DNA of 64,000 bases from an uncultured beta proteobacterium (GCA_903930255.1 CAIYYA010000226.1:1-64000); one strand, 5' to 3'; numbered from the stretch's first letter, positions 1-64,000 are shown. The notes: a model not told the origin generated them from the letters alone. Program-made: numbers and translations.

Positions 1-1500
1 TACAAGTTTTACCTGACGCAGCTGCTCGAAGTTCGCTGGCGCGTCTGGATGACGGATCACTACCTGGCGCGCTGGTTGTCGAACCGGGCTTTCTATCAAA
101 TGGAGTTGTCACGTTTTGTCGGCACAAACAAGGCTTGCGGGCGTCTTCCTGATAACCCCGATCAGCGAATTCAGGAAGACATCAACCAATTCACCGCCTA
201 CAGCATTTCACTCTCGATGGGCTTGTTGAATGCGCTGGTCACGCTGGCGAGTTTTGTCGGAATATTGTGGGGCTTGTCAGGTGGTTTTGCGTTTTCTGTG
301 GCTGGGTCTGAGATGAATATCCCGGGCTTTATGGTGTGGATGGCGGTGTTGTACTGCCTGCTTGGCAGTGTCATCACGCACTATGTTGGCCGCCCACAAA
401 TTGCCTTGAATTTTCAGCAACAACGACTGGAGGCTGACTTTCGTCACCATATGGTTCGGGTTCGCGAATACAGCGAATCAATTGCGCTGGATCGGGGCGA
501 AGGGGTGGAGCATGGGCAACTCAAGCAACGCTTTGGTCTGGTTCTGGGCAATTACCTGTCACTCATCCGTGCTCAAAAAAAACTGGTTTGGTTTACCAGT
601 TTTTTTGGCCAGGCGGCTGTGGTGTTTCCATTTGTGGTGGCGGCCCCGCGTTTTTTTAGCGGCGCTATCCAGCTGGGTGAGTTAATGCAGATTTCGAGTG
701 CTTTTGGACAAGTGCAGGGTGCATTGAGCTGGTTTGTTGACAGTTACAGCAGCCTGGCCAGTTGGCGTGCTACGACCGATCGTTTAGTCAGCTTTGAAGC
801 ATCTTTTCAGGCTCTAAAGCAGGCGGATAAAGCGCCAATAGCTACTGAATCAAGAGCGCTTTGTGTGAAAAATATGCACTTGGAATTGCCCGATGGCACG
901 GTGCTGCTGGACCAGACGGAACTCTTCGCGCAACCCGGCGACAGCATCTGGTTGCAAGGACCATCAGGTGCAGGCAAGTCCACGATATTTCGTGCATTGG
1001 CAGGCATTTGGCCGTTTGCCAGTGGCGCAGTGCAGTGCCCGCACGATGCCATGTTTATTCCGCAGCGACCGTATTTTCCGAACGGCTCCTTACGTGATGC
1101 CCTGGCTTATCCGCAAAGTGCGGCTCTTTTCAGTGATGCACAACTGCAAGTGGCATTGCAAAGTGCCTTGCTGCCTGCTTTGCTGGAACGACTTGATGAA
1201 ACCGCAGCCTGGGGTCAACTGCTCTCGGGTGGGGAGCAGCAGCGTCTCGCGATGGCTCGCGTGTTTCTAAAGAAACCAAGTTGGGTTTTTGCTGACGAGG
1301 CCACCAGCGGACTCGATGAAAACGCTGAAAGTTTGATCTATCAAACGCTTCTGACGCAGATACAGCATGCGCAAGGAGCTATTATTTCAATAGCACATAG
1401 ACCCAATATGGCGCAATTTCACAAGGCGAGCTGGATTTTGCAAGAGCAACCCACGGGTGAAACTGCGCGATTTGTTGTGCGCAGCAACACCCTGACCTGA
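1..1500 (+). CDS. SbmA/YddA-type ABC transporter, fused permease and ATP-binding domain (5' truncated by window edge)
   Basis: Frame is open from base 1 (YKFYLTQLLEVRWRVWMTDHYL...). Walker A GPSGAGKS, signature LSGGEQQR, Walker B-like WVFADEATSGLDE, H-loop ISIAHR. Confidence 0.85.
   Translation, partial: YKFYLTQLLEVRWRVWMTDHYLARWLSNRAFYQMELSRFVGTNKACGRLPDNPDQRIQEDINQFTAYSISLSMGLLNALVTLASFVGILWGLSGGFAFSVAGSEMNIPGFMVWMAVLYCLLGSVITHYVGRPQIALNFQQQRLEADFRHHMVRVREYSESIALDRGEGVEHGQLKQRFGLVLGNYLSLIRAQKKLVWFTSFFGQAAVVFPFVVAAPRFFSGAIQLGELMQISSAFGQVQGALSWFVDSYSSLASWRATTDRLVSFEASFQALKQADKAPIATESRALCVKNMHLELPDGTVLLDQTELFAQPGDSIWLQGPSGAGKSTIFRALAGIWPFASGAVQCPHDAMFIPQRPYFPNGSLRDALAYPQSAALFSDAQLQVALQSALLPALLERLDETAAWGQLLSGGEQQRLAMARVFLKKPSWVFADEATSGLDENAESLIYQTLLTQIQHAQGAIISIAHRPNMAQFHKASWILQEQPTGETARFVVRSNTLT
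804..851 (-). repeat. dispersed ~48 nt repeat, possible copy 1 inside an ABC transporter CDS (TMD-NBD linker)
   Basis: Minus GATTCAGTAGCTATTGGCGCTTTATCCGCCTGCTTTAGAGCCTGAAAA; partial identity to the consensus. Confidence 0.4.
1344..1394 (-). repeat. dispersed ~48 nt repeat, possible copy 2 inside an ABC transporter CDS
   Basis: Minus GCTATTGAAATAATAGCTCCTTGCGCATGCTGTATCTGCGTCAGAAGCG. Confidence 0.5.
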
Positions 1501-1501
1501 G

Positions 1502-1999
1502 TCAGGTCTGAGGTTTTTCAGTTTTCGTGATCTTGGTCGGCGAATAGGTGAACACTTCGGTCGCGAGCGTGCCTTTGAGCGCGTCAAGAGCCGTCTTCGG
1601 TTCAAGTTGTTCTTTCACCTGCTGCTGCACCTGTACCGCACTGGCGCTGGCTTCCCACAGCGCCTTGAGCTGGCTGATCAGCACCTCATAGAGCGGCGGT
1701 TTGGGCGGATTTTCGGGCTGCTCTGCCGAGAGTTGACGCTGAGTCCATTGTTTGTTGAACTCGTCGGCTTGGGTGTTTGATGACCCCGTTTCACCCACAC
1801 TGGCAAGACTACCTTCTTGCGCAGCAGTCTGGATTGCCGTGTTGATCATGTTAATAACGCTGGGTGAAGGCTGTTCGTCGATGCCAGTTAAAGAACTGTT
1901 TACCGGCGGAACCGGAATAACCCGTCCCGTTGACAATGCCGCAGCTTCAGAGGCGATGGGCCGCTGGCTAGGGATTCGATCAATGGATGGCAGTTGCAT
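1502..1999 (-). CDS. hypothetical protein downstream of cheB
   Basis: 165 aa ORF in the same orientation as the che cluster; no family recognised. Confidence 0.55.
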   Translation of the reverse strand: MQLPSIDRIPSQRPIASEAAALSTGRVIPVPPVNSSLTGIDEQPSPSVINMINTAIQTAAQEGSLASVGETGSSNTQADEFNKQWTQRQLSAEQPENPPKPPLYEVLISQLKALWEASASAVQVQQQVKEQLEPKTALDALKGTLATEVFTYSPTKITKTEKPQT

Positions 2000-2125
2000 A
2001 TTGGTTCAGGCGGCAGAATGTGTCTGAGGTCTTTCCTCCGTTCGTAGGTTTATTAACGGCAGAAATAGACGGTTATTAACCCCTATTTTTAAAAAAATGT
2101 GCATTTTTTTAAAAATAAACTGAAA

Positions 2126-3238
2126 TCAAATCCGATAACGATCAGCCGAAGCCCCTAATTTGGCTAAAAGTGCCGGGGCAATGGCATTTAAAGGCAATAT
2201 TTCGTCGGCGGCACCATGGGCAATGGCTTCTTTGGGCATGCCAAAAACAATGCACGATGCTTCGTCTTGTACGAAGTTGTAGCTGCCGGCGTCTTTCATT
2301 TCGCGCATGGCTTTGGCGCCATCATTGCCCATGCCGGTGAGCATGATGCCAAAAGCGTTGCGCCCAACGACATTGGCTGCCGAGCGAAACAACACTTCGA
2401 CCGAAGGCCGATGCCGATTGACCGGTTCACCGTCTTCAACCACCGCCACGTAATTGGCGCCACTGCGATCAATGCGAAACTGCTTGCCCCCGGGTGCAAT
2501 GTAGGCATGCCCAGGCAAAATGCGTTCGCCATGGACGGCTTCCTGAACCGCAATTTGGCAGAGTCCATTCAGACGAGCCGCAAAACTGGTGGTAAACCCC
2601 GGTGGCATGTGCTGCGTAATAACGATTCCCGGTGAGTTGGCGGGAAGTTTGGTGAGAATTTCCTTGATGGCTTCAGTACCGCCAGTGGATGCACCCATAA
2701 CGATGAGTTTTTCGGTGAACACACGACCCACCAATGATGTTGAGGGGCTTGCTTTACTCGCGAGCGCGCTGGCGGATGCTGAAGGGGTGAGCGTCCGCTT
2801 GATTTTGGCCGCCGCAGCAATCCGCACTTTGTCGACAATTTCATGGGACAGCTCACTCAAGCCATCGGCCACACCAATGCGGGGTTTGGCAATGAAATCA
2901 ACCGCACCAAGCTCCAATGCTTTCATGGTGACTTCAGCACCCCGCTCGGTCAGCGTGGAAATCATCAGCACCGGCATAGGGCGCAATCGCATCAAGCGCC
3001 CCAAAAAATCGATTCCATCCATGCGTGGCATCTCGATGTCCAGGGTGATGACGTCGGGGTTGAGCTCGCGAATCATTTCACGCGCCACCAGCGGATCACT
3101 AGCAGCGCCAACGCACTCCATATCACCTTGACGGTTGATGATTTCTGACAACAAGCTGCGCACCAACGCCGAATCATCGACCACAATGACGCGTATTTTT
3201 TTCAATTGAAGTTCCTCAAAACAAGTCGATCGACCCAC
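2126..3238 (-). CDS. cheB: CheB protein-glutamate methylesterase (true start possibly TTG at 3205)
   Basis: REC domain ([19 protein letters not shown]) plus CheB catalytic domain ([34 protein letters not shown]). Confidence 0.93.
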
Positions 3239-3875
3239 CAGCCGTTGACTTGGCTACGCTGGCTGCATTGCCTTTGCGTTCTTCGACTGCCAATGTTTCC
3301 GGGTGAGCGTGTGCCAGTCGTTTGACAAGCGCTTTGCCGTTCACCGGGAAAAAACAGACTTTGCGTGGATGAATATCCAGTACATCCTGTGACACGATCG
3401 GAATGCGCTCTGTGGCGAGGTATTCGAGCACAAATTTGGTGTTGCGCTCACCCACATTCATTGAGGTGAAGCCCGCCATGACCTGAGCGCCACCAAACAC
3501 CTTGGCTTGCATGGTTTCCCGGCGTGCACCAATTTTGAGCATTTGGTTGATCAGCAGCTCCATCGCATAGGAGCCGTAACGGCCTCCGCCGTCGCCATCG
3601 CCATCAGGCAGCATGAAATGGTTCATGCCGCCTGCGCGCGCGCGCGAATCCCAAATGCAGGCAGAAATGCAAGAGCCCAAGACGGTTGTGATCATCACTT
3701 CGTCGTTGGAAACGTAGTATTCCCCCGGCAAAACCTTCACCGCATCGTATTGAAAATGGGTGTCACTGAAAAAAAACGACGCCTCACCCGGGCTACGCGG
3801 GAGCGACTTCAAGTGCTCAACCCGCGAAACACGGGCACTTGACATGGGGCGCAATAAAGTACTAGCGCCGTTCAT
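3216..3875 (-). CDS. cheD: CheD chemoreceptor glutamine deamidase
   Basis: Motifs [13 protein letters not shown] and GGMNHFMLP are typical of CheD. Confidence 0.93.
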
Positions 3876-4725
3876 AAACAGTTTTGCCTTTCAACGTGAA
3901 AAGGTCACGGGATTCGCTGAAATTTTCTGAATGCCCGACAAAGAGCAAACCGCCAGGGATCATCACACGGTGAATACGCTCAAGCACACGACGCTGTGTC
4001 GCCGCATCAAAATAGATCATGACATTGCGACAGAAAACGACATCAAAGGTTTCGCGAAAAGGCCAGTCGTCACGCACCAAATTCACAATGATGAAATGCA
4101 CCATGCTGGCGAACTCAGGCTTGATGCGCACCATGCCTTGGTTATTGCCTTTGCCACGCAGAAAAAAATGCTGCATTTGGCTTTCAGAAATGTTCTTCAA
4201 GCTCTCAACGGCATAAACACCCTGGGTGGCGGTTTCGAGCACTTTGGAGTCAATGTCGCTGGCGGTCAAGCTGATACTGGATCTGTGTGCCAAAGCTTCG
4301 ACTGCCGTCATGATGATGGAATAGGGCTCTTCACCGGTTGACGCGGCGCTGCACCATACACGCCAAGAGGTTTGCGCAGGTCGCGAGCGTAGTAACTCCG
4401 AGAAAATCTGAAAGTGATGCTGTTCGCGGAAAAATGAAGTCAGGTTGGTGGTCAGTGCGTTGATGAATTCCTGCCACTCAGCGCCGTCCTGACTCTCAAG
4501 CCAGCTCAGATATTGGCGAAAGCTGGTGTGACCGGTCTCGCGCAAGCGGCGCGATAAGCGGCTGTAAACCATAGCATGCTTACCGTCGTGCAAACTGATA
4601 CCGGCGCGCTGGTAGATCAGCGCTTGCACTTTATCAAAGTCGGCATCAGTCCAGGTGAACTCTCGACCCTGCATATCCGAGAGCACTGACTCCGGCGGTG
4701 GTCGACCTGCTTGAACAGTCCCCAT
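3862..4725 (-). CDS. cheR: CheR chemotaxis methyltransferase
   Basis: TSFFREQHHF, WCSAASTGEEPYSI, DVVFCRNVMIYFD, GHSENFS. Confidence 0.94.
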   Translation of the reverse strand: MGTVQAGRPPPESVLSDMQGREFTWTDADFDKVQALIYQRAGISLHDGKHAMVYSRLSRRLRETGHTSFRQYLSWLESQDGAEWQEFINALTTNLTSFFREQHHFQIFSELLRSRPAQTSWRVWCSAASTGEEPYSIIMTAVEALAHRSSISLTASDIDSKVLETATQGVYAVESLKNISESQMQHFFLRGKGNNQGMVRIKPEFASMVHFIIVNLVRDDWPFRETFDVVFCRNVMIYFDAATQRRVLERIHRVMIPGGLLFVGHSENFSESRDLFTLKGKTVYERR

Positions 4726-4740
4726 GCGGTAGGTGTCGGT

Positions 4741-5229
4741 TCAGATGGCGTCAGCGACCAAACCCATGTCTTCAGCCGCCATGAGTTTTTCAATGTCTAA
4801 CAAAATCAGCATGCGCTCACCCAGCGAGCCCAGACCAATCACGGCATCACTGCCAATAACACTGTCAACTTCAGGAGCTGCCCGCGTGTTTTCAGGCGCT
4901 AACTCCATCACGTCGCTAACCGAATCAACGACGATTCCAACGATCCGATGGCGCAAATTCAGAATGATCACCACGGTGAAAGAGTCATAGACGGCGCGCT
5001 CACAATTGAAGCGCAGGCGCATGTCAACAATTGGCACAATGGTGCCCCGCAGGTTCACAACACCCTTGATAAAGACGGGTGCATTGGCAATCCGCGTGGG
5101 GGGTTCATACCCGCGAATTTCCTGAACTTTCAAGATGTCGATGCCGTACTCCTCTCGATCGAGACGAAAGGTCAGGTACTCGCGGGCACCGGGGGTTGTT
5201 GCATCGTTTGATTTATCCATTGTGGCCAT
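4741..5229 (-). CDS. cheW: CheW adaptor
   Basis: FRLDREEYGIDILKVQEIRGYEPPTRIANAPVFIKGVVNLRGTIVPIVDMR. Confidence 0.95.
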   Translation of the reverse strand: MATMDKSNDATTPGAREYLTFRLDREEYGIDILKVQEIRGYEPPTRIANAPVFIKGVVNLRGTIVPIVDMRLRFNCERAVYDSFTVVIILNLRHRIVGIVVDSVSDVMELAPENTRAAPEVDSVIGSDAVIGLGSLGERMLILLDIEKLMAAEDMGLVADAI

Positions 5230-5256
5230 GTGGCTTCTCCTGTTGGGGACAGTGTT

Positions 5257-7425
5257 TCAGTGCCGTGAGCGGCGCACTAAAGCGCCTGTATCGAGGATCA
5301 GTGCGACTTTTCCGTCGCCCAAGATCGTTGCCCCCGAGACATTGGGTACTTTGCGGTAGTTGGACTCGAGATTTTTCACCACCACTTGTTGTTGGCCTAA
5401 GAGTTCGTCAACCAGCAATACCACCCGGCTGCCCTCGGCTTCGATAACGACCATGATGTCGCTGGATTTGTCCATATCAAAACGGGGCACTTGAAAAACC
5501 TTCTCAAGCTCAATGACTGGCATGTATTCGTCGCGCACCTTGACCAGTTGGGCGCCTTGGCCAACCGTGCTCACGGCACCCGATTTAACCTGGAATGATT
5601 CGACCACCGATGACAACGGCAGGATGTAAACCTCGTTGCCAACACCTACCGACATGCCGTCCATGATGGCCAGCGTGAGCGGCAAACGCACCGAAACCCG
5701 CATGCCATAGCCTTCAGAGGACTCAATATCAACCGTGCCATTGAGCGATGTGATGTTGCGCTTAACGACGTCCATGCCAACACCGCGTCCGGATACATCG
5801 GTGACAATTTCTGCTGTAGAAAATCCTGGGGCAAAAATGAGCTGCCAGACATCAGCATCGGACATTTGATCCGACACATCGAGACCGCGCTCGCGCGCTT
5901 TGGCCAAGATTTTTTCACGCGACATGCCCTTGCCGTCATCGCGCACTTCAATCACGATCGAGCCACCCTGATGTGCCGCAGAAAGAGTTATGGTTCCAGT
6001 TTCTGGCTTGCCAGCACGCACGCGATCAGCTGGCATTTCTATGCCGTGATCGCAACTGTTGCGCACCAAGTGGGTCAATGGGTCGGTGATTTTCTCCACC
6101 AAACCTTTGTCAAGCTCGGTCGCTTCACCCTGCGTGACAAAGTCTACCTTTTTGCCCAGTTTGCTAGCAAGGTCGCGCAGCATACGCGGGAACCGGCTGA
6201 ACACAATCGACATTGGAATCATGCGAATTGACATCACCGACTCTTGCAGATCGCGTGTATTGCGATCCAGATCCGTTAAACCAGTGAGCAATTGTTGGTA
6301 AAGCGCAGGATCCAGGGCGCGACTATTTTGCGCCAGCATGGCCTGCGTAATGACCAGCTCACCAACCAGATTAATCAATTGATCAACCTTGCTGATGGCA
6401 ACCCGAATGGTGGCTGCTTCGGGTTGCACATGAGCAGCCACAGGCACTTTAGGGCCTGTTGGCGTTGACTTGATCGCTACCTCTTCTGGCACAACGGCCA
6501 TTGCCAAGGTGCTGGCAGTGCTTGCTAGCACTGTTCCAGGTGCTCCAGGAGCGCCATCGAAAAAGCCGAACCCGGCAGCGGCATCATCGAGTGGAGTCTG
6601 GACGGCGGCTAACTCTGCAGCCTTGGGGGGGGGCTGCACACTGGTGGCCGCTTCTTTGATTAGAACCTGATCACGCGAGACATGAAAGGCAAAAAGATCG
6701 AGAAGATCGTCATTGGATGAACTGGTTTCTGCGGCAAAAACCCGGGTGTCAGTTTGGCTGCTGGGCATCGGTTTGATTTCACCCAAGCCAGGAATGTCGC
6801 GAAACAGCTCCATGATGGCATCCGCAGTTTCGGGTTGTGCCAGCTTGCTGATGATGATTTCCAAAGCGCGAATGCCTGGTGCCAGCTTTTTTTCGGGTTG
6901 TGCGATGGGCACAACAAGCGGGGCAGCAACGACTGGTGCGGCCGGTTTGGGTGCCGGTGCGGCCGGTGCGTCAGCACCTGAAACCAGGGCGCGAATTCGT
7001 TTGACCAGTTCGGCCGTGGGTGGACCCCCACCTGTTTCACCCGATTGGTGGCGTGCCAGCAGGCCACGCGATGCATCGGCTGACTCCAGCAGCACATCAA
7101 CCATGGCCGAATTGGGCTTGAGTTCATGGCGGCGCAGTCGATCCAGCAAGGACTCCATCTGATGGGTCAGCTCGGCGACATCCGAGAAGCCAAAGGTTGC
7201 CGCACCACCCTTGACGGAGTGGGCGCAACGGAAAATGCCATTGAGCTCTTCGTCATCGGCGGTTTCAAGATTCAAATTAAGCAGCATCTGCTCCATCAGA
7301 TCGAGGTTTTCGCCAGCTTCCTCAAAAAAGATTTGATAAAACTGGCTTAAATCAAAATCGGCACCTGATCCGCCGGCTTCTTGGTGTGCTTCTGCCATAT
7401 GAGTCTCCTGAAAACTGTGCTGCAA
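5257..7425 (-). CDS. cheA: CheA chemotaxis histidine kinase
   Basis: HPt FRCAHSVKGGAATFGF; kinase LTHLVRNSCDHGIE, GRGVGMDVVKRNI; CheW-like C-terminus. Confidence 0.95.
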   Translation of the reverse strand: MQHSFQETHMAEAHQEAGGSGADFDLSQFYQIFFEEAGENLDLMEQMLLNLNLETADDEELNGIFRCAHSVKGGAATFGFSDVAELTHQMESLLDRLRRHELKPNSAMVDVLLESADASRGLLARHQSGETGGGPPTAELVKRIRALVSGADAPAAPAPKPAAPVVAAPLVVPIAQPEKKLAPGIRALEIIISKLAQPETADAIMELFRDIPGLGEIKPMPSSQTDTRVFAAETSSSNDDLLDLFAFHVSRDQVLIKEAATSVQPPPKAAELAAVQTPLDDAAAGFGFFDGAPGAPGTVLASTASTLAMAVVPEEVAIKSTPTGPKVPVAAHVQPEAATIRVAISKVDQLINLVGELVITQAMLAQNSRALDPALYQQLLTGLTDLDRNTRDLQESVMSIRMIPMSIVFSRFPRMLRDLASKLGKKVDFVTQGEATELDKGLVEKITDPLTHLVRNSCDHGIEMPADRVRAGKPETGTITLSAAHQGGSIVIEVRDDGKGMSREKILAKARERGLDVSDQMSDADVWQLIFAPGFSTAEIVTDVSGRGVGMDVVKRNITSLNGTVDIESSEGYGMRVSVRLPLTLAIMDGMSVGVGNEVYILPLSSVVESFQVKSGAVSTVGQGAQLVKVRDEYMPVIELEKVFQVPRFDMDKSSDIMVVIEAEGSRVVLLVDELLGQQQVVVKNLESNYRKVPNVSGATILGDGKVALILDTGALVRRSRH

Positions 7426-7441
7426 ATCTGCTAAATTTTGT

Positions 7442-7807
7442 TCAAACTTTAACCACTTTTTTGATCACTTCGATCAAACGAACCGGGTCAAAGGGCTTCA
7501 CCAACCAACCGGTTGCACCCGCAGCCCGGCCTGCTTGCTTCATCAAATCACTCGACTCGGTGGTGAGCATCAATATGGGAATTTGCTTGAAATTAGGGTG
7601 CTCCCGCAACTTGCGCGTCAGACCCAAACCATCCAGACGCGGCATGTTTTGGTCTGTCAGAACTAAATCAAAAGTCTGCATTTGGGCTTTTTCAAAGGCA
7701 TCGATGCCGTCAACCGCCTCAACCACTTGATGACCAGCGCCAATAAGCGTGAATGACACCATTTTTCGCATGGAAGGAGAATCATCAACGGCGAGAATTA
7801 AAGACAT
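7442..7807 (-). CDS. cheY: CheY-type single-domain response regulator
   Basis: 121 aa REC domain ILAVDDSPSMRKM...DLVLTDQNMPRLDG...TGWLVKPFDP. Confidence 0.88.
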   Translation of the reverse strand: MSLILAVDDSPSMRKMVSFTLIGAGHQVVEAVDGIDAFEKAQMQTFDLVLTDQNMPRLDGLGLTRKLREHPNFKQIPILMLTTESSDLMKQAGRAAGATGWLVKPFDPVRLIEVIKKVVKV

Positions 7808-7837
7808 GAAGCACTCCGGCTATAAAAAATGTCAAAT

Positions 7838-8284
7838 TTAAAAAAGCTCGATCGAACCAGCTTGCATTTCATCCTGGGTCACCGGGTTAGGACGCTCGGG
7901 AACTTCCTCGACAAACGGAACCGCTTCGCCATCTTCGCTACCCATGGCCTCAGAGGCTAGCCGATAAGCGCAACCTTGAAGAATCTTGGAGGTGTGCACG
8001 ATGAGTTGTGACGCCATGTCCTGAAACTGCAACTCTGTGACTGCCGAGTGCAGGGCTGAGCGCACATTTTCAAGTTCCTTGAACGTTTCGAGTGACGGGC
8101 TCGACAAATTGGCACTGACACTGGTGAACCTCTGCATCAGGTTTTCCATGGTGTGCGCCAACAAGGAGTCGAGTCGATTTAGGTCGTGCACCACCACCAA
8201 GAGCGAGTCCTGCACTTCTGCCACCAACATCACGGGCAATTCAACCATTGGAATCGACGAAGCATCGTCTGGCGCAACAAACAA
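7838..8284 (-). CDS. cheZ: CheZ-like chemotaxis phosphatase
   Basis: Helical protein with LQFQDMASQLI, resembling the CheZ catalytic DFQDLTGQ motif; first gene of the che cluster. Confidence 0.6.
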   Translation of the reverse strand: MFVAPDDASSIPMVELPVMLVAEVQDSLLVVVHDLNRLDSLLAHTMENLMQRFTSVSANLSSPSLETFKELENVRSALHSAVTELQFQDMASQLIVHTSKILQGCAYRLASEAMGSEDGEAVPFVEEVPERPNPVTQDEMQAGSIELF

Positions 8285-8404
8285 TCAAAACTCCTCAAGG
8301 AACTAGGCTAACCACGCACGCTAAACGCTAAAGACAATCATAGCGCCAATCATCCCGTTTTAGTCGCTCTGTACTTTGTGAAAAGTCACCGACAATGTGC
8401 AATC

Positions 8405-9499
8405 ATGTCAACTGAAGCTCAACTGCCAATGTGTGTGCTGCATTTGGAGGATTCACCTCTGGATCACGCGCTGGTCTGCCGCGAGCTGAAGAAATTTGAC
8501 ACGACGATCATGATCGAGCGGGTTGAGTCGCTTGCGGATTTTTCGGCCGCATTGCAGCAGTCACGCTTTCATGTGGTGCTGGCAGACTATCGGCTCGCTG
8601 GTTTCACCGCACTGGATGCCTGGGCTGTGATGCAGATCGAAAGATGCAAACTGCCATTTATTTTGTTGTCTGGGGCGATTGGTGAGGCTGCGGCAGTGGC
8701 CGCAATCAAACTAGGCATCAGTGACTATCTGCCGAAAGATGAGCTACCCAAATTGCCGCACACCATTTTGCGTGCGATTGAAATGCAGGCGATGCGCTTG
8801 GCCAAGGAAGATGCCGATCTGGAACTTGCCAAGTCTGAAAAACGGCTAGCCAGTTTCGCCGAGCATCTGCAAAGTGCCATTGAGCAAGAGCGGGCTGCTA
8901 TTTCACGCGAAATACACGACGATATTGGCGGTGCACTGGCGGCTATTCGCTTTGACTTGTTTTGGCTGAAGCGCCATAACGCGCAAGACGATGCAGGCAA
9001 ACACATTGAATCAGCTACCGACATGTTGCAGCAAGCTATTGAAGCGAGCCAGCGCATCATGATGAATTTGCGGCCAGCCATTCTTGACCAAGGGTTGAGC
9101 GCGGCCGTGCACTGGCTAAGCAGCGGCTTTTCAAAACGCAACAACGTTCCAGTGCGGGTTGATCTTGCGGGCGATTTGAGCCAACTATCCAAGTCGATTC
9201 AGCTGGTCGCTTACCGAACGGTCCAAGAGGCATTGACTAACATTAGCAAGCACGCCAGGTGCAGCAGGGTGACGATAGACATCAGCGATGCTGAAGGTGT
9301 CCTGACAGTAGAAGTCAGCGACAACGGGCAGGGTATTACAGCGCAAGAGCAAGAGAAACCCAAGTCGTTTGGTTTGCGTGGTTTGCAGGAACGCGCAAAA
9401 ACAGTCGGAGGCTGGGTCGATATCAGCGCCCAAGCGGGCGCAGGAACTTCGATTATTCTGTCCATCCCGTTGCCAATTGCAACGAACCCAGAAAGCTAA
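8405..9499 (+). CDS. soluble REC-histidine kinase (HisKA_3/NarX type)
   Basis: N-terminal receiver (LHLEDSPLDHALV...VVLADYRLAG), AISREIHDDIGGALAAIRFDLFWL H-box, HATPase (DNGQGI, GLRGLQERA). Start chosen at ATG 8405 within ORF 8378-9499. Confidence 0.88.
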   Translation: MSTEAQLPMCVLHLEDSPLDHALVCRELKKFDTTIMIERVESLADFSAALQQSRFHVVLADYRLAGFTALDAWAVMQIERCKLPFILLSGAIGEAAAVAAIKLGISDYLPKDELPKLPHTILRAIEMQAMRLAKEDADLELAKSEKRLASFAEHLQSAIEQERAAISREIHDDIGGALAAIRFDLFWLKRHNAQDDAGKHIESATDMLQQAIEASQRIMMNLRPAILDQGLSAAVHWLSSGFSKRNNVPVRVDLAGDLSQLSKSIQLVAYRTVQEALTNISKHARCSRVTIDISDAEGVLTVEVSDNGQGITAQEQEKPKSFGLRGLQERAKTVGGWVDISAQAGAGTSIILSIPLPIATNPES

Positions 9500-9508
9500 G
9501 GCATCTCG

Positions 9509-10138
9509 ATGATTCATGTGATTTTGTGTGATGACCATGCCATGATTCGGCGCGGTATACGCGACACGCTGGCAGAGGCTGTCGATATTCGCGTCACGGC
9601 TGAAACTGGAAGCTACTCTGAGGTGCGTGAAGCCCTGCGCTCGGCACCTTGCGATGTGTTGGTGCTCGATTTGAATTTGCCAGGGCGTGGTGGCCTAGAA
9701 GTGCTGGCCAGTCTGCGCGAGACCGACTCACCGGTCAAGGTTCTGGTGGTTTCGATGTATCCTGAAGACCAATACGCCATTCGTTGTCTTAAATCAGGTG
9801 CCCAAGGCTATTTGAACAAGGCTGGCGACCCTGCCGACTTGATCATTGCAGTTCGCACCGTCGCACAAGGCAGAAAGTATGTAACACCTGCGGTGGCGCA
9901 AATGCTGGTGGAAAATTTGAATACACCGCAAAACTTGAGCCTGCACGCCAGTTTGTCGGAGCGAGAGCTGCAAACCTTGCTGAAGATTGCATCGGGCAAG
10001 CGTTTGTCAGACATTGCCGAAGAGCTGATGCTCAGTCCCAAGACCGTCAGTGTTTATCGTGCGCGGGTTCTGGAAAAGCTCAAACTGACCAACAATTCTG
10101 AACTAACGGTGTACGCTATTCGTAACGGGCTGGTATGA
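9509..10138 (+). CDS. NarL/FixJ (LuxR-type) response regulator
   Basis: REC IHVILCDDHAMIRRGIRD plus LuxR HTH LSERELQTLLKIASGKRLSDIAEELMLSPKTVSVYRARVLEKL. Confidence 0.92.
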   Translation: MIHVILCDDHAMIRRGIRDTLAEAVDIRVTAETGSYSEVREALRSAPCDVLVLDLNLPGRGGLEVLASLRETDSPVKVLVVSMYPEDQYAIRCLKSGAQGYLNKAGDPADLIIAVRTVAQGRKYVTPAVAQMLVENLNTPQNLSLHASLSERELQTLLKIASGKRLSDIAEELMLSPKTVSVYRARVLEKLKLTNNSELTVYAIRNGLV

Positions 10139-10152
10139 AGCATGGATCCGGC

Positions 10153-10319
10153 CTGGTAGTGCGTTTCACCAAAACAGTTACATGAAATCGCGTCTTTTTC
10201 CGCCAAGCGTCGTTGCACAGCCTTGCCATACAGCCCGGTATGCCTGCCGCTGTGCGCCTAGCTTGGCGGAAAAATCCATCAATTTTATTTGTAGCCATTT
10301 TGACGAAACGCACCACTAG
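10153..10319. repeat. ~167 nt imperfect nested palindrome between convergent genes; possible bidirectional terminator
   Basis: Outer arms CTGGTAGTGCGTTTCACCAAAA versus reverse complement CTAGTGGTGCGTTTCGTCAAAA; inner TTTTTCCGCCAAGCG...CGCCTAGCTTGGCGGAAAAA. Confidence 0.8.
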
Positions 10320-10331
10320 TGCTGTTGCCGG

Positions 10332-11099
10332 TTAGCGAATCGAAAAAATATCTATTGCACGCACCATCAGCGCCATGAAGGGTTGGTCTAGCATGGGCAA
10401 TGTGGCGGTGATGCCGATCAGACCGACCGACAGCGTGATCGGGAAACCAATCGCATAGATGTTCATTTGTGGCGCCACGCGCGAGACGATGCCCAACGCC
10501 AAATTGGTGAACATCAGCATGCCAATCATGGGCAGCGCGATCCACAGGGCACTCGAAAACAGGCTGCTCCCCAAGTCATAAATCTTCATTTGTTGCAACG
10601 TTTGCAAAAAATTTTGCTCAACAGGAAAAGCTGTAAAACTGTTGACGATAGCCATCAGCACCATCAGATGCCCATTCATGACGACAAACAAAAAAGTCGC
10701 CATTTGACTGAAAAAACGAGCAACGGCACTGGTTTGCGAATTCAGCGATGGGTCAAAAAAGGCTGCGTAATTCAGCCCCATCTGAAAACCAACCAATTCA
10801 CCCGCGAGTTCTACGGCCGAAAAGACCACCCGAATCGCAAAGCCAATAGCCAACCCAACGCCGACTTGTTGTATCACGGCTCCATAAGCGTCTGGACCGG
10901 TCATGCTGATGATCGGCTGGCCAAGCAAGCTGGGCTGGGCGGCCAAGGCGACAAAAAAAGCCAGCGCAATGCGCGCACGAACTGGAAATGCCTTGGTGGA
11001 CAGGATCGGTGCGGATGTGAAAACAGCCAGTGTGCGCAAAAACGGCCACCACAAGGGTGACAACCAAGCCATCAGTTGGGCTTCAGAAAACGTGATCAC
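10332..11099 (-). CDS. fliR: FliR flagellar export protein
   Basis: Position in fliO-P-Q-R order; hydrophobic protein with ELVGFQMGLNYAAFFDPS. Confidence 0.92.
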   Translation of the reverse strand: MITFSEAQLMAWLSPLWWPFLRTLAVFTSAPILSTKAFPVRARIALAFFVALAAQPSLLGQPIISMTGPDAYGAVIQQVGVGLAIGFAIRVVFSAVELAGELVGFQMGLNYAAFFDPSLNSQTSAVARFFSQMATFLFVVMNGHLMVLMAIVNSFTAFPVEQNFLQTLQQMKIYDLGSSLFSSALWIALPMIGMLMFTNLALGIVSRVAPQMNIYAIGFPITLSVGLIGITATLPMLDQPFMALMVRAIDIFSIR

Positions 11100-11111
11100 G
11101 CGCAGTCAGGA

Positions 11112-11387
11112 CTAAAGAACCAGTGCCGGGATCGCTTCCAGCGTGCGCCGGATGTACTCCACCATCATACCCAGCATCCAGGGGCCAGCCAGCCCAAAGA
11201 CCGCCATGGCCGCGAGCAATTTAGGCACAAATGCCAGTGTGGCCTCGTTGATTTGAGTTACAGCCTGGAATACGCTGACCACAAGCCCGACAACCAATAC
11301 GGTGCCCAGCACCGGAGCCGCCAGCATCAGCAGCATCCACATGGCCTCTTGCCCAACTGTCAAAACCATTTGTGCGTTCATAAGCAA
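11112..11387 (-). CDS. fliQ: FliQ flagellar export protein
   Basis: 91 aa, two TM helices, VGLVVSVFQAVTQINEATLAFVPKL. Confidence 0.94.
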   Translation of the reverse strand: MLMNAQMVLTVGQEAMWMLLMLAAPVLGTVLVVGLVVSVFQAVTQINEATLAFVPKLLAAMAVFGLAGPWMLGMMVEYIRRTLEAIPALVL

Positions 11388-11390
11388 GCC

Positions 11391-12200
11391 TCAAGTGACA
11401 AAACTGGCAGCCAGCGAGCCGATCAATAAATTCCAGCCATCTGCCAACACAAAAATCATCAGCTTAAAGGGCAGCGCAACCAGCACGGGCGAAAGCATCA
11501 TCATGCCCAGTGACATCAAAATGCTGGAAATCACGATGTCAATCACCATGAATGGGATGAAGATCATAAAACCAATCTGAAAGGCTGATTTCAACTCACT
11601 GATGACAAAAGCAGGCACTAAAACCCGTAGTGGTGCAGTCGCTGCGGTGGTGGCAGGATCAAGTTTGCCCAATTTGACAAACAAGGCCAGATCAGACTGT
11701 CGGGTTTGCTTGCTCATGAACAAACGCAAAGGTGCCTCGGCTTTAACCAAGGCCTGATCGAAGGCAATGGCGTTGGTGCTAAAGGGAAGGTAGGCGTCGT
11801 TATAAACTTTGTCCAGAGTGGGTCCCATGACAAACATGGTCAAAAACAGCGACAAGCCGACGATCACTTGGTTGGGTGGCAAAGCTTGGGTGCCCAGGGC
11901 TTGTCGCAGCAAAGACAAGACAATCACAATGCGGGTAAATCCTGTCATCATCAACAAAATGGCAGGCAAAAAAGACAGCGTCGTAAAAAAAAGCAAGGTT
12001 TGAATCGGCACAGAATAACTGGTGCTGTTTGATCCGCTGCCGATCAAAAGGGGCAACTGTGCGGTGGTTTGCGCTAAGCCGTTCTGATGCAGCAAAAGCA
12101 GCAGCAGCCCGCACGCGAACCCTTTGAAAGGCCAGTCGGCACCTGTACGCAAAATGAAGCGTTTCATGATGGTGGGTGTGGCTGCATCAGTGGGTCGCAT
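11391..12200 (-). CDS. fliP: FliP flagellar export protein
   Basis: MTGFTRIVIVLSLLRQALGTQALPPNQVIVGLSLFLTMFVMGP; IPFMVIDIVISSILMSLGMMMLSP. Confidence 0.96.
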   Translation of the reverse strand: MRPTDAATPTIMKRFILRTGADWPFKGFACGLLLLLLHQNGLAQTTAQLPLLIGSGSNSTSYSVPIQTLLFFTTLSFLPAILLMMTGFTRIVIVLSLLRQALGTQALPPNQVIVGLSLFLTMFVMGPTLDKVYNDAYLPFSTNAIAFDQALVKAEAPLRLFMSKQTRQSDLALFVKLGKLDPATTAATAPLRVLVPAFVISELKSAFQIGFMIFIPFMVIDIVISSILMSLGMMMLSPVLVALPFKLMIFVLADGWNLLIGSLAASFVT

Positions 12201-12498
12201 TCTCAGCGCAAACTATCGGCGCCAATGCAGGCAGGGGCGCTGGGGCGCTGTGCAAGCAGGTAATCGACTGCGTGGTGACACCCAGAGTGAGCCAAGTTCG
12301 CTGTCCTTGTGGCCCCACTTCGATGGTGATTACGCGCTGTTGCGGCCCCAAGGCAAGACTTGAAATAATCTGCGAACTGCTCTGTGCTGTGCCGCCTAAG
12401 GGACCATAGCGACGCTGAAACCATTTCAATCCCAGTGGCAATAGCGACAAAAAAAGAATAACCAGCGCGATCGAGACCCAAGCCTGCGTCATGACCAA
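12187..12498 (-). CDS. fliO: FliO-like flagellar protein
   Basis: Single N-terminal TM then small basic domain; lies between fliN and fliP. Confidence 0.8.
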   Translation of the reverse strand: MVMTQAWVSIALVILFLSLLPLGLKWFQRRYGPLGGTAQSSSQIISSLALGPQQRVITIEVGPQGQRTWLTLGVTTQSITCLHSAPAPLPALAPIVCAENATH

Positions 12499-12499
12499 C

Positions 12500-12922
12500 T
12501 CAGCCTTTACTAACGCGCCGTAAACGCTCGGAGGGTGTAACGACGTCGGTTAGTCGAATGCCAAACTTGTCATTGACCACCACGACCTCACCCTGAGCTA
12601 TCAAATAGCCGTTCACCAAAACATCCATGGGTTCGCCAGCCAAGGCGTCCAGCTCGACCACCGAGCCTTGCCCCAATTGCAAAATATGTTTGATGGGCAC
12701 TTTGGTTCGTCCCAATTCAACGGACAACTGAACCGGAATGTCGAGCACGCGGTTAATGTCGTTGATTGGTATATCTGAAGAGCCAAATGAATGGGGTGAC
12801 GAACCCGAAAGAACACCACCCTGTTCGATGTTGGGGGCAGTGTCACTGCCCTTTTGCTCCATCAGAGCTTCGGCCCAGTCGGCCATTGCATCGTCTTCTT
12901 GGGATTTATCATCCGTTGCCAT
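12500..12922 (-). CDS. fliN: FliN flagellar switch protein
   Basis: VLDIPVQLSVELGRTKVPIKHILQLGQGSVVELDALAGEPMDVLVNG. Start set at MATDDKSQ within ORF 12500-12970. Confidence 0.94.
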   Translation of the reverse strand: MATDDKSQEDDAMADWAEALMEQKGSDTAPNIEQGGVLSGSSPHSFGSSDIPINDINRVLDIPVQLSVELGRTKVPIKHILQLGQGSVVELDALAGEPMDVLVNGYLIAQGEVVVVNDKFGIRLTDVVTPSERLRRVSKG

Positions 12923-13916
12923 GTCGTTCACCTTTCCAATTGAGATCGTTTGAGCGCAAGCATTTTTCAATCTTTAGCGCGTATTTGGCATTGTGTGTGC
13001 CGTAATGGCATTCAAAAATCGGAACACCGTCAATCGTAGCCTGTATCCTTGGTTGCCGGTCGAGCTCAATGAAATCACCCGTTTTCATTGCCAGAAGCTG
13101 CTCGACTGTGGCATCGGCATGTGCCAGCTCAGCCACCAAAACAACCTGTGCCGCCTGAATTTCCTGCGTCAGTACATTCACCCAACGCCGGTCAACCTCG
13201 ATGGAGTCGCCTTGCGTGGACGAATAGAGAACGTCACGAATGGGCTCGAGTGTGGCATACGGCATGCAAAAATGAACTGAGCCGGTGATCTCGCCAATTT
13301 CGAGCTGAAAAGAGGTGGTGATGACAATTTCGCTGGGTGTTGCGATATTCGCAAACTGGGGTTGCATTTCAGAGCGCTGGTATTCGAGCTCCAGCGGGTA
13401 GATGCCAACCCAGGCTTTTTTGTATTCCGTCGTGATGACATCCACCAGCCGGTTGATGACGCGCTGCTCGGTGGCTGAAAAATCACGTCCTTCAATGCGA
13501 GTTTGAAATTTGCCAATGCCGCCATACAACGATTCAATCACACCAAATACCAAGGCTGGTTCGCAAACGATCAGGCCGCTACCGCGCAGTGGCCGAATCG
13601 CCACAATGTTGAAGTTGGTGGGAACGGCCAGTTCGCGCAAAAAGGCGCTGTAGCGCTGCACCGTGACGGGGCCTACCGATATTTCTGGACTGCGCCGAAT
13701 AAAGTTAAATAGACCCACCCGCAAATTGCGCGCGAATCGCTCGTTGACAATCTCCATCGTGGGCATGCGCCCACGAACGATACGCTCCTGACTGGAGATG
13801 TTGTAAGGGCGAACTTCGCCACTTTCGGGGACTTCTTCAGCTAGTTTTTGGCTTTCCCCTGTGACACCTTCCAATAAGGCATCCACTTCTTCCTGGGATA
13901 AGAAGGATTCACTCAT
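12909..13916 (-). CDS. fliM: FliM flagellar switch protein
   Basis: SQEEVDALLEGV N-terminus; IVRGRMPTMEIVNERFARNLR. Confidence 0.95.
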   Translation of the reverse strand: MSESFLSQEEVDALLEGVTGESQKLAEEVPESGEVRPYNISSQERIVRGRMPTMEIVNERFARNLRVGLFNFIRRSPEISVGPVTVQRYSAFLRELAVPTNFNIVAIRPLRGSGLIVCEPALVFGVIESLYGGIGKFQTRIEGRDFSATEQRVINRLVDVITTEYKKAWVGIYPLELEYQRSEMQPQFANIATPSEIVITTSFQLEIGEITGSVHFCMPYATLEPIRDVLYSSTQGDSIEVDRRWVNVLTQEIQAAQVVLVAELAHADATVEQLLAMKTGDFIELDRQPRIQATIDGVPIFECHYGTHNAKYALKIEKCLRSNDLNWKGERHGNG

Positions 13917-13934
13917 GGCTGGCGCAATCTCGAC

Positions 13935-14534
13935 TCATTGAACGATGAGACTTGAGAACAAGACACCCGTGACGGGATAGTCGACAGCGACCTTTTTCTT
14001 GGCTTTCTTTTTGGCCGTTGCATCGGTGGGCGCTGCGGGCTCCTCGTGGCCACCACCAAAAGGAACGGAAGCTTCGCGCAAAATATCTTCGATCAACTTT
14101 TGTTTTCCCTCTGCTGAGAGCATTTCTTCAGCCGTTCGTTGTGATAACAATAGCAAGATGGCACTGCGAATGGTTGGCAAATAGGCTTTCACCGTATCGG
14201 TGGCGTGCGCGTCGAGCAATTCAAAAGTGATGCCAACCTGGGCGACTCGCTCACCACCGGGGTCGGCCAAATTCACCACCATGTTGTCCAAAGGTAAATA
14301 AACCGGCGCTGACTTAGCCCCGCCATGGGCTGCCGCCTTGGCGGGTGCTGCCTCTGCTGCATCGCCACCGTCTTCTGCCGCTGCAGCAGCAGCGGCTCGC
14401 TGCTTGCTGACATACAAAAATCCGCCACCACCACCCAAAACGAGAGCCAGCACGGCGCCAATGATGATGAATAACTTCTTTTTGCTCTTGGCAGGCGGTT
14501 TTTCGGCAGCTGCTTCTTCAGGTTTGGTAGCCAC
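13935..14534 (-). CDS. fliL: FliL flagellar basal body-associated protein
   Basis: N-terminal TM, YLPLDNMVVNLADPGGERVAQVGITFEL. Confidence 0.88.
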   Translation of the reverse strand: MATKPEEAAAEKPPAKSKKKLFIIIGAVLALVLGGGGGFLYVSKQRAAAAAAAEDGGDAAEAAPAKAAAHGGAKSAPVYLPLDNMVVNLADPGGERVAQVGITFELLDAHATDTVKAYLPTIRSAILLLLSQRTAEEMLSAEGKQKLIEDILREASVPFGGGHEEPAAPTDATAKKKAKKKVAVDYPVTGVLFSSLIVQ

Positions 14535-14663
14535 GGTGTTTCCTTGGTTAAATCAGATTGAGCACATTATTTAGCACTTGCGGCGCGGTAGCGGTCTGAA
14601 AAGCGCTACAAAAGCACCGCATCCATGCAAGCTGCAAGTTTAAGGGCTTACAAGGTCTGCGCT

Positions 14664-15923
14664 TCAGACGAATATGTCGAGCGAGCGACCCATCGATGTC
14701 CGCGCCACGCCAGCACCCACAACTGCTGCCGTTTGAGAGGTGACGAAAAGGGGTTTTTTGTTTTCTTGCCGATGTTTGGGCGCGTCGCCGGGGGCACCAT
14801 CGCGCGCCGAAGTGCCCACCGACACGCTCGCCAGATTCAACCCTTGGTTCGAGAGCATCTCTTTGAGCTGTGCGGTTGCACCTTCAAGCGCTTGACGCAC
14901 CTCGGGTTGGCTGCAGCGGAAATCAATTTGTGCCTGATCGCCCTTGAGCGAGATGCTCACCTCAACCGGATCCTGGCCAAAGCCTTCCAAGGTTAGTTCG
15001 GCATTTTTGACATCATGCGAGACCCAATAGCTCAGCGTTTCCGCTAGCGCAGCTTGCGGCACGACCGCTTCGGTTTGAGCAATCTGGTAATCTGAACCTG
15101 CAGCGCCTGGCGGCGTGAAAATTGATCCAAATGCCGACTCCAGGGCATTCGCAGACGAATTTGAGCCCGGCTTCAGTGGCGTCTTTTCTCGTGAAACGCT
15201 GAATAGGTCTAACGCAGCGGCTATTTGCAGACTGCGTGCGGCATCGGCCAAGGGTGGTGACTGCTGTAGCTCGGGTATCGGCTTGCTTTCTTGTTGTATG
15301 GTTTGGAATGAAAACGCGCTCGATGGGATTGTGGCCGTGCTGTGTTTGGAGGTTGGCTTGGTTGGCGTCAAAAAATCTCGCGCCGACAAGTCTGTCGCGG
15401 CACTGGCACCCATCAACTTGTTGCTTGCCGTATCCGTCAAGGCGCTTTTGCGCTCTGTTTCTGGCCGTATTTCTGCGCCATGCGGATGGCGCTGGAGCCA
15501 TGTGTCACTGCGCATGGCCAATCCAGCAGGCGCACTGAGCAGGTTGACCATTTCACCTGGCTTGCCCGCAGCACCATCGCTTGCCAGATTGCTCAGCCCC
15601 GACGTGTCGGTCGCTGTCAGCGTGCTTGCTGTTGCCGCTAAAGCGCTGCTATCGACAGAGATGGTGTTGGCGTTGCTGTCTGTGTTCGCGAGTGCAAAAA
15701 CACCGGCAGACAAGTCGTTGGTTGGCAGAGCACTGGCGCCATCGTCAGGCGCAACTGCGTTAAGCGTGCTGTCATCAGCGGCTAATAAATTCATTAACTG
15801 AGAGAAGCCTCCGCTGGCATCCGTGGCGCCAGCCCCGGTTTTGCTTGCATGTTTGCTACTGTGCTGAGCCGCTGCAGGGGTGGTGCGCGACTGAACGGAA
15901 GATGGGTTGGATTCAATACTCAT
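14664..15923 (-). CDS. fliK: FliK hook-length control protein
   Basis: Low-complexity N-terminus and Flg_hook-like C-terminus (LTLEGFGQDPVEVSISLKGDQAQIDFRCSQPEVRQALEGA); position between fliJ and fliL. Confidence 0.85.
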   Translation of the reverse strand: MSIESNPSSVQSRTTPAAAQHSSKHASKTGAGATDASGGFSQLMNLLAADDSTLNAVAPDDGASALPTNDLSAGVFALANTDSNANTISVDSSALAATASTLTATDTSGLSNLASDGAAGKPGEMVNLLSAPAGLAMRSDTWLQRHPHGAEIRPETERKSALTDTASNKLMGASAATDLSARDFLTPTKPTSKHSTATIPSSAFSFQTIQQESKPIPELQQSPPLADAARSLQIAAALDLFSVSREKTPLKPGSNSSANALESAFGSIFTPPGAAGSDYQIAQTEAVVPQAALAETLSYWVSHDVKNAELTLEGFGQDPVEVSISLKGDQAQIDFRCSQPEVRQALEGATAQLKEMLSNQGLNLASVSVGTSARDGAPGDAPKHRQENKKPLFVTSQTAAVVGAGVARTSMGRSLDIFV

Positions 15924-16384
15924 GTTGTGGCCTCGGTTTGCTGTCGTATGCGACGCTGTGTTTGCATGGCTGCAAACTCGTCCATGTGTTTTTGCTCCAT
16001 GCGCTGATGCAGACGAGTCTGCTCCATGCGCCGTTTTTCCAACAGTTTTTGCAGACTGGCCAAACGCACTTCGGCTTGCACTTCCTGGCGTTGTGCGATG
16101 GCTACGCGCTGACTCGCAGCCTCTAGCGTAGCTTCTTGCAGGGTAACGGCCTGGTACAGCCGCCCCATAAATTGATAGTGGTGGTGCAACAGCTCAGATG
16201 TCGTGCCCTGTTGCGCGCCTTTGCTCCAGCGCTGTTCGGTTTCACTGGCGTATTGTTGCAATTGCAGCATTTGATCGCGTCCATGCGCTTGTGCCTTGAG
16301 CGTGTTTTGCCATTGAGCCATGGCCTGGTCACGCGCGAGCGTTGCCAGTTCAATAGCGATCGACAAACTTTTCAGGGACGACAT
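15920..16384 (-). CDS. fliJ: FliJ flagellar chaperone
   Basis: 154 aa coiled-coil between fliI and fliK. Confidence 0.85.
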   Translation of the reverse strand: MSSLKSLSIAIELATLARDQAMAQWQNTLKAQAHGRDQMLQLQQYASETEQRWSKGAQQGTTSELLHHHYQFMGRLYQAVTLQEATLEAASQRVAIAQRQEVQAEVRLASLQKLLEKRRMEQTRLHQRMEQKHMDEFAAMQTQRRIRQQTEATT

Positions 16385-16412
16385 GTTGGATTAAGTCTCA
16401 GTTGATGTGAAA

Positions 16413-17828
16413 TCAGGTTTTTAGAGATACGCCCAGCGTATCTCCCATGTTTTGCACGCTTTCAGTCAAATTTGCAGACTCAAACATATCTTGCTGCAAA
16501 AATGACACCATGCCGTTGTTCAGCGCAATCGCCTCGTCAAGTGCCGGATCTGCGCCATTCACATAGGCTCCCAGTTGTATCAGGTCGCGCCCCTTTTCAA
16601 AGCGCGAATAAACAGCACGAAAACGCCTCGCCAAATCGAAATGAGCGCGCGAAACCACGTTGTGCATCACGCGTGAAGCCGAGCGCTCAATGTCGATGGC
16701 CGGGAAATGCCCAGCTTCAGCCAAGGAGCGTGACAACACAATGTGACCGTCCAGAATCGCTCTTGCGGCATCGGCAATCGGGTCTTGCTGATCGTCTCCC
16801 TCGGCTAAAACCGTGTAGAAAGCCGTGATTGAACCGACTCCATGGAGACCATTTCCACTGCGCTCAACCAGTTGCGGCAGCTTGGCAAAACACGATGGTG
16901 GATACCCCTTGGTAGCGGGAGGCTCGCCGATGGCCAAGGCAATTTCACGCTGCGCCATGGCATAGCGTGTTAGCGAATCCATCAACAGTAAAACATGCTT
17001 GCCTTTATCGCGAAAGCTTTCCGCAATTGCTGTGGCGTAAGCGGCTCCTTGCAGACGCAGCAGAGGGGGTGAATCGGCGGGCGCTGCCACGACCACAGCG
17101 CGGGCACGACCTTCTACACCCAAAATATCTTCGATGAATTCCTTGACTTCGCGACCACGTTCGCCAATCAGCCCGACCACAATCACATCAGCTTTGGTGT
17201 AGCGCGCCATCATTCCCAAAAGCACACTTTTGCCAACCCCGGAGCCCGAGAAGAGGCCCAGTCGTTGCCCGCGACCCACAGTGAGCAAGGCGTTGATGGC
17301 ACGAATGCCGGTGTCGAGTGTGTCGCGCACCGGCGCACGATCCATGGCATTGATCGGGGTTCGATCCAGCGGCAAAGATGCGACATCGAGAATCGGGCCT
17401 TTGTAGTCCATCGGAGTGCCCATCGCATCGACAACCCGACCGAGCAAACCTTCACCCAGAGGCAATCGCAAAACGCCCAGCGTCTCCGGCCGCTGCACTT
17501 GGCGACGCTCGCCCAAGCGCGGTAGCGTGATATAGGCTGGAGCCGGGTGCACACTGGCACCGCTTGAAAGCCCGTGCACATCACCAGCCGGCATCAAAAA
17601 AGCCCGATCACCCGAAAACCCGACCACTTCAGACAGCACCGGTGGCTGGCCTGGCATGCGAATCCAGCATTGGGAACCCACCGGAACCCGAATGCCAACG
17701 GCCTCTAGCACCAGCCCAGCCAAGCGAGTCAAGGTACCTCGCACTTCCAGTGGCTGGCTGGCTTGCACCCGCGCTTTGGCATCTGACAAAAACAATTGCC
17801 AGGACTGGCTTGCGCTAACTGTTGTCAC
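16413..17828 (-). CDS. fliI: FliI flagellar export ATPase
   Basis: [68 protein letters not shown]. Confidence 0.97.
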
Positions 17829-18516
17829 TGGGTTCCTCCCAGGCGCTGCTCAGGCCCAGGCTAGCTATCGCGCGCTGCCAACGGTTTTGCAAGCTGGCAT
17901 CAACCACGGTGCCAGCTGACTCCAGCAAACAGCCGCCTGGCAAAATGCTGGCGTCTGCGCGCAAAGTCAAGGCCATGCCGCTAAATTCGGACTGCACCAG
18001 AGGTTGCAACACTGCAAAATCAGTTGGGCTCATGCGAACCACCGCACTGCGATGTTCCGCCCCGAGCAAGTCCAAAGCCTCACGAAGCACCGGCAAAACG
18101 ACGTTCGGATTCACAGAGAGCTCCTGGCGCAGCACTTGGCGAGCCAACTCGCACGACAGCGCAAGAACACCTTGCGCCATCACCTGGGCCGCATCAGCAA
18201 CACCGGCCTGAGTCGCCGCAAAGAGCGCAGTCAATTGAGTGGCGTTTTGCTGCGCCTGATTGGCCAGGAAATCTTGCATCTGAAGATGCAATTCGGTTTG
18301 CGCCAAAGCGCGACCCTGTGCCATCCCGGCGGCGTAGCCGTCTTGGTAGCTTTTCAAGCGCTGCTGCTCGGCCTGACTGGCGTCCTGCGCCTCTTCACGA
18401 GCTTTGGTTTGTGAGGCAAGCAGTTGAGCCGCTGTGTCAATGGCGCCAAAATTCCACTGTTCAACAGCTGCAATTTCTTCACCCGGAATAAAACGTGAAT
18501 AGTTGCGCATGATCAA
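17815..18516 (-). CDS. fliH: FliH flagellar assembly protein
   Basis: SRFIPGEE N-terminus, Ala/Gln-rich coil, position fliG-H-I. Confidence 0.88.
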
Positions 18517-19511
18517 ACCATCGCATCTTCAGAGCCACCACCAATGACAATCGTGCCTTCGTCGGCGAGACGGCGCACGGTCTTGAGGATTTCTTTTTGC
18601 TGGGCTTCGACTTCTGACAAACGCATAGGGCCGCGCGATTCCAGGTCTTCGCGCAACGATTCGGCTGCACGCGAGGACATGTTGGCCAAAAACTTTTCTT
18701 TGAGTTCGGGTTGAGCACCCTTGAGGGCCACGATGAGCACGTCGGAGGACACTTCCTTGAGCACGGTCTGGATCGACTTGTCGTCGAGCTTGATCACGTC
18801 GTCAAAGACGAACATCTTGTCCATGATTTTCTGTGCTAGATCAGGATCGTGGTTGCGAATGGATTCAATCACGGTCCCTTCAATGGCTGTGCCCATCAGG
18901 TTGATCATCTCAGCTGCGGTTTTGATGCCACCCAATGACGATTTGCGCATCTTGTCGCCACCTGCCAACACTTTGAACAGCACTTCGTTCAGGTCTTTCA
19001 GCGCTGAAGGCTGGATACCCTCCATGGTGGCCACACGCAGCATGACCTCATTGCGCTGGCGTTCGGTGAAAAACTTCAGAATGTCAGCGGCCTGGTCAAA
19101 GTCCAGGTGCACCAAAATGGCAGCCACAATTTGTGGGTGTTCGTTGCGCAACAGTTCGGCGACGCTGGCTGGTTCCATCCATTTCAGGCTCTCAATGCCG
19201 GAAACGTCGCCGCCTTGCAAAATGCGGTCAATCAGCAGGGCTGCTTTGTCATCACCCAAGGCGCGTTTGAGCACAGATCGGACGTAGTCGCCCGAGTTGG
19301 ACACCAGCAGACTTTGCGCAGCTGCGATACCGGTGAACTTGTCAATGACTTCATTCACGCGTTCACGCGTGATGGCTTTGGTCTTGGCAATGGCCTCACC
19401 CAATTTCTGCACTTCTTTGGGCGACAGATGTTTAAAAACCTCAGAGGCTTCTTCTTCCCCCAAAGACATCATCAAGATGGCAGCATCTTCAATTCCGTCA
19501 CTTTGCGACAT
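18513..19511 (-). CDS. fliG: FliG flagellar motor switch protein
   Basis: AILMMSLGEEEASEVFKHLSPKEVQKLGEAIA; NEHPQIVAAILVHLDFDQAADILKFF. Confidence 0.96.
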   Translation of the reverse strand: MSQSDGIEDAAILMMSLGEEEASEVFKHLSPKEVQKLGEAIAKTKAITRERVNEVIDKFTGIAAAQSLLVSNSGDYVRSVLKRALGDDKAALLIDRILQGGDVSGIESLKWMEPASVAELLRNEHPQIVAAILVHLDFDQAADILKFFTERQRNEVMLRVATMEGIQPSALKDLNEVLFKVLAGGDKMRKSSLGGIKTAAEMINLMGTAIEGTVIESIRNHDPDLAQKIMDKMFVFDDVIKLDDKSIQTVLKEVSSDVLIVALKGAQPELKEKFLANMSSRAAESLREDLESRGPMRLSEVEAQQKEILKTVRRLADEGTIVIGGGSEDAMV

Positions 19512-19557
19512 ATTCGATGGTCCTGTTCAAGCCCTGGCGAACCCTGGTGAGCCGCAC

Positions 19558-21267
19558 TTAGGCGGGGGACTCACCATTGATCCAGGTTTTGACGATGTTA
19601 GCGACTGCAGCGGGGTTGTCACGGGTTAATTTGCGGGCGTCTTCCAAAGCCAACTCACTGGCAGTCAATTCAACCGGCAAATTCGAGGCTGCACCGGGGC
19701 CTGTTAGCAAGGGTCGGGCGGGTTCTTCAGCTTCAATGGCATCGAGTTGCCCCGATCCCGAGCCGCCTGTTAGAGCTGGGCTCAGGTGCACCGGCTGTGC
19801 CATGGCTTTCAGGGCAGGGCGCACTGCACCCATGAGTACCAATGCACCAAATAGCAAGGTTCCCAGCGGCCAGGCCAGTGAGCGCACCAGGTCAATCAGC
19901 GCTGGGTCTTGCCAAATAGCGGTGTTGCTGAGTGCCGTTTTTTCAACGGTGAAAGGAGCATTCATCAAATTGACAGAATCCCCCCGTTCCTTGTTAAACC
20001 CGATGGTTTCGCGCACCAGCGCTGTCATTTTTTCCAGCTGCTGATCGCTGATGGCTGTGGTGTTGGATTTGCCTTTGGCATCCGTGCTGGTTTGGTGGTT
20101 CAGCACCACAGCAGCACTGATGCGTTTGATCATGCCCGTGCCGCCGCGAACCACTCGAATGGTTTTATCCACTTCGTAATTGATGATCGATTCGCGTCGG
20201 CCGCTATTGCCGGCACCATTGGCGGTGGCCGCTGCGGTTGTTTGGGCTGCACCATTGATCGGTGCAGCAGAGGGGCCGGGGGGTTGGTTGCTGGTAGCGC
20301 CGGGTATGCCCGTGGCAATGGCAGCAGAGCCTGCAGCCCCAGCCGCGCCGGTTGTGCTTTCTAAGGTCTGCTGACTGCGAATAACCGATGAATCTGCCGT
20401 TTGGTTGGGTTTAAACGCTTCTGATGTTGACTCGGTTTGCGAGAAATCCAACTCGGCGGTGACTTGCGCACGCACATTTTGACGCCCCACCACTGGCTCC
20501 AGAATATCCAGAATCCGGTTGCTGTAAAGCTGCTCGATTTGTTGAATGTATTGCAATTGCTGGGCGTCAACACCCAAGCCATTGTTCAGATCGGGTGGCG
20601 CAGAAAGCAGCTTGCCGGTGTCGTCGAGCACGCTGACGGCCTTGGGATCCATTTCGGGCACGCTGGAGGCTACCAAATGAATAATGCCAGCCAATTGGGA
20701 GCGATCCAGACTGCGTCCACCATTCATGCTCACAAGAACCGATGCCGATGGTTTTTGTTGATCCCGAAAAAAGCCATTCTGGTTGGGCAAAGCCAAATGC
20801 ACACGAGCACTTTGCACCGCCGCAAGCGCTTGAATCGAGCGCGTCAGCTCGCCTTCGAGCCCACGCTGAAACGTTAGGCGTTCTTGAAACTGGGTCATGC
20901 CAAAGCGGTTGGCCGTGTCCATTAACTCAAACCCTGTGACCGTTCCTTTTGGAAGACCCTGCGAGGCCAGCTTCAAGCGTGTGTCATATACCTGATTGGC
21001 TGGCACTAAGATGGCACCGCCCCCTGCTGCATACTGATAAGGCACATTCATGGTTGTCAATTGGGCAACGATGGCACCGCCGTCTTTGTCGGGTAAATTG
21101 GCATAAAGCACGCGCCACTCGGCTTGCCGACCCATGGTCAGGCCAATCAGGCCAACCGCGACAAAAAGCACAATGCCAATGCCCAAGCGCATTTTTTGTG
21201 CCTGATCCAATCCGGCCAGACGCTGGGCAAATGTGGGGTTAATAGGTACAGCAAGAGCGGCAGTCAT
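19558..21267 (-). CDS. fliF: FliF MS-ring protein
   Basis: ATEWRVLYANLP-like DKDGGAIVAQL, RLKLASQGLPKGTVTGFELMD, GLEGELTRSIQALAAVQSARVHLALPN. Confidence 0.96.
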   Translation of the reverse strand: MTAALAVPINPTFAQRLAGLDQAQKMRLGIGIVLFVAVGLIGLTMGRQAEWRVLYANLPDKDGGAIVAQLTTMNVPYQYAAGGGAILVPANQVYDTRLKLASQGLPKGTVTGFELMDTANRFGMTQFQERLTFQRGLEGELTRSIQALAAVQSARVHLALPNQNGFFRDQQKPSASVLVSMNGGRSLDRSQLAGIIHLVASSVPEMDPKAVSVLDDTGKLLSAPPDLNNGLGVDAQQLQYIQQIEQLYSNRILDILEPVVGRQNVRAQVTAELDFSQTESTSEAFKPNQTADSSVIRSQQTLESTTGAAGAAGSAAIATGIPGATSNQPPGPSAAPINGAAQTTAAATANGAGNSGRRESIINYEVDKTIRVVRGGTGMIKRISAAVVLNHQTSTDAKGKSNTTAISDQQLEKMTALVRETIGFNKERGDSVNLMNAPFTVEKTALSNTAIWQDPALIDLVRSLAWPLGTLLFGALVLMGAVRPALKAMAQPVHLSPALTGGSGSGQLDAIEAEEPARPLLTGPGAASNLPVELTASELALEDARKLTRDNPAAVANIVKTWINGESPA

Positions 21268-21438
21268 ATCGATAGTCCAAGCAAAAAGGTGGGAAACCTC
21301 TGATGCGATGGATTATTCAACCCTGACTTGCAAAACATTAGCTCAAATAAGTGGGCTTTTACCCCCTACTTCAAATTTATGTTTTGCCATGTGGGTTGCT
21401 AGCATCCCTATACCCCCATTTTTAGGGGCTGTACGACT

Positions 21439-21783
21439 ATGAATCTCAGATTAACACCCAACATCATGCCGCAGGTGCTGCCCCGCACCAACCCACTTAC
21501 CCAGTCTGCAGGCGGATCTGGCTTGGGTCAGTTGTCTGCGCCGGTGGGCGGTGCAGCATCTGGGGGATTTACCGGGGCGCTTAAAACGGCGCTGAACTCA
21601 GTCAGCGCAGCGCAGAACGATGCAACTCGTTTGCAACGTGAGGTGCAGCTGGAAAACCCACAAGTCAGCCTAGAAGAAACCATGGTTGCTATTCAGAAAG
21701 CACAAATCGGCTTTCAGGCAACACTGCATGTGCGTAACCGCATGGTGCAGGCCTACACCGACATCATGAATATGCAGGTTTAA
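21439..21783 (+). CDS. fliE: FliE basal body protein
   Basis: LENPQVSLEETMVAIQKAQIGFQATLHVRNRMVQAYTDIMNMQV C-terminus. Confidence 0.95.
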   Translation: MNLRLTPNIMPQVLPRTNPLTQSAGGSGLGQLSAPVGGAASGGFTGALKTALNSVSAAQNDATRLQREVQLENPQVSLEETMVAIQKAQIGFQATLHVRNRMVQAYTDIMNMQV

Positions 21784-21799
21784 GCCCAGAAACATTTGG

Positions 21800-21862
21800 C
21801 TAACAAAAAGTGCCTTTGATGCTTGCTGGCATTGCCTAGGAAGCTATTCATTAAATAGCATC
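21800..21862 (-). repeat. dispersed ~48 nt repeat, copy 3, between convergent fliE and fliT
   Basis: Minus GATGCTATTTAATGAATAGCTTCCTAGGCAATGCCAGCAAGCATCAAAGGCACTTTTTGTTAG. Confidence 0.6.
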
Positions 21863-22160
21863 AATGTAAAAACTGGCGCTGTCCCTCGAAATTTTGTTCG
21901 AAGTGAGTGAGCCAAGGCTCAGCCAGATAACGAATTTGTGCATCGTTGTTCAAAATGCGCTGCATGATGCGTGTTTTTTCGGCGCGCTGCTCTGGTGCGA
22001 GAGCTTCTCGATTGGCTCGTTCACGCAATTGCTCGATCAGCACGGCGCACGCACCTTCGAAGCGCATCACCTGATCCCAGTTCTCGGTCTTGGCAGCATC
22101 CAGCATTTTGCGGCTGCTGTCTTCAATGGCTTTGTAATAATCAATCAGTTGTTGTGACAT
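21861..22160 (-). CDS. fliT: FliT-like flagellar chaperone
   Basis: 99 aa helical protein directly downstream of fliS. Confidence 0.75.
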   Translation of the reverse strand: MSQQLIDYYKAIEDSSRKMLDAAKTENWDQVMRFEGACAVLIEQLRERANREALAPEQRAEKTRIMQRILNNDAQIRYLAEPWLTHFEQNFEGQRQFLH

Positions 22161-22161
22161 G

Positions 22162-22689
22162 CTATACCCCTACAAAAACTAAATTCGAATAGGCTCCCGC
22201 ACCTGGCGAACGTGCCCTGCGGAACTCACTAAAACCACCTTCGACGGCCTTTAAGACGCTTTGGCTGTGCGATTGGTTTGCAGTTGCTTGCGTGGGCTTG
22301 TTTTGCTTCCATGCCAGTGCAACAGGCTCAATCAAGCGCAGAACATGCGCCAAAATCTTCGTATCATTGTGCAAGTTGGCCTCGACCAAATGCACAATGC
22401 AATAGCCATACAAGTTATCGAGGTTTTGCGCCAATTCGCCACCTGACTTCAAGTCCAGATGGGTGCGCAAACCTTCACTCAAAATTTGAATCGCTTTGTC
22501 GATGTAGCGTATTTTTGCAGTGATGTCTTTTTGCTCGATGGCGCGGCTGGCTAGTTGCACCCGCTCAAGGAAGCCTTCAAATAGCAGCGTCACCAATTCG
22601 TGGCTACTGCTGGAGGCAACGCGTGATTCGAGGCTGACCGCTTGGTAAGCTGAGGCTGCGCGTGATGAGTTGTACATAAGTGGCACCAA
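22162..22689 (-). CDS. fliS: FliS flagellin chaperone
   Basis: AYQAVSLESRVASSSSHELVTLLFEGFLERV...KIRYIDKAIQILSEGLRTHLDLKSGGELAQNLDNLYGY. Confidence 0.93.
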   Translation of the reverse strand: MVPLMYNSSRAASAYQAVSLESRVASSSSHELVTLLFEGFLERVQLASRAIEQKDITAKIRYIDKAIQILSEGLRTHLDLKSGGELAQNLDNLYGYCIVHLVEANLHNDTKILAHVLRLIEPVALAWKQNKPTQATANQSHSQSVLKAVEGGFSEFRRARSPGAGAYSNLVFVGV

Positions 22690-22820
22690 TCGAATGTCTT
22701 AGAGATACTAATCTTATCGACATGTGAGCGCCTGGACTTGAGGGTGCAAGCCTCTTAGATAAGCCCCTGCTTTCGCCACTAGTTTTCAGTCTTGGGCTCG
22801 TGCGCTGCCAGGCATCACAT

Positions 22821-22854
22821 AAAAAAACCCACCACAGCCGAAGCTGGGTGGGTT
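22821..22854 (-). terminator. intrinsic terminator of the glnK-amtB transcript
   Basis: On minus: AACCCACCCAGC-TTCG-GCTGTGGTGGGTT followed by T-rich run (plus strand aaaaaaacccaccacagccgaagctgggtgggtt). Confidence 0.85.
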
Positions 22855-22911
22855 AACGCTCTCAAGGAAACCAGGTTTCAGGCGCTTCTCGCGCCTGCTT
22901 CTCGCACAGAG

Positions 22912-24462
22912 TTATCGACCGTAGGCCGACTCGCCGTGTGAGGTGATGTCAAGGCCTTCACGCTCATGTTCTTCAGAAGCACGCAGACCAATTGTCAGAT
23001 CAACCACTTTGTAAGCAATCAGCGACACCACGCCAGACCAGATCACCGTGGTCAAGACTGCTTTGGTTTGGATCCAGACTTGCGAAGCGATCGAATAATC
23101 TGCTGCGGTGATCATGGAGGCGGTCACCCAATCTGCGACGTAGCCAGGGCCACCCAGGGCGGGGCTATTAAACACACCCGTGAGAATGGCACCCAGGATG
23201 CCACAGACACCATGCACGCCAAACACGTCGAGCGAGTCATCAGCACCGAGCATTTTCTTCAGGCCATTAACGCCCCACAGACCGGCAAAACCAGCCAGGA
23301 AACCAATCACCAGGGCACCACCGATACCCACATTGCCAGCTGCTGGGGTAATGGCCACCAGACCGGCAACACAACCCGATGCAGCACCCAGCATAGAAGC
23401 CTTGCCACGCATCAGCGCTTCACCGACGCACCATGCCAGCACGGCAGCTGCAGTTGCGCCGAAGGTGTTGATAAATGCCAGAGCCGCAAAACCGTTGGCT
23501 TCGAGTGCCGAGCCAGCGTTGAAGCCAAACCAGCCCACCCACAACAGCGAGGCACCCACCATGGTCATGGTCAAGCTGTGCGGAGCCATGGATTCTTTAC
23601 CGTAGCCGATACGTTTGCCCACCATGTAAGCGCCAATCAAACCAGCCACAGCGGCGTTGATGTGCACCACGGTGCCGCCAGCAAAGTCAAGTGCTCCGGT
23701 CTGCCAGACATAACCCGCCTTGGCATTCATGGCATCGACCACGTCTTTCGCAGCGTAGGCATCCGGGCCCATCCAAAACCAGACCATGTGGGCAATCGGT
23801 GCATAACTGAAGGTGAACCAGAGCACCATAAACATCAACACAGCAGAGAACTTCATGCGTTCGGCAAAGGCACCCACAATCAATGCCCCGGTGATGCCGG
23901 CAAAGGTCGCTTGGAAGGCCGCAAACACGATTTCAGGAATCACCACGCCCTTGCTGAACGTCGCTGCGTTGGCAAAAGTGCCCGCCGCGTTGTCCCACAC
24001 ACCGGCCATGAACAGCCGGTCAAAACCGCCAAAGAACGCATTGCCTTCGGTGAACGCCAAGCTGTAGCCGTAGATAAACCACAAAACAACAATCAGCGAG
24101 AAGGTCACCATGACCTGCATCAGCACTGAGAGCATGTTTTTCGAGCGAACCAACCCGCCATAGAACAGCGCCAGTCCAGGAACGGTCATCAAAATAACCA
24201 ACAAGGTCGAGACCAGCATCCATGATGTGTCGCCCTTGTTAGGCACGGGGGCTGCCGCTGGCGCTGATGCTGCAGGGGCAGGTGCGACAGCAGTTGTCGC
24301 TGCTGACGCTGCCGCTGCGGGTGCTTCGGCTGGTTTAGCTTCGGCGCTGGCAACTACGGCAGGGGCGCTGGCCGCAGGCGTTGCGGGAGTTTGGGCGGTG
24401 GCAACAAAGCTGCCGGCCAAAAGGCTTAAGCCCAGGGTGAGGGAGGCAAGTAGTTTTTTCAT
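22912..24462 (-). CDS. amtB: AmtB ammonium transporter with signal peptide and Ala/Pro-rich N-terminal extension
   Basis: MKKLLASLTLGLSLLAGSFVATAQ...; DTSWMLVSTLLVILMTVPGLALFYGGLVR; VHINAAVAGLIGAYMVGKR; FGVHGVCGILGAILTGVF. Confidence 0.95.
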   Translation of the reverse strand: MKKLLASLTLGLSLLAGSFVATAQTPATPAASAPAVVASAEAKPAEAPAAAASAATTAVAPAPAASAPAAAPVPNKGDTSWMLVSTLLVILMTVPGLALFYGGLVRSKNMLSVLMQVMVTFSLIVVLWFIYGYSLAFTEGNAFFGGFDRLFMAGVWDNAAGTFANAATFSKGVVIPEIVFAAFQATFAGITGALIVGAFAERMKFSAVLMFMVLWFTFSYAPIAHMVWFWMGPDAYAAKDVVDAMNAKAGYVWQTGALDFAGGTVVHINAAVAGLIGAYMVGKRIGYGKESMAPHSLTMTMVGASLLWVGWFGFNAGSALEANGFAALAFINTFGATAAAVLAWCVGEALMRGKASMLGAASGCVAGLVAITPAAGNVGIGGALVIGFLAGFAGLWGVNGLKKMLGADDSLDVFGVHGVCGILGAILTGVFNSPALGGPGYVADWVTASMITAADYSIASQVWIQTKAVLTTVIWSGVVSLIAYKVVDLTIGLRASEEHEREGLDITSHGESAYGR

Positions 24463-24496
24463 TTGAATATCTCTTGTGCTAAAGGGGTGAAGGTGG

Positions 24497-24919
<423 letters not shown>

Positions 24920-24976
24920 TCAGCTGGCTAGCAGAAGTGTCAAACGAACTGCTGCCAGGTAATGCTTTCATCGAGA

Positions 24977-24997
24977 TTGCACCATGTTGGTGCAATT
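24977..24997. promoter_or_regulatory. NtrC-type enhancer site
   Basis: Perfect palindrome ATTGCACCA-TGT-TGGTGCAAT, matching the NtrC consensus TGCACCAN3TGGTGCA; ~75 bp upstream of the -24 element. Confidence 0.8.
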
Positions 24998-25020
24998 CGT
25001 TTTTGACTAGTGGTCGGCCA

Positions 25021-25061
25021 AAAAAAAAACCGCCCAAACCAGTGCGGTTTGAGCGGCTTTT
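25021..25061 (-). terminator. intrinsic terminator downstream of the PEP-CTERM gene
   Basis: Minus: AAGCCGCTCAAACC-GCACT-GGTTTGGGCGGTTT then T run. Confidence 0.8.
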
Positions 25062-25073
25062 GAAAGAGCGGAA

Positions 25074-25820
25074 TCAGGCTTGCGCTTTTTGGGCTTGTTT
25101 GCGCCGTGTGGTCCAGCCCAGCACGCCCAAGCCAGCCAGCATCAGGGCATAGGTTTCGGGTTCGGGTACGGCTGCAACCGTCACCGAACTCAGGTAAAAC
25201 TGGTTGGCATTGCTGCCGCCAAAGCGCAGATACAGGTCTTGAGTGTTTTGCGACATCGCCAGTTGACCCACGTTTTTGGGCAAGACCGCACTATTCCAAG
25301 TGGTGTTGTCAAAGCTGTATTGAAAAGTGTCACCGGTGCTCCATTTGGTCGTGTTATGACCGTCAGAGCGAAGTCCGATAGCTGACAAGGCAACCGATTG
25401 GTTGAAATGCAACTTGAGCGTTTCTAGGTTGGTAATGTTGTCGTCGGCGTTGTTGTTGTTCAGGTGATAAACCCCCAGACCTGCGCCAATGGCATTGGTG
25501 CCGGACAAGAGACCGTTGTAACCGTTGTCGTGGTCTTGCACCACGCTTGCCATCGTGCCGAAAGCGCTTCCGTTATAAGAAGCGCTCGCCACAGCGCTAA
25601 TGCTACCGCTTGTGAAGCTCAGGCTTCCGCCCAGGCTCGAACTGATGTTGGAGCTGCATTTGTCACCAGAACTGCAATTAAAACCACCATTTGGCAAAAA
25701 ACCGGCGTAGCTGGCGTTGCTATAGGTCAGGTTAGCGAAATCAAAAGTTTCAGCATGTGCGCTTGGCAACAGCGCCGACAGCGAGACACAGAGGGCGAGA
25801 GCTTTGATCAGTTTGAACAT
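25074..25820 (-). CDS. PEP-CTERM sorting-domain exported protein
   Basis: Signal peptide MFKLIKALALCVSLSALLPSAHA; C-terminus VPEPETYALMLAGLGVLGWTTRRKQAQ. Confidence 0.9.
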   Translation of the reverse strand: MFKLIKALALCVSLSALLPSAHAETFDFANLTYSNASYAGFLPNGGFNCSSGDKCSSNISSSLGGSLSFTSGSISAVASASYNGSAFGTMASVVQDHDNGYNGLLSGTNAIGAGLGVYHLNNNNADDNITNLETLKLHFNQSVALSAIGLRSDGHNTTKWSTGDTFQYSFDNTTWNSAVLPKNVGQLAMSQNTQDLYLRFGGSNANQFYLSSVTVAAVPEPETYALMLAGLGVLGWTTRRKQAQKAQA

Positions 25821-26014
25821 TTTTTGCACCGTAAGCAAGAGTTGAAGGCCAGCGTTTGTGGCGCTGAGAGTGTTAAATCGTGTTACAAATTTTATAAATT
25901 GAACACGTTTTCTATACATCTCGTATCCGTTCAGAGAAAGCCAAAGCGTGACAAATTACCGCTTTAGCTGAGCAATTTGAGCGCTTTCAAAGCTTGCAAC
26001 TGTTTTAAACAAAG

Positions 26015-26030
26015 CTGGATATATAAACAG
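26015..26030. promoter_or_regulatory. putative LexA (SOS) box upstream of comM
   Basis: CTGGATATATAAACAG versus CTGT-N8-ACAG (one mismatch), 42 bp upstream of the comM ATG. Confidence 0.45.
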
Positions 26031-26071
26031 TATTTGAGTTACGATGTGGTTTCAACAAAAGGGGAAGCTGC

Positions 26072-27610
26072 ATGAGTCTGTCATTGCTGCAAAGTCGTGC
26101 CCTGCTGGGCTTAGAAGCGGCGTCGGTTACGGTAGAAGTCCATCTTGCCAACGGTTTGCCAAGTTTTCTCTTGGTAGGCTTGGCCGATGTGGAGGTCAAA
26201 GAGGCACGTGAACGCGTGCGCTCAGCCATACAAAATTCAGGCCTTGAGTTTCCCAACAACAAACGCATCATCGTTAACCTGGCTCCGGCAGATTTGCCCA
26301 AAGACTCCGGTCGTTTCGATTTGCCCATTGCTTTGGGGATTCTGGCGGCAAGCGGACAAATCGATGGTGCCCAGCTCGCCGGTTTTGAGTTTGCCGGCGA
26401 GCTCTCGCTTTCGGGCGAGCTGCGTCCTATTCGTGGCGCGCTGGCCATGAGTTTGGCGTTGCAAGCGAGCCGAGTGCAAACGCAGTTGGTGCTGCCACCC
26501 GAAAGCGCCGAAGAAGCCGCCCTGGTTCCTGGGGCACAGGTTTACCGTGCCCAGCATTTGCTCGATGTGGTTCAGCATTTCTTGCCGCCAACCTCGCTAT
26601 CGCCCGTGCTTGAAGCCACCCCGGGCTGGACTCGGCTCAGCGCAGCTGCGCAAATCAGGCCGGTTTGTTACCCCGACATGGCCGATGTAAAAGGCCAGTT
26701 AGGAGCCAAGCGGGCACTCGAAATTGCAGCCGCTGGCGGGCACAGTCTGCTATTAATGGGCCCCCCAGGCTCTGGAAAATCAATGTTGGCGCAGCGCTTT
26801 GCCGGTTTGTTGCCGCCCATGACGACGGACGAGGCTTTGCAAAGTGCCGCGCTGGCCAGTCTGGGTGGGCGGTTTTCAATCGACAAATGGGCGCAACGAC
26901 CCACTTGCAATCCGCACCATACGGCCAGTGCCGTGGCTCTGGTCGGGGGTGGTTCGCCGCCACGGCCAGGCGAAATTTCACTGGCTCACCATGGGGTGCT
27001 GTTCCTCGACGAGTTTCCTGAATTTCCGCGCTCTGCGCTGGAAGCATTGCGTGAGCCATTAGAGAGCGGACGCATCACCATCTCGCGGGCGGCGCGGCGC
27101 AGTGAATTTCCTGCGCAGTTTCAGCTGATTGGCGCCATGAATCCCTGCCCTTGCGGCTATTTAGGCTCAACGCAAAAAACCTGTCGCTGCACGCCCGATC
27201 AGGTGGCGCGTTATCAAGGCAAGCTCAGTGGTCCGCTGATCGACCGCATCGATTTGCATGTTGAAGTGCCCGCGGTGTCCGCGGCTGAGCTGCTGCAGGC
27301 GCAAACGGCAGAATCGAGCGAGCAGATTCGAGCCCGCTGCAGCGCTGCACGTGCACGCGCCATCGAGCGTCAGGGCACCAGCAATCAAGCTTTGCAGGGG
27401 CAGGCGTTGGATCAGCATCTGTTGTTAGACGCTGCAGCCGCCAAGTTTCTGAATGTGGCTGCAGCTCGACTCGGTTGGTCTGCGCGCAGCACACACCGTG
27501 CCCTGAAAGTTGCGCGCAGCATTGCCGACCTGGCCGATGCCCGCACAACCCAGGTAGCCCATGTGGCCGAGGCCATGCAATATCGGCGGGCTTTGCGCTC
27601 TGGCTCTTGA
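26072..27610 (+). CDS. comM: ComM/YifB-family Mg-chelatase-like ATPase
   Basis: MSLSLLQSRALLGLEAASVTVEVHLANGLPSFLLVGLAD; LLMGPPGSGKSMLAQRF; GAMNPCPCGYLG. Confidence 0.95.
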   Translation: MSLSLLQSRALLGLEAASVTVEVHLANGLPSFLLVGLADVEVKEARERVRSAIQNSGLEFPNNKRIIVNLAPADLPKDSGRFDLPIALGILAASGQIDGAQLAGFEFAGELSLSGELRPIRGALAMSLALQASRVQTQLVLPPESAEEAALVPGAQVYRAQHLLDVVQHFLPPTSLSPVLEATPGWTRLSAAAQIRPVCYPDMADVKGQLGAKRALEIAAAGGHSLLLMGPPGSGKSMLAQRFAGLLPPMTTDEALQSAALASLGGRFSIDKWAQRPTCNPHHTASAVALVGGGSPPRPGEISLAHHGVLFLDEFPEFPRSALEALREPLESGRITISRAARRSEFPAQFQLIGAMNPCPCGYLGSTQKTCRCTPDQVARYQGKLSGPLIDRIDLHVEVPAVSAAELLQAQTAESSEQIRARCSAARARAIERQGTSNQALQGQALDQHLLLDAAAAKFLNVAAARLGWSARSTHRALKVARSIADLADARTTQVAHVAEAMQYRRALRSGS

Positions 27611-27733
27611 AGCATGCCAGCGCCACGCTATGCTTACACAAGCATCCCCTATGATTGGCGCACTGGCTGTGCCGAGCTAGCACCCTGCGGTGCCCTGTGC
27701 GGCCGATAATTTTGCCTTTTCAAGGATCCCACC

Positions 27734-29221
27734 ATGACTTTTGCACTTGAAACCGCCGCCCAGCCCGCGGGCTTGCGCCGTGTGGCGATTGAGCCGCTTT
27801 CGCGCGTCGAAGGACACGGCAAGGTGACTCTGCTGCTGGATGCAAATAACCACATTCAGCAGGCGCGACTGCACATTGTGGAATTTCGTGGCTTCGAAAA
27901 ATTCATTGAAGGTCGCCCCTATTGGGAGGTGCCGGTGATGGTGCAGCGTCTGTGCGGCATATGCCCGGTGTCGCATCACCTGGCAGCAGCCAAGGCGTTT
28001 GACCGAGTTCTGGGTGCGACACCCGTCAGCGCCAGTGCCAATGCGATGCGCCGCCTGATGCACTATGGGCAAATATTGCAATCGCACGCGTTGCATTTTT
28101 TTCATCTGTCGTCGCCCGACTTACTGTTTGGTTTTGACTCAGAAGTGGCCCGGCGCAATATCGTGGGGGTGGCGCAGGCGCACCCCGAGATCGCCAAAAA
28201 AGGTATTTTGCTGCGCAAGTTTGGCCAAGAGGTGATTCGCATTACTTCGGGCAAAAGGGTGCATGGCACGGGCGCCGTGCCAGGGGGCGTTAACAAACTG
28301 GTGAGCGCTGCCGAGCGCGACAGCTTGCAACGCGAACTGCCCCAGATGTTGCAGTGGGCGCAAGATTCCGTGAATATTGCCAAACAATTGCATGCACAAA
28401 ACCCGGCGCTTTATAACAACTTTGGCAGCTTTCGCTCGAATCTGATGTCGCTGGTGCGTGCCGATGGCGCGATGGATTTATATGACGGTGTGTTGCGGGT
28501 GCGTGATGCAGATGGGCATATCTTGTTTGATGGCGTTGACGATCAGCGCTATCTGGAGCTGATCGAAGAAACGGTGCGACCCTGGAGCTATATGAAGTTT
28601 CCGCATCTGCGCAGCCTGGGTGCCGAGCTGGGCTGGTACCGTGTGGGGCCACTGGCTCGAGTGCAAAACTGCGACTTTATCCCCAGCGCGCAAGCTGAAA
28701 TTGAGCGTCAGGCCTTTGTGGCGTGGGGACAGGGCGATTTGGTGCACGCCTCGCTGGCCTACCACTGGGCGCGCATGATCGAAATGCTGCATGCAGTTGA
28801 AGTGATCGCCGAGCTGCTTGCTGACCCGGCACTGTTGTCGGGCGACTTGCTCAGCTGTGGCGTGCGCCAGCGCAGCGGTGTAGGCATGATCGAAGCACCG
28901 CGCGGCACGCTGATTCACGACTATGACGTGGGTGACGATGATCTGGTGACGCGCTGCAACCTGATTGTGTCAACCACCCACAACAACCAGGCCATGAACG
29001 AGGCGGTGCGTGCCGTGGCACGCGACTACCTCGACGGCCACGAGTTGACTGAGGGGTTGCTCAACCACATCGAAGTGGCGATTCGTGCCTATGACCCCTG
29101 CTTGTCGTGTGCCACCCACGCGCTCGGCCAGATGCCGCTAGAAGTGACTTTGCTGGGTGCCGATGGCATACTGCTGGATCGTGTGCAAAACACTCAAAGT
29201 GGTGAGCTTATTCGGCTCTAG
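27734..29221 (+). CDS. hoxH: [NiFe]-hydrogenase large subunit, HoxH type (group 3d-like)
   Basis: L1 motif RLCGICPVSHH, C-terminal DPCLSCATH plus cleavable tail; EPLSRVEGHG N-terminus. Confidence 0.9.
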   Translation: MTFALETAAQPAGLRRVAIEPLSRVEGHGKVTLLLDANNHIQQARLHIVEFRGFEKFIEGRPYWEVPVMVQRLCGICPVSHHLAAAKAFDRVLGATPVSASANAMRRLMHYGQILQSHALHFFHLSSPDLLFGFDSEVARRNIVGVAQAHPEIAKKGILLRKFGQEVIRITSGKRVHGTGAVPGGVNKLVSAAERDSLQRELPQMLQWAQDSVNIAKQLHAQNPALYNNFGSFRSNLMSLVRADGAMDLYDGVLRVRDADGHILFDGVDDQRYLELIEETVRPWSYMKFPHLRSLGAELGWYRVGPLARVQNCDFIPSAQAEIERQAFVAWGQGDLVHASLAYHWARMIEMLHAVEVIAELLADPALLSGDLLSCGVRQRSGVGMIEAPRGTLIHDYDVGDDDLVTRCNLIVSTTHNNQAMNEAVRAVARDYLDGHELTEGLLNHIEVAIRAYDPCLSCATHALGQMPLEVTLLGADGILLDRVQNTQSGELIRL

Positions 29222-29262
29222 AGCATATCCATCATGCGTCAACAGCTATTGAATGCAGAGTA
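29216..29262 (-). repeat. dispersed ~48 nt repeat, copy 4
   Basis: Minus AATAGCTGTTGACGCATGATGGATATGCTCTAGAGCCGAAT; includes the hoxH stop codon. Confidence 0.7.
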
Positions 29263-29266
29263 AATA

Positions 29267-29743
29267 ATGATCCCGCAAGTGCTCATTTTGGGTTGGGGCA
29301 ATCTGAGTCGGGGCGACGATGCACTGGGACCGTTGTTGCTCCAGGCGTTGCGCTCAGTCTTGCCAGACTCACTGTGCGATCAGCTTGAATTGATCGACGA
29401 CTACCAACTGCAAATTGAGCATGCGTTGGACATGCACGGGCGCGCACGCGTGTTATTTGTCGATGCGAGCCTGAGCTGCACAGCGCCCTTTGAAGTCACA
29501 GCGTTGCAAGCGCAGCAAGATGCTAGCTACACCACGCATCGCTTGTCGGCGCCAGCATTGATGCACATTTATCAGAACTTGCAAGGCGCGTTGCCTCCAC
29601 CATGCACGCTACTGGCGATTCGGGGCGAGGCTTTTGAGCTGGGTGAGCCCTTGAGCACAAGGGCACAGTCACACCTGGCACAGGCACTGCTTTGGGCGCA
29701 AAACTGGATTTCGAATGGCACAACTCGAGATGCTACGATTTGA
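29267..29743 (+). CDS. hoxW: hydrogenase maturation protease (HoxW/HyaD family)
   Basis: ILGWGNLSRGDDALGPLLLQAL, VLFVDASL; directly follows hoxH. Confidence 0.85.
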   Translation: MIPQVLILGWGNLSRGDDALGPLLLQALRSVLPDSLCDQLELIDDYQLQIEHALDMHGRARVLFVDASLSCTAPFEVTALQAQQDASYTTHRLSAPALMHIYQNLQGALPPPCTLLAIRGEAFELGEPLSTRAQSHLAQALLWAQNWISNGTTRDATI

Positions 29744-29766
29744 ACGTTTCCAACCAAAAGGCTTGC

Positions 29767-30651
29767 ATGGACACCCTCAACTCCCAATACGGCATCAGCG
29801 GCGCTTTGCAGTTTGCATATTCTGGCGGCAATTTTCCAGTAGCCAAAATTCAAACCCCTTGGGCCAGTGCCCGGGTTGCGTTGCAAGGTGCGCAAGTGCT
29901 GGCTTGGCAGCCCAGCGCAGCCGCGCCGGTGCTCTGGGTCTCGAAAGCGGCTGTATTTGAAGCTGGCAAGCCCGTGCGCGGTGGCGTGCCGGTATGCTGG
30001 CCGTGGTTTGGCGCCAAAGACGGTGCTTCAGCGCACGGCTTTGTGCGCACGCGTCATTGGACAGTGCGCGAAACCCGCCTAGCCGACGACCAAAGTGTGC
30101 TGTTGTGCTTGGGTTTGAGCGATGACGCTAGCACCCGCACCCTCTGGAACCATGCGTTTGACCTGGAGCTGCAAGTCAGCGTTGGCCGCACCTTGACGCT
30201 GCAATTGATCACGCGCAATACCGGCACCGAACCCTTTGACATCACCGAGGCGCTGCACACCTATTTTGCAGTGGGTGACATTGGGCAAACCACCGTGCAA
30301 GGTTTGGATGGCACGACCTACCTAGACAAAGTTGCCAACTTGGCACAAGCCCAACAAAGCGGCCCAGTCAGTTTTTCTGGCGAAACCGACCGGGTTTATC
30401 TCAACACCACAGCAGACTGCGTAATTCAAGACCGGGCAAACAAGCGCAGCATTCACGTGGCTAAAACCGGCAGCGGCGCAACCGTGGTGTGGAACCCTTG
30501 GAGCGAGCGCGAAAAAGCCTTTGCCGACATGGCTGCTGGCGAATACCAACAGATGCTGTGTGTTGAAACCGCTAATGCCGGGGCTGCGCCCATCACCATC
30601 GCAGCCGGCGCAACGCACACCTTGACTGCGTGCGTTTCTCTGGAGAGTTAA
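29767..30651 (+). CDS. D-hexose-6-phosphate epimerase/mutarotase (YeaD family)
   Basis: PVRGGVPVCWPWFGAKDGASAHGFVRTRHW; ALHTYFAVGDI. Start set at ATG 29767 in ORF 29692-30651. Confidence 0.9.
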   Translation: MDTLNSQYGISGALQFAYSGGNFPVAKIQTPWASARVALQGAQVLAWQPSAAAPVLWVSKAAVFEAGKPVRGGVPVCWPWFGAKDGASAHGFVRTRHWTVRETRLADDQSVLLCLGLSDDASTRTLWNHAFDLELQVSVGRTLTLQLITRNTGTEPFDITEALHTYFAVGDIGQTTVQGLDGTTYLDKVANLAQAQQSGPVSFSGETDRVYLNTTADCVIQDRANKRSIHVAKTGSGATVVWNPWSEREKAFADMAAGEYQQMLCVETANAGAAPITIAAGATHTLTACVSLES

Positions 30652-30685
30652 CCGCCCTTATTGATACGGCTCGATTAAGTTTGAA

Positions 30686-30735
30686 CCGTTCGCCCTGAGC
30701 TTGTCGAAGGGCTTCGACAGGCTCAGCCCGAACGG
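30686..30735. repeat. REP-like palindrome between convergent genes
   Basis: CCGTTCGCCCTGAGCTTGTCGAAGGGCTTCGACAGGCTCAGCCCGAACGG, long imperfect inverted repeat. Confidence 0.85.
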
Positions 30736-30762
30736 AACTTAAAACATCATCGGATCGGATCA

Positions 30763-31896
30763 CTAGCTGCGCTTGTAAACCGGGTAATCGGTGTAGCCCT
30801 TGGCACCACCGCCGTAAAAGGTGCTGCGATCGCCTGGTGCAAAAGCTTTGTTGCGGCGCAGCCGGTCGACCAGATCGGGGTTGGAAATAAAAGGGCGACC
30901 AAACGCAACCAGGTCAGCACCGTCAGCCAGTGCTTGCTCGGCGAGTGCTTTGTCGAGCCCATTGTTCACCATCCAGGCGCCTTTGCCGCCAGCAGCGCGG
31001 TAAGCACGACGCAAACCGGTGTAGTCAAAGGGGCGATCTGCCAACTCACGCGCGCCGCCGGTGGCGCCTTCGATGATGTGAAGATACGCCAGGTTATAGC
31101 CGGCGAGCTCGCGCACCACATAGTCAAACAGCGGTTGTGGGTCGGGGTCAAACGCGTCGTTGGCGGTTGTCACGGGCGACAAGCGAATGCCGGTGCGCTC
31201 GGCACCCACCGCCTGGGTTACGGCCTGCACCACTTCAAGCAGCAAACGGGCACGGTTTTCGATGCTGCCGCCGTAGTCGTCGCGTCGCACGTTGGAGCCG
31301 ATCTTGAGAAACTGGTCGAGCAAATAGCCATTGGCAGCATGAATTTCAACGCCATCGAAGTGGGCGCTTTCAACCGCATTGCGCGCAGCAGCCTGATAGG
31401 TATGCACAATTTCAGGTAATTCGTGCGCTTGCAGAGCGCGCGGCTCGGAGGTATCGACAAATGCGGGAACACCGTCCTGAATCAGCACCGTTTTGGTGTT
31501 GGCGCGAATCGCAGACGGTGCCACCGGTTGGCCTCCGTGGGGCTGCAGCGAGGTGTGCGAAACACGCCCCACATGCCAAAGCTGGACTACGATCTTGCCA
31601 CCGGCTGCATGCACACTGCGCGTCACCTGCTTCCAGCCATCAACTTGCTCAACGGCGTAAAGCCCAGGCACATCGGCGTAGCCCTGGCCTTGCTGGCTGA
31701 TGGCACTGGCTTCAGTAATCAGCAAGCCAGCACTGGCGCGCTGGGTGTAATACTCGGCCATGAGTGCGGTTGGAACGGCATTGGGTGCACGGTTGCGCGT
31801 CAGCGGCGCCATCACAATGCGGTTGGCAAGCTGCAGGTTGCCTGCATGGGTGGGGTCAAAAAGGGTTGCGGTACGGTGGGGCATCTGTCTCTCCAA
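30763..31896 (-). CDS. old yellow enzyme family alkene/N-ethylmaleimide reductase
   Basis: NRIVMAPLTRNRA, LWHVGRVSH, SAHFDGVEIHAANGYLLDQFL, YGGSIENRARLLLEV, FGRPFISNPDLV. Confidence 0.93.
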   Translation of the reverse strand: MERQMPHRTATLFDPTHAGNLQLANRIVMAPLTRNRAPNAVPTALMAEYYTQRASAGLLITEASAISQQGQGYADVPGLYAVEQVDGWKQVTRSVHAAGGKIVVQLWHVGRVSHTSLQPHGGQPVAPSAIRANTKTVLIQDGVPAFVDTSEPRALQAHELPEIVHTYQAAARNAVESAHFDGVEIHAANGYLLDQFLKIGSNVRRDDYGGSIENRARLLLEVVQAVTQAVGAERTGIRLSPVTTANDAFDPDPQPLFDYVVRELAGYNLAYLHIIEGATGGARELADRPFDYTGLRRAYRAAGGKGAWMVNNGLDKALAEQALADGADLVAFGRPFISNPDLVDRLRRNKAFAPGDRSTFYGGGAKGYTDYPVYKRS

Positions 31897-31943
31897 ATCA
31901 GGCGCTGATTATCTCTTTTGAAGAGCGCAACTTCTACGCACCT

Positions 31944-31992
31944 GATTTGATAGCTGCTCACGCTTGCTGCATAAGCGCCAGAGGCCAATTTG
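31944..31992 (+). repeat. dispersed ~48 nt repeat, copy 5
   Basis: tgatttgatagctgctcacgcttgctgcataagcgccagaggccaattt; exact match to 34914-34962. Confidence 0.9.
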
Positions 31993-31994
31993 GC

Positions 31995-32156
31995 TTACAA
32001 ACCCAGGGTCTGCCAAAGCGTTTCCACCCGCGCCGTCACCTCGGCGCTCATGCTCAAGGGCCGACCCCATTCACGCACATTCACATCGTCATCCACGACA
32101 ACGATGAACTTGGCAAGCATGAACTGGCGCAAAAAGCGCCAGGTGCCACACATCAC
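31995..32156 (-). pseudogene. decayed ubiD 3'-end fragment 1 (~170 nt internal deletion)
   Basis: acaaacccagggtctgccaaagcg...ccccattc/acgcacattcacatcgtcatccac...gaactggcgcaaaaagc parallels the intact ubiD 3' region 34965-35297. Confidence 0.85.
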
Positions 32157-32295
32157 TGAATACAACGGCACAAGCTTGCCCGGTCAGACAGTATTGACAC
32201 GAGAGAGAGAGAATTCCGCCGCTTTCTGCTTTGCAGACAGTTGTCAACTGCTTTTCTGCGGTTCTTTTCATCTCTTGTTTGACTACAAACTCACC

Positions 32296-32733
32296 ATGCT
32301 TCAAAACAAATGCTGTCACATTGTCCCCATCCGATTCACCCTGGCGCTGCTGGCCTGCCTGCCGGGCTTGGCCATGGCTACCTGCGTTGAGGTTTGCCCC
32401 ACCCAGTGGTCTAACCAAATCGTGCCCTCAATGATCATTGGGGCGCTCGGACTGATACTGACTATTTTTCTTGTGCGAAAAGATGGGGCTGAAAAGTCGT
32501 GTAGCCCAACTCTACCGGGTCAGAAACCGGCGTGTTACTACCGCTTGCGAACGCTGTATTTGATCGCGGTGGCCGTCGCCTGCAAGTTGGTGCTAACACT
32601 CTGCGGTTTAGATGCTGCCTGGGGCGATGCGTTGCTGGCCTTCAACAGCGTGCTGGCCGGGGTGTATGCCAGTCGGGGTTGGCTTGCTGTACCCAATCAA
32701 CCCCCTGTGGCCCAGCAAGAGGTGAGCAAATGA
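32296..32733 (+). CDS. small membrane protein, unknown function
   Basis: MLQNKCCHIVPIRFTLALLACLPGLAMA signal/TM, then TM segments; stop overlaps the start of the next CDS (ATGA). Confidence 0.65.
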   Translation: MLQNKCCHIVPIRFTLALLACLPGLAMATCVEVCPTQWSNQIVPSMIIGALGLILTIFLVRKDGAEKSCSPTLPGQKPACYYRLRTLYLIAVAVACKLVLTLCGLDAAWGDALLAFNSVLAGVYASRGWLAVPNQPPVAQQEVSK

Positions 32734-33812
32734 TGGGCCGGCACCACGCCCGTGGCCTGATGGGTTTGTTCGCCGCTCTGTTACTCAGCGGCGTCGCAAG
32801 CGCCCAAAACCTGACGCTCTGGAATACCTATTTTGGTCAATGCTCGCAAGCTCACGACCAAGCCAACTGGCAGGCGGTGGATAACTTTTGCCAGGCTGCT
32901 GAAAAAGAAGCCTACAAATTTGGCAATATGAGTAGTCAAGTCGGCGATATCAACAACGTTTACGGCAACATTTTCAAAGACATCGGACGCTATGCGGAAG
33001 CCGAAAAGGCTTACAAGCTGGCGCTCGCCATTCGTGAGCAAAATGTCAACAACTGCAACAACTGCGTTGCAATACTGGCAGAAACCCAGAATAACCTGGG
33101 CGGCCTTTACGTACTGCAAGGCCGATTGAATGATGCCGAAACCCTGCAGCGCAAGGCGCTGGCTCTGAAGGAAAAGGTTTTGGGTCGCAATCATGCTCAT
33201 GTAGCGCACACACTAAACAACCTGGCGCTAACACTGTATAACCAAGGCAATACCATTGAGGCGGAGACGCTGTACTTGCGCGCCATGGCCATTTACGTCA
33301 GCCAAGCCCCCAACTCAAATGCTTTGGCCAATACCTATAACAATTTGGGGATTCTGTACTCGGATCAAAAAAAGTCGGATGAAGCCATCGTGTTTTATGA
33401 AAAAGCGCTGCAACTCCGAATCAAAATCCTGCTGGAAAATCACCCCGATTTGGCGGTGAGTTACAACAATCTTGGCAATATCTATATCGATCTGGCGGCC
33501 TACGAGAAAGCGCTGCCCTTGCTGGAAAAGAGCTGGGGCATTCGCCAAGCCAATTTGCCCGATACCCATGCCGACCTCGGCCAGAGCCAGGAGAATATTG
33601 GCCGGGCTTTGGCCGGGTTGACGCGCTATGCCGAGGCCGAACCACATTTGCGTGATGGGCTGAAACGCCGTGAAGCCAGCTATGGCAAAAACAGTGGGCC
33701 AGTCGCTTACGTGCTGGTGCAGCTTGCACCGGTGTTGCGCGCCACCAAGCGCATCAAAGAAGCCACCACCCTGGAAAAACGCGCAGCAACTATTCGCAAG
33801 AACTTGAAGTGA
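32730..33812 (+). CDS. exported TPR-repeat protein (kinesin light chain-like repeats)
   Basis: Signal peptide GLMGLFAALLLSGVASAQ; repeats such as AETQNNLGGLYVLQGRLNDAETLQRKALALKEKVLG. Confidence 0.85.
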   Translation: MMGRHHARGLMGLFAALLLSGVASAQNLTLWNTYFGQCSQAHDQANWQAVDNFCQAAEKEAYKFGNMSSQVGDINNVYGNIFKDIGRYAEAEKAYKLALAIREQNVNNCNNCVAILAETQNNLGGLYVLQGRLNDAETLQRKALALKEKVLGRNHAHVAHTLNNLALTLYNQGNTIEAETLYLRAMAIYVSQAPNSNALANTYNNLGILYSDQKKSDEAIVFYEKALQLRIKILLENHPDLAVSYNNLGNIYIDLAAYEKALPLLEKSWGIRQANLPDTHADLGQSQENIGRALAGLTRYAEAEPHLRDGLKRREASYGKNSGPVAYVLVQLAPVLRATKRIKEATTLEKRAATIRKNLK

Positions 33813-33848
33813 TCGACAAGTCGATTGAAAGCATGGATTCGCTCTACT

Positions 33849-33894
33849 AAAAATAGCAACTTATACTTGCCATATAAGCGCTGCAGGCCAATTT
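33849..33894 (+). repeat. dispersed ~48 nt repeat, copy 6
   Basis: aaaaatagcaacttatacttgccatataagcgctgcaggccaattt. Confidence 0.75.
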
Positions 33895-33897
33895 AGC

Positions 33898-33980
33898 TCA
33901 CAAACCCAGTATCTGCCAAAGCGCATCCACCCGGCCATTTGTGGGTGGCGTCGATGCCCATCTTGCTGCAAAGGCCGCTC
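33898..33980 (-). pseudogene. decayed ubiD 3'-end fragment 2 (~60 nt internal deletion)
   Basis: tcacaaacccagtatctgccaaagcgcatccacccg / gccatttgtgggtggcgtcgatgcccatcttgctgcaaaggccgctc parallels 34965-35106. Confidence 0.8.
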
Positions 33981-34204
33981 AAGTTCGACACTTCCTGCAG
34001 GTAAGCAATTGATTTCATTAGAAACAGATATCAAAGCGCAGACTACAAAACGGGTTTTACCAAGTCTGAGGGCATCAGTAGTGTCAAATCCAGTGCCGCA
34101 AAAAACGGCATTTTGATGCATCTGTTTTGATAGTGGTTGCGCCGATAGCCACCTGGGTTGACTCAACTCACTAAAATGTGACTTTTTGATGTAAAGGCGT
34201 TTTT

Positions 34205-34501
34205 ATGCGTACCACCCTGGATATCCCCGACGATACCTTTCGCCAGCTCAAGGCGCAGGCGGCACTCAACGGCATGAAGCTCAAAGAATTGGTCACCCAA
34301 TTGATTCAGCGTGGCTTGACCAGCGGGGTGACTGCACCCAAGCCAGCGCGGGCACCAAGTTCGCCACCCATTGCGATCCAACGTGTTCAAGGCACGCCGT
34401 TGACACCGGCACTCAGCAACGCCCAGCTTTATGCCATTTTGAATGACCAAGATCTGGCGCAATACCAAAGCGTGTTGCAGCAATCCACCGCACTCAAATG
34501 A
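34205..34501 (+). CDS. RHH-type antitoxin (VapB-like)
   Basis: MRTTLDIPDDTFRQLKAQAALNGMKLKELVTQLIQRGL; overlaps the PIN gene by ATGA. Confidence 0.8.
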   Translation: MRTTLDIPDDTFRQLKAQAALNGMKLKELVTQLIQRGLTSGVTAPKPARAPSSPPIAIQRVQGTPLTPALSNAQLYAILNDQDLAQYQSVLQQSTALK

Positions 34502-34920
34502 TCGACCTTCCTGACATCAACGTCTGGCTGGCCTTGGTGGACGAAAACCACATGCACCACGTGGCCGCGCTTGACTACTGGAATCAGGCGTGCGCAGACC
34601 AAATGGGGTTTTGCCGCGTCACCATGCTCGGTTTCATGCGCCTGTGTACGCAGCCACGGGTGCTGAGCCGCACCCTGTCCAACCCGGAGGTTTGGGATAT
34701 TTACCAGCGCTACCTGGCCACGCCAAATCTTGTTTTTCTGGCAGAACCCAGCAACCTGGAGCCGCATTTACGCGCGCTGACCCGAGACACCAGTCTGCCC
34801 AACCGTTGTTGGACGGATGCCTACCTGGCGGCGTACACGCTCGCAACACCTGCCCGACTGGTTTCTTTCGACCGTGACTTTCAGCGCTTTGAAGGGCTGG
34901 ATTTTTTGCACCTGATTTGA
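34498..34920 (+). CDS. PIN-domain toxin (VapC-like)
   Basis: IDLPDINVWLALVDENHMHHVAALDYW; RCWTDAYLAAYTLATPARLVSFDRDF. Confidence 0.85.
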   Translation: MIDLPDINVWLALVDENHMHHVAALDYWNQACADQMGFCRVTMLGFMRLCTQPRVLSRTLSNPEVWDIYQRYLATPNLVFLAEPSNLEPHLRALTRDTSLPNRCWTDAYLAAYTLATPARLVSFDRDFQRFEGLDFLHLI

Positions 34921-34962
34921 TAGCTGCTCACGCTTGCTGCATAAGCGCCAGAGGCCAATTTT
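34914..34962 (+). repeat. dispersed ~48 nt repeat, copy 7
   Basis: Identical to 31944-31992; contains the PIN-gene stop codon. Confidence 0.9.
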
Positions 34963-34964
34963 TC

Positions 34965-36449
34965 TCACAAACCCAGGGTCTGCCAAAGCGCTTCAATGCG
35001 CGCCGTGACCTCGGGGCTCATACTCAAAGGCCGGCCCCATTCGCGGCTGGTTTCGCCCTGCCACTTGTTGGTGGCATCCAGCCCCATCTTGCTGCCCAGG
35101 CCGCTCACGGGCGAGGCAAAGTCGAGATAGTCAATCGGTGTGTTGTCGGCCAGCAGGGTGTCACGGGTGGGATCGACCCTGGTGGTGATGGCCCAGATCA
35201 CGTCCGCCCAGTCACGCACATTCACATCATCATCCACCACCACAATGAACTTGGTGTACATGAACTGACGCAAAAAGCTCCAGATACCAAACATCACGCG
35301 GCGCGCGTGGCCGGGGTAGGCTTTTTTGATGCTGACCACCGCCATGCGGTAACTGCAGCCCTCAGGCGGCAGATAAAAATCGGTGATTTCGGGGTATTGA
35401 CGCTGCAACAGCGGCACAAACAACTCGTTCAGCGCCAGCGCCAACATGGCTGGTTCATCGGGCGGTTTGCCGGTGTAGGTCGAGTGGTAAATCGGGTCAC
35501 GCCGTTGCGTGATGCGCTCGATGGTGAACACTGGGAACTCAGCCTGTTCGTTGTAATAGCCGGTGTGGTCGCCAAACGGGCCTTCGAGCGCATGCTCAAA
35601 GCCGCTTTTGTGCGTGGCGTCCGGGTGAATATGTCCTTCGAGCACGATTTCGGCAAAAGCCGGCACCCGCAACTCACTGCCCAAAGCTTTCACCAGCTCG
35701 GTGCGGCTGCCACGCAGCAGGCCGGCAAACTGGTATTCGCTCAAACTGTCGGGCACGGGCGTGACCGCACCCAAAATCGTCGCCGGGTCGGCACCCAATG
35801 CAACGCAAACCGGGTACGCACGGCCTGGGAAAAGCGCAGCGTGCTCCTTAAAGTCTAGCGCGCCACCACGGTGAGGAAGCCAGCGCATGATGACTTTGTT
35901 GCGTGCTAGCACCTGCTGGCGGTAGATGCCCAGGTTTTGCCGCGCCTTGTGCGGCCCCTGGGTGATGACCAGTCCCCAGGTGATGAGCGGCGCCACATCG
36001 CCCGGCCAGCAGTGCTGAACGGGTAAGCGTGCCAAATCCACATCAGAGCCTTCCCAGACGATGTCTTGGCAGGGTGCACTGCTGAGTTCTTTGGGCGCCA
36101 TGTTCCACAAGGTTTTGACCAGGCTGCCCATGCCCACCAGCTCTTTGAAGCCCTTGGGCGCTTCGGGCTCCTTCAGCGCGGCCAGCACGTGGCCAAATTG
36201 GCGCAGTTCAGCCACATTGCTGACCCCCATGCCCAATGCCACGCGGCGGGTGGTGCCAAACAGATTGCCCAGCACCGGCGTGCGGTGGCCGGTGGGATTT
36301 TCAAATAGCAGAGCCGGGCCGCCGGCGCGCAGGGTGCGGTCGCACAGGGCGGTCATTTCCAGGTGCGGTGAGACCTGGGCTGGCACACGTTTGAGTTCAC
36401 CCAGTTGCTCCAGCTGGGTGATGAAATCTCGCAGGTCACGGTAAGCCAT
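34965..36449 (-). CDS. ubiD: UbiD 4-hydroxy-3-polyprenylbenzoate decarboxylase
   Basis: [76 protein letters not shown]. Confidence 0.95.
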
Positions 36450-36492
36450 CGGTTTGATCCTTGGTTTTATTAGTTCCTAGAAAATCTTCTGG

Positions 36493-36537
36493 CTACAAAC
36501 TACAAACTACAAACTACAAACTAATAACTAATAACTA
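36493..36537. repeat. heptanucleotide tandem array 1
   Basis: 4x CTACAAA + 2x CTAATAA + CTA in strict 7-bp register; provides the ubiX stop codon. Confidence 0.92.
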
Positions 36538-37124
36538 TCCCCACTTGGCATGCCACCCCAGCGCGGCGCATTGGCTTGCGGCAAGCCCAGCAAATCGAGC
36601 ACCCGACTCACCGTGTGGTCAACCATCTGATCAAGCGACTCGGGCCGATGGTAAAAACTGGGTACGGGCGGAAAGATGATGCCGCCCATCTCGGTCACAC
36701 TGGTCATATTGCGCAGGTGCGCCAGGTTCAGCGGGGTTTCGCGCACCATCAAAATCAGCTTGCGGCGCTCTTTCAGCATGACATCGGCGGCACGCGTGAT
36801 CAGGTTATCAGACAGGCCGTGCGCCACCGCCGCCAGCGTGCGCATGGAGCAAGGCGCGATCACCATGCCATCACACGGGAATGAGCCACTGGCAATGGCT
36901 GCGCCGACATCCTGCACGCAATACACCACATCGGCCAAATCTTCCAGCTTGGCGCGCGGCATGTCGAGCTCTTGCTGCAGGTTGAGCCAGCCGGCCTCTG
37001 ACACGGTTAAATGGGTGCGCACATGATCCATGGCGCGCAACATTTGCAGCAGGCGCACGCCATACACGGCACCACTGGCACCCGAGATGGCCAGCACGAT
37101 ACGTTTGTGGGGAGATTGACTCAT
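36528..37124 (-). CDS. ubiX: UbiX flavin prenyltransferase
   Basis: RIVLAISGASGAVYGVRLLQML; PCSMRTLAAVAHGLSDNLITRAADVMLKERRKLILMVRETPLNLAHLRNM. Confidence 0.94.
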   Translation of the reverse strand: MSQSPHKRIVLAISGASGAVYGVRLLQMLRAMDHVRTHLTVSEAGWLNLQQELDMPRAKLEDLADVVYCVQDVGAAIASGSFPCDGMVIAPCSMRTLAAVAHGLSDNLITRAADVMLKERRKLILMVRETPLNLAHLRNMTSVTEMGGIIFPPVPSFYHRPESLDQMVDHTVSRVLDLLGLPQANAPRWGGMPSGDSY

Positions 37125-37143
37125 GGCAGTGAGCGTGATCGCG

Positions 37144-37689
37144 CTAGCGCGCCCTGAAGCCACCCAGCAAAGACCTGAAATGGGTGCGTGCCTGGCTCAG
37201 CACATGGCTGGGTTTAAGCTGCTCCAGATCAAGCATGGGCAGCTCGATCGCATCGATGGTGTTTTTCACCAGCAAACCCAGCTCGGTGTCGCCTTGCATG
37301 GCCAGACGGCGGTTAAAAAACAGTGTGTCTGGGTCTTCTTTGCGGCGTGCCAACAGCACAAAATCGTGGGCACTGGCACTAATGGTCAGGTCAGCTGCAG
37401 CAGTATTTTGGCAAGCCATAAAACGCCCATCGCGCCACTCAAAGTCGAAGGCAGATTGCGCGTCAGTGACGCACAGGCGCAACTTTTTGCCCACTAGCAT
37501 CTGCGTCACGTCAGGTGTTAACTGTTTGGCCAAAGCCACATTCAAGCCCAGCACCAGCAACATTGAGCCAGGGTAAGTGGGCAATCGACCCAAAAAATTG
37601 CCAATGGGTTTGGGTAAAACAAAGGGGGTGGCTGGCATCGAGGTGTCCTTATCGATTGATGTGGCAAGGGTGCGGCGCTTGACGGACAT
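37144..37689 (-). CDS. ubiT: SCP2-domain lipid-binding protein, UbiT-like
   Basis: SCP2-like fold region (MLVGKKLRLCVTDAQSAFDFEWRDGRFMACQ...DLTISASAHDFVLLARRKEDPDTLFFNRRLAMQGDTELGL), near ubiU/ubiV. Confidence 0.8.
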   Translation of the reverse strand: MSVKRRTLATSIDKDTSMPATPFVLPKPIGNFLGRLPTYPGSMLLVLGLNVALAKQLTPDVTQMLVGKKLRLCVTDAQSAFDFEWRDGRFMACQNTAAADLTISASAHDFVLLARRKEDPDTLFFNRRLAMQGDTELGLLVKNTIDAIELPMLDLEQLKPSHVLSQARTHFRSLLGGFRAR

Positions 37690-37691
37690 TA

Positions 37692-38864
37692 TCAGGTCAG
37701 CGCCATAAGTTCATCCATCAGCGCAGGCAGCGGCCTGTTTTGCGTATCAGCATTCAGGGCAAATGTGCTGCGAGCAGCGCTGACTACCAGTTTGCGTGTG
37801 GCCTGCACATCGGCTGCAGCAATATGGAACCCTCGGCTGGTCACGGGTGCGCTGGAGCGCTTGATTTCGACAGCCCAGCGTTGTCCACCCGGCAACTCCA
37901 GCAGCAAGTCAATCTCTGCGCCGGCAATGCTGCGGTAATAATAGGCTTGGGCATCGTCGGGGGCTGCGGCAATCAGATTTTCGATCACCATGCCCTCCCA
38001 ACTGCCACCGGCCACCGGATGCGCCAACACGTCTTCGCGCGTGGGCAAATTCAGCAAAGCGTGCGCTAGACCACTGTCGCGGATATACACCTTGGGCGAG
38101 CGCACCAATCGCTTGCCTACATTGCTGGCCCATGGAGTCAGCCGACGCACCAGCATCAGGTCGGTCATCAGATCAAGGTAACGCGCCACGGTTTGCCCAG
38201 ACAGTGCCAGTGAAGCCGCCAAGCGTGCTGCATTGTGAATTTGACCCTGCTCATGCGCCAGCATGGTCCAGTAGCGTCGCAGGGTTTCGGCTGGAATGCG
38301 CGTGCCGAGCATGGGAATGTCTCGCTCCAGATAAGTGCTGATGAACTGGCGTCGCCAGCGCAAGCTGGCCGCATCACTCCGACTCAGATACGACTGCGGA
38401 AAGCCTCCACGCAACCACAAATCATCCAATTCTTCAGACGTGTCAGGAATTTCACTGGCCAGCAGCGCTGGCAGCTCACAATAAGCCACGCGCCCAGCCA
38501 GACTCTCAGAGCTTTGGCGCAACAGACTGCCGCTGGCAGAGCCCAGCAGCAAAAATTGACCAACACACCGGCCAGAGCGCCGACGTTGGTCGATGATGCT
38601 GCGCAAGGTGACAAACAGTTCAGGGGCACGCTGAACCTCGTCGAGCACGATCAATTTGTCTGGGTGCGCACCAAGCAACAACTCGGGATCGGCCAGCTTG
38701 GCTCGATCAGACGGCAGCTCCAAGTCTAAATGCAAGCTCGGACGCGTTTGCCCCAGCGCAAAAGCCAGCGTGGTTTTGCCAACCTGACGTGGCCCCATAA
38801 TCACAACTGCCGGAAATTCGTCCAGCAAAAGTGATAACTTGGCTATAATTTTTCGTGAAATCAT
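37692..38864 (-). CDS. AAA ATPase with DUF4143 domain
   Basis: PAVVIMGPRQVGKTTLAFALG; LIVLDEVQRAPELF; FLLLGSASGSLLRQSSESLAGRVAYCELPALLASEI. Start set at MISRK in ORF 37692-38921. Confidence 0.88.
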   Translation of the reverse strand: MISRKIIAKLSLLLDEFPAVVIMGPRQVGKTTLAFALGQTRPSLHLDLELPSDRAKLADPELLLGAHPDKLIVLDEVQRAPELFVTLRSIIDQRRRSGRCVGQFLLLGSASGSLLRQSSESLAGRVAYCELPALLASEIPDTSEELDDLWLRGGFPQSYLSRSDAASLRWRRQFISTYLERDIPMLGTRIPAETLRRYWTMLAHEQGQIHNAARLAASLALSGQTVARYLDLMTDLMLVRRLTPWASNVGKRLVRSPKVYIRDSGLAHALLNLPTREDVLAHPVAGGSWEGMVIENLIAAAPDDAQAYYYRSIAGAEIDLLLELPGGQRWAVEIKRSSAPVTSRGFHIAAADVQATRKLVVSAARSTFALNADTQNRPLPALMDELMALT

Positions 38865-38924
38865 CCTTGTAATTATTCCATCAAATGGAAGATTTGCAAT
38901 GTTTATTGAGAGCCCAATCAACCC

Positions 38925-39809
38925 TCACACCAGTTCCAGCCCCGGCTTGCCATGCCAATAGCCGTTGCATGGCTTTTCGGGCATCAGGGTGCAAAGCTCG
39001 GCATTGGCCTCGAGCACTGGCAGCTGCCCACTCAGCACCGCATGAAACAGCTCGACGATGCGCAAGCTGTGTTGCGCCTGCGGGCTGATGCGCAGCACAT
39101 CCACACCCATGGCAGCCAGGGCGGGCAACTCGGGCAGCAGGTTATAGACCCGGGCCGACTGGGTTTGAATGCCGTTGAGCACCAAAAACCCCTCGTCTTC
39201 CTGGGTGCGCATGAGCAAACCGTCCGGGTGCTCGATGCATTTGAACTGGCAATCGTCCTTGGGCAAGTTGGCATGGCGGGCTGTGAAGCAGCGTGCCGAA
39301 AACGCCAACGGCATGCGGCCATAGCCAAAAACTTCGGTTTGCAACTGGGCCGGCTTGCCCTGCTGCATCAGCGCCAGATCAGCGCGGCTCATTTCAAGCG
39401 GAGCCACCCAGCGGCTGATGCCCAGTGGCGCCATCCATTGCAGCGTGGGCAGGTTGTAGATATTCAGATGTGGCCCGGCTACAAAGGGCACTTTGCCCTC
39501 CAGGCAGTGCACCGCGCCCATGTCATTGGCCTCGACCGTGTATTGCGCATTGGCCGTAATTTTGTGCAGCACGGTGACATCGGCGCCCGACTCAATCAGC
39601 ACCTGGGTTGACAGCACCACCTCTTTGCCCGCTTCGCGCAAGGCACCAGCGATGTCGAACCAATCGCTCAGCCGCACTTCGTGACGACGCGAGCAGACCG
39701 CCTCGCCCAAATAAACAATGTCCACCGGGCTGGCCGCAACCGCCGCATAAAAAGCCAGCACCTCGTCGCGTGGCCAATAGTAAAGAAGGGGGCCAAGAGC
39801 AAGTTTCAT
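38925..39809 (-). CDS. ubiV: UbiV, U32 peptidase-like O2-independent ubiquinone hydroxylation protein
   Basis: [50 protein letters not shown]; Cys set [19 protein letters not shown]. Confidence 0.9.
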
Positions 39810-39814
39810 AGAGA

Positions 39815-39900
39815 AGTTATTAGTTATTAGTTATTAGTTATTAGTTATTAGTTGGTAGTTATTAGTTGGTAGTTCGACTAAGGACTAATGACTAATGACT
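39815..39900. repeat. heptanucleotide tandem array 2
   Basis: 5x AGTTATT, then AGTTGGT/AGTTATT/AGTTGGT/AGTTCGA, then CTAAGGA, 2x CTAATGA, all in 7-bp register; second part partly inverted relative to the first. Confidence 0.92.
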
Positions 39901-39907
39901 TGGCACT

Positions 39908-40966
39908 TCATTTCCAAGGCCGGTGATAAGCGCCCAAGGTGTGCTGCTGTCCCTCGGCGACTTTATCCAGCTCGCTGATCCAACTTGGTTTGGCACTGTA
40001 GCGGTGCGGGTTGTCGCGGCAACTGTCAATGGCTGCACGCCAAACCTTTGTGACTTGCGCCACATAAGCTGGGCTGCGCTGGCGCCCCTCGATCTTGATG
40101 GCGCGCACGCCCATGCGCATCAGCTCGGGCAACAAAGACAAGGTGTTCAAACTGGTGGGCTCTTCAATTGCGTAATAGTTTTTGTCGTCTTCGACATCAA
40201 AGCGGCCTTTGCACAGCGTAGGGTAGCCAGCGTTTTCGCCCGGCGCATAGCGATCAATCAGCACACCATTCAGGCGCGATTCGCGTCCCTGCGGGGTTTC
40301 GACCCAGCGCACGGCCTTGGGTGGTGAACAAACGCCGTTGGTGTTGGGCGCTTCGCCGGTGACATAGCTCGACAAGGCACAGCGCCCCTCCACCATCACA
40401 CACAAACTGCCAAAGCCAAACACCTCGATCTCGACCCGTGATTTTTCGATCACCTGCTCCACCTGCGTCAGTGACAACACCCGTGGCAGCACCGCCCGGG
40501 CAATCCCAAAGTGCTGGTAGTAGAAATCAAGCGCCTCGTAGTTGGTGGCCGAGCCTTGCACCGACAAATGCAGACGCAGTTGCGGTTGATGTTTGACAGC
40601 GTAGGCCATCATGCCCGGGTCCGCCAGAATGACCGCATCGACTGCGTTGTGCGCAGCCCGATCGACCGCACGTTGCCATAACTCGGCCTTGGCCGCTTGC
40701 GGATAGGTGTTGAGCGCCACGAAAACCTTGCGCCCGCGCTCATGCGCATAGCGAATGCCGGCTTCGATCGCCTTCTCATCAAAATTCAGCCCAGCAAAGT
40801 TGCGCGCATTGGTGGCATCCCGAAAACCCAGATAGACGCAATCGGCACCGTTGTCCACCGCGGCTTTGAGCGCTGGCAGGCTGCCTGCCGGGCAAACCAG
40901 CTCCATCGGCACAGCTTGCTCGGCCTGGGATGGCGTTTTCGCTTGGGTATCTGCAACTAAATTCAT
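39908..40966 (-). CDS. ubiU: UbiU, U32 peptidase-like O2-independent ubiquinone hydroxylation protein
   Basis: MELVCPAGSLPALKAAVDNGADCVYLGFRDATNARNFAGLNF; Cys cluster LCVMVEGRCALSSYVTG...GVCSPP...LCKGRF. Start set at MNLVADTQ in ORF 39908-41026. Confidence 0.92.
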   Translation of the reverse strand: MNLVADTQAKTPSQAEQAVPMELVCPAGSLPALKAAVDNGADCVYLGFRDATNARNFAGLNFDEKAIEAGIRYAHERGRKVFVALNTYPQAAKAELWQRAVDRAAHNAVDAVILADPGMMAYAVKHQPQLRLHLSVQGSATNYEALDFYYQHFGIARAVLPRVLSLTQVEQVIEKSRVEIEVFGFGSLCVMVEGRCALSSYVTGEAPNTNGVCSPPKAVRWVETPQGRESRLNGVLIDRYAPGENAGYPTLCKGRFDVEDDKNYYAIEEPTSLNTLSLLPELMRMGVRAIKIEGRQRSPAYVAQVTKVWRAAIDSCRDNPHRYSAKPSWISELDKVAEGQQHTLGAYHRPWK

Positions 40967-41043
40967 ACAAATGGCTCGCGTGTTGGCCAAAGATCCTTGA
41001 AAAACCAAGTCGGCAAGGGTAGCCAAGCTTGATAGAGCGGTAA

Positions 41044-41057
41044 ATGATGTAGGTCAA
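41044..41057 (-). promoter_or_regulatory. FNR/CRP-family (anaerobic) box upstream of ubiU
   Basis: Minus TTGACCTACATCAT versus TTGAC/T-N4-ATCAA (one mismatch), ~84 bp from the proposed ATG; a weak -10 (TACCCT, 41021-41016) lies at the expected distance. Confidence 0.55.
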
Positions 41058-41186
41058 TCAATCCGCTAAATTCCATTTCATTCACATTTGAGACTGGGCA
41101 GGAAACCGCAGGGAGTGCGAACCAAGCGTTTGACTGGCAGAATCCGCCTTGCTTGAATGCCACACCCCAAAACCGAGGAGACCACC

Positions 41187-41414
41187 ATGCCAACGTCAGA
41201 AAAATCCATGCAATTTTTGGAGGAGCACATTCCAGAGCTGGCTCAATCTGCCGTAACGCAGGCGTATTGGCAGGCGCTAGCTTCGGGCAACAGCGTGCTG
41301 GAAAGCGCGAACGGCATGATTCACGAGGTATTCCCTGATGGCACACGCAAGCTTGTCAAAACCACCACCCCGCCCAGCAACGTGACCATGGGTGAAACGC
41401 GGGTAATGCGGTGA
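41187..41414 (+). CDS. small protein, putative antitoxin of the downstream zeta-like gene
   Basis: MPTSEKSMQFLEEHIPELAQSAVTQAYWQALASGNSVLES...; overlaps the toxin start. Confidence 0.6.
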   Translation: MPTSEKSMQFLEEHIPELAQSAVTQAYWQALASGNSVLESANGMIHEVFPDGTRKLVKTTTPPSNVTMGETRVMR

Positions 41415-42175
41415 CTGGCATACCGCGCCTGCGCATGTTTGCCGGCCCCAATGGGTCTGGCAAGAGCACCATCAAAGCGGTGATTCGTCCAGAATTGCTC
41501 GGGGTGTACATCAACCCAGATGAGATTGAAAAAGACATCCGTGAGCGCGATTTTCTCGATTTAAATCCCTTTCATGTGGAAACCACGGCAGTCGAAATTC
41601 TGGAGTTTTTCAACACATCGGTCCTGCTTTCACAGGCTGGCTTATTGGATGAGGCGGCTTGTTTACGCTTCAGTGATGACAAACTGATCTTCTTTGATGT
41701 GTCGGTCAATTCTTACTTTGCGTCAGTAGCAGCGGATTTCATCCGGCATAAACTGCTTGAGAGCGGCACCTCATTCACCTTTGAGACGGTGATGTCGTCA
41801 GCAGATAAAGTGCTTTTTCTGCAAAAGGCGCAGCAACGGGGTTTTCGAACCTATTTGTACTTTGTCGCTACGGATGACCCGATCATCAATATCTCGCGCG
41901 TACGTACCCGGGTACGTCAAGGTGGCCACCCGGTGCCTGATGACAAGGTAATTGCCCGCTATGGTCGATCATTGGCGTTGCTTTTATCGGCCATTCGAAA
42001 CACGAACCGAACCTATATCTTCGATAACTCAGGTCCCGCCCAAATCTGGTTGGCCGAGGTGATCAATGGCAATGCTCTGACCATGAAAACAGATTTGATG
42101 CCCGCATGGTTCAAGGCCGCTGTTTGGGACAAGATGCTGACCGCTACAGATGAACAAATTTCGGGTGTCGCCTAG
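41411..42175 (+). CDS. zeta-toxin-like P-loop kinase
   Basis: RLRMFAGPNGSGKSTIKAVI; YINPDEIEKDIRERDFL; FTFETVMSSADKVLFLQKAQQRGFRTYLYFVATDDP. Confidence 0.8.
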   Translation: MTGIPRLRMFAGPNGSGKSTIKAVIRPELLGVYINPDEIEKDIRERDFLDLNPFHVETTAVEILEFFNTSVLLSQAGLLDEAACLRFSDDKLIFFDVSVNSYFASVAADFIRHKLLESGTSFTFETVMSSADKVLFLQKAQQRGFRTYLYFVATDDPIINISRVRTRVRQGGHPVPDDKVIARYGRSLALLLSAIRNTNRTYIFDNSGPAQIWLAEVINGNALTMKTDLMPAWFKAAVWDKMLTATDEQISGVA

Positions 42176-42271
42176 TCATTGCGGTACTGAGTCTTGCACC
42201 CTTTGCGAATTGAACATCCGCTAAAAGCCAAAACTCACGACAATCAGCGCTCCATCACTTGCAAGCGTCCC

Positions 42272-43435
42272 ATGAACCGAAATCTCTGGCTGCTGGCCAT
42301 CTGCCAGGGTCTGTTCCTGACCAACAACGTCACTTTTATTGCCATCAACGGCTTGGTCGGCTTTAGCCTGGCGCCTTTGGGCTGGATGGCTACTTTGCCG
42401 GTGATGGGCTATGTGGTGGGGGGTGCCCTGTCGACCGGTCTGGTTGCCAAAACCCAGCAGCGCTGGGGTCGCCGAGCCTCGTTTCAACTGGGTTTGCTGG
42501 TGGCGCTGCTGTCGGCGCTGGTCTGTGCGTATGCCGCCTACAGCAAAAACTTCTGGCTTTTGTGTGCTGCCACACTGGTGGCGGGCTATTACAACGCCAA
42601 CGCCAATTTGTACCGCTTCGCCGCTGCTGAACTGGCCGCCCCGGCCTGGAAAGAAAAAGCCGTCTCCTTGGTGATGGCCGGTGGGCTGATAGGTGCCGTG
42701 GCCGGCCCCAATCTGGCGGCGCAAACACGCACGCTCACCGTGGTACCCTTCATGGGCGCCTATTTGGCACTCGCCGGCGTGGCGCTGCTGTCGATTGGGG
42801 TGCTGGCATTCATCACGTTCCCACGCCCAGCCGCCAAAAAATTGCACGCTGACGGCCGCCCCTTGCGTGAAATCATGCGCCAGCCGGTTTTTATCGTGGC
42901 TGCCACCTGCGGCGCTTTGAGTTATGGCGTAATGAACCTGCTGATGGCCGCCACACCGCTGGCCATGCAGCAATGCGGCATGCCGTTTGGCGATGCGGCG
43001 CTGGTCTTGGAGTGGCATGTGATTGGCATGTTTGCCCCGGGGTTTTTCACCGGGCATTTGATCAAGCGGTTTGGCGCACTGAGCATCATGGGCGTGGGGG
43101 TGCTGCTGAATGCGGCGTGCATCGCGGTGGCACTTTCGGGGGTCGATTTGCACCAGTTCCTGATCGCGCTGTTTTTGTTGGGTGTGGGCTGGAACTTTTT
43201 GTTCACCGGCAGCACCACGCTGTCACTGAAAACCTATACGCCCGAGGAAAAAGACCGCGCCCAGGGCGCACTCAACTTTTTTGTGTTTGCTACTACCGCC
43301 TTGAGTTCGTTTGCCTCGGGTGTGCTGGTGACCACCAGCGGCTGGCAATTGCTCAACGCGGGCTCACTGATTCCTGTGGTGTTGACCGGCGCTGCGATTG
43401 TCTGGTTGGCCAGGCAGCAACGCCACGCAGTATGA
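42272..43435 (+). CDS. MFS transporter
   Basis: ~12 hydrophobic segments; MNRNLWLLAICQGLFLTNNVTFIAINGLVG. Start at ATG 42272. Confidence 0.9.
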   Translation: MNRNLWLLAICQGLFLTNNVTFIAINGLVGFSLAPLGWMATLPVMGYVVGGALSTGLVAKTQQRWGRRASFQLGLLVALLSALVCAYAAYSKNFWLLCAATLVAGYYNANANLYRFAAAELAAPAWKEKAVSLVMAGGLIGAVAGPNLAAQTRTLTVVPFMGAYLALAGVALLSIGVLAFITFPRPAAKKLHADGRPLREIMRQPVFIVAATCGALSYGVMNLLMAATPLAMQQCGMPFGDAALVLEWHVIGMFAPGFFTGHLIKRFGALSIMGVGVLLNAACIAVALSGVDLHQFLIALFLLGVGWNFLFTGSTTLSLKTYTPEEKDRAQGALNFFVFATTALSSFASGVLVTTSGWQLLNAGSLIPVVLTGAAIVWLARQQRHAV

Positions 43436-43445
43436 TTTGCCGCTA

Positions 43446-43548
43446 ATTCCATTTCCATATCAATCCGACACGTTGTTGCTACGTCTTGTCGTACGCTTGT
43501 ACTGTCTGCGACTTCGAGCCTAGTATCGTATTGATCTGAAAACGGAAT
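43446..43548. repeat. ~103 nt nested palindrome (same family as 10153, 46268, 55531)
   Basis: ATTCCATTTCCATATCAAT...ATTGATCTGAAAACGGAAT; core CTTGTCGTACGCTTGTACTGTC. Confidence 0.8.
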
Positions 43549-43595
43549 AACAGGGCGCATGAACGCCTTGCTTTTACTCAACCGGAGACCTATTC

Positions 43596-44621
43596 ATGCA
43601 AAGAAGACACCTGATTGCGGGCGGCCTGGCCGCTGCAACCCTGCCCCTGTGGGCCACGGCACAAGCTCTTGAAAAAGCCAAACTGTCGATCGCTGTCGGC
43701 GGCAAAAACCTGCTGTATTACCTGCCGCTGACGATTGCCGAGCAACTGGGCTACTTCAAAGCCGAAGGACTCGACGTGACGATTGTTGATTTTGCCGGCG
43801 GAGCCAAAGCGCTGCAAGCGGTGGTGGGCGGCAGTGCCGACGTGGTGTCGGGTGCTTTTGAGCACACGGTGAACATGCAGTTCAAAGGTCAATACCTGCG
43901 CGCCTTTGTGCTGCAAGGTGCCACACCGCAGATTGTGCTGGGCGTCAACCCCAAAACCATGCCCAATTTCAAGACCATTGCTGACCTCAAAGGCAAAAAA
44001 ATCGGTGTTTCGGCACCCGGTAGCTCGACCAATGTGATGGTCAACTTCCTGCTGGCCAAGGCCGGACTCAAACCCAGTGATGTCAGCATCATCGGCGTTG
44101 GCACAGGCAGCGGTGCGGTGGCCGCCATGCGCACGGGCCAGATCGATGCCATGAGCAACCTTGACCCGGTGATTACCCTGCTGCAGCGCTCGGGCGACCT
44201 GAAAATCGTGTCCGACACACGGGTGATTGCTGAATCCGAAAAAGTCTTTGGCGGCCCCATGCCCGCTGGCTGTCTGTACGCCCCGCAGACCTTCATCGAC
44301 AAAAACCCCAACACCACACAAGCCCTGACCAACGCCATGGTGCGCGCCAACAAGTGGATTCAAGGTGCTGGTGCAGCCGAGATCATCAAAACCGTACCCG
44401 AAGGCTATCTGTTGGGAGACCGGGCGGTGTACATCGACGCATTTCTGGCGGCCAAAGGTTCGCTCTCGCCCGACGGCATGATTCCTGACAAAGGCGCGCA
44501 AACCGCCTTCAAAGCGCTGGCCAGCGTGGACGAGAAAATCGCCGCCGCCAAGCTCGACCTGAATGCCGTCTATACCAACGCCTTCGTGAAGAAAGCTAAC
44601 GCCAAATACCCCAAAGGTTGA
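43596..44621 (+). CDS. NMT1/SsuA-type ABC transporter substrate-binding protein
   Basis: MQRRHLIAGGLAAATLPLWATAQA signal; YLPLTIAEQLGYFKAEGLDVTIVDFAGGAKALQAVVGGSADVVSGAF. Confidence 0.9.
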   Translation: MQRRHLIAGGLAAATLPLWATAQALEKAKLSIAVGGKNLLYYLPLTIAEQLGYFKAEGLDVTIVDFAGGAKALQAVVGGSADVVSGAFEHTVNMQFKGQYLRAFVLQGATPQIVLGVNPKTMPNFKTIADLKGKKIGVSAPGSSTNVMVNFLLAKAGLKPSDVSIIGVGTGSGAVAAMRTGQIDAMSNLDPVITLLQRSGDLKIVSDTRVIAESEKVFGGPMPAGCLYAPQTFIDKNPNTTQALTNAMVRANKWIQGAGAAEIIKTVPEGYLLGDRAVYIDAFLAAKGSLSPDGMIPDKGAQTAFKALASVDEKIAAAKLDLNAVYTNAFVKKANAKYPKG

Positions 44622-44622
44622 A

Positions 44623-45432
44623 ATGAGCGCTGCGCTTGAACTGCAGGGCGTAGCCTGCACCTTCACGGCCAAACACGACCCCGGCCAGCGCTACACCGCC
44701 GTGCAGGACGTCAACCTGACGGTGGGTGCGGGCGAGTTTGTCAGCGTGGTTGGCCCCACGGGCTGCGGCAAGAGCACGCTGCTCAATGTGGGCGCCGGGT
44801 TGCTCAGCCCGAGCACCGGCACGGTCAGCGTTTTTGGTCAGGCATTGACCGGCATCAACAAGCGCGCCGGCTATATGTTTCAGGCCGAAAGCCTGATGCC
44901 CTGGCGCACCGCCCTGGCCAATGTGATGGCCGGGCTCGAGTTTCGCGGCGTGCCTACAGACCAAGCGCGGGCGCAATCAGAAGAATGGCTCAGGCGCGTT
45001 GGCCTGGGGTCGTTTGGCGACCGCTACCCGCACCAGATGAGCGGCGGTATGCGCAAGCGCGTGAGCCTGGCGCAAACACTGGTACTCGACCCCGACATCA
45101 TTTTGATGGACGAGCCTTTTTCGGCGCTCGACATCCAAACCCGTCAACTGATGGAAAACGAGCTGCTGGCGCTGTGGTCGGCCAAAAAGAAGGCTGTGCT
45201 TTTTATCACCCACGATCTGGACGAAGCCATCGCCATGAGCGACCGCGTGGTGGTGATGAGTGCAGGTCCTGGCAGCCACTTGATTGGTGAGTTCGTCATC
45301 GACATCGAGCGCCCGCGCGATGTGGCCGAAGTCAAGATGATGCCGCGTTTTATCAAACTGCACCAAGCCATCTGGTCGGTGCTGCGCGATGAAGTGCTCA
45401 AAGGCTACCAACAACAATTGCAGGCGGTATAA
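44623..45432 (+). CDS. ABC transporter ATP-binding protein (nitrate/sulfonate/taurine type)
   Basis: [51 protein letters not shown]. Confidence 0.94.
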
Positions 45433-45437
45433 AACAT

Positions 45438-46265
45438 ATGTGGAAATTGGTTAAACCGCGCAGCAGTAACCTTTGGCTCTGGCAAATCAGTCTGCTGGTG
45501 CTGCTGTTTGTGTTTTGGCATTTGATGACCGTGCCCGGGCTGATCCCACCCATGATGTTCGAGAACGACCGCCAGGCGGCCTTCTTTTTTGGTGAGCCCC
45601 TCAAAATGGCCGACCGCATCTGGGTCTGGTTTGTCAGAGATGCTGACATCTACCAGCACTTGGGGGTGACGCTGGCCGAAACACTGATGGCCTTTGCCAT
45701 TGGTTCAGGGCTGGGTTTGGCGGGAGGTCTGTGGCTCGCCTTGGCACCCATGGCATCGGCCATTCTGGAGCCTTACATCAAGGCCATGAACGCCATGCCA
45801 CGGATTATTTTGGCACCCATTTTTTCGGTCTGGTTTGGGCTGGGCATGGGCTCCAAGGTGGCGCTGGGCGTCACGCTGGTGTTTTTCATCGTGTTTTTTA
45901 ATGTCTATCAGGGCGTGAAAGAAGTCAGCCCGGTGGTTCTGGCCAATGCGCGCATGCTGGGTGCTGATCAGCGCCAGTTGCTGCGCCATGTCTACCTGCC
46001 CAGCGCCACCAGCTGGGTCTTCAGCTCGCTACACACCTCGGTCGGACTGGCCTTTGTGGGGGCTGTCGTGGGTGAGTATCTGGGTTCGAGTCAGGGCGTT
46101 GGCTACCTGATTTTGCAAGCTGAAGGCAGCTTTGACATCAACACCGTGATGGCCGGCATTGTGGTGCTCACCGTCTTTGCGTTGGCACTCGATAGCCTGG
46201 TGGGGCGCATCGAAGCCAGCCTGATGAAGTGGCAGCCGCGCACCGGAGAGACTGAAAAACTATAG
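45438..46265 (+). CDS. ABC transporter permease
   Basis: EAA-like loop GADQRQLLRHVYLPSATSWVFSSLHTSVGLAFVGAVVGEYLGSSQGVGYLI. Confidence 0.93.
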   Translation: MWKLVKPRSSNLWLWQISLLVLLFVFWHLMTVPGLIPPMMFENDRQAAFFFGEPLKMADRIWVWFVRDADIYQHLGVTLAETLMAFAIGSGLGLAGGLWLALAPMASAILEPYIKAMNAMPRIILAPIFSVWFGLGMGSKVALGVTLVFFIVFFNVYQGVKEVSPVVLANARMLGADQRQLLRHVYLPSATSWVFSSLHTSVGLAFVGAVVGEYLGSSQGVGYLILQAEGSFDINTVMAGIVVLTVFALALDSLVGRIEASLMKWQPRTGETEKL

Positions 46266-46267
46266 CG

Positions 46268-46366
46268 GGACTTCCGCAAAACTGCCCCAGCGTTGTTGTT
46301 CCGACTGGTCGTACATCTGTACTGCCTGCATCGGAACGCCTAGCCGGGACAGTTTTGCGGAAGTCC
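46268..46366. repeat. ~99 nt nested palindrome between convergent genes; probable bidirectional terminator
   Basis: GGACTTCCGCAAAACTG...CAGTTTTGCGGAAGTCC; inner GTTCCGA/TCGGAAC; centre GTACATCTGTAC. Confidence 0.88.
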
Positions 46367-46367
46367 T

Positions 46368-46412
46368 AAAAGCTGCCAACGCTTGCCTGACAAGCGCTAG
46401 CGTCCTATTTGG
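46368..46412 (+). repeat. dispersed ~48 nt repeat, copy 8
   Basis: aaaagctgccaacgcttgcctgacaagcgctagcgtcctatttgg; overlaps the 3' end and stop of the PduO gene. Confidence 0.75.
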
Positions 46413-46977
46413 CTTGCAAAATTCGCTCGCTTTTCCAATACACATCATCACCGGCAGAGCCATCACTGCGGTAGCGGTTAAGCACCCGAGCCAGCACAAA
46501 CATCAGGTCGCTTAGGCGGTTTAGATACTGGCGTGGCGTGTCTTTTAGCGCGGCCTGCGCCTCCAGCGCCACCACGGCGCGCTCGGCACGGCGTGCTACG
46601 GTGCGGCACACATGCGCCAAGGCAGCAGCACGTGTGCCTGCAGGCAAAATGAACTCTTGCAAACGCGGCAAAGCCTCGTTGTGCAGCGCCAGGGCTTCGT
46701 CGAGCGCCAGCACCGCCTCGGGCTTGAGCAACTCAAAGCCCGGTATCGATAGCTCACCACCCAGGTTAAACAGCTGGTGCTGAATCTCAACCAACAGCAG
46801 GCGCACGCTCTCGGGCATGGCTTCACAGAGCAGCACACCGATGTTGGAGTTGAGCTCGTCCACATCGCCCATGGCGTGCACACGCAAGCTGTTTTTGGAA
46901 ACCCGGGTGTTGTCACCCAAGCCAGTGCTGCCGTCGTCACCCGTGCGGGTGGCGATTTGTGTCAGGCGGTTACCCAT
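46405..46977 (-). CDS. PduO-type cob(I)alamin adenosyltransferase
   Basis: TRTGDDGSTGLGDNTRVSKNSLRVHAMGDVDELNSNIGVLL; YLNRLSDLMFVLARVLNR. Confidence 0.95.
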   Translation of the reverse strand: MGNRLTQIATRTGDDGSTGLGDNTRVSKNSLRVHAMGDVDELNSNIGVLLCEAMPESVRLLLVEIQHQLFNLGGELSIPGFELLKPEAVLALDEALALHNEALPRLQEFILPAGTRAAALAHVCRTVARRAERAVVALEAQAALKDTPRQYLNRLSDLMFVLARVLNRYRSDGSAGDDVYWKSERILQAK

Positions 46978-46987
46978 GTGTTTGCCT

Positions 46988-48583
46988 TCACAAAACTGAT
47001 TTGCCAGAAGCTGCCGCCTTGCTTGGGTAGCGCGGCAAACTCACGATCAGCGTGGTGCTGCCCAAGGCATCGCTGGTTAACATTTGAATACTGCCGTTTT
47101 GTGCTTTGGCCAGCATTTGTGCTGAATAAGTGCCAATGCCACTGCCTCCAGCTTTGCCGCTGGTGGCAAATTTATTGAAAAAACGGTCGCGTATTTCGGG
47201 TGGAACCACCCCGTTGTTGGTGATCAAAATGCGCAGCGGAGACTCGTCGCGCAAAGCCACCACCACGCGCGACTTGGCAGGTGCCGCCTCACAGGCGTTT
47301 TTGATGAGGTTTTGAAACATCGAATAACTCAGCATGGCATCACCCAATGCCTGTGGAATTTCGATGCCAACCGCCGTGTCGGTATCGACCTCGATGGTGA
47401 GCTGTTTGTCGGCAAATGAACTGCGTGCCAAGTCAACAATGCGGTGCAAGATTTCACCCAGTTGCACGGCCTGCGCCTTCAGCTTGAACTGCCCCATTTC
47501 GATCTTGTACATCTCGCCCGACATGTTGACCATGTTCATGACTTGCTGGGCAGTTTGCTCAACCAAGCGCAACTGTGCCACGTGCTTGGGCGCCATGGAC
47601 TCGTCATCCGCCAAAGTTTGCACCATGCCGACGATGCCCGCCAAAGAGCCCTTCATGTCATGGCGAGTCATGTGTTCAGCATCTTCGCGAACGCGAGCGG
47701 TGTCGAGCATGGCGTCGTAGTCGGTTTGCAATTTGCGCCGCATATCGACAAACTGAATAAAGTTGCGAATGCGAGCGCGCAGGGCTTTGGGGTCAGAGGT
47801 TTTCGAGACAAAGTCCACCGCCCCCAACTCCATGCCTTTCAAGCGTGCTTCCTCATCGGTCAGGCCGGTTACAAAAATCACCGGCATTTGCGCTGTGGCT
47901 TGATTCTCACGCAGGCGGCGCACCACTTCAAAACCGTCCATGCCGGGCATCATCACATCCATCAGCACCAGATCAGGGGGCGGCGTGGCATGGCACAGGG
48001 TGAGCGCTTGCGCACCATCATTGGCTGTGATCACTTGGTATTCGTCTTTGAACAATTGACTCAGCAGCGTCAAAATAACCGGTGAATCGTCGACGATCAG
48101 AATACGCGAGGGTAAAAGTGCAGCGCCCAGCTCCAGGCCATCCGATAGTGACTTGGGTGCCGCTGCTCTCGGTGTGCTGGGCGGCATGGGTGCAGGTTTG
48201 TCCCGCGGCTGAAAAATGCGATCCAGTCGTGCTTTGAGGCTCCCGGCGTTGTAGGGTTTAACCAGCAGCCCATTGACACCGGCACTAATCACCGCTTCGA
48301 TGCGCTGGCGCTCGGTTTCAGCAGTAATCATCAGCACCGGAATTTTGGCCAGTTTGGCGTCGGCGCGAATGGCTTTGAGTAGCTCAAGCCCCGTCATAAC
48401 GGGCATATTCCAGTCGGACAACACAATATCAATTTTAAAACTGCGCAGCAATTCAAGCGCCTCAGCGCCATTGCGCGCCACTTTGATTTTTTCTAGCCCC
48501 ATGCCACGCAGTTGATTCACCGTTACGGCGCGCATGAGCTCAAGGTCATCAACCACCAGATAATTCAGTTCATGCAGATTCAT
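46988..48583 (-). CDS. hybrid signalling protein REC-REC-histidine kinase
   Basis: MNLHELNYLVVDDLELMRAVTVNQLR receiver; second receiver ILIVDDSPVILTLLSQLF; kinase TRHDMKGSLAGIVGMVQTL and N-box LIKNACEAAP. Confidence 0.88.
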   Translation of the reverse strand: MNLHELNYLVVDDLELMRAVTVNQLRGMGLEKIKVARNGAEALELLRSFKIDIVLSDWNMPVMTGLELLKAIRADAKLAKIPVLMITAETERQRIEAVISAGVNGLLVKPYNAGSLKARLDRIFQPRDKPAPMPPSTPRAAAPKSLSDGLELGAALLPSRILIVDDSPVILTLLSQLFKDEYQVITANDGAQALTLCHATPPPDLVLMDVMMPGMDGFEVVRRLRENQATAQMPVIFVTGLTDEEARLKGMELGAVDFVSKTSDPKALRARIRNFIQFVDMRRKLQTDYDAMLDTARVREDAEHMTRHDMKGSLAGIVGMVQTLADDESMAPKHVAQLRLVEQTAQQVMNMVNMSGEMYKIEMGQFKLKAQAVQLGEILHRIVDLARSSFADKQLTIEVDTDTAVGIEIPQALGDAMLSYSMFQNLIKNACEAAPAKSRVVVALRDESPLRILITNNGVVPPEIRDRFFNKFATSGKAGGSGIGTYSAQMLAKAQNGSIQMLTSDALGSTTLIVSLPRYPSKAAASGKSVL

Positions 48584-48633
48584 AGGCTTGTACAGTAGCG
48601 TCTCATAATCAAACATTATCACGGAGATATGCC

Positions 48634-50052
48634 ATGAATGCATCAAACCTTGCGCAGCTTTGCATCCAACAGCGCGTGCCACCTGCCGCGCTGCTGGCTG
48701 CCCTTCTGGCACGCTTTGGCCAGCAGTTCTCCACAGCGCTGGTGGTGCGCGAACAACATGGGCGCGATGAGTCCGCTTTCAGTGTGCCACCGCCAGCTGC
48801 TGTGGTGTTTGCACATAGCACGCGCGACGTGGCCGATGCCGTCAAACTCGCCGCACAGTACACAATCCCGGTTATCGCGTTTGGCGTGGGTTCGTCACTC
48901 GAAGGCCATCTGCTCGCCGTGCAGGGCGGCATCAGCATTGATGTGAGCCGCATGAACGAGGTGCTAAGCATCAACGCTGAAGACCTGACCGTCACCGTGC
49001 AGTGCGGCGTGACACGCAAGCAACTCAACGAAGCCGTTAAATCAACCGGGCTGTTTTTTCCGATTGACCCTGGTGCCGATGCCACGTTGGGCGGCATGAG
49101 TGCCACCCGCGCCAGCGGCACCAACGCTGTGCGCTACGGCACCATGCGCGAAAATGTGCTGGCACTTGAAGTGGTTACGGCCCAAGGTGAGATCATCCGC
49201 ACTGGCACACGCGCCAAAAAATCCAGCGCCGGCTACGACCTGACGCGCCTGCTGGTGGGCAGCGAGGGCACGCTGGGCATCATCACCGAAGTGACGGTCA
49301 AACTCTATCCGCTGCCTGAAGCCGTGATGGCCGCCACCTGCTCTTTTGCCTCGCTGGCCGATGCCGTCAACACCACCATTTTGATCATTCAACTGGGTGT
49401 GCCGATTGCCCGTTGCGAGCTGCTCGATGCCAATACCATCCGCATGGTCAACCAACATTCGCGCTTGAGCTTGCGCGAGGGTGCCATGCTGCTGATGGAA
49501 TTTCATGGCTCGCCAGCCAGTGTGCGGGAGCAGGTAGAAATTGTGCAGGCACTGGCAGCCGACCAGCAAGGTGAGGCTTTTGAGTGGGCCAATACGCCCG
49601 AGGAGCGCACCCGGCTGTGGACGGCACGACACAACGCCTACTTTGCCGGCATCCAGTCGCGCCCCGGCTGCAAAGCCATCACCACCGACACCTGCGTGCC
49701 AATCTCGCAGCTGGCCGAAGCCTTGCTCGACTCGGTGCTGGAAGCGGAACAAAGTGGTTTGACCTATTTTTTGGTTGGCCACGTGGGCGATGGCAACTTT
49801 CACATGGGCTATCTGATTGACCCCGACTCGGCCAGCGAACGCGCCAGCGCCGAGCAACTCAACAGCCAATTGGTGCAACGCGCACTGGATTTGGGTGGCA
49901 CCTGCTCAGGTGAACACGGCGTGGGGCTGCACAAAATGGACTTTTTGCTGGCCGAGGCGGGTGCCGGCGCCATTGCCATGATGCGCGCCATCAAACAAGC
50001 GCTTGACCCCGACAACATTCTGAATCCGGGGAAGATATTTGCTATTGAATAA
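48634..50052 (+). CDS. FAD-linked oxidase, GlcD/D-lactate dehydrogenase family
   Basis: PVIAFGVGSSLEGHLLAVQGGISIDVSRMNEVL; GADATLGGMSATRASGTNAVRYGTM; GEHGVGLHKMDFL; LDPDNILNPGKIF. Confidence 0.93.
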   Translation: MNASNLAQLCIQQRVPPAALLAALLARFGQQFSTALVVREQHGRDESAFSVPPPAAVVFAHSTRDVADAVKLAAQYTIPVIAFGVGSSLEGHLLAVQGGISIDVSRMNEVLSINAEDLTVTVQCGVTRKQLNEAVKSTGLFFPIDPGADATLGGMSATRASGTNAVRYGTMRENVLALEVVTAQGEIIRTGTRAKKSSAGYDLTRLLVGSEGTLGIITEVTVKLYPLPEAVMAATCSFASLADAVNTTILIIQLGVPIARCELLDANTIRMVNQHSRLSLREGAMLLMEFHGSPASVREQVEIVQALAADQQGEAFEWANTPEERTRLWTARHNAYFAGIQSRPGCKAITTDTCVPISQLAEALLDSVLEAEQSGLTYFLVGHVGDGNFHMGYLIDPDSASERASAEQLNSQLVQRALDLGGTCSGEHGVGLHKMDFLLAEAGAGAIAMMRAIKQALDPDNILNPGKIFAIE

Positions 50053-50087
50053 AAAGCTCAGCGCAATCCAGAGTAACGCGCCATTTA
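50041..50087 (+). repeat. dispersed ~48 nt repeat, degenerate copy 9
   Basis: gctattgaataaaaagctcagcgcaatccagagtaacgcgccattt; contains the TAA of the upstream oxidase. Confidence 0.45.
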
Positions 50088-50255
50088 AAACAAAAAAACA
50101 AGCGCTCATGCCGGCAAAACGAAGTGCAGCGGATTCACTGCGAGCCAGCAAACAATCCATATTTTACGAAGTTTAATTCTCATTAATGCTGCTTTTTCAT
50201 GAGTAGTTTGTTGGCTATGCTGCGCTTTGTTCTTTCATGTTTAAAGGAGATTTCT

Positions 50256-51194
50256 ATGAAGCGCTTGCTTTCCATCTTGGCCGTGGTTTTTACCGTCGGC
50301 CTTTCCACTGTGGCCTTGGACGCCGATGCCGCAAAACGCCTGGGTTCGGGTAAATCCATGGGCACTCAACGGCAAGCCACGCAGGACAAGTCGCCTGCCG
50401 CAGCCACGCCAGCCACTGCGGCGACACCAAGCGCAGGTGCTGCCGCTGCAGCGCCCTCTCGCTCGTGGCTGGGTCCAGTTGCCGGACTCGCTGCTGGCCT
50501 GGGTCTGGCCGCTTTGGCTTCCCATCTGGGCTTTGGTGATGAGTTGGCATCGATGCTGATGATGGGCCTGCTGGCCGCAGCTGTCATGCTGGCGATTGGC
50601 TTCTTTATGCGCAAACGTGCAGCCGCGCAGAGGGCCAACGCGACTGGGCCTGGGGGCATGCAATATGCGCATGTCAACCCTGGAGCGGCACGTGATACCA
50701 ATGGCAGTGCTGAGCAAAATGCGCCTGCTTACAAAACATGGATGCCTGCAGCCAATGGCAGCAGCATCGGCTCGAGCATCGGCTCAGGCTTGGGTGCCAA
50801 TAGCAGCAGCGCCAAGCGGATTCCCGCGGACTTTGACACCGCAGGCTTCGAGCGCAACGCCAAGGTCAACTTTATTCGCTTGCAAGCTGCCAACGATGCC
50901 GGCGATCTGGACGATATTCGCCAATTCACAACGCCTGAAATGTTTGCCGAGCTCAAGCTGGAACTCGCCGATCGTGGCACGGCGATCCAAAAAACCGATG
51001 TCGTGAGTATTCACGTGGAGGTGATCGACGTGGATGAAGACGCAGACCGCTATCTGGTGAGCGTGCGCTTCAAAGGCGTGATGAACGAGGGCTCCAACCT
51101 GCCCGATGAGTCGTTTGACGAGGTCTGGCATTTGCTGAAGTCACGCAAAGAAAACAGTGGATGGGTGCTCAGCGGAATTCAACAAATGGCGTGA
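50256..51194 (+). CDS. Tim44-like domain membrane protein
   Basis: Signal/TM N-terminus, glycine/alanine-rich spacer, C-terminal Tim44-like domain (FIRLQAANDAGDLDDIRQFTTPEMFAELKLEL...VSVRFKGVMNEG...DEVWHLLKS). Confidence 0.85.
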   Translation: MKRLLSILAVVFTVGLSTVALDADAAKRLGSGKSMGTQRQATQDKSPAAATPATAATPSAGAAAAAPSRSWLGPVAGLAAGLGLAALASHLGFGDELASMLMMGLLAAAVMLAIGFFMRKRAAAQRANATGPGGMQYAHVNPGAARDTNGSAEQNAPAYKTWMPAANGSSIGSSIGSGLGANSSSAKRIPADFDTAGFERNAKVNFIRLQAANDAGDLDDIRQFTTPEMFAELKLELADRGTAIQKTDVVSIHVEVIDVDEDADRYLVSVRFKGVMNEGSNLPDESFDEVWHLLKSRKENSGWVLSGIQQMA

Positions 51195-51280
51195 GTTCAA
51201 GCTGCAAAAGAGCTGGGCCTGATACGGTTTTACCAACCCGCCCCTGGCACCCGTTGCGCCCTGGGTGACAATTGGCGGCT

Positions 51281-52204
51281 ATGAGTACTTCAATTTTGTC
51301 CGTGCAAGGTTTGTTCAAGCACTATGGCGAGGCCACAGTGGTGAACGACATGTCTTTTTCGATTGCGCCGGGCGAATGCCTGGGTGTGATTGGCCCCAAC
51401 GGTGCGGGCAAAACCACCACCATCCGCATGTGCCTGGGGCTGACCGTGCCCGATGCGGGCCGCGTAACGGCGTTTGGCCTGTCGATGCCGCAGGATGCGC
51501 TGGCGATCAAAGCGCAGTTGGGCGTGGTGAGCCAGATGGACACACTCGACCCCGATTTCAGTTGTGCCGAAAACCTGTTGGTGTATGGGCGCTACTTTGG
51601 CATGAAAGACGCACAGATCAGGGAGCGTGTTCCGTCGCTGCTCGAGTTTGCCTCGCTCACCAGCAAGGCCAATGCCAAGCCGGGTGAGCTCTCCGGTGGC
51701 ATGAAGCGCCGCCTGAGCCTGGCGCGTGCGCTGGTCAACAACCCGCGTTTGCTGTTGCTCGATGAACCCACTACTGGGCTGGATCCGCAAGCGCGTCACC
51801 TGATGTGGGAGCGCTTGCAACTGCTGCTGGCACAAGGCAAGTCAATTTTGCTCACCACGCATTTCATGGACGAGGCCGAGCGTCTGTGTAACCGCTTGCT
51901 GGTGGTAGACCATGGCAAAAAAATTGCCGAGGGTGCACCGCGCGATCTGATTGCGCATTATTTGGAGCCCGATGTGGTCGAGGTGTTTGGTGGGGGGGCG
52001 TTGAGTTTGGTCGATTCGCCGCTGAAAAACTTGGCCGTGCGACTCGAGGTGAGTGGGGAGACCGTGTTTTTCTATACGGCGAATGCCGCTCCGCTGCTCG
52101 AAGCACTGGCCGCTTATCCCCAATTGCGCACGCTGCACCGCCCTGCCAATCTAGAGGATTTGTTCCTTAAGCTCACCGGCAGGCAGATTCGGGAGGATGC
52201 ATGA
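51281..52204 (+). CDS. NodI-like ABC exporter ATP-binding protein
   Basis: GVIGPNGAGKTTTIRMCLGLTVPDAGRVTAFG; LSGGMKRRLSLARALVNNPRLLLLDEPTTGLDPQARHLMWERL. Confidence 0.92.
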   Translation: MSTSILSVQGLFKHYGEATVVNDMSFSIAPGECLGVIGPNGAGKTTTIRMCLGLTVPDAGRVTAFGLSMPQDALAIKAQLGVVSQMDTLDPDFSCAENLLVYGRYFGMKDAQIRERVPSLLEFASLTSKANAKPGELSGGMKRRLSLARALVNNPRLLLLDEPTTGLDPQARHLMWERLQLLLAQGKSILLTTHFMDEAERLCNRLLVVDHGKKIAEGAPRDLIAHYLEPDVVEVFGGGALSLVDSPLKNLAVRLEVSGETVFFYTANAAPLLEALAAYPQLRTLHRPANLEDLFLKLTGRQIREDA

Positions 52205-53055
52205 GCACTATCAATAACGAAGCTGCTGACGCACAGCCCACGGGCGCTAGAGGCCAAAAAAGCTTGTCAATTTGGCGTGCTCCCGAGCTTTCGATGCGCT
52301 GGTGGCCGGTGTTTTTGCGCAACCTGCTGGTGTGGCGCAAGCTAGCCATTCCGAGCCTGGTGGGCAATATCGCCGAGCCGCTGATGTGGTTGGTGGCGTT
52401 TGGCTATGGCATGGGCGCCTTGGTGGGCAAGATCACGGTAAATGGGCAAGAGGTGCCTTATATTTTGTTTTTGGCCAGCGGCTCGATTTGTATGAGCGCG
52501 ATGAATGCGGCCAGTTTTGAGGCGCTTTATTCGGCCTTTTCGCGCATGCATATTCAAAAAACTTGGGACGGCATCATGAATGCGCCGGTTAATCTGGACA
52601 ACATCGTGCTGGCTGAAATGCTCTGGGCGGCATTCAAATCGCTCTTTACCGTGACGGCAATTTTGGCCGTCATGCTAGCGTTGGGTATCAGCTACAGCCC
52701 CAAGCTATTGCTGGCCTGGCCGGTGTTGCTGGGTGTGGGCATCACTTTTAGTTGTTTGGCGTTGATCTTTAATGCGCTGGCCAAAGGCTACGACTTTTTT
52801 ACCTATTACTTCACGCTGTTTCTCACGCCGATGATGTTTTTGAGCGGCATTTTCTTCCCGTTGGACCAATTGCCGCCGCTGGTGCGTGCGCTGTCGCAGT
52901 GGCTGCCGCTGACTAACGCGGTCGATCTGGTGCGCCCGCTGTTTATGGACCAATGGCCGACAAACTGGCTGCGGCCGCTGCTGGTGCTGGTGTTCTATGC
53001 GCTGGCTGGGTTCTGGCTTGCCTTGGCGTTGACGCGCAAACGGTTTCTAAAATAG
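52201..53055 (+). CDS. NodJ-like ABC-2 permease
   Basis: LVGNIAEPLMWLVAFGYGMGALVGKI; FLTPMMFLSGIFFPLDQLPPLVRALSQWLPLTNAVDLVRPL. Confidence 0.92.
   Translation: MSTINNEAADAQPTGARGQKSLSIWRAPELSMRWWPVFLRNLLVWRKLAIPSLVGNIAEPLMWLVAFGYGMGALVGKITVNGQEVPYILFLASGSICMSAMNAASFEALYSAFSRMHIQKTWDGIMNAPVNLDNIVLAEMLWAAFKSLFTVTAILAVMLALGISYSPKLLLAWPVLLGVGITFSCLALIFNALAKGYDFFTYYFTLFLTPMMFLSGIFFPLDQLPPLVRALSQWLPLTNAVDLVRPLFMDQWPTNWLRPLLVLVFYALAGFWLALALTRKRFLK
52211..52262 (+). repeat. dispersed ~48 nt repeat, copy 10, inside the permease CDS
   Basis: tcaataacgaagctgctgacgcacagcccacgggcgctagaggccaaaaaag. Confidence 0.7.
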
Positions 53056-53056
53056 T

Positions 53057-53108
53057 GCTCTATTTTTTGTAGCTTCTGACGCTTGCTAGATAAGCGTTAG
53101 AGGAAATA
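53057..53108 (+). repeat. dispersed ~48 nt repeat, copy 11
   Basis: gctctattttttgtagcttctgacgcttgctagataagcgttagaggaaata, immediately after the permease stop. Confidence 0.85.
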
Positions 53109-53121
53109 TAGTGTCTAAAAA

Positions 53122-54222
53122 TTAAGCGGGGTTCTGGCGCTGAAAATCGTCCATGAACTCTGCCAGTGCCTGTGCCGCAGGCAGGGTGAGTGCGTTGTAG
53201 ATGGAGGCGCGTATGCCCCCAATGGCGCGGTGCCCGGCTAGTCCAGAGAAGCCGGCTGCCAGCGATTGTCGCAAAAATGCGCGCTCCAGTTCGGGTGTGG
53301 CCAGGTTAAAAACAACATTCATCAGTGAACGGTCTTGCGCAGCAGCACGGCCTTGATAAAAGCCAGCGCTGCTGTCGATGGCTTGATAAAGCAGATCCGC
53401 CTTGGCTTGGTTGATGTGTGCCATTTTGGCCAAACCACCGATCTCGTGGAGCAGCCAGCGCGTCACCAGCAGGGTCACATAAATTGAAAATACGGGCGGT
53501 GTATTCAGGTTCGAGTGCGCTTGCGCTTGCTGCCGATAGTCCAGAAAGCACGGCAGATTGCTTGGTGCATCTTGCAACAGGGCGTCGCGCAGCAGCACCA
53601 CCGTGACCCCGGCAGGGCCCAGATTTTTTTGCGCGTGGGCATAGATCAGTGAAAACCGCTCGGCTTCACAAGGGCGCGATAAAAAGTCTGACGACATGTC
53701 GCAAACTCGCGGCACATCGTCGCGTCCCAGCACGCGGTGAAACTGCAAGCCCTCCACCGTTTCGTTGGAGACATAGTGCAAATACGGGGCATCGGCGGCA
53801 AAATTCAAATCAGCAGAGGTCGGCAAACTTTTAAAGTCGCGCGACGCTCCACTCCACACCACGTCAATGGGTCCTTGCAAGCGCGCTTCAGGCAGAGCCT
53901 TGCCGCTCCAGTAGCCGGTGTGCAGGTATTGGGCGGCCTGTGCCTGAGCGCGCATCAACAGCATGGGCACCATCGAAAACTGTTGGGTTGCGCCGCCTTG
54001 CAGCAGCAGCACATGGTAGTCACGGGGCAAGCCCAGCAGCGCGCGGATGTTGTTCTCGGTTTCTGTAATCACGCTGGCAAACCAGTCTGAGCGGTGGCTG
54101 ATACCCAAAACGGACAGGCCAAGCTCGGGCACCTCCAGCATGGCTTGCTGCGCCAGCAGCAAAACACTTTCGGGCAGGGCACCGGGGCCACCAGAAAAAT
54201 TCAGACTGTTTTGCAACTTCAT
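53122..54222 (-). CDS. phosphoserine aminotransferase (SerC) family protein
   Basis: LNFSGGPGALPESVLLLAQQAM; LLLQGGATQQFSMVPMLL; HAQKNLGPAGVTVVLLRD; GLAGHRAIGGIRASIYNAL. Confidence 0.9.
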   Translation of the reverse strand: MKLQNSLNFSGGPGALPESVLLLAQQAMLEVPELGLSVLGISHRSDWFASVITETENNIRALLGLPRDYHVLLLQGGATQQFSMVPMLLMRAQAQAAQYLHTGYWSGKALPEARLQGPIDVVWSGASRDFKSLPTSADLNFAADAPYLHYVSNETVEGLQFHRVLGRDDVPRVCDMSSDFLSRPCEAERFSLIYAHAQKNLGPAGVTVVLLRDALLQDAPSNLPCFLDYRQQAQAHSNLNTPPVFSIYVTLLVTRWLLHEIGGLAKMAHINQAKADLLYQAIDSSAGFYQGRAAAQDRSLMNVVFNLATPELERAFLRQSLAAGFSGLAGHRAIGGIRASIYNALTLPAAQALAEFMDDFQRQNPA

Positions 54223-54232
54223 GCTAGATTTC

Positions 54233-55426
54233 TCAGATTGACGCAATGCGCTGGTCAAGCAGTTTGCAAAAGGCGTCTTTCACCTTTTGCATGTGAATGA
54301 GCTTGTAGGGAAACTGCGCTGGGTCGTCCATCGCGTGCACCACCATCACGTGGTCAATCTCAAACACCAGCAGTTCACCCGTCGGGGTTTGGGCGCAGTC
54401 TATGCACAGGTAGTCGAGCCCGGTGCGGCTGGCAATGGCTTGCAGGGCGTGGCGGTGACGCTGGGCAAAAGCGTCAAACTGGGTCATGAAAGTCAGCTCT
54501 TCTGCGCGCTTCCAGGCATCGTTGTACATGCCTGCGTTGACGTAATGAATCATCCAGTTTGCTGACACACCCATGTGACAGGCGTAGGGTGTGCCATCAA
54601 TTAACGCAATGCGCATTTTGCGAAAAAGTCCATCCGCGTCGCTGTAGTCCACAAATGGCGCTACATAAAACTCAGCATCGGCTTGCCGCTCAAGGTAGTT
54701 TGCCAACTCGCTTGGTTGGGTGATTTTGGCCAGACCGTGCCCACCTTGTGAGCCTAGAGGGCGAACGATCTGCGGAAAATGCAGGCTCGCCTGGTTTTGC
54801 AGTGCGTTGCGTGTTACGCGCAGCGTTTGCGGCATCTGCAGCCCTGCGACGTTTTGCAATAAAGCGCTAGCCACGGCGCGGTCAGTGTTGGCGATGTGTT
54901 GTGGCGCGTTGATGACGGGCTTGGGCCAGTTATGCAGGGCTTGCGTCAAAAAGTTCAGTGCAGCGCGGTTTTCGTCGCTCTCACCTATGGCCACCAGCAG
55001 GGCATCGTGTTCGGGTAGTGCTTGGGCAAAAGGCGACTCAGGTGTCAGGTAATAAAAGTCGAGGTCAATATCGCTGTTTTCCAGCAAGCATTCAATCGGG
55101 GTGTTGGCTGCCAGATCGCCAGGCACCATCAGCAGCAGCAAGCGCAGGCGCGCGGGTTGCTGTGCGGCGCTCAAGTGGTAGATGCGCTGCAGTTCAAGCG
55201 CTTGGTTTTGCAGCGTGAGGCCAAACTCGCGTTGCCCCAGGCATTGCAGGGCGATCGATAAATTCAACCAGAGGTTTGCCTGCAAGGGATGCTTTTCGGC
55301 GCTAAGCAGCATGGACTGGCAAAGTGGTTTGAGGTCGGTGCCGGCAATACTCTGGCGCAAAAATGGTGCGAGTCCAAGAAAAGTCATATCTGGCGAAGTG
55401 GGTTGCGGGGTTGCATCAAGAGTCAT
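54233..55426 (-). CDS. ATP-grasp-like protein with helical N-terminal region, unknown function
   Basis: FPQIVRPLGSQGGHGLAKI (nucleotide-binding-like loop), DYLCIDCAQTPTGELLVFEIDHVMVVHAMD metal/ATP site; 10 nt upstream of the serC-like gene. Confidence 0.65.
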   Translation of the reverse strand: MTLDATPQPTSPDMTFLGLAPFLRQSIAGTDLKPLCQSMLLSAEKHPLQANLWLNLSIALQCLGQREFGLTLQNQALELQRIYHLSAAQQPARLRLLLLMVPGDLAANTPIECLLENSDIDLDFYYLTPESPFAQALPEHDALLVAIGESDENRAALNFLTQALHNWPKPVINAPQHIANTDRAVASALLQNVAGLQMPQTLRVTRNALQNQASLHFPQIVRPLGSQGGHGLAKITQPSELANYLERQADAEFYVAPFVDYSDADGLFRKMRIALIDGTPYACHMGVSANWMIHYVNAGMYNDAWKRAEELTFMTQFDAFAQRHRHALQAIASRTGLDYLCIDCAQTPTGELLVFEIDHVMVVHAMDDPAQFPYKLIHMQKVKDAFCKLLDQRIASI

Positions 55427-55530
55427 AAAGGTGCTTCGTGCGAATAAATGGGGTGAGGCCGGCAATGGCCTTGCAGAAGCAGTTTGTAACCGACAGTTAA
55501 CAGGCTCGATCGTGAGAAATGCAGGGTAGT

Positions 55531-55627
55531 TAGGGGTCGTACGCAAAACCGCCCCCGCGTCGTTGCAGCAACTTGCCGTACTACTCGTACTGTCCTCACT
55601 CGCGGGGACAATTTTGCGTCAGTCCTA
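55531..55627. repeat. ~97 nt nested palindrome (same family)
   Basis: TAGGGGTCGTACGCAAAACCGCCCCCGCG...CGCGGGGACAATTTTGCGTCAGTCCTA; inner GTACTACTCGTAC. Confidence 0.82.
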
Positions 55628-55703
55628 GGGATGAATGTAGTGTGATCAAACGCCCCTGTGCAGACGCACTTTGACATGGGGCATCACTTATTGTGATAGC
55701 GGG

Positions 55704-56673
55704 TTATTGGCTGGATGGATGCTTTGGCATCAACCTTGCGCCCTGCCAGTGGGCTTGGCTCACAAGCATGCGCACACAGTCCACGATCACAACCCGTGTA
55801 GCCAGGGCAGCCGGTGATATCTCGTCGTCTGACAAACTGCACAAGAGGTTGCGTCGCTTCATGTCGGCATCTGTTATGAGCGCCAAGTGAAACCGTTGCT
55901 TGGCATCTGGAAAACGCCCCACCGCCGCCCAAGGTTGCAAGGTTGCACCCAACCCGGCACTCACTGCCGCCATCAGCATTGATAGTGAGTCGACTTCCAG
56001 CACCACATGTGGCGCCAAGCCAGCGCGTGCAAATGCAGCGTCGAGCGTGCTGCGCAGTCCGTGCGGGCCAGTTGGCAATATCAATACTTGATTCTGTAAT
56101 TGGTTGAGGGTGCTGCTCTGTGGCAAGTTCGCGCATTGGCTCAGATGCGCTTGTTTCAGGAACAAATCTTCTTCCATTAAGGCCATCACGCTCCAACGGC
56201 GTGCTTTTTGCAAGGCATGACTGGAGTGCACAGGGGAATCAAACAGCACGGCCAAGTCAAGCTGGGACGCGTTGAGCATGTCGGCTAGGTGACCCGAGAG
56301 GCTCTCCACCCTGTGCAGGCGTAGATTCGGGTAGCGTGTGCGCATGGCAGTCATCAGTGGTAAGCCAGTATGGCAGCCGTGGTGGGAGCAAGCCAACGCT
56401 GATTGTTCCTGATAAACATGCGTGCTGAGCCAATCGCACCGCTTGCTCCGCATGTCGCAGCGTTAGCTGGGCTTCCCTGAAAAAAGCCGTGCCTGCTTCG
56501 GTGGCGGTTACGCCTTGGGGGCTGCGCTACAGCAAGCGGGTTGACAGTTCGCCTTCAAGACGACTGATTTGCTGGCTCAAGGCCGACTGCACCAGATTCA
56601 AATCTAATGCTGCGCGACTGATGCTGCCAAGCTCAACCACACGGACAAAATAACGAAGCTGACGCAGTTCCAT
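55704..56673 (-). pseudogene. LysR-family transcriptional regulator, disrupted
   Basis: N-terminal HTH MELRQLRYFVRVVELGSISRAALDLNLVQSALSQQISRLEGELSTRLL then in-frame TAG (56527-56529), RSPQGVTATEAG..., then a frameshift near 56385-56400 into GLPLMTAMRTRYPNLRLHRVESLSGHL. Confidence 0.85.
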
Positions 56674-56842
56674 GCCCGCAATAATCGCATACTTTTGATT
56701 AATAGTCAGAGATCGATTCTTGATGCCTTGTCAGCTTTCAGTCATTTTGTTTATAGAATGCCTTGTCTGATTTTTGCGAAAAGTGTCGGCTTTATCGTGA
56801 CAATTTGGCATTTGGTTTCGTTTAACTTCAAGTGAGTACATC

Positions 56843-57253
56843 ATGAAAAAATTATTTATGTCTTTTTTGGTTGCCATCGCAACGGTGCTGATGAGCCCTA
56901 TGGCTAACGCCAACGAATTCACCGATCTGCGTGCTGAACTCAGCGCTGCGCGTGAATCTTTGGTCACCATGCTGGTGAACAAAGACAAGCGTGGCGCCGA
57001 TCACCAAAAGGTTGTCAAAGATACGGCCAATGCCGTGAGCGCACATTTGGCAAAAATGAAAGCGCCGGCTGGCAAAGAAGCCCAGTTCAAAGAACTCGTG
57101 GACAACTGGAATGCTTTCAAGAAAACTCGCGAGCAAGAACTGGTGCCTGCCATCTTGGCTGGTAAAGAAGACGAGGCCAAGAAGCTCGCGGGTGGTGTGC
57201 AAAAAGAGCGCATTACCAAATGCCAGCAAATGGTGAGCGAACTCGGGGGCTAA
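56843..57253 (+). CDS. exported four-helix-bundle-like protein, 136 aa
   Basis: Signal peptide MKKLFMSFLVAIATVLMSPMANA; helical FTDLRAELSAARESLVTMLVNKDKRGADHQ...; no CxxCH. Confidence 0.75.
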   Translation: MKKLFMSFLVAIATVLMSPMANANEFTDLRAELSAARESLVTMLVNKDKRGADHQKVVKDTANAVSAHLAKMKAPAGKEAQFKELVDNWNAFKKTREQELVPAILAGKEDEAKKLAGGVQKERITKCQQMVSELGG

Positions 57254-57269
57254 TACGCACCAATCGTCA

Positions 57270-57318
57270 GTAGTCGGTAGTCGGTAGTCCAACTCAATAC
57301 TACCAACTCAAAACTGAA
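57270..57318. repeat. heptanucleotide array 3
   Basis: GTAGTCG x2, GTAGTCC, AACTCAA, TACTACC, AACTCAA, AACTGAA in continuous 7-bp register. Confidence 0.8.
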
Positions 57319-57339
57319 AGCTTTACCCTAGGAGTTGGC

Positions 57340-58932
57340 ATGGCAACACAAAAACTGTTTGATTTCAAAATTGGCGCACGTGTCGGCCTGGCCTTTGGTG
57401 CGGTGATTTTGATCATTGCGGTATTGATCGCTGCTGTTCAGCTCGGTTTGGGACGCAGCGCTGCAAATTCCGTGGTTATGGCACAGGGCGTGCGACTTCA
57501 GGCGCTGGCCTCTGAGACTCACCTGCTGGCCAAAGACAACGCCATTGCCAGCATGGTGATTTTGCTGTCAACGAGCACTGAGCAACAGGCCAAATTGGCC
57601 AAAGAAATCAGCGAGCGAGATACCCGCATTGCCAAAGCGTTGACTGATCTGGAGCAAGTTGGCTCTAAAGACGATCAAAGCTTGGTCGCCGAGGTGCGCA
57701 AACGGCATAGCAGTTTTGTGGCCGGCGTTGGCCGTATCGTGGGCTTGGTTCAGGGTGGTAAGCAAGCCGAGGCGGCCTTTGCTGCCGACGAAGAAATGAT
57801 TCCGATGATGGCGCCTTTTCTGGCAGCTTTGGCCAAGCTCGATGCACGCCAGGTCGCCCATGTTGGCGCGGTTGGCGCTGAAAATAGCCAATTGATCCAA
57901 TCAACGCAAGCTTTGTCGGGTGGTTTTGGTGTTTTATCTTTGTTGCTGGCCATCTTGGCGGGCGTCTGGCTGGTGCGCAGTGTGACGCGTCCGCTGATAC
58001 TTGCGGTTGATTTTGCCCATGCGGTTGCAAAAGGTGACTTGAGCCGCCACATTGTCAGCACCGGCAAAGATGAAATAGCGTCGTTGATGCGCGCCTTGTC
58101 GAGCATGCAGGTTAGCCTGGTTAAAGTCGTTTCGCGGGTTCGTGAGGGTGCGGAAAGTGTTGCCACTGCCAGTGCCGAGATTGCGCAGGGCGATAACGAT
58201 TTGTCGGCGCGCACGGAGAGCCAGGCCAGTGCCTTGCAGCAAACCTCCGCATCGATGGACCAGCTCAGTGAGACGGTTCGACAAAATTCAGATCATGCGC
58301 GCCAGGCCAATCAGTTAGCTTTGAGCGCGTCTGCGGTGGCCGTCAAAGGTGGTCAAGTGGTGGCACAGGTTGTGAACACCATGAAGGGCATCAACGAGAG
58401 TTCGCGCAAAATCTCTGACATCATTCAGGTGATTGATGGGATAGCTTTTCAAACCAATATTTTGGCCTTGAATGCCGCTGTCGAAGCAGCACGTGCAGGC
58501 GAGCAGGGGCGAGGTTTTGCCGTGGTTGCCAGCGAGGTTCGTAGTTTGGCGGGGCGTTCAGCCGATGCGGCCAAAGAAATCAAAGCCCTCATCAACGCCA
58601 GTGTTGAACGGGTTGAGCAAGGCACCACGCTGGTTGATCAGGCCGGCTCTACCATGACCGAAGTGGTGAGCAGCATTCGACGGGTCACCGAAATCATGGG
58701 AGAAATCAGCAACGCCAGCCAAGCGCAAAGCGATGGCGTGCTGCAGGTTGGCGAAGCCGTCATGCAAATGGACCAAGCAACCCATCAAAACGCCGCCTTG
58801 GTTGAACAAATTGCCGCTGCGGCCATGAGCCTGAAAACCCAGGCACAAGATCTGGTGCAGACTGTTTCGATCTTCAATCTTGGCAATGCCAGTGGCGCAG
58901 GATTTTCCAGTCGTTTGCTAAGCTTGCGCTGA
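57340..58932 (+). CDS. methyl-accepting chemotaxis protein
   Basis: HAMP and signalling hairpin [61 protein letters not shown]. Confidence 0.96.
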
Positions 58933-60510
58933 GCGGATCATATCGGCGGCTTTTTCAGCAATCATCATCACAGGCGCGTTGGTGTTGCCGCTGACAACAC
59001 GCGGCATGATGGAGGCGTCCACCACACGCAGCCCCTGCAGGCCGTGCACGCGCAGTTGTGCGTCCACTACGTCGAGCTCACCCGTGCCCATGCGGCAACT
59101 ACCAACCGGGTGGTAAATGGTGTCGCCATAGTTGCGAATAACTTGTTCGATTTGCGCGTCGGTCTGGCCTTGCGCGGTCGCAGCCAGCTCGCGTCCACCA
59201 AACTTGGCCAAAGCAGGCTGTGACAAAATTTCGCGCATCAACTTGAAGCCGCGCACCATGCGATCCATGTCGTCGCGAACGCTTAAAAAGTCAGGATCCA
59301 CCAGCGGCATCGCCAACGGGTCTTTACTGGCTAGCTTGATGCTGCCTCTGCTCAAGGGGCGCAATAGACAGACGTGGCACGAAAAACCGTGTCCGAGTGT
59401 GGTGGTGCGACCGTGGTTGATCAGTTTGCCAATGACAAAATGGAGTTGCAAGTCGGGCGTGGCTTCGTTGGGTTGACTCTTGATGAAGCCACCGGCTTCG
59501 GCAAAGTTCGTTGTCAGCATGCCACTGCGTTGATTGCGCCATTCAAAAATGCCCTTCAGCGTGTTGATGCCTCCGCTGAGGGACAAACCAAAGGTGTCGG
59601 TGGCTTGGGGAACGTCAACCACTTGCACGATATCGGGGTGATCGTGCAAGTTCTGCCCCACACCGGGCAGATCGTGCTGAGTTGGAATGCCGTTTTCCAG
59701 CAAGTGCTGGTGTGCGCCAATTCCCGAGAGCATCAAAATTTGCGGTGACTGAATGGCCCCTGCGCACAGCAGCACCTCGCGCTGAGATTTAAGTTGCTTG
59801 AGCTGGCCCTGGTGCATAAATTCAACCCCAACGGCACGTTTTTTCTCGAGAAGAATGCGGGTTGTGATGGCGTCGGTGAATACATGCAAGTTTTTTCTTT
59901 CCAGATTGGGTGTCAGGTAAGCTTTGGCCGCACTGAAGCGCTCGCCATTTTTGTGGGTTACCTGGTAGATGCCCACACCTTCCTGTTCGATGCCATTGAA
60001 ATCCGGGTTACGTTTGTGCCCCGCTTGTTCCGCGGCCTGCACAAACCATTCGCCAAAAGGGTTGGGGCTGCGCAAGTCCATAACATTCAGTGGGCCACCT
60101 GTTGCGTGCAGCGCATCGGCACCGCGTTCGTTGTGTTCGGAGCGTTTGAAATAAGGCAGCACCTCGTCAAACGACCACCCCGGGTTACCCAACGCGGCCC
60201 AATGGTCGTAATCGGCGCGCTGTCCGCGCACATAAATCATGGCATTGATGGAGCTCGAACCGCCCAGCACTTTGCCACGGGGTTGGTAGCCGCTGCGGCC
60301 ATTCAGTCCGGGTTGCGCGGTGGTGTTGATGCGCCAGCCCGATAAGCTGAATTTGGCCATGGCGGCCAGACCCGCCGGGCAGTGAATCAGCACGCTGGTG
60401 TCGGCCGGGCCGGCTTCGAGCAAGGCCACGTTAACCTGGGGGTCTTCGCTCAGGCGCGCTGCTAGCACACAACCTGCCGAGCCGCCACCGATGATGATGT
60501 AGTCAAACAT
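58918..60510 (-). CDS. GMC-family oxidoreductase (choline/alcohol dehydrogenase-like)
   Basis: [43 protein letters not shown]-like [48 protein letters not shown]. Confidence 0.93.
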
Positions 60511-60691
60511 AGAATATTCAGACGCTTGGAAGTCTGTTAAGGTGAAAATGGGCACTACCATAGCGTATTTGTTGCTTTGTGGTTAGAGGCGTGCCCCAAC
60601 TTCGGGCATGATGGCGCAAGTTCTCATGCTGCCGTTGTTGGAGCTCGACCTTCACGCAGATCGCGGATGTGTCAATTTTGCAGGTAACTGA

Positions 60692-63247
60692 ATGTTTAAA
60701 AGTATGGCCTTGCCACCAACCCGATCATCTGCTGCTGATTCGAACGCCTTGAGTTCGGTGGCCAAAGCGGCTCTGCCTGTTGCGCCTCCGAGCCCGCCTG
60801 AATTTTCCTGGCCCGCGCCACCTTATGCCATTTACAGCAGTGCTGCGCCTTGGAGTGAGCCGCTGGAGTGTGAACTTGAGGGGCTGAATGGCGCGATTCG
60901 CCGCTGCACTTTGCTGAGCATGAATCCGGCCGAAAAAACCGCCACGATTCAAATCGAAAACATCAAGGCCGCCATGCCGATTGCGTTTTCGCAATTTCGC
61001 CGGCTAACCCTGAAAAAGCCGATCTACCCGCAGGAGATTGTCAGCACCGAGCAGTTCGCTGATATTTTGGGCTATCGCACAACCGTTGAATACCACCTGA
61101 AGCTTGAGAACGAATCCAGTCTGTCGGGTATGACGGTCGGTTTTGTGGAAACCGATTACGGTGTTTTTCTGTTTCCACCGCTAGGTGATCAGGGCACTGT
61201 GGTGCGGGTTTTTATACCAAGTGAAGCCTTTTTAAGTGTCAGCTTGGGTGACCATATCGGCCAGTTGTTGGTTGATCAAAAAATTGTCACTTCGCAGCAG
61301 GTTGAGCAGGCAGCCAACGAGCAGAGCTCAAGACGCAATCGCAAGCTCGGCGACTATTTGGTGGACATCTCGGTGGTGTTGCCAGACCAGCTGATGTTGG
61401 CGCTGGATCAGCAGTCCAAAATGCCGATGATCCGCGTGGGCGAAGCCCTTACTCGGCTTGGCTACATCGACGATGGACAACTCAAACAAGCCCTCGAACG
61501 ACAGAAAACCGAGCGCTCGGTGCCCCTGGGGCAATTGCTCGTAAACATGGGCTTGCTAACCCGGCGTGACCTGAACATGGCACTGGCGCGCAAGATGGGC
61601 TACCCAGTGGTCGATGTGACGCACTTTCCCATTGAAGCCGAGGCGTTGAAGAAAATTTCGATGGCGGTTGCGCAGCGGCTGAATGTGATGCCACTGATGA
61701 CGCGCAACAACATGACGGTAGTGGCGGCGGTGGATCCGACCCAGCGCAAAATGATCGAAGAGCTGGAGTTTTTGCTGCAAGGCCGGGTCATTGCCACGCT
61801 GGGCGATGAGCTGCAAATTCAGCAAGCGATTCGTGATGGCTACGAAAAGTTTGGCCTGCATAACGGGGGACTAAACGAAAACTTGCCCGGACTGGGCGGT
61901 CAAAACGACGCTGAAACCAGCTCTACCGAGTTGCTCGAATCGATGGAGTTGACAAGCAACCCCGAAGAATCAGAAAAATTCGAGAAACAGATCGAACAGT
62001 CTGACAACACGCTGGTGCGCCTGATCAACACCATGATCATCGAAGCGCACGCGCGTGGCGTGTCGGACATTCACGTTGAATCACAACCCCGGCGCGCCAA
62101 GGTGCGCATTCGTTTTCGCAAAGATGGCGTGCTTTCGCCCTATCTCGAGCTGCCCCACACGTATCGCGCGGCACTCGTGGCACGCCTCAAAATCATGGCG
62201 GATCTGGATATTTCTGAGCGCCGCAAACCGCAAGATGGCAAGATCGATTTCAACAAGTTCTCTACCAAACACCGGCTCGAGCTGCGCATTGCCACGATTC
62301 CGACGGCGAACGGTCTGGAAGACGTGGTGATGCGTCTTTTGGCATCGAGCAAACCGATTGCCATGCAAAAGCTGGGGCTGACTGAGGTGAATTTTTCGCA
62401 GCTCAGTGATGCTGTGACGCGCCCCTATGGCATGGTGTTGTGTGTGGGACCCACCGGTTCGGGCAAAACCACCACCTTGCACTCGGTGCTGGGCTTTCTG
62501 AACACGCCGGCACGCAAAATCTGGACAGCGGAAGACCCAATCGAAATCACCCAACCCGATTTGCGTCAGGTGCAGGTGAACCCCAAAATTGATTGGACTT
62601 TTGCCAAGGCCTTGCGCTCGTTTTTGCGCGCCGACCCCGACATCATCATGGTGGGTGAAATTCGCGATGCCGAAACCGCACAAATTGCGATTGAAGCCTC
62701 GCTCACGGGCCACATGGTGCTATCAACCCTGCATACCAACAGCGCAGCCGAAACGGTCACGCGACTGATTGACATGGGCATGGATCCGTTTAATTTTGCC
62801 GACTCATTGCTGGCTGTGTTGGCGCAGCGTTTGGCACGCAAATTTTGCTCTGCCTGTCATGTGGTCGAACCCGCCAAAGATGACTATATCGAAGAGCTGC
62901 TAAGCGACTTTCTGCACGCGTTTCCGCAGGAGCAGCAACCCTCGCGCGTAGATGTGTTGGCGCAGTGGATGGAGCAATATGGGGCGCAAGGCTGGCTCAA
63001 CATGCACAGTGCACCGGGTTGCAACCAATGCATGGGCACCGGCATGTCCGGGCGCATTGGCATGCACGAGTTGATGCGCGTAACCCCGGGTGTGCGGCGT
63101 TTAATTCAAACCGGCTCGCGTTCTGAGTTGATTCAGGCAGAAGCTTTCGCTTCGGGGCAGTTTCGCACGCTGCGCCAAGACGGAATTGGCAAGGTATTGG
63201 CCGGGCTGACCAGTATTGAAGAAGTGCGCGCCAACAGCAATGCATGA
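60692..63247 (+). CDS. GspE/PilB-type secretion or pilus assembly ATPase with N-terminal extension and MshEN-like region
   Basis: GPTGSGKTTTLHSVLGFLN, AEDPIEITQPDLRQVQVN, RADPDIIMVGEIRDAETAQIAIEASLTGHMVLSTLHTN. Confidence 0.93.
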   Translation: MFKSMALPPTRSSAADSNALSSVAKAALPVAPPSPPEFSWPAPPYAIYSSAAPWSEPLECELEGLNGAIRRCTLLSMNPAEKTATIQIENIKAAMPIAFSQFRRLTLKKPIYPQEIVSTEQFADILGYRTTVEYHLKLENESSLSGMTVGFVETDYGVFLFPPLGDQGTVVRVFIPSEAFLSVSLGDHIGQLLVDQKIVTSQQVEQAANEQSSRRNRKLGDYLVDISVVLPDQLMLALDQQSKMPMIRVGEALTRLGYIDDGQLKQALERQKTERSVPLGQLLVNMGLLTRRDLNMALARKMGYPVVDVTHFPIEAEALKKISMAVAQRLNVMPLMTRNNMTVVAAVDPTQRKMIEELEFLLQGRVIATLGDELQIQQAIRDGYEKFGLHNGGLNENLPGLGGQNDAETSSTELLESMELTSNPEESEKFEKQIEQSDNTLVRLINTMIIEAHARGVSDIHVESQPRRAKVRIRFRKDGVLSPYLELPHTYRAALVARLKIMADLDISERRKPQDGKIDFNKFSTKHRLELRIATIPTANGLEDVVMRLLASSKPIAMQKLGLTEVNFSQLSDAVTRPYGMVLCVGPTGSGKTTTLHSVLGFLNTPARKIWTAEDPIEITQPDLRQVQVNPKIDWTFAKALRSFLRADPDIIMVGEIRDAETAQIAIEASLTGHMVLSTLHTNSAAETVTRLIDMGMDPFNFADSLLAVLAQRLARKFCSACHVVEPAKDDYIEELLSDFLHAFPQEQQPSRVDVLAQWMEQYGAQGWLNMHSAPGCNQCMGTGMSGRIGMHELMRVTPGVRRLIQTGSRSELIQAEAFASGQFRTLRQDGIGKVLAGLTSIEEVRANSNA

Positions 63248-64000
63248 GTCTGCTGGCGCTCACCCCTATCAAGCGTTAACGCCCGATGTGGTGCAAGATG
63301 CGCTGGCCAGTGTCGGCTTGGTTGGCGATGGTCGGCAAATTGCTTTGAACTCCTACGAAAACCGGGTTTATCAGGTGTATCTTGAAAACGGTACGGTGGT
63401 GGTTGCCAAGTTTTATCGTCCAGAGCGCTGGACGGATGCGCAAATTCTGGAAGAGCATGCATTTTCTGCCGAGCTGATGGCTGCTGAAATTCCGCTGGTA
63501 GGACCGCTTGTGCTCGCAGGCAACACTTTGCACCACTTTGGCGGTTTTGCTTTTAGCGTGAACCCGCGCCGTGGTGGCCGCATGCCCGAGTTTGACGACC
63601 CAGATGTGCTGGAATGGGTGGGGCGTTTTCTGGCGCGATTGCACCGTGTGGGTGCTAGCCAGGCCTTCGTTGAGCGGCCGGCACTTGACTTGCAAAGCTT
63701 TGGCATCGATTCGCGCAACTGGTTGTTGCAGCACGATCAGGTGCCGCTCGATGTGCAGTCTGCCTGGACCAAAACCGCCAAAGATGCTCTTGATTTAATA
63801 GCTTCTCACGCTTATTTGACGAGCACTGGAGGCCTTATTCGTTTGCACGGGGATTGCCATCCAGGGAATATTTTGTGGACACCGTTGGAGGCGCCTGCGA
63901 GCATTCAGCCAGGGCCGCATTTTGTTGACTTGGACGACACTCGCATGGGCCCTGCTGTGCAAGACCTGTGGATGCTGCTCAGCGGTGAGCGAGCCCAACA
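63240..64000 (+). CDS. srkA: SrkA/RdoA (YihE)-type stress response kinase, 3' truncated by window edge
   Basis: Open frame not in the ORF track (no stop in window): MHESAGAHPYQALTPDVVQDAL...LNSYENRVYQVYLENGTVVVAKFYRPERW...RLHGDCHPGNILW...FVDLDDTRMGPAVQDLWML. Confidence 0.9.
   Translation, partial: MHESAGAHPYQALTPDVVQDALASVGLVGDGRQIALNSYENRVYQVYLENGTVVVAKFYRPERWTDAQILEEHAFSAELMAAEIPLVGPLVLAGNTLHHFGGFAFSVNPRRGGRMPEFDDPDVLEWVGRFLARLHRVGASQAFVERPALDLQSFGIDSRNWLLQHDQVPLDVQSAWTKTAKDALDLIASHAYLTSTGGLIRLHGDCHPGNILWTPLEAPASIQPGPHFVDLDDTRMGPAVQDLWMLLSGERAQ
63791..63839 (+). repeat. dispersed ~48 nt repeat, copy 12, inside srkA
   Basis: tgatttaatagcttctcacgcttatttgacgagcactggaggccttatt, read in frame as LIASHAYLTSTGGL. 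Confidence 0.75.

Follow-up and report, generated by a model that had tools for sequence, protein, structure and literature searches.

Serial displacement of the ubiD 3' end as a probable integrase-free route of gene acquisition in Rhodoferax

What process could leave several 3' ends of one gene lying in series behind the intact copy, all on the same strand and with unrelated genes in the gaps? The question is raised by the ubiD locus on contig C226 of a Rhodoferax-group genome (377 contigs), from which a stretch of 64,000 nucleotides, called the window below, was analysed. We propose that this genus has a hotspot of gene acquisition at the ubiD 3' end which is one-sided and works without an integrase, and at which the resident tail has been displaced serially by incoming DNA, and we assign this reading a probability of about 0.72.

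The ubiD gene of the window and its stubs

The conserved block ubiU-ubiV-SCP2-ubiX, the order of which is kept in relatives, ends with ubiD. Along the ubiD strand the gene is followed by a VapBC-like pair, a tail remnant (stub B), a TPR protein with a small protein, a second remnant (stub A) and an old-yellow-enzyme gene (Table 1). The earlier note on this DNA had described two decayed copies of the ubiD 3' end downstream of the intact gene and in its orientation, with deletions of about 170 and 60 nt, and a dispersed repeat adjoining each tail. The alignments bear out both copies and set the deletions at 171 nt in stub A and 59 nt in stub B, and nhmmer places a repeat copy of about 60 bp behind all three tails. 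The identities that the note had given to the cargo stand in part: the ORFs lie where claimed and Pfam recognizes the PIN domain of VapC and the TPR protein, whereas the VapB-like and the small protein have no Pfam match.

Table 1. Features at the ubiD 3' end and on its two sides, in coordinates of the window
Feature	Position	Strand	Basis
Upstream block: ubiX, SCP2-domain gene, (AAA_14/DUF4143 extra gene), ubiV, ubiU	36528..41026	-	same order in relatives
Intact ubiD, anchor gene	34965..36449	-	Pfam UbiD N, Rift and C domains; full-length in relatives
Dispersed ~60-bp repeat directly behind the intact ubiD stop, overlapping the vapC stop	34905..34965	-	nhmmer E=1e-13
Cargo 2: VapC-like PIN protein	34498..34920	+	Pfam PIN E=4.5e-08
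Cargo 2: putative VapB-like antitoxin (by position; no Pfam match)	34205..34501	+	ORF overlapping vapC
Stub B: ubiD CDS 1343-1396 + 1449-1485, 59-nt deletion	33898..33988	-	alignment
Dispersed repeat copy behind stub B	33837..33898	-	nhmmer E=2.9e-06
Cargo 1: TPR protein	32730..33812	+	Pfam TPR_10/TPR_12
Cargo 1: small protein, probably membrane-bound	32296..32733	+	ORF; no Pfam or PADLOC match
Stub A: ubiD CDS 1153-1243 + 1405-1483, 171-nt in-frame deletion	31995..32162	-	alignment, tblastn
Dispersed repeat copy behind stub A	31937..31996	-	nhmmer E=8.8e-14
Distal flank: old-yellow-enzyme family gene	30763..31896	-	Pfam Oxidored_FMN

Chance matches are excluded for the stubs, since the two match the window's own ubiD with E-values from 1e-5 to 1e-24; stub A is also recovered by a whole-genome tblastn search (E=1e-9 and 3e-8). 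Its two segments are 85% (CDS 1153-1243) and 87% (CDS 1405-1483) identical to ubiD, the reading frame runs uninterrupted through to a TAA codon, and imperfect 10-bp repeats, CGTGACTGGG and CGCGAATGGG, bound the deletion.

The stubs probably represent two different alleles from two events, because stub A is 85.5% identical to the intact ubiD (the intact gene is 84.3% identical to that of other species, and the best rank of stub A is still its own genome), while stub B is closer to another clade, with 92% identity to the alleles of L189, L191 and L195 versus 83% to its own gene, which ranks 38th of 56, over the 52 nt that could be compared. The suggestion that the fragments derive from a ubiD allele other than the intact one therefore holds insofar as their alleles differ from it, but no single allele is common to both: the letters 'ccacccg', which had been taken as the mark of one foreign allele, encode residues common in the genus (TARV/TAKV), and it is the intact gene that has a rarer Ile there. 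Going by position, the TPR segment would be older than the VapBC segment, and the newest tail in the window would be the 3' end of the intact ubiD itself. Among the relatives, we found no empty site of the type OYE-ubiD that would match the window.

Stubs, cargo and flanks across Rhodoferax

We searched 90 genomes of the genus with the UbiD C-terminus, and about 60 loci were then retrieved and searched with a panel of ubiD sequences. Fragments of ubiD lie downstream on the same strand in about 15 of some 54 Rhodoferax loci; the genomes concerned are that of the window (G000), G024, G042, G046, G054, G063, G066, G070, G080 and G081, and short downstream pieces of 38-53 nt occur in G007, G055, G091, G096 and G105. 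Orphan stubs are also present on contigs that lack an intact ubiD end (G021, G066, G071, G090), and two stubs in series are seen in the window and in L194. On the minus strand relative to ubiD there is one weak match and one inverted tail at a contig end (L086/L216), which may be an assembly fold-back; upstream of ubiD, where a shorter stretch of about 4.4 kb was searched, the one case is a 5' fragment in G016. The stubs are not an artefact of metagenome assembly, since the near-closed genome G042 (2 contigs) also carries one. In a separate set of 80 loci drawn from many genera, Rhodoferax-group loci and L096, a Burkholderiales MAG that is not placed to genus, are the only ones with clear same-strand stubs downstream. 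We searched the literature for a ubiD hotspot and for the repeat of about 60 bp, and found no description of either.

When genes of the same loci were queried with their own sequences, a downstream fragment was found for ubiD in 8 of 51 cases versus 18 of 703 for other genes, and most of these 18 are spurious (antisense ORFs, paralogues or very short matches). For nuoN, in 85 genomes, there is no high-identity tail fragment except at one contig break, and for glnA none beyond contig breaks among the matches listed (to about E=5e-15). As neither of the two genes is known to border a variable region, ubiD may be one among several anchor genes of this type.

The earlier note had predicted variable cargo between ubiD tails, and in the 90 genomes this is what is found: the fragments are ubiD, the cargo differs among loci, and the first gene downstream of ubiD is unique to its locus in 28 of 55. 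The cargo is mixed, comprising defence-like, toxin-antitoxin, GGDEF and sensor proteins as well as enzymes. Part of it looks like phage defence (AbiL/RloB-type genes, a type IIG restriction-methylase, a helicase/Eco57I-methylase cluster, toxin-antitoxin genes). A Pfam scan of the window cargo and of 30 cargo proteins of relatives revealed no integrase and no phage or conjugative genes, only one IS91-type transposase. Together with the recurrence in the genus, this upholds the idea that the ubiD 3' end is an accessory hotspot, without an integrase as far as the cargo was scanned.

Prophage-like elements in icd carry a replacement gene end, and islands of this kind, borne by an integrase that was later lost, could have entered the ubiD 3' end and produced the same arrangement, i.e. 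a new 3' end, cargo and a displaced old end. We consider this very improbable, given the scan just described and the scatter of the stub start points, which range from about CDS 707 to about CDS 1446, more than 700 nt, with no fixed start and no constant attachment core.

Evidence for displacement comes from pairs of empty and filled sites. G042 and G063 are each collinear with a relative that has an empty site, at 94% and 89-95% identity, respectively, over the stub and all the DNA beyond it, and the cargo sits between that stub and the intact ubiD; in G063, DNA of the empty-site type lies behind the stub, and the DNA behind the intact gene matches a cargo-sharing genome. One flank (I; clusters c27, c10, c8, c16 and others) directly adjoins ubiD in L184, L185 and L188 and lies behind a stub in L189, L192 and L195, which gives the filled/empty pairs L195/L188, L192/L188 and L189/L185. 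L195 and L188 are collinear over 5.5 kb (94% identity) outward from the stub, and collinearity resumes in ubiD; L195 holds a 1267-aa type IIG-like restriction-methylase between stub and ubiD. The corresponding cargo of L192, shared with L191, consists of quinone-oxidoreductase-like and LysR-type genes (named by sequence inspection), and that of L189, shared with L196, of AbiLi/AbiLii-like (RloB-type) genes. A second flank (II; c9, c7, c11, c14) directly follows ubiD in L175 and L200 and stands behind a stub of about 50 nt in L198, L199, L205, L206 and L209, with traces in L193, L201 and L203.

In L192, the DNA behind the stub has 89% identity to the empty site L188 and 71% to the region downstream of its own intact gene; the DNA behind its intact ubiD matches the cargo-sharing L191 at 84% and L188 at 73%. 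For L195, the stub flank is 95% identical to L188 and the own intact flank 64%, which is near the shuffled background. All five c9 stubs match best L175 and L200, the two loci where c9 directly adjoins ubiD. These flank identities and stub matches imply that the stub travels with the old flank and that the intact 3' end came with the cargo. In the best cases, L192, L195 and the c9 stubs, the displaced tail belongs to the old flank and the new tail to the incoming DNA. Several c9-type loci may trace to one old event, and their stubs may be kept alike by selection as part of the c9 promoter. As cargo-sharing pairs are only 80-87% identical, no recent donor tract has been caught.

A simpler origin of the stubs would be repeated tandem duplication of the ubiD 3' end, followed by the entry of unrelated genes between the copies. 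The tree of ubiD tails accords with it, in that the stubs of L031, L096, L192 and L219 are sister to their own intact allele, and so does the rank of stub A. Yet stub B and the c9 stubs are nearer to other genomes than to their own, and the flanks are swapped in L192 and L195. Moreover, in a comparison of eight stubs, two of them from the window, with their own intact gene, 70 of 107 differences fall at third codon positions, whereas for a neutral duplicate the third-position share would be at most one half even if the intact copy were perfectly constrained. This excess is significant against the most permissive duplication null (p=0.0009), which argues that the copies acquired most of their divergence in different lineages, when both still functioned; duplication is consequently hardly probable at all. 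The several stubs that are sister to their own intact allele suggest instead that the donors were often close relatives. That the new tail is of foreign origin has been demonstrated in the best cases only. The case for displacement draws on the empty/filled pairs, the flank swap and the codon positions; the tail tree did not show foreign stubs.

The dispersed repeat offers another potential vehicle: if it were a recombination site, cargo could move by exchange between repeats and the ubiD tails would be carried along. It stands behind all three tails of the window and directly behind the intact ubiD stop in 24 of 66 loci, and the copies behind stub A and behind the intact gene share 54 identical nt, whereas the tails next to them show a 14% difference. 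This contrast does not fit simply with displacement of tails; the next best genomic copy is only 91% identical over 43 nt, so that these two copies have probably undergone a local exchange. On the other hand, most intact ubiD genes and several stubs (L096, L183, L189 and the c9 type) lack the repeat, it is present at many other places in the genome, and the junctions lie inside ubiD. We therefore give a repeat-borne origin scarcely any credence, and the repeat as a required junction motif, which the earlier note had made a matter for searching, is not borne out; as far as the loci compared can tell, it is in many of them a passenger of the tail. The repeat matched no family in an Rfam search, its RNA folds no better than shuffled sequences, and an alignment of 29 copies yielded no consensus structure.

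How the resident tail may be displaced

According to our model of serial displacement, the incoming DNA would be a piece of a relative's chromosome comprising its ubiD and whatever lies behind it, and would pair by homology with the resident ubiD or with the conserved upstream genes. Its far end, past the cargo, would join without long homology at a variable point in the resident ubiD tail; this second join would be illegitimate. The recipient would end up with a single complete ubiD, whose 3' end, like the cargo, comes from the newcomer, and the old flank would keep the old 3' end as a stub. Repetition would give the order ubiD, cargo 2, stub B, cargo 1, stub A, flank, so that the gene order could be read as a time series with the oldest stub outermost, and in the window cargo 1 would have arrived before cargo 2. 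The stubs would later shrink via deletions between short repeats. The earlier note had spoken of repeated insertion or recombination at the ubiD 3' end: repeated recombination is supported, and it is better described as tail displacement than as insertion at a site.

Uptake may have occurred by natural transformation. ComEC is present in 21 of 21 genomes checked (above the cut-off in 19), which makes transformation possible but is only permissive. No clear microhomology, of the kind often found at the second junction in homology-facilitated illegitimate recombination, was seen at the cargo/stub joins of L189, L192 and L195, where the donor ends are known only approximately.

The same end product, i.e. 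a complete ubiD, cargo and an old tail, would result from a Campbell-type entry, in which one crossover in ubiD would integrate a circle that carries cargo and a ubiD tail. Such a circle could arise by recombination between two direct ubiD tails, and direct tails do bound the cargo in the filled sites; the existence of cargo sets that span species (c104-c88 in L189 and L196, c80-c83 in L191 and L192) would also be in line with it. However, the cargo-sharing loci L191 and L196 have no stub where one would be expected (L196 ends 2.4 kb downstream), and a search of plasmid and phage collections turned up ubiD genes of other bacteria at 60-80% identity but no tail of the Rhodoferax type, which leaves entry by a circle rather unlikely. 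It is tempting to go one step further and regard the tail-flanked cargo as a self-propagating, enzyme-free mobile unit that pops out and re-targets the ubiD 3' ends of relatives; we hold this to be unlikely indeed, but if it were true, defence and toxin-antitoxin genes would spread without an integrase.

Relation to known systems

Confirmation of serial displacement at ubiD would be of practical value. One-sided recombination seldom occurs in the laboratory and is difficult to observe in nature, and the stubs record the order of acquisition, mark the junctions and name the displaced allele, so that its natural rates, donor distance and junction rules would become measurable. A simple search for repeated 3' ends of core genes would then find integrase-free hotspots elsewhere.

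Integrase-borne elements are known to restore the 3' end of their target gene, and the ubiD sites resemble them in that a complete host frame with a new 3' end is present and the old end is displaced downstream; they differ in that no integrase was found and there is no fixed crossover core. Other hotspots lack integrases as well, and double homologous recombination in both flanking core genes has been proposed for them (Oliveira et al. 2017, PMC5635113). These share with ubiD a high gene turnover beside a core gene and the lack of recognizable mobile elements, but a double crossover leaves no stub there, whereas the ubiD locus is displaced on one side, with the stubs at the distal side.

The closest resemblance in layout is to the effector-immunity modules of the T6SS, for which sequential displacement by homology-facilitated illegitimate recombination has been proposed (Kirchberger et al. 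2017, PMC5361080); that paper also cites orphan 3' ends at Rhs/CDI loci. As in the T6SS arrays, a conserved upstream part serves as the anchor, a new 3' part arrives together with new genes, and the old end is shifted downstream in the same orientation, serially. Unlike there, the anchor at ubiD is a housekeeping gene of the ubiquinone pathway and not a toxin whose C-terminus varies, a non-coding stub is all that remains, and the cargo is unrelated to the anchor gene. Thus, while the process itself is known from the T6SS and Rhs loci, what would be new here is an integrase-free serial displacement that is anchored on a housekeeping gene and has left a genus-wide fossil record.

Repeat copies and distal flank of the window

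The ~60-bp dispersed repeat follows all three ubiD tails of the window, and two of its copies match over 54 nt without a mismatch, despite a divergence of ~14% between the neighbouring ubiD tails. This discrepancy suggests that gene conversion or an exchange took place locally between the two copies. The old-yellow-enzyme (OYE) gene lies behind ubiD in the window, whereas in several relatives (e.g. genomes G010 and G024) it shares a contig with the ubi block and lies on the upstream side of that block, which indicates that the distal flank of the window has itself been rearranged.

Features of the window and of a related locus
Feature	Position	Strand	Remark
OYE gene	30763-31896		behind ubiD
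Dispersed repeat, first copy	31938-31991		
Dispersed repeat, second copy	34908-34961		
7-mer array	36490-36540		CTACAAA/CTAATAA
AAA_14/DUF4143 gene	37692-38921	-	between SCP2-domain gene and ubiV
7-mer array	39801-39870		AGTTATT/AGTTGGT
Inverted ubiD tail (L086/L216)	4513-4898		end of G066 contig

Additional elements of the ubi block

The ubi blocks of relatives lack the AAA_14/DUF4143 gene at the SCP2/ubiV position; the same family occurs as cargo immediately 3' of ubiD in loci L199/L059. Two intergenic spaces of the block contain short tandem 7-mer arrays, in mutually inverted orientation.

Fragments of ubiD in related genomes

Genome G016 (L033/L211) presents a mirror-image case, in which the initial ~250 nt of ubiD are present a second time (98% identity) between ubiX and the intact gene, from which this copy is separated by a 907-aa ORF. 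In G066, an inverted ubiD tail adjoins a truncated ubiD; it is possibly an assembly fold-back, but other contigs of this genome also carry ubiD stubs (3' remnants). A stub of ~50 nt precedes the c9 gene (that of flank II) in L198, L199, L201, L205, L206 and L209. Two of its blocks, GGTGACAGCCA and TTTGGCAGACT, are conserved and the remainder has drifted; this stub may have been retained as the c9 promoter.
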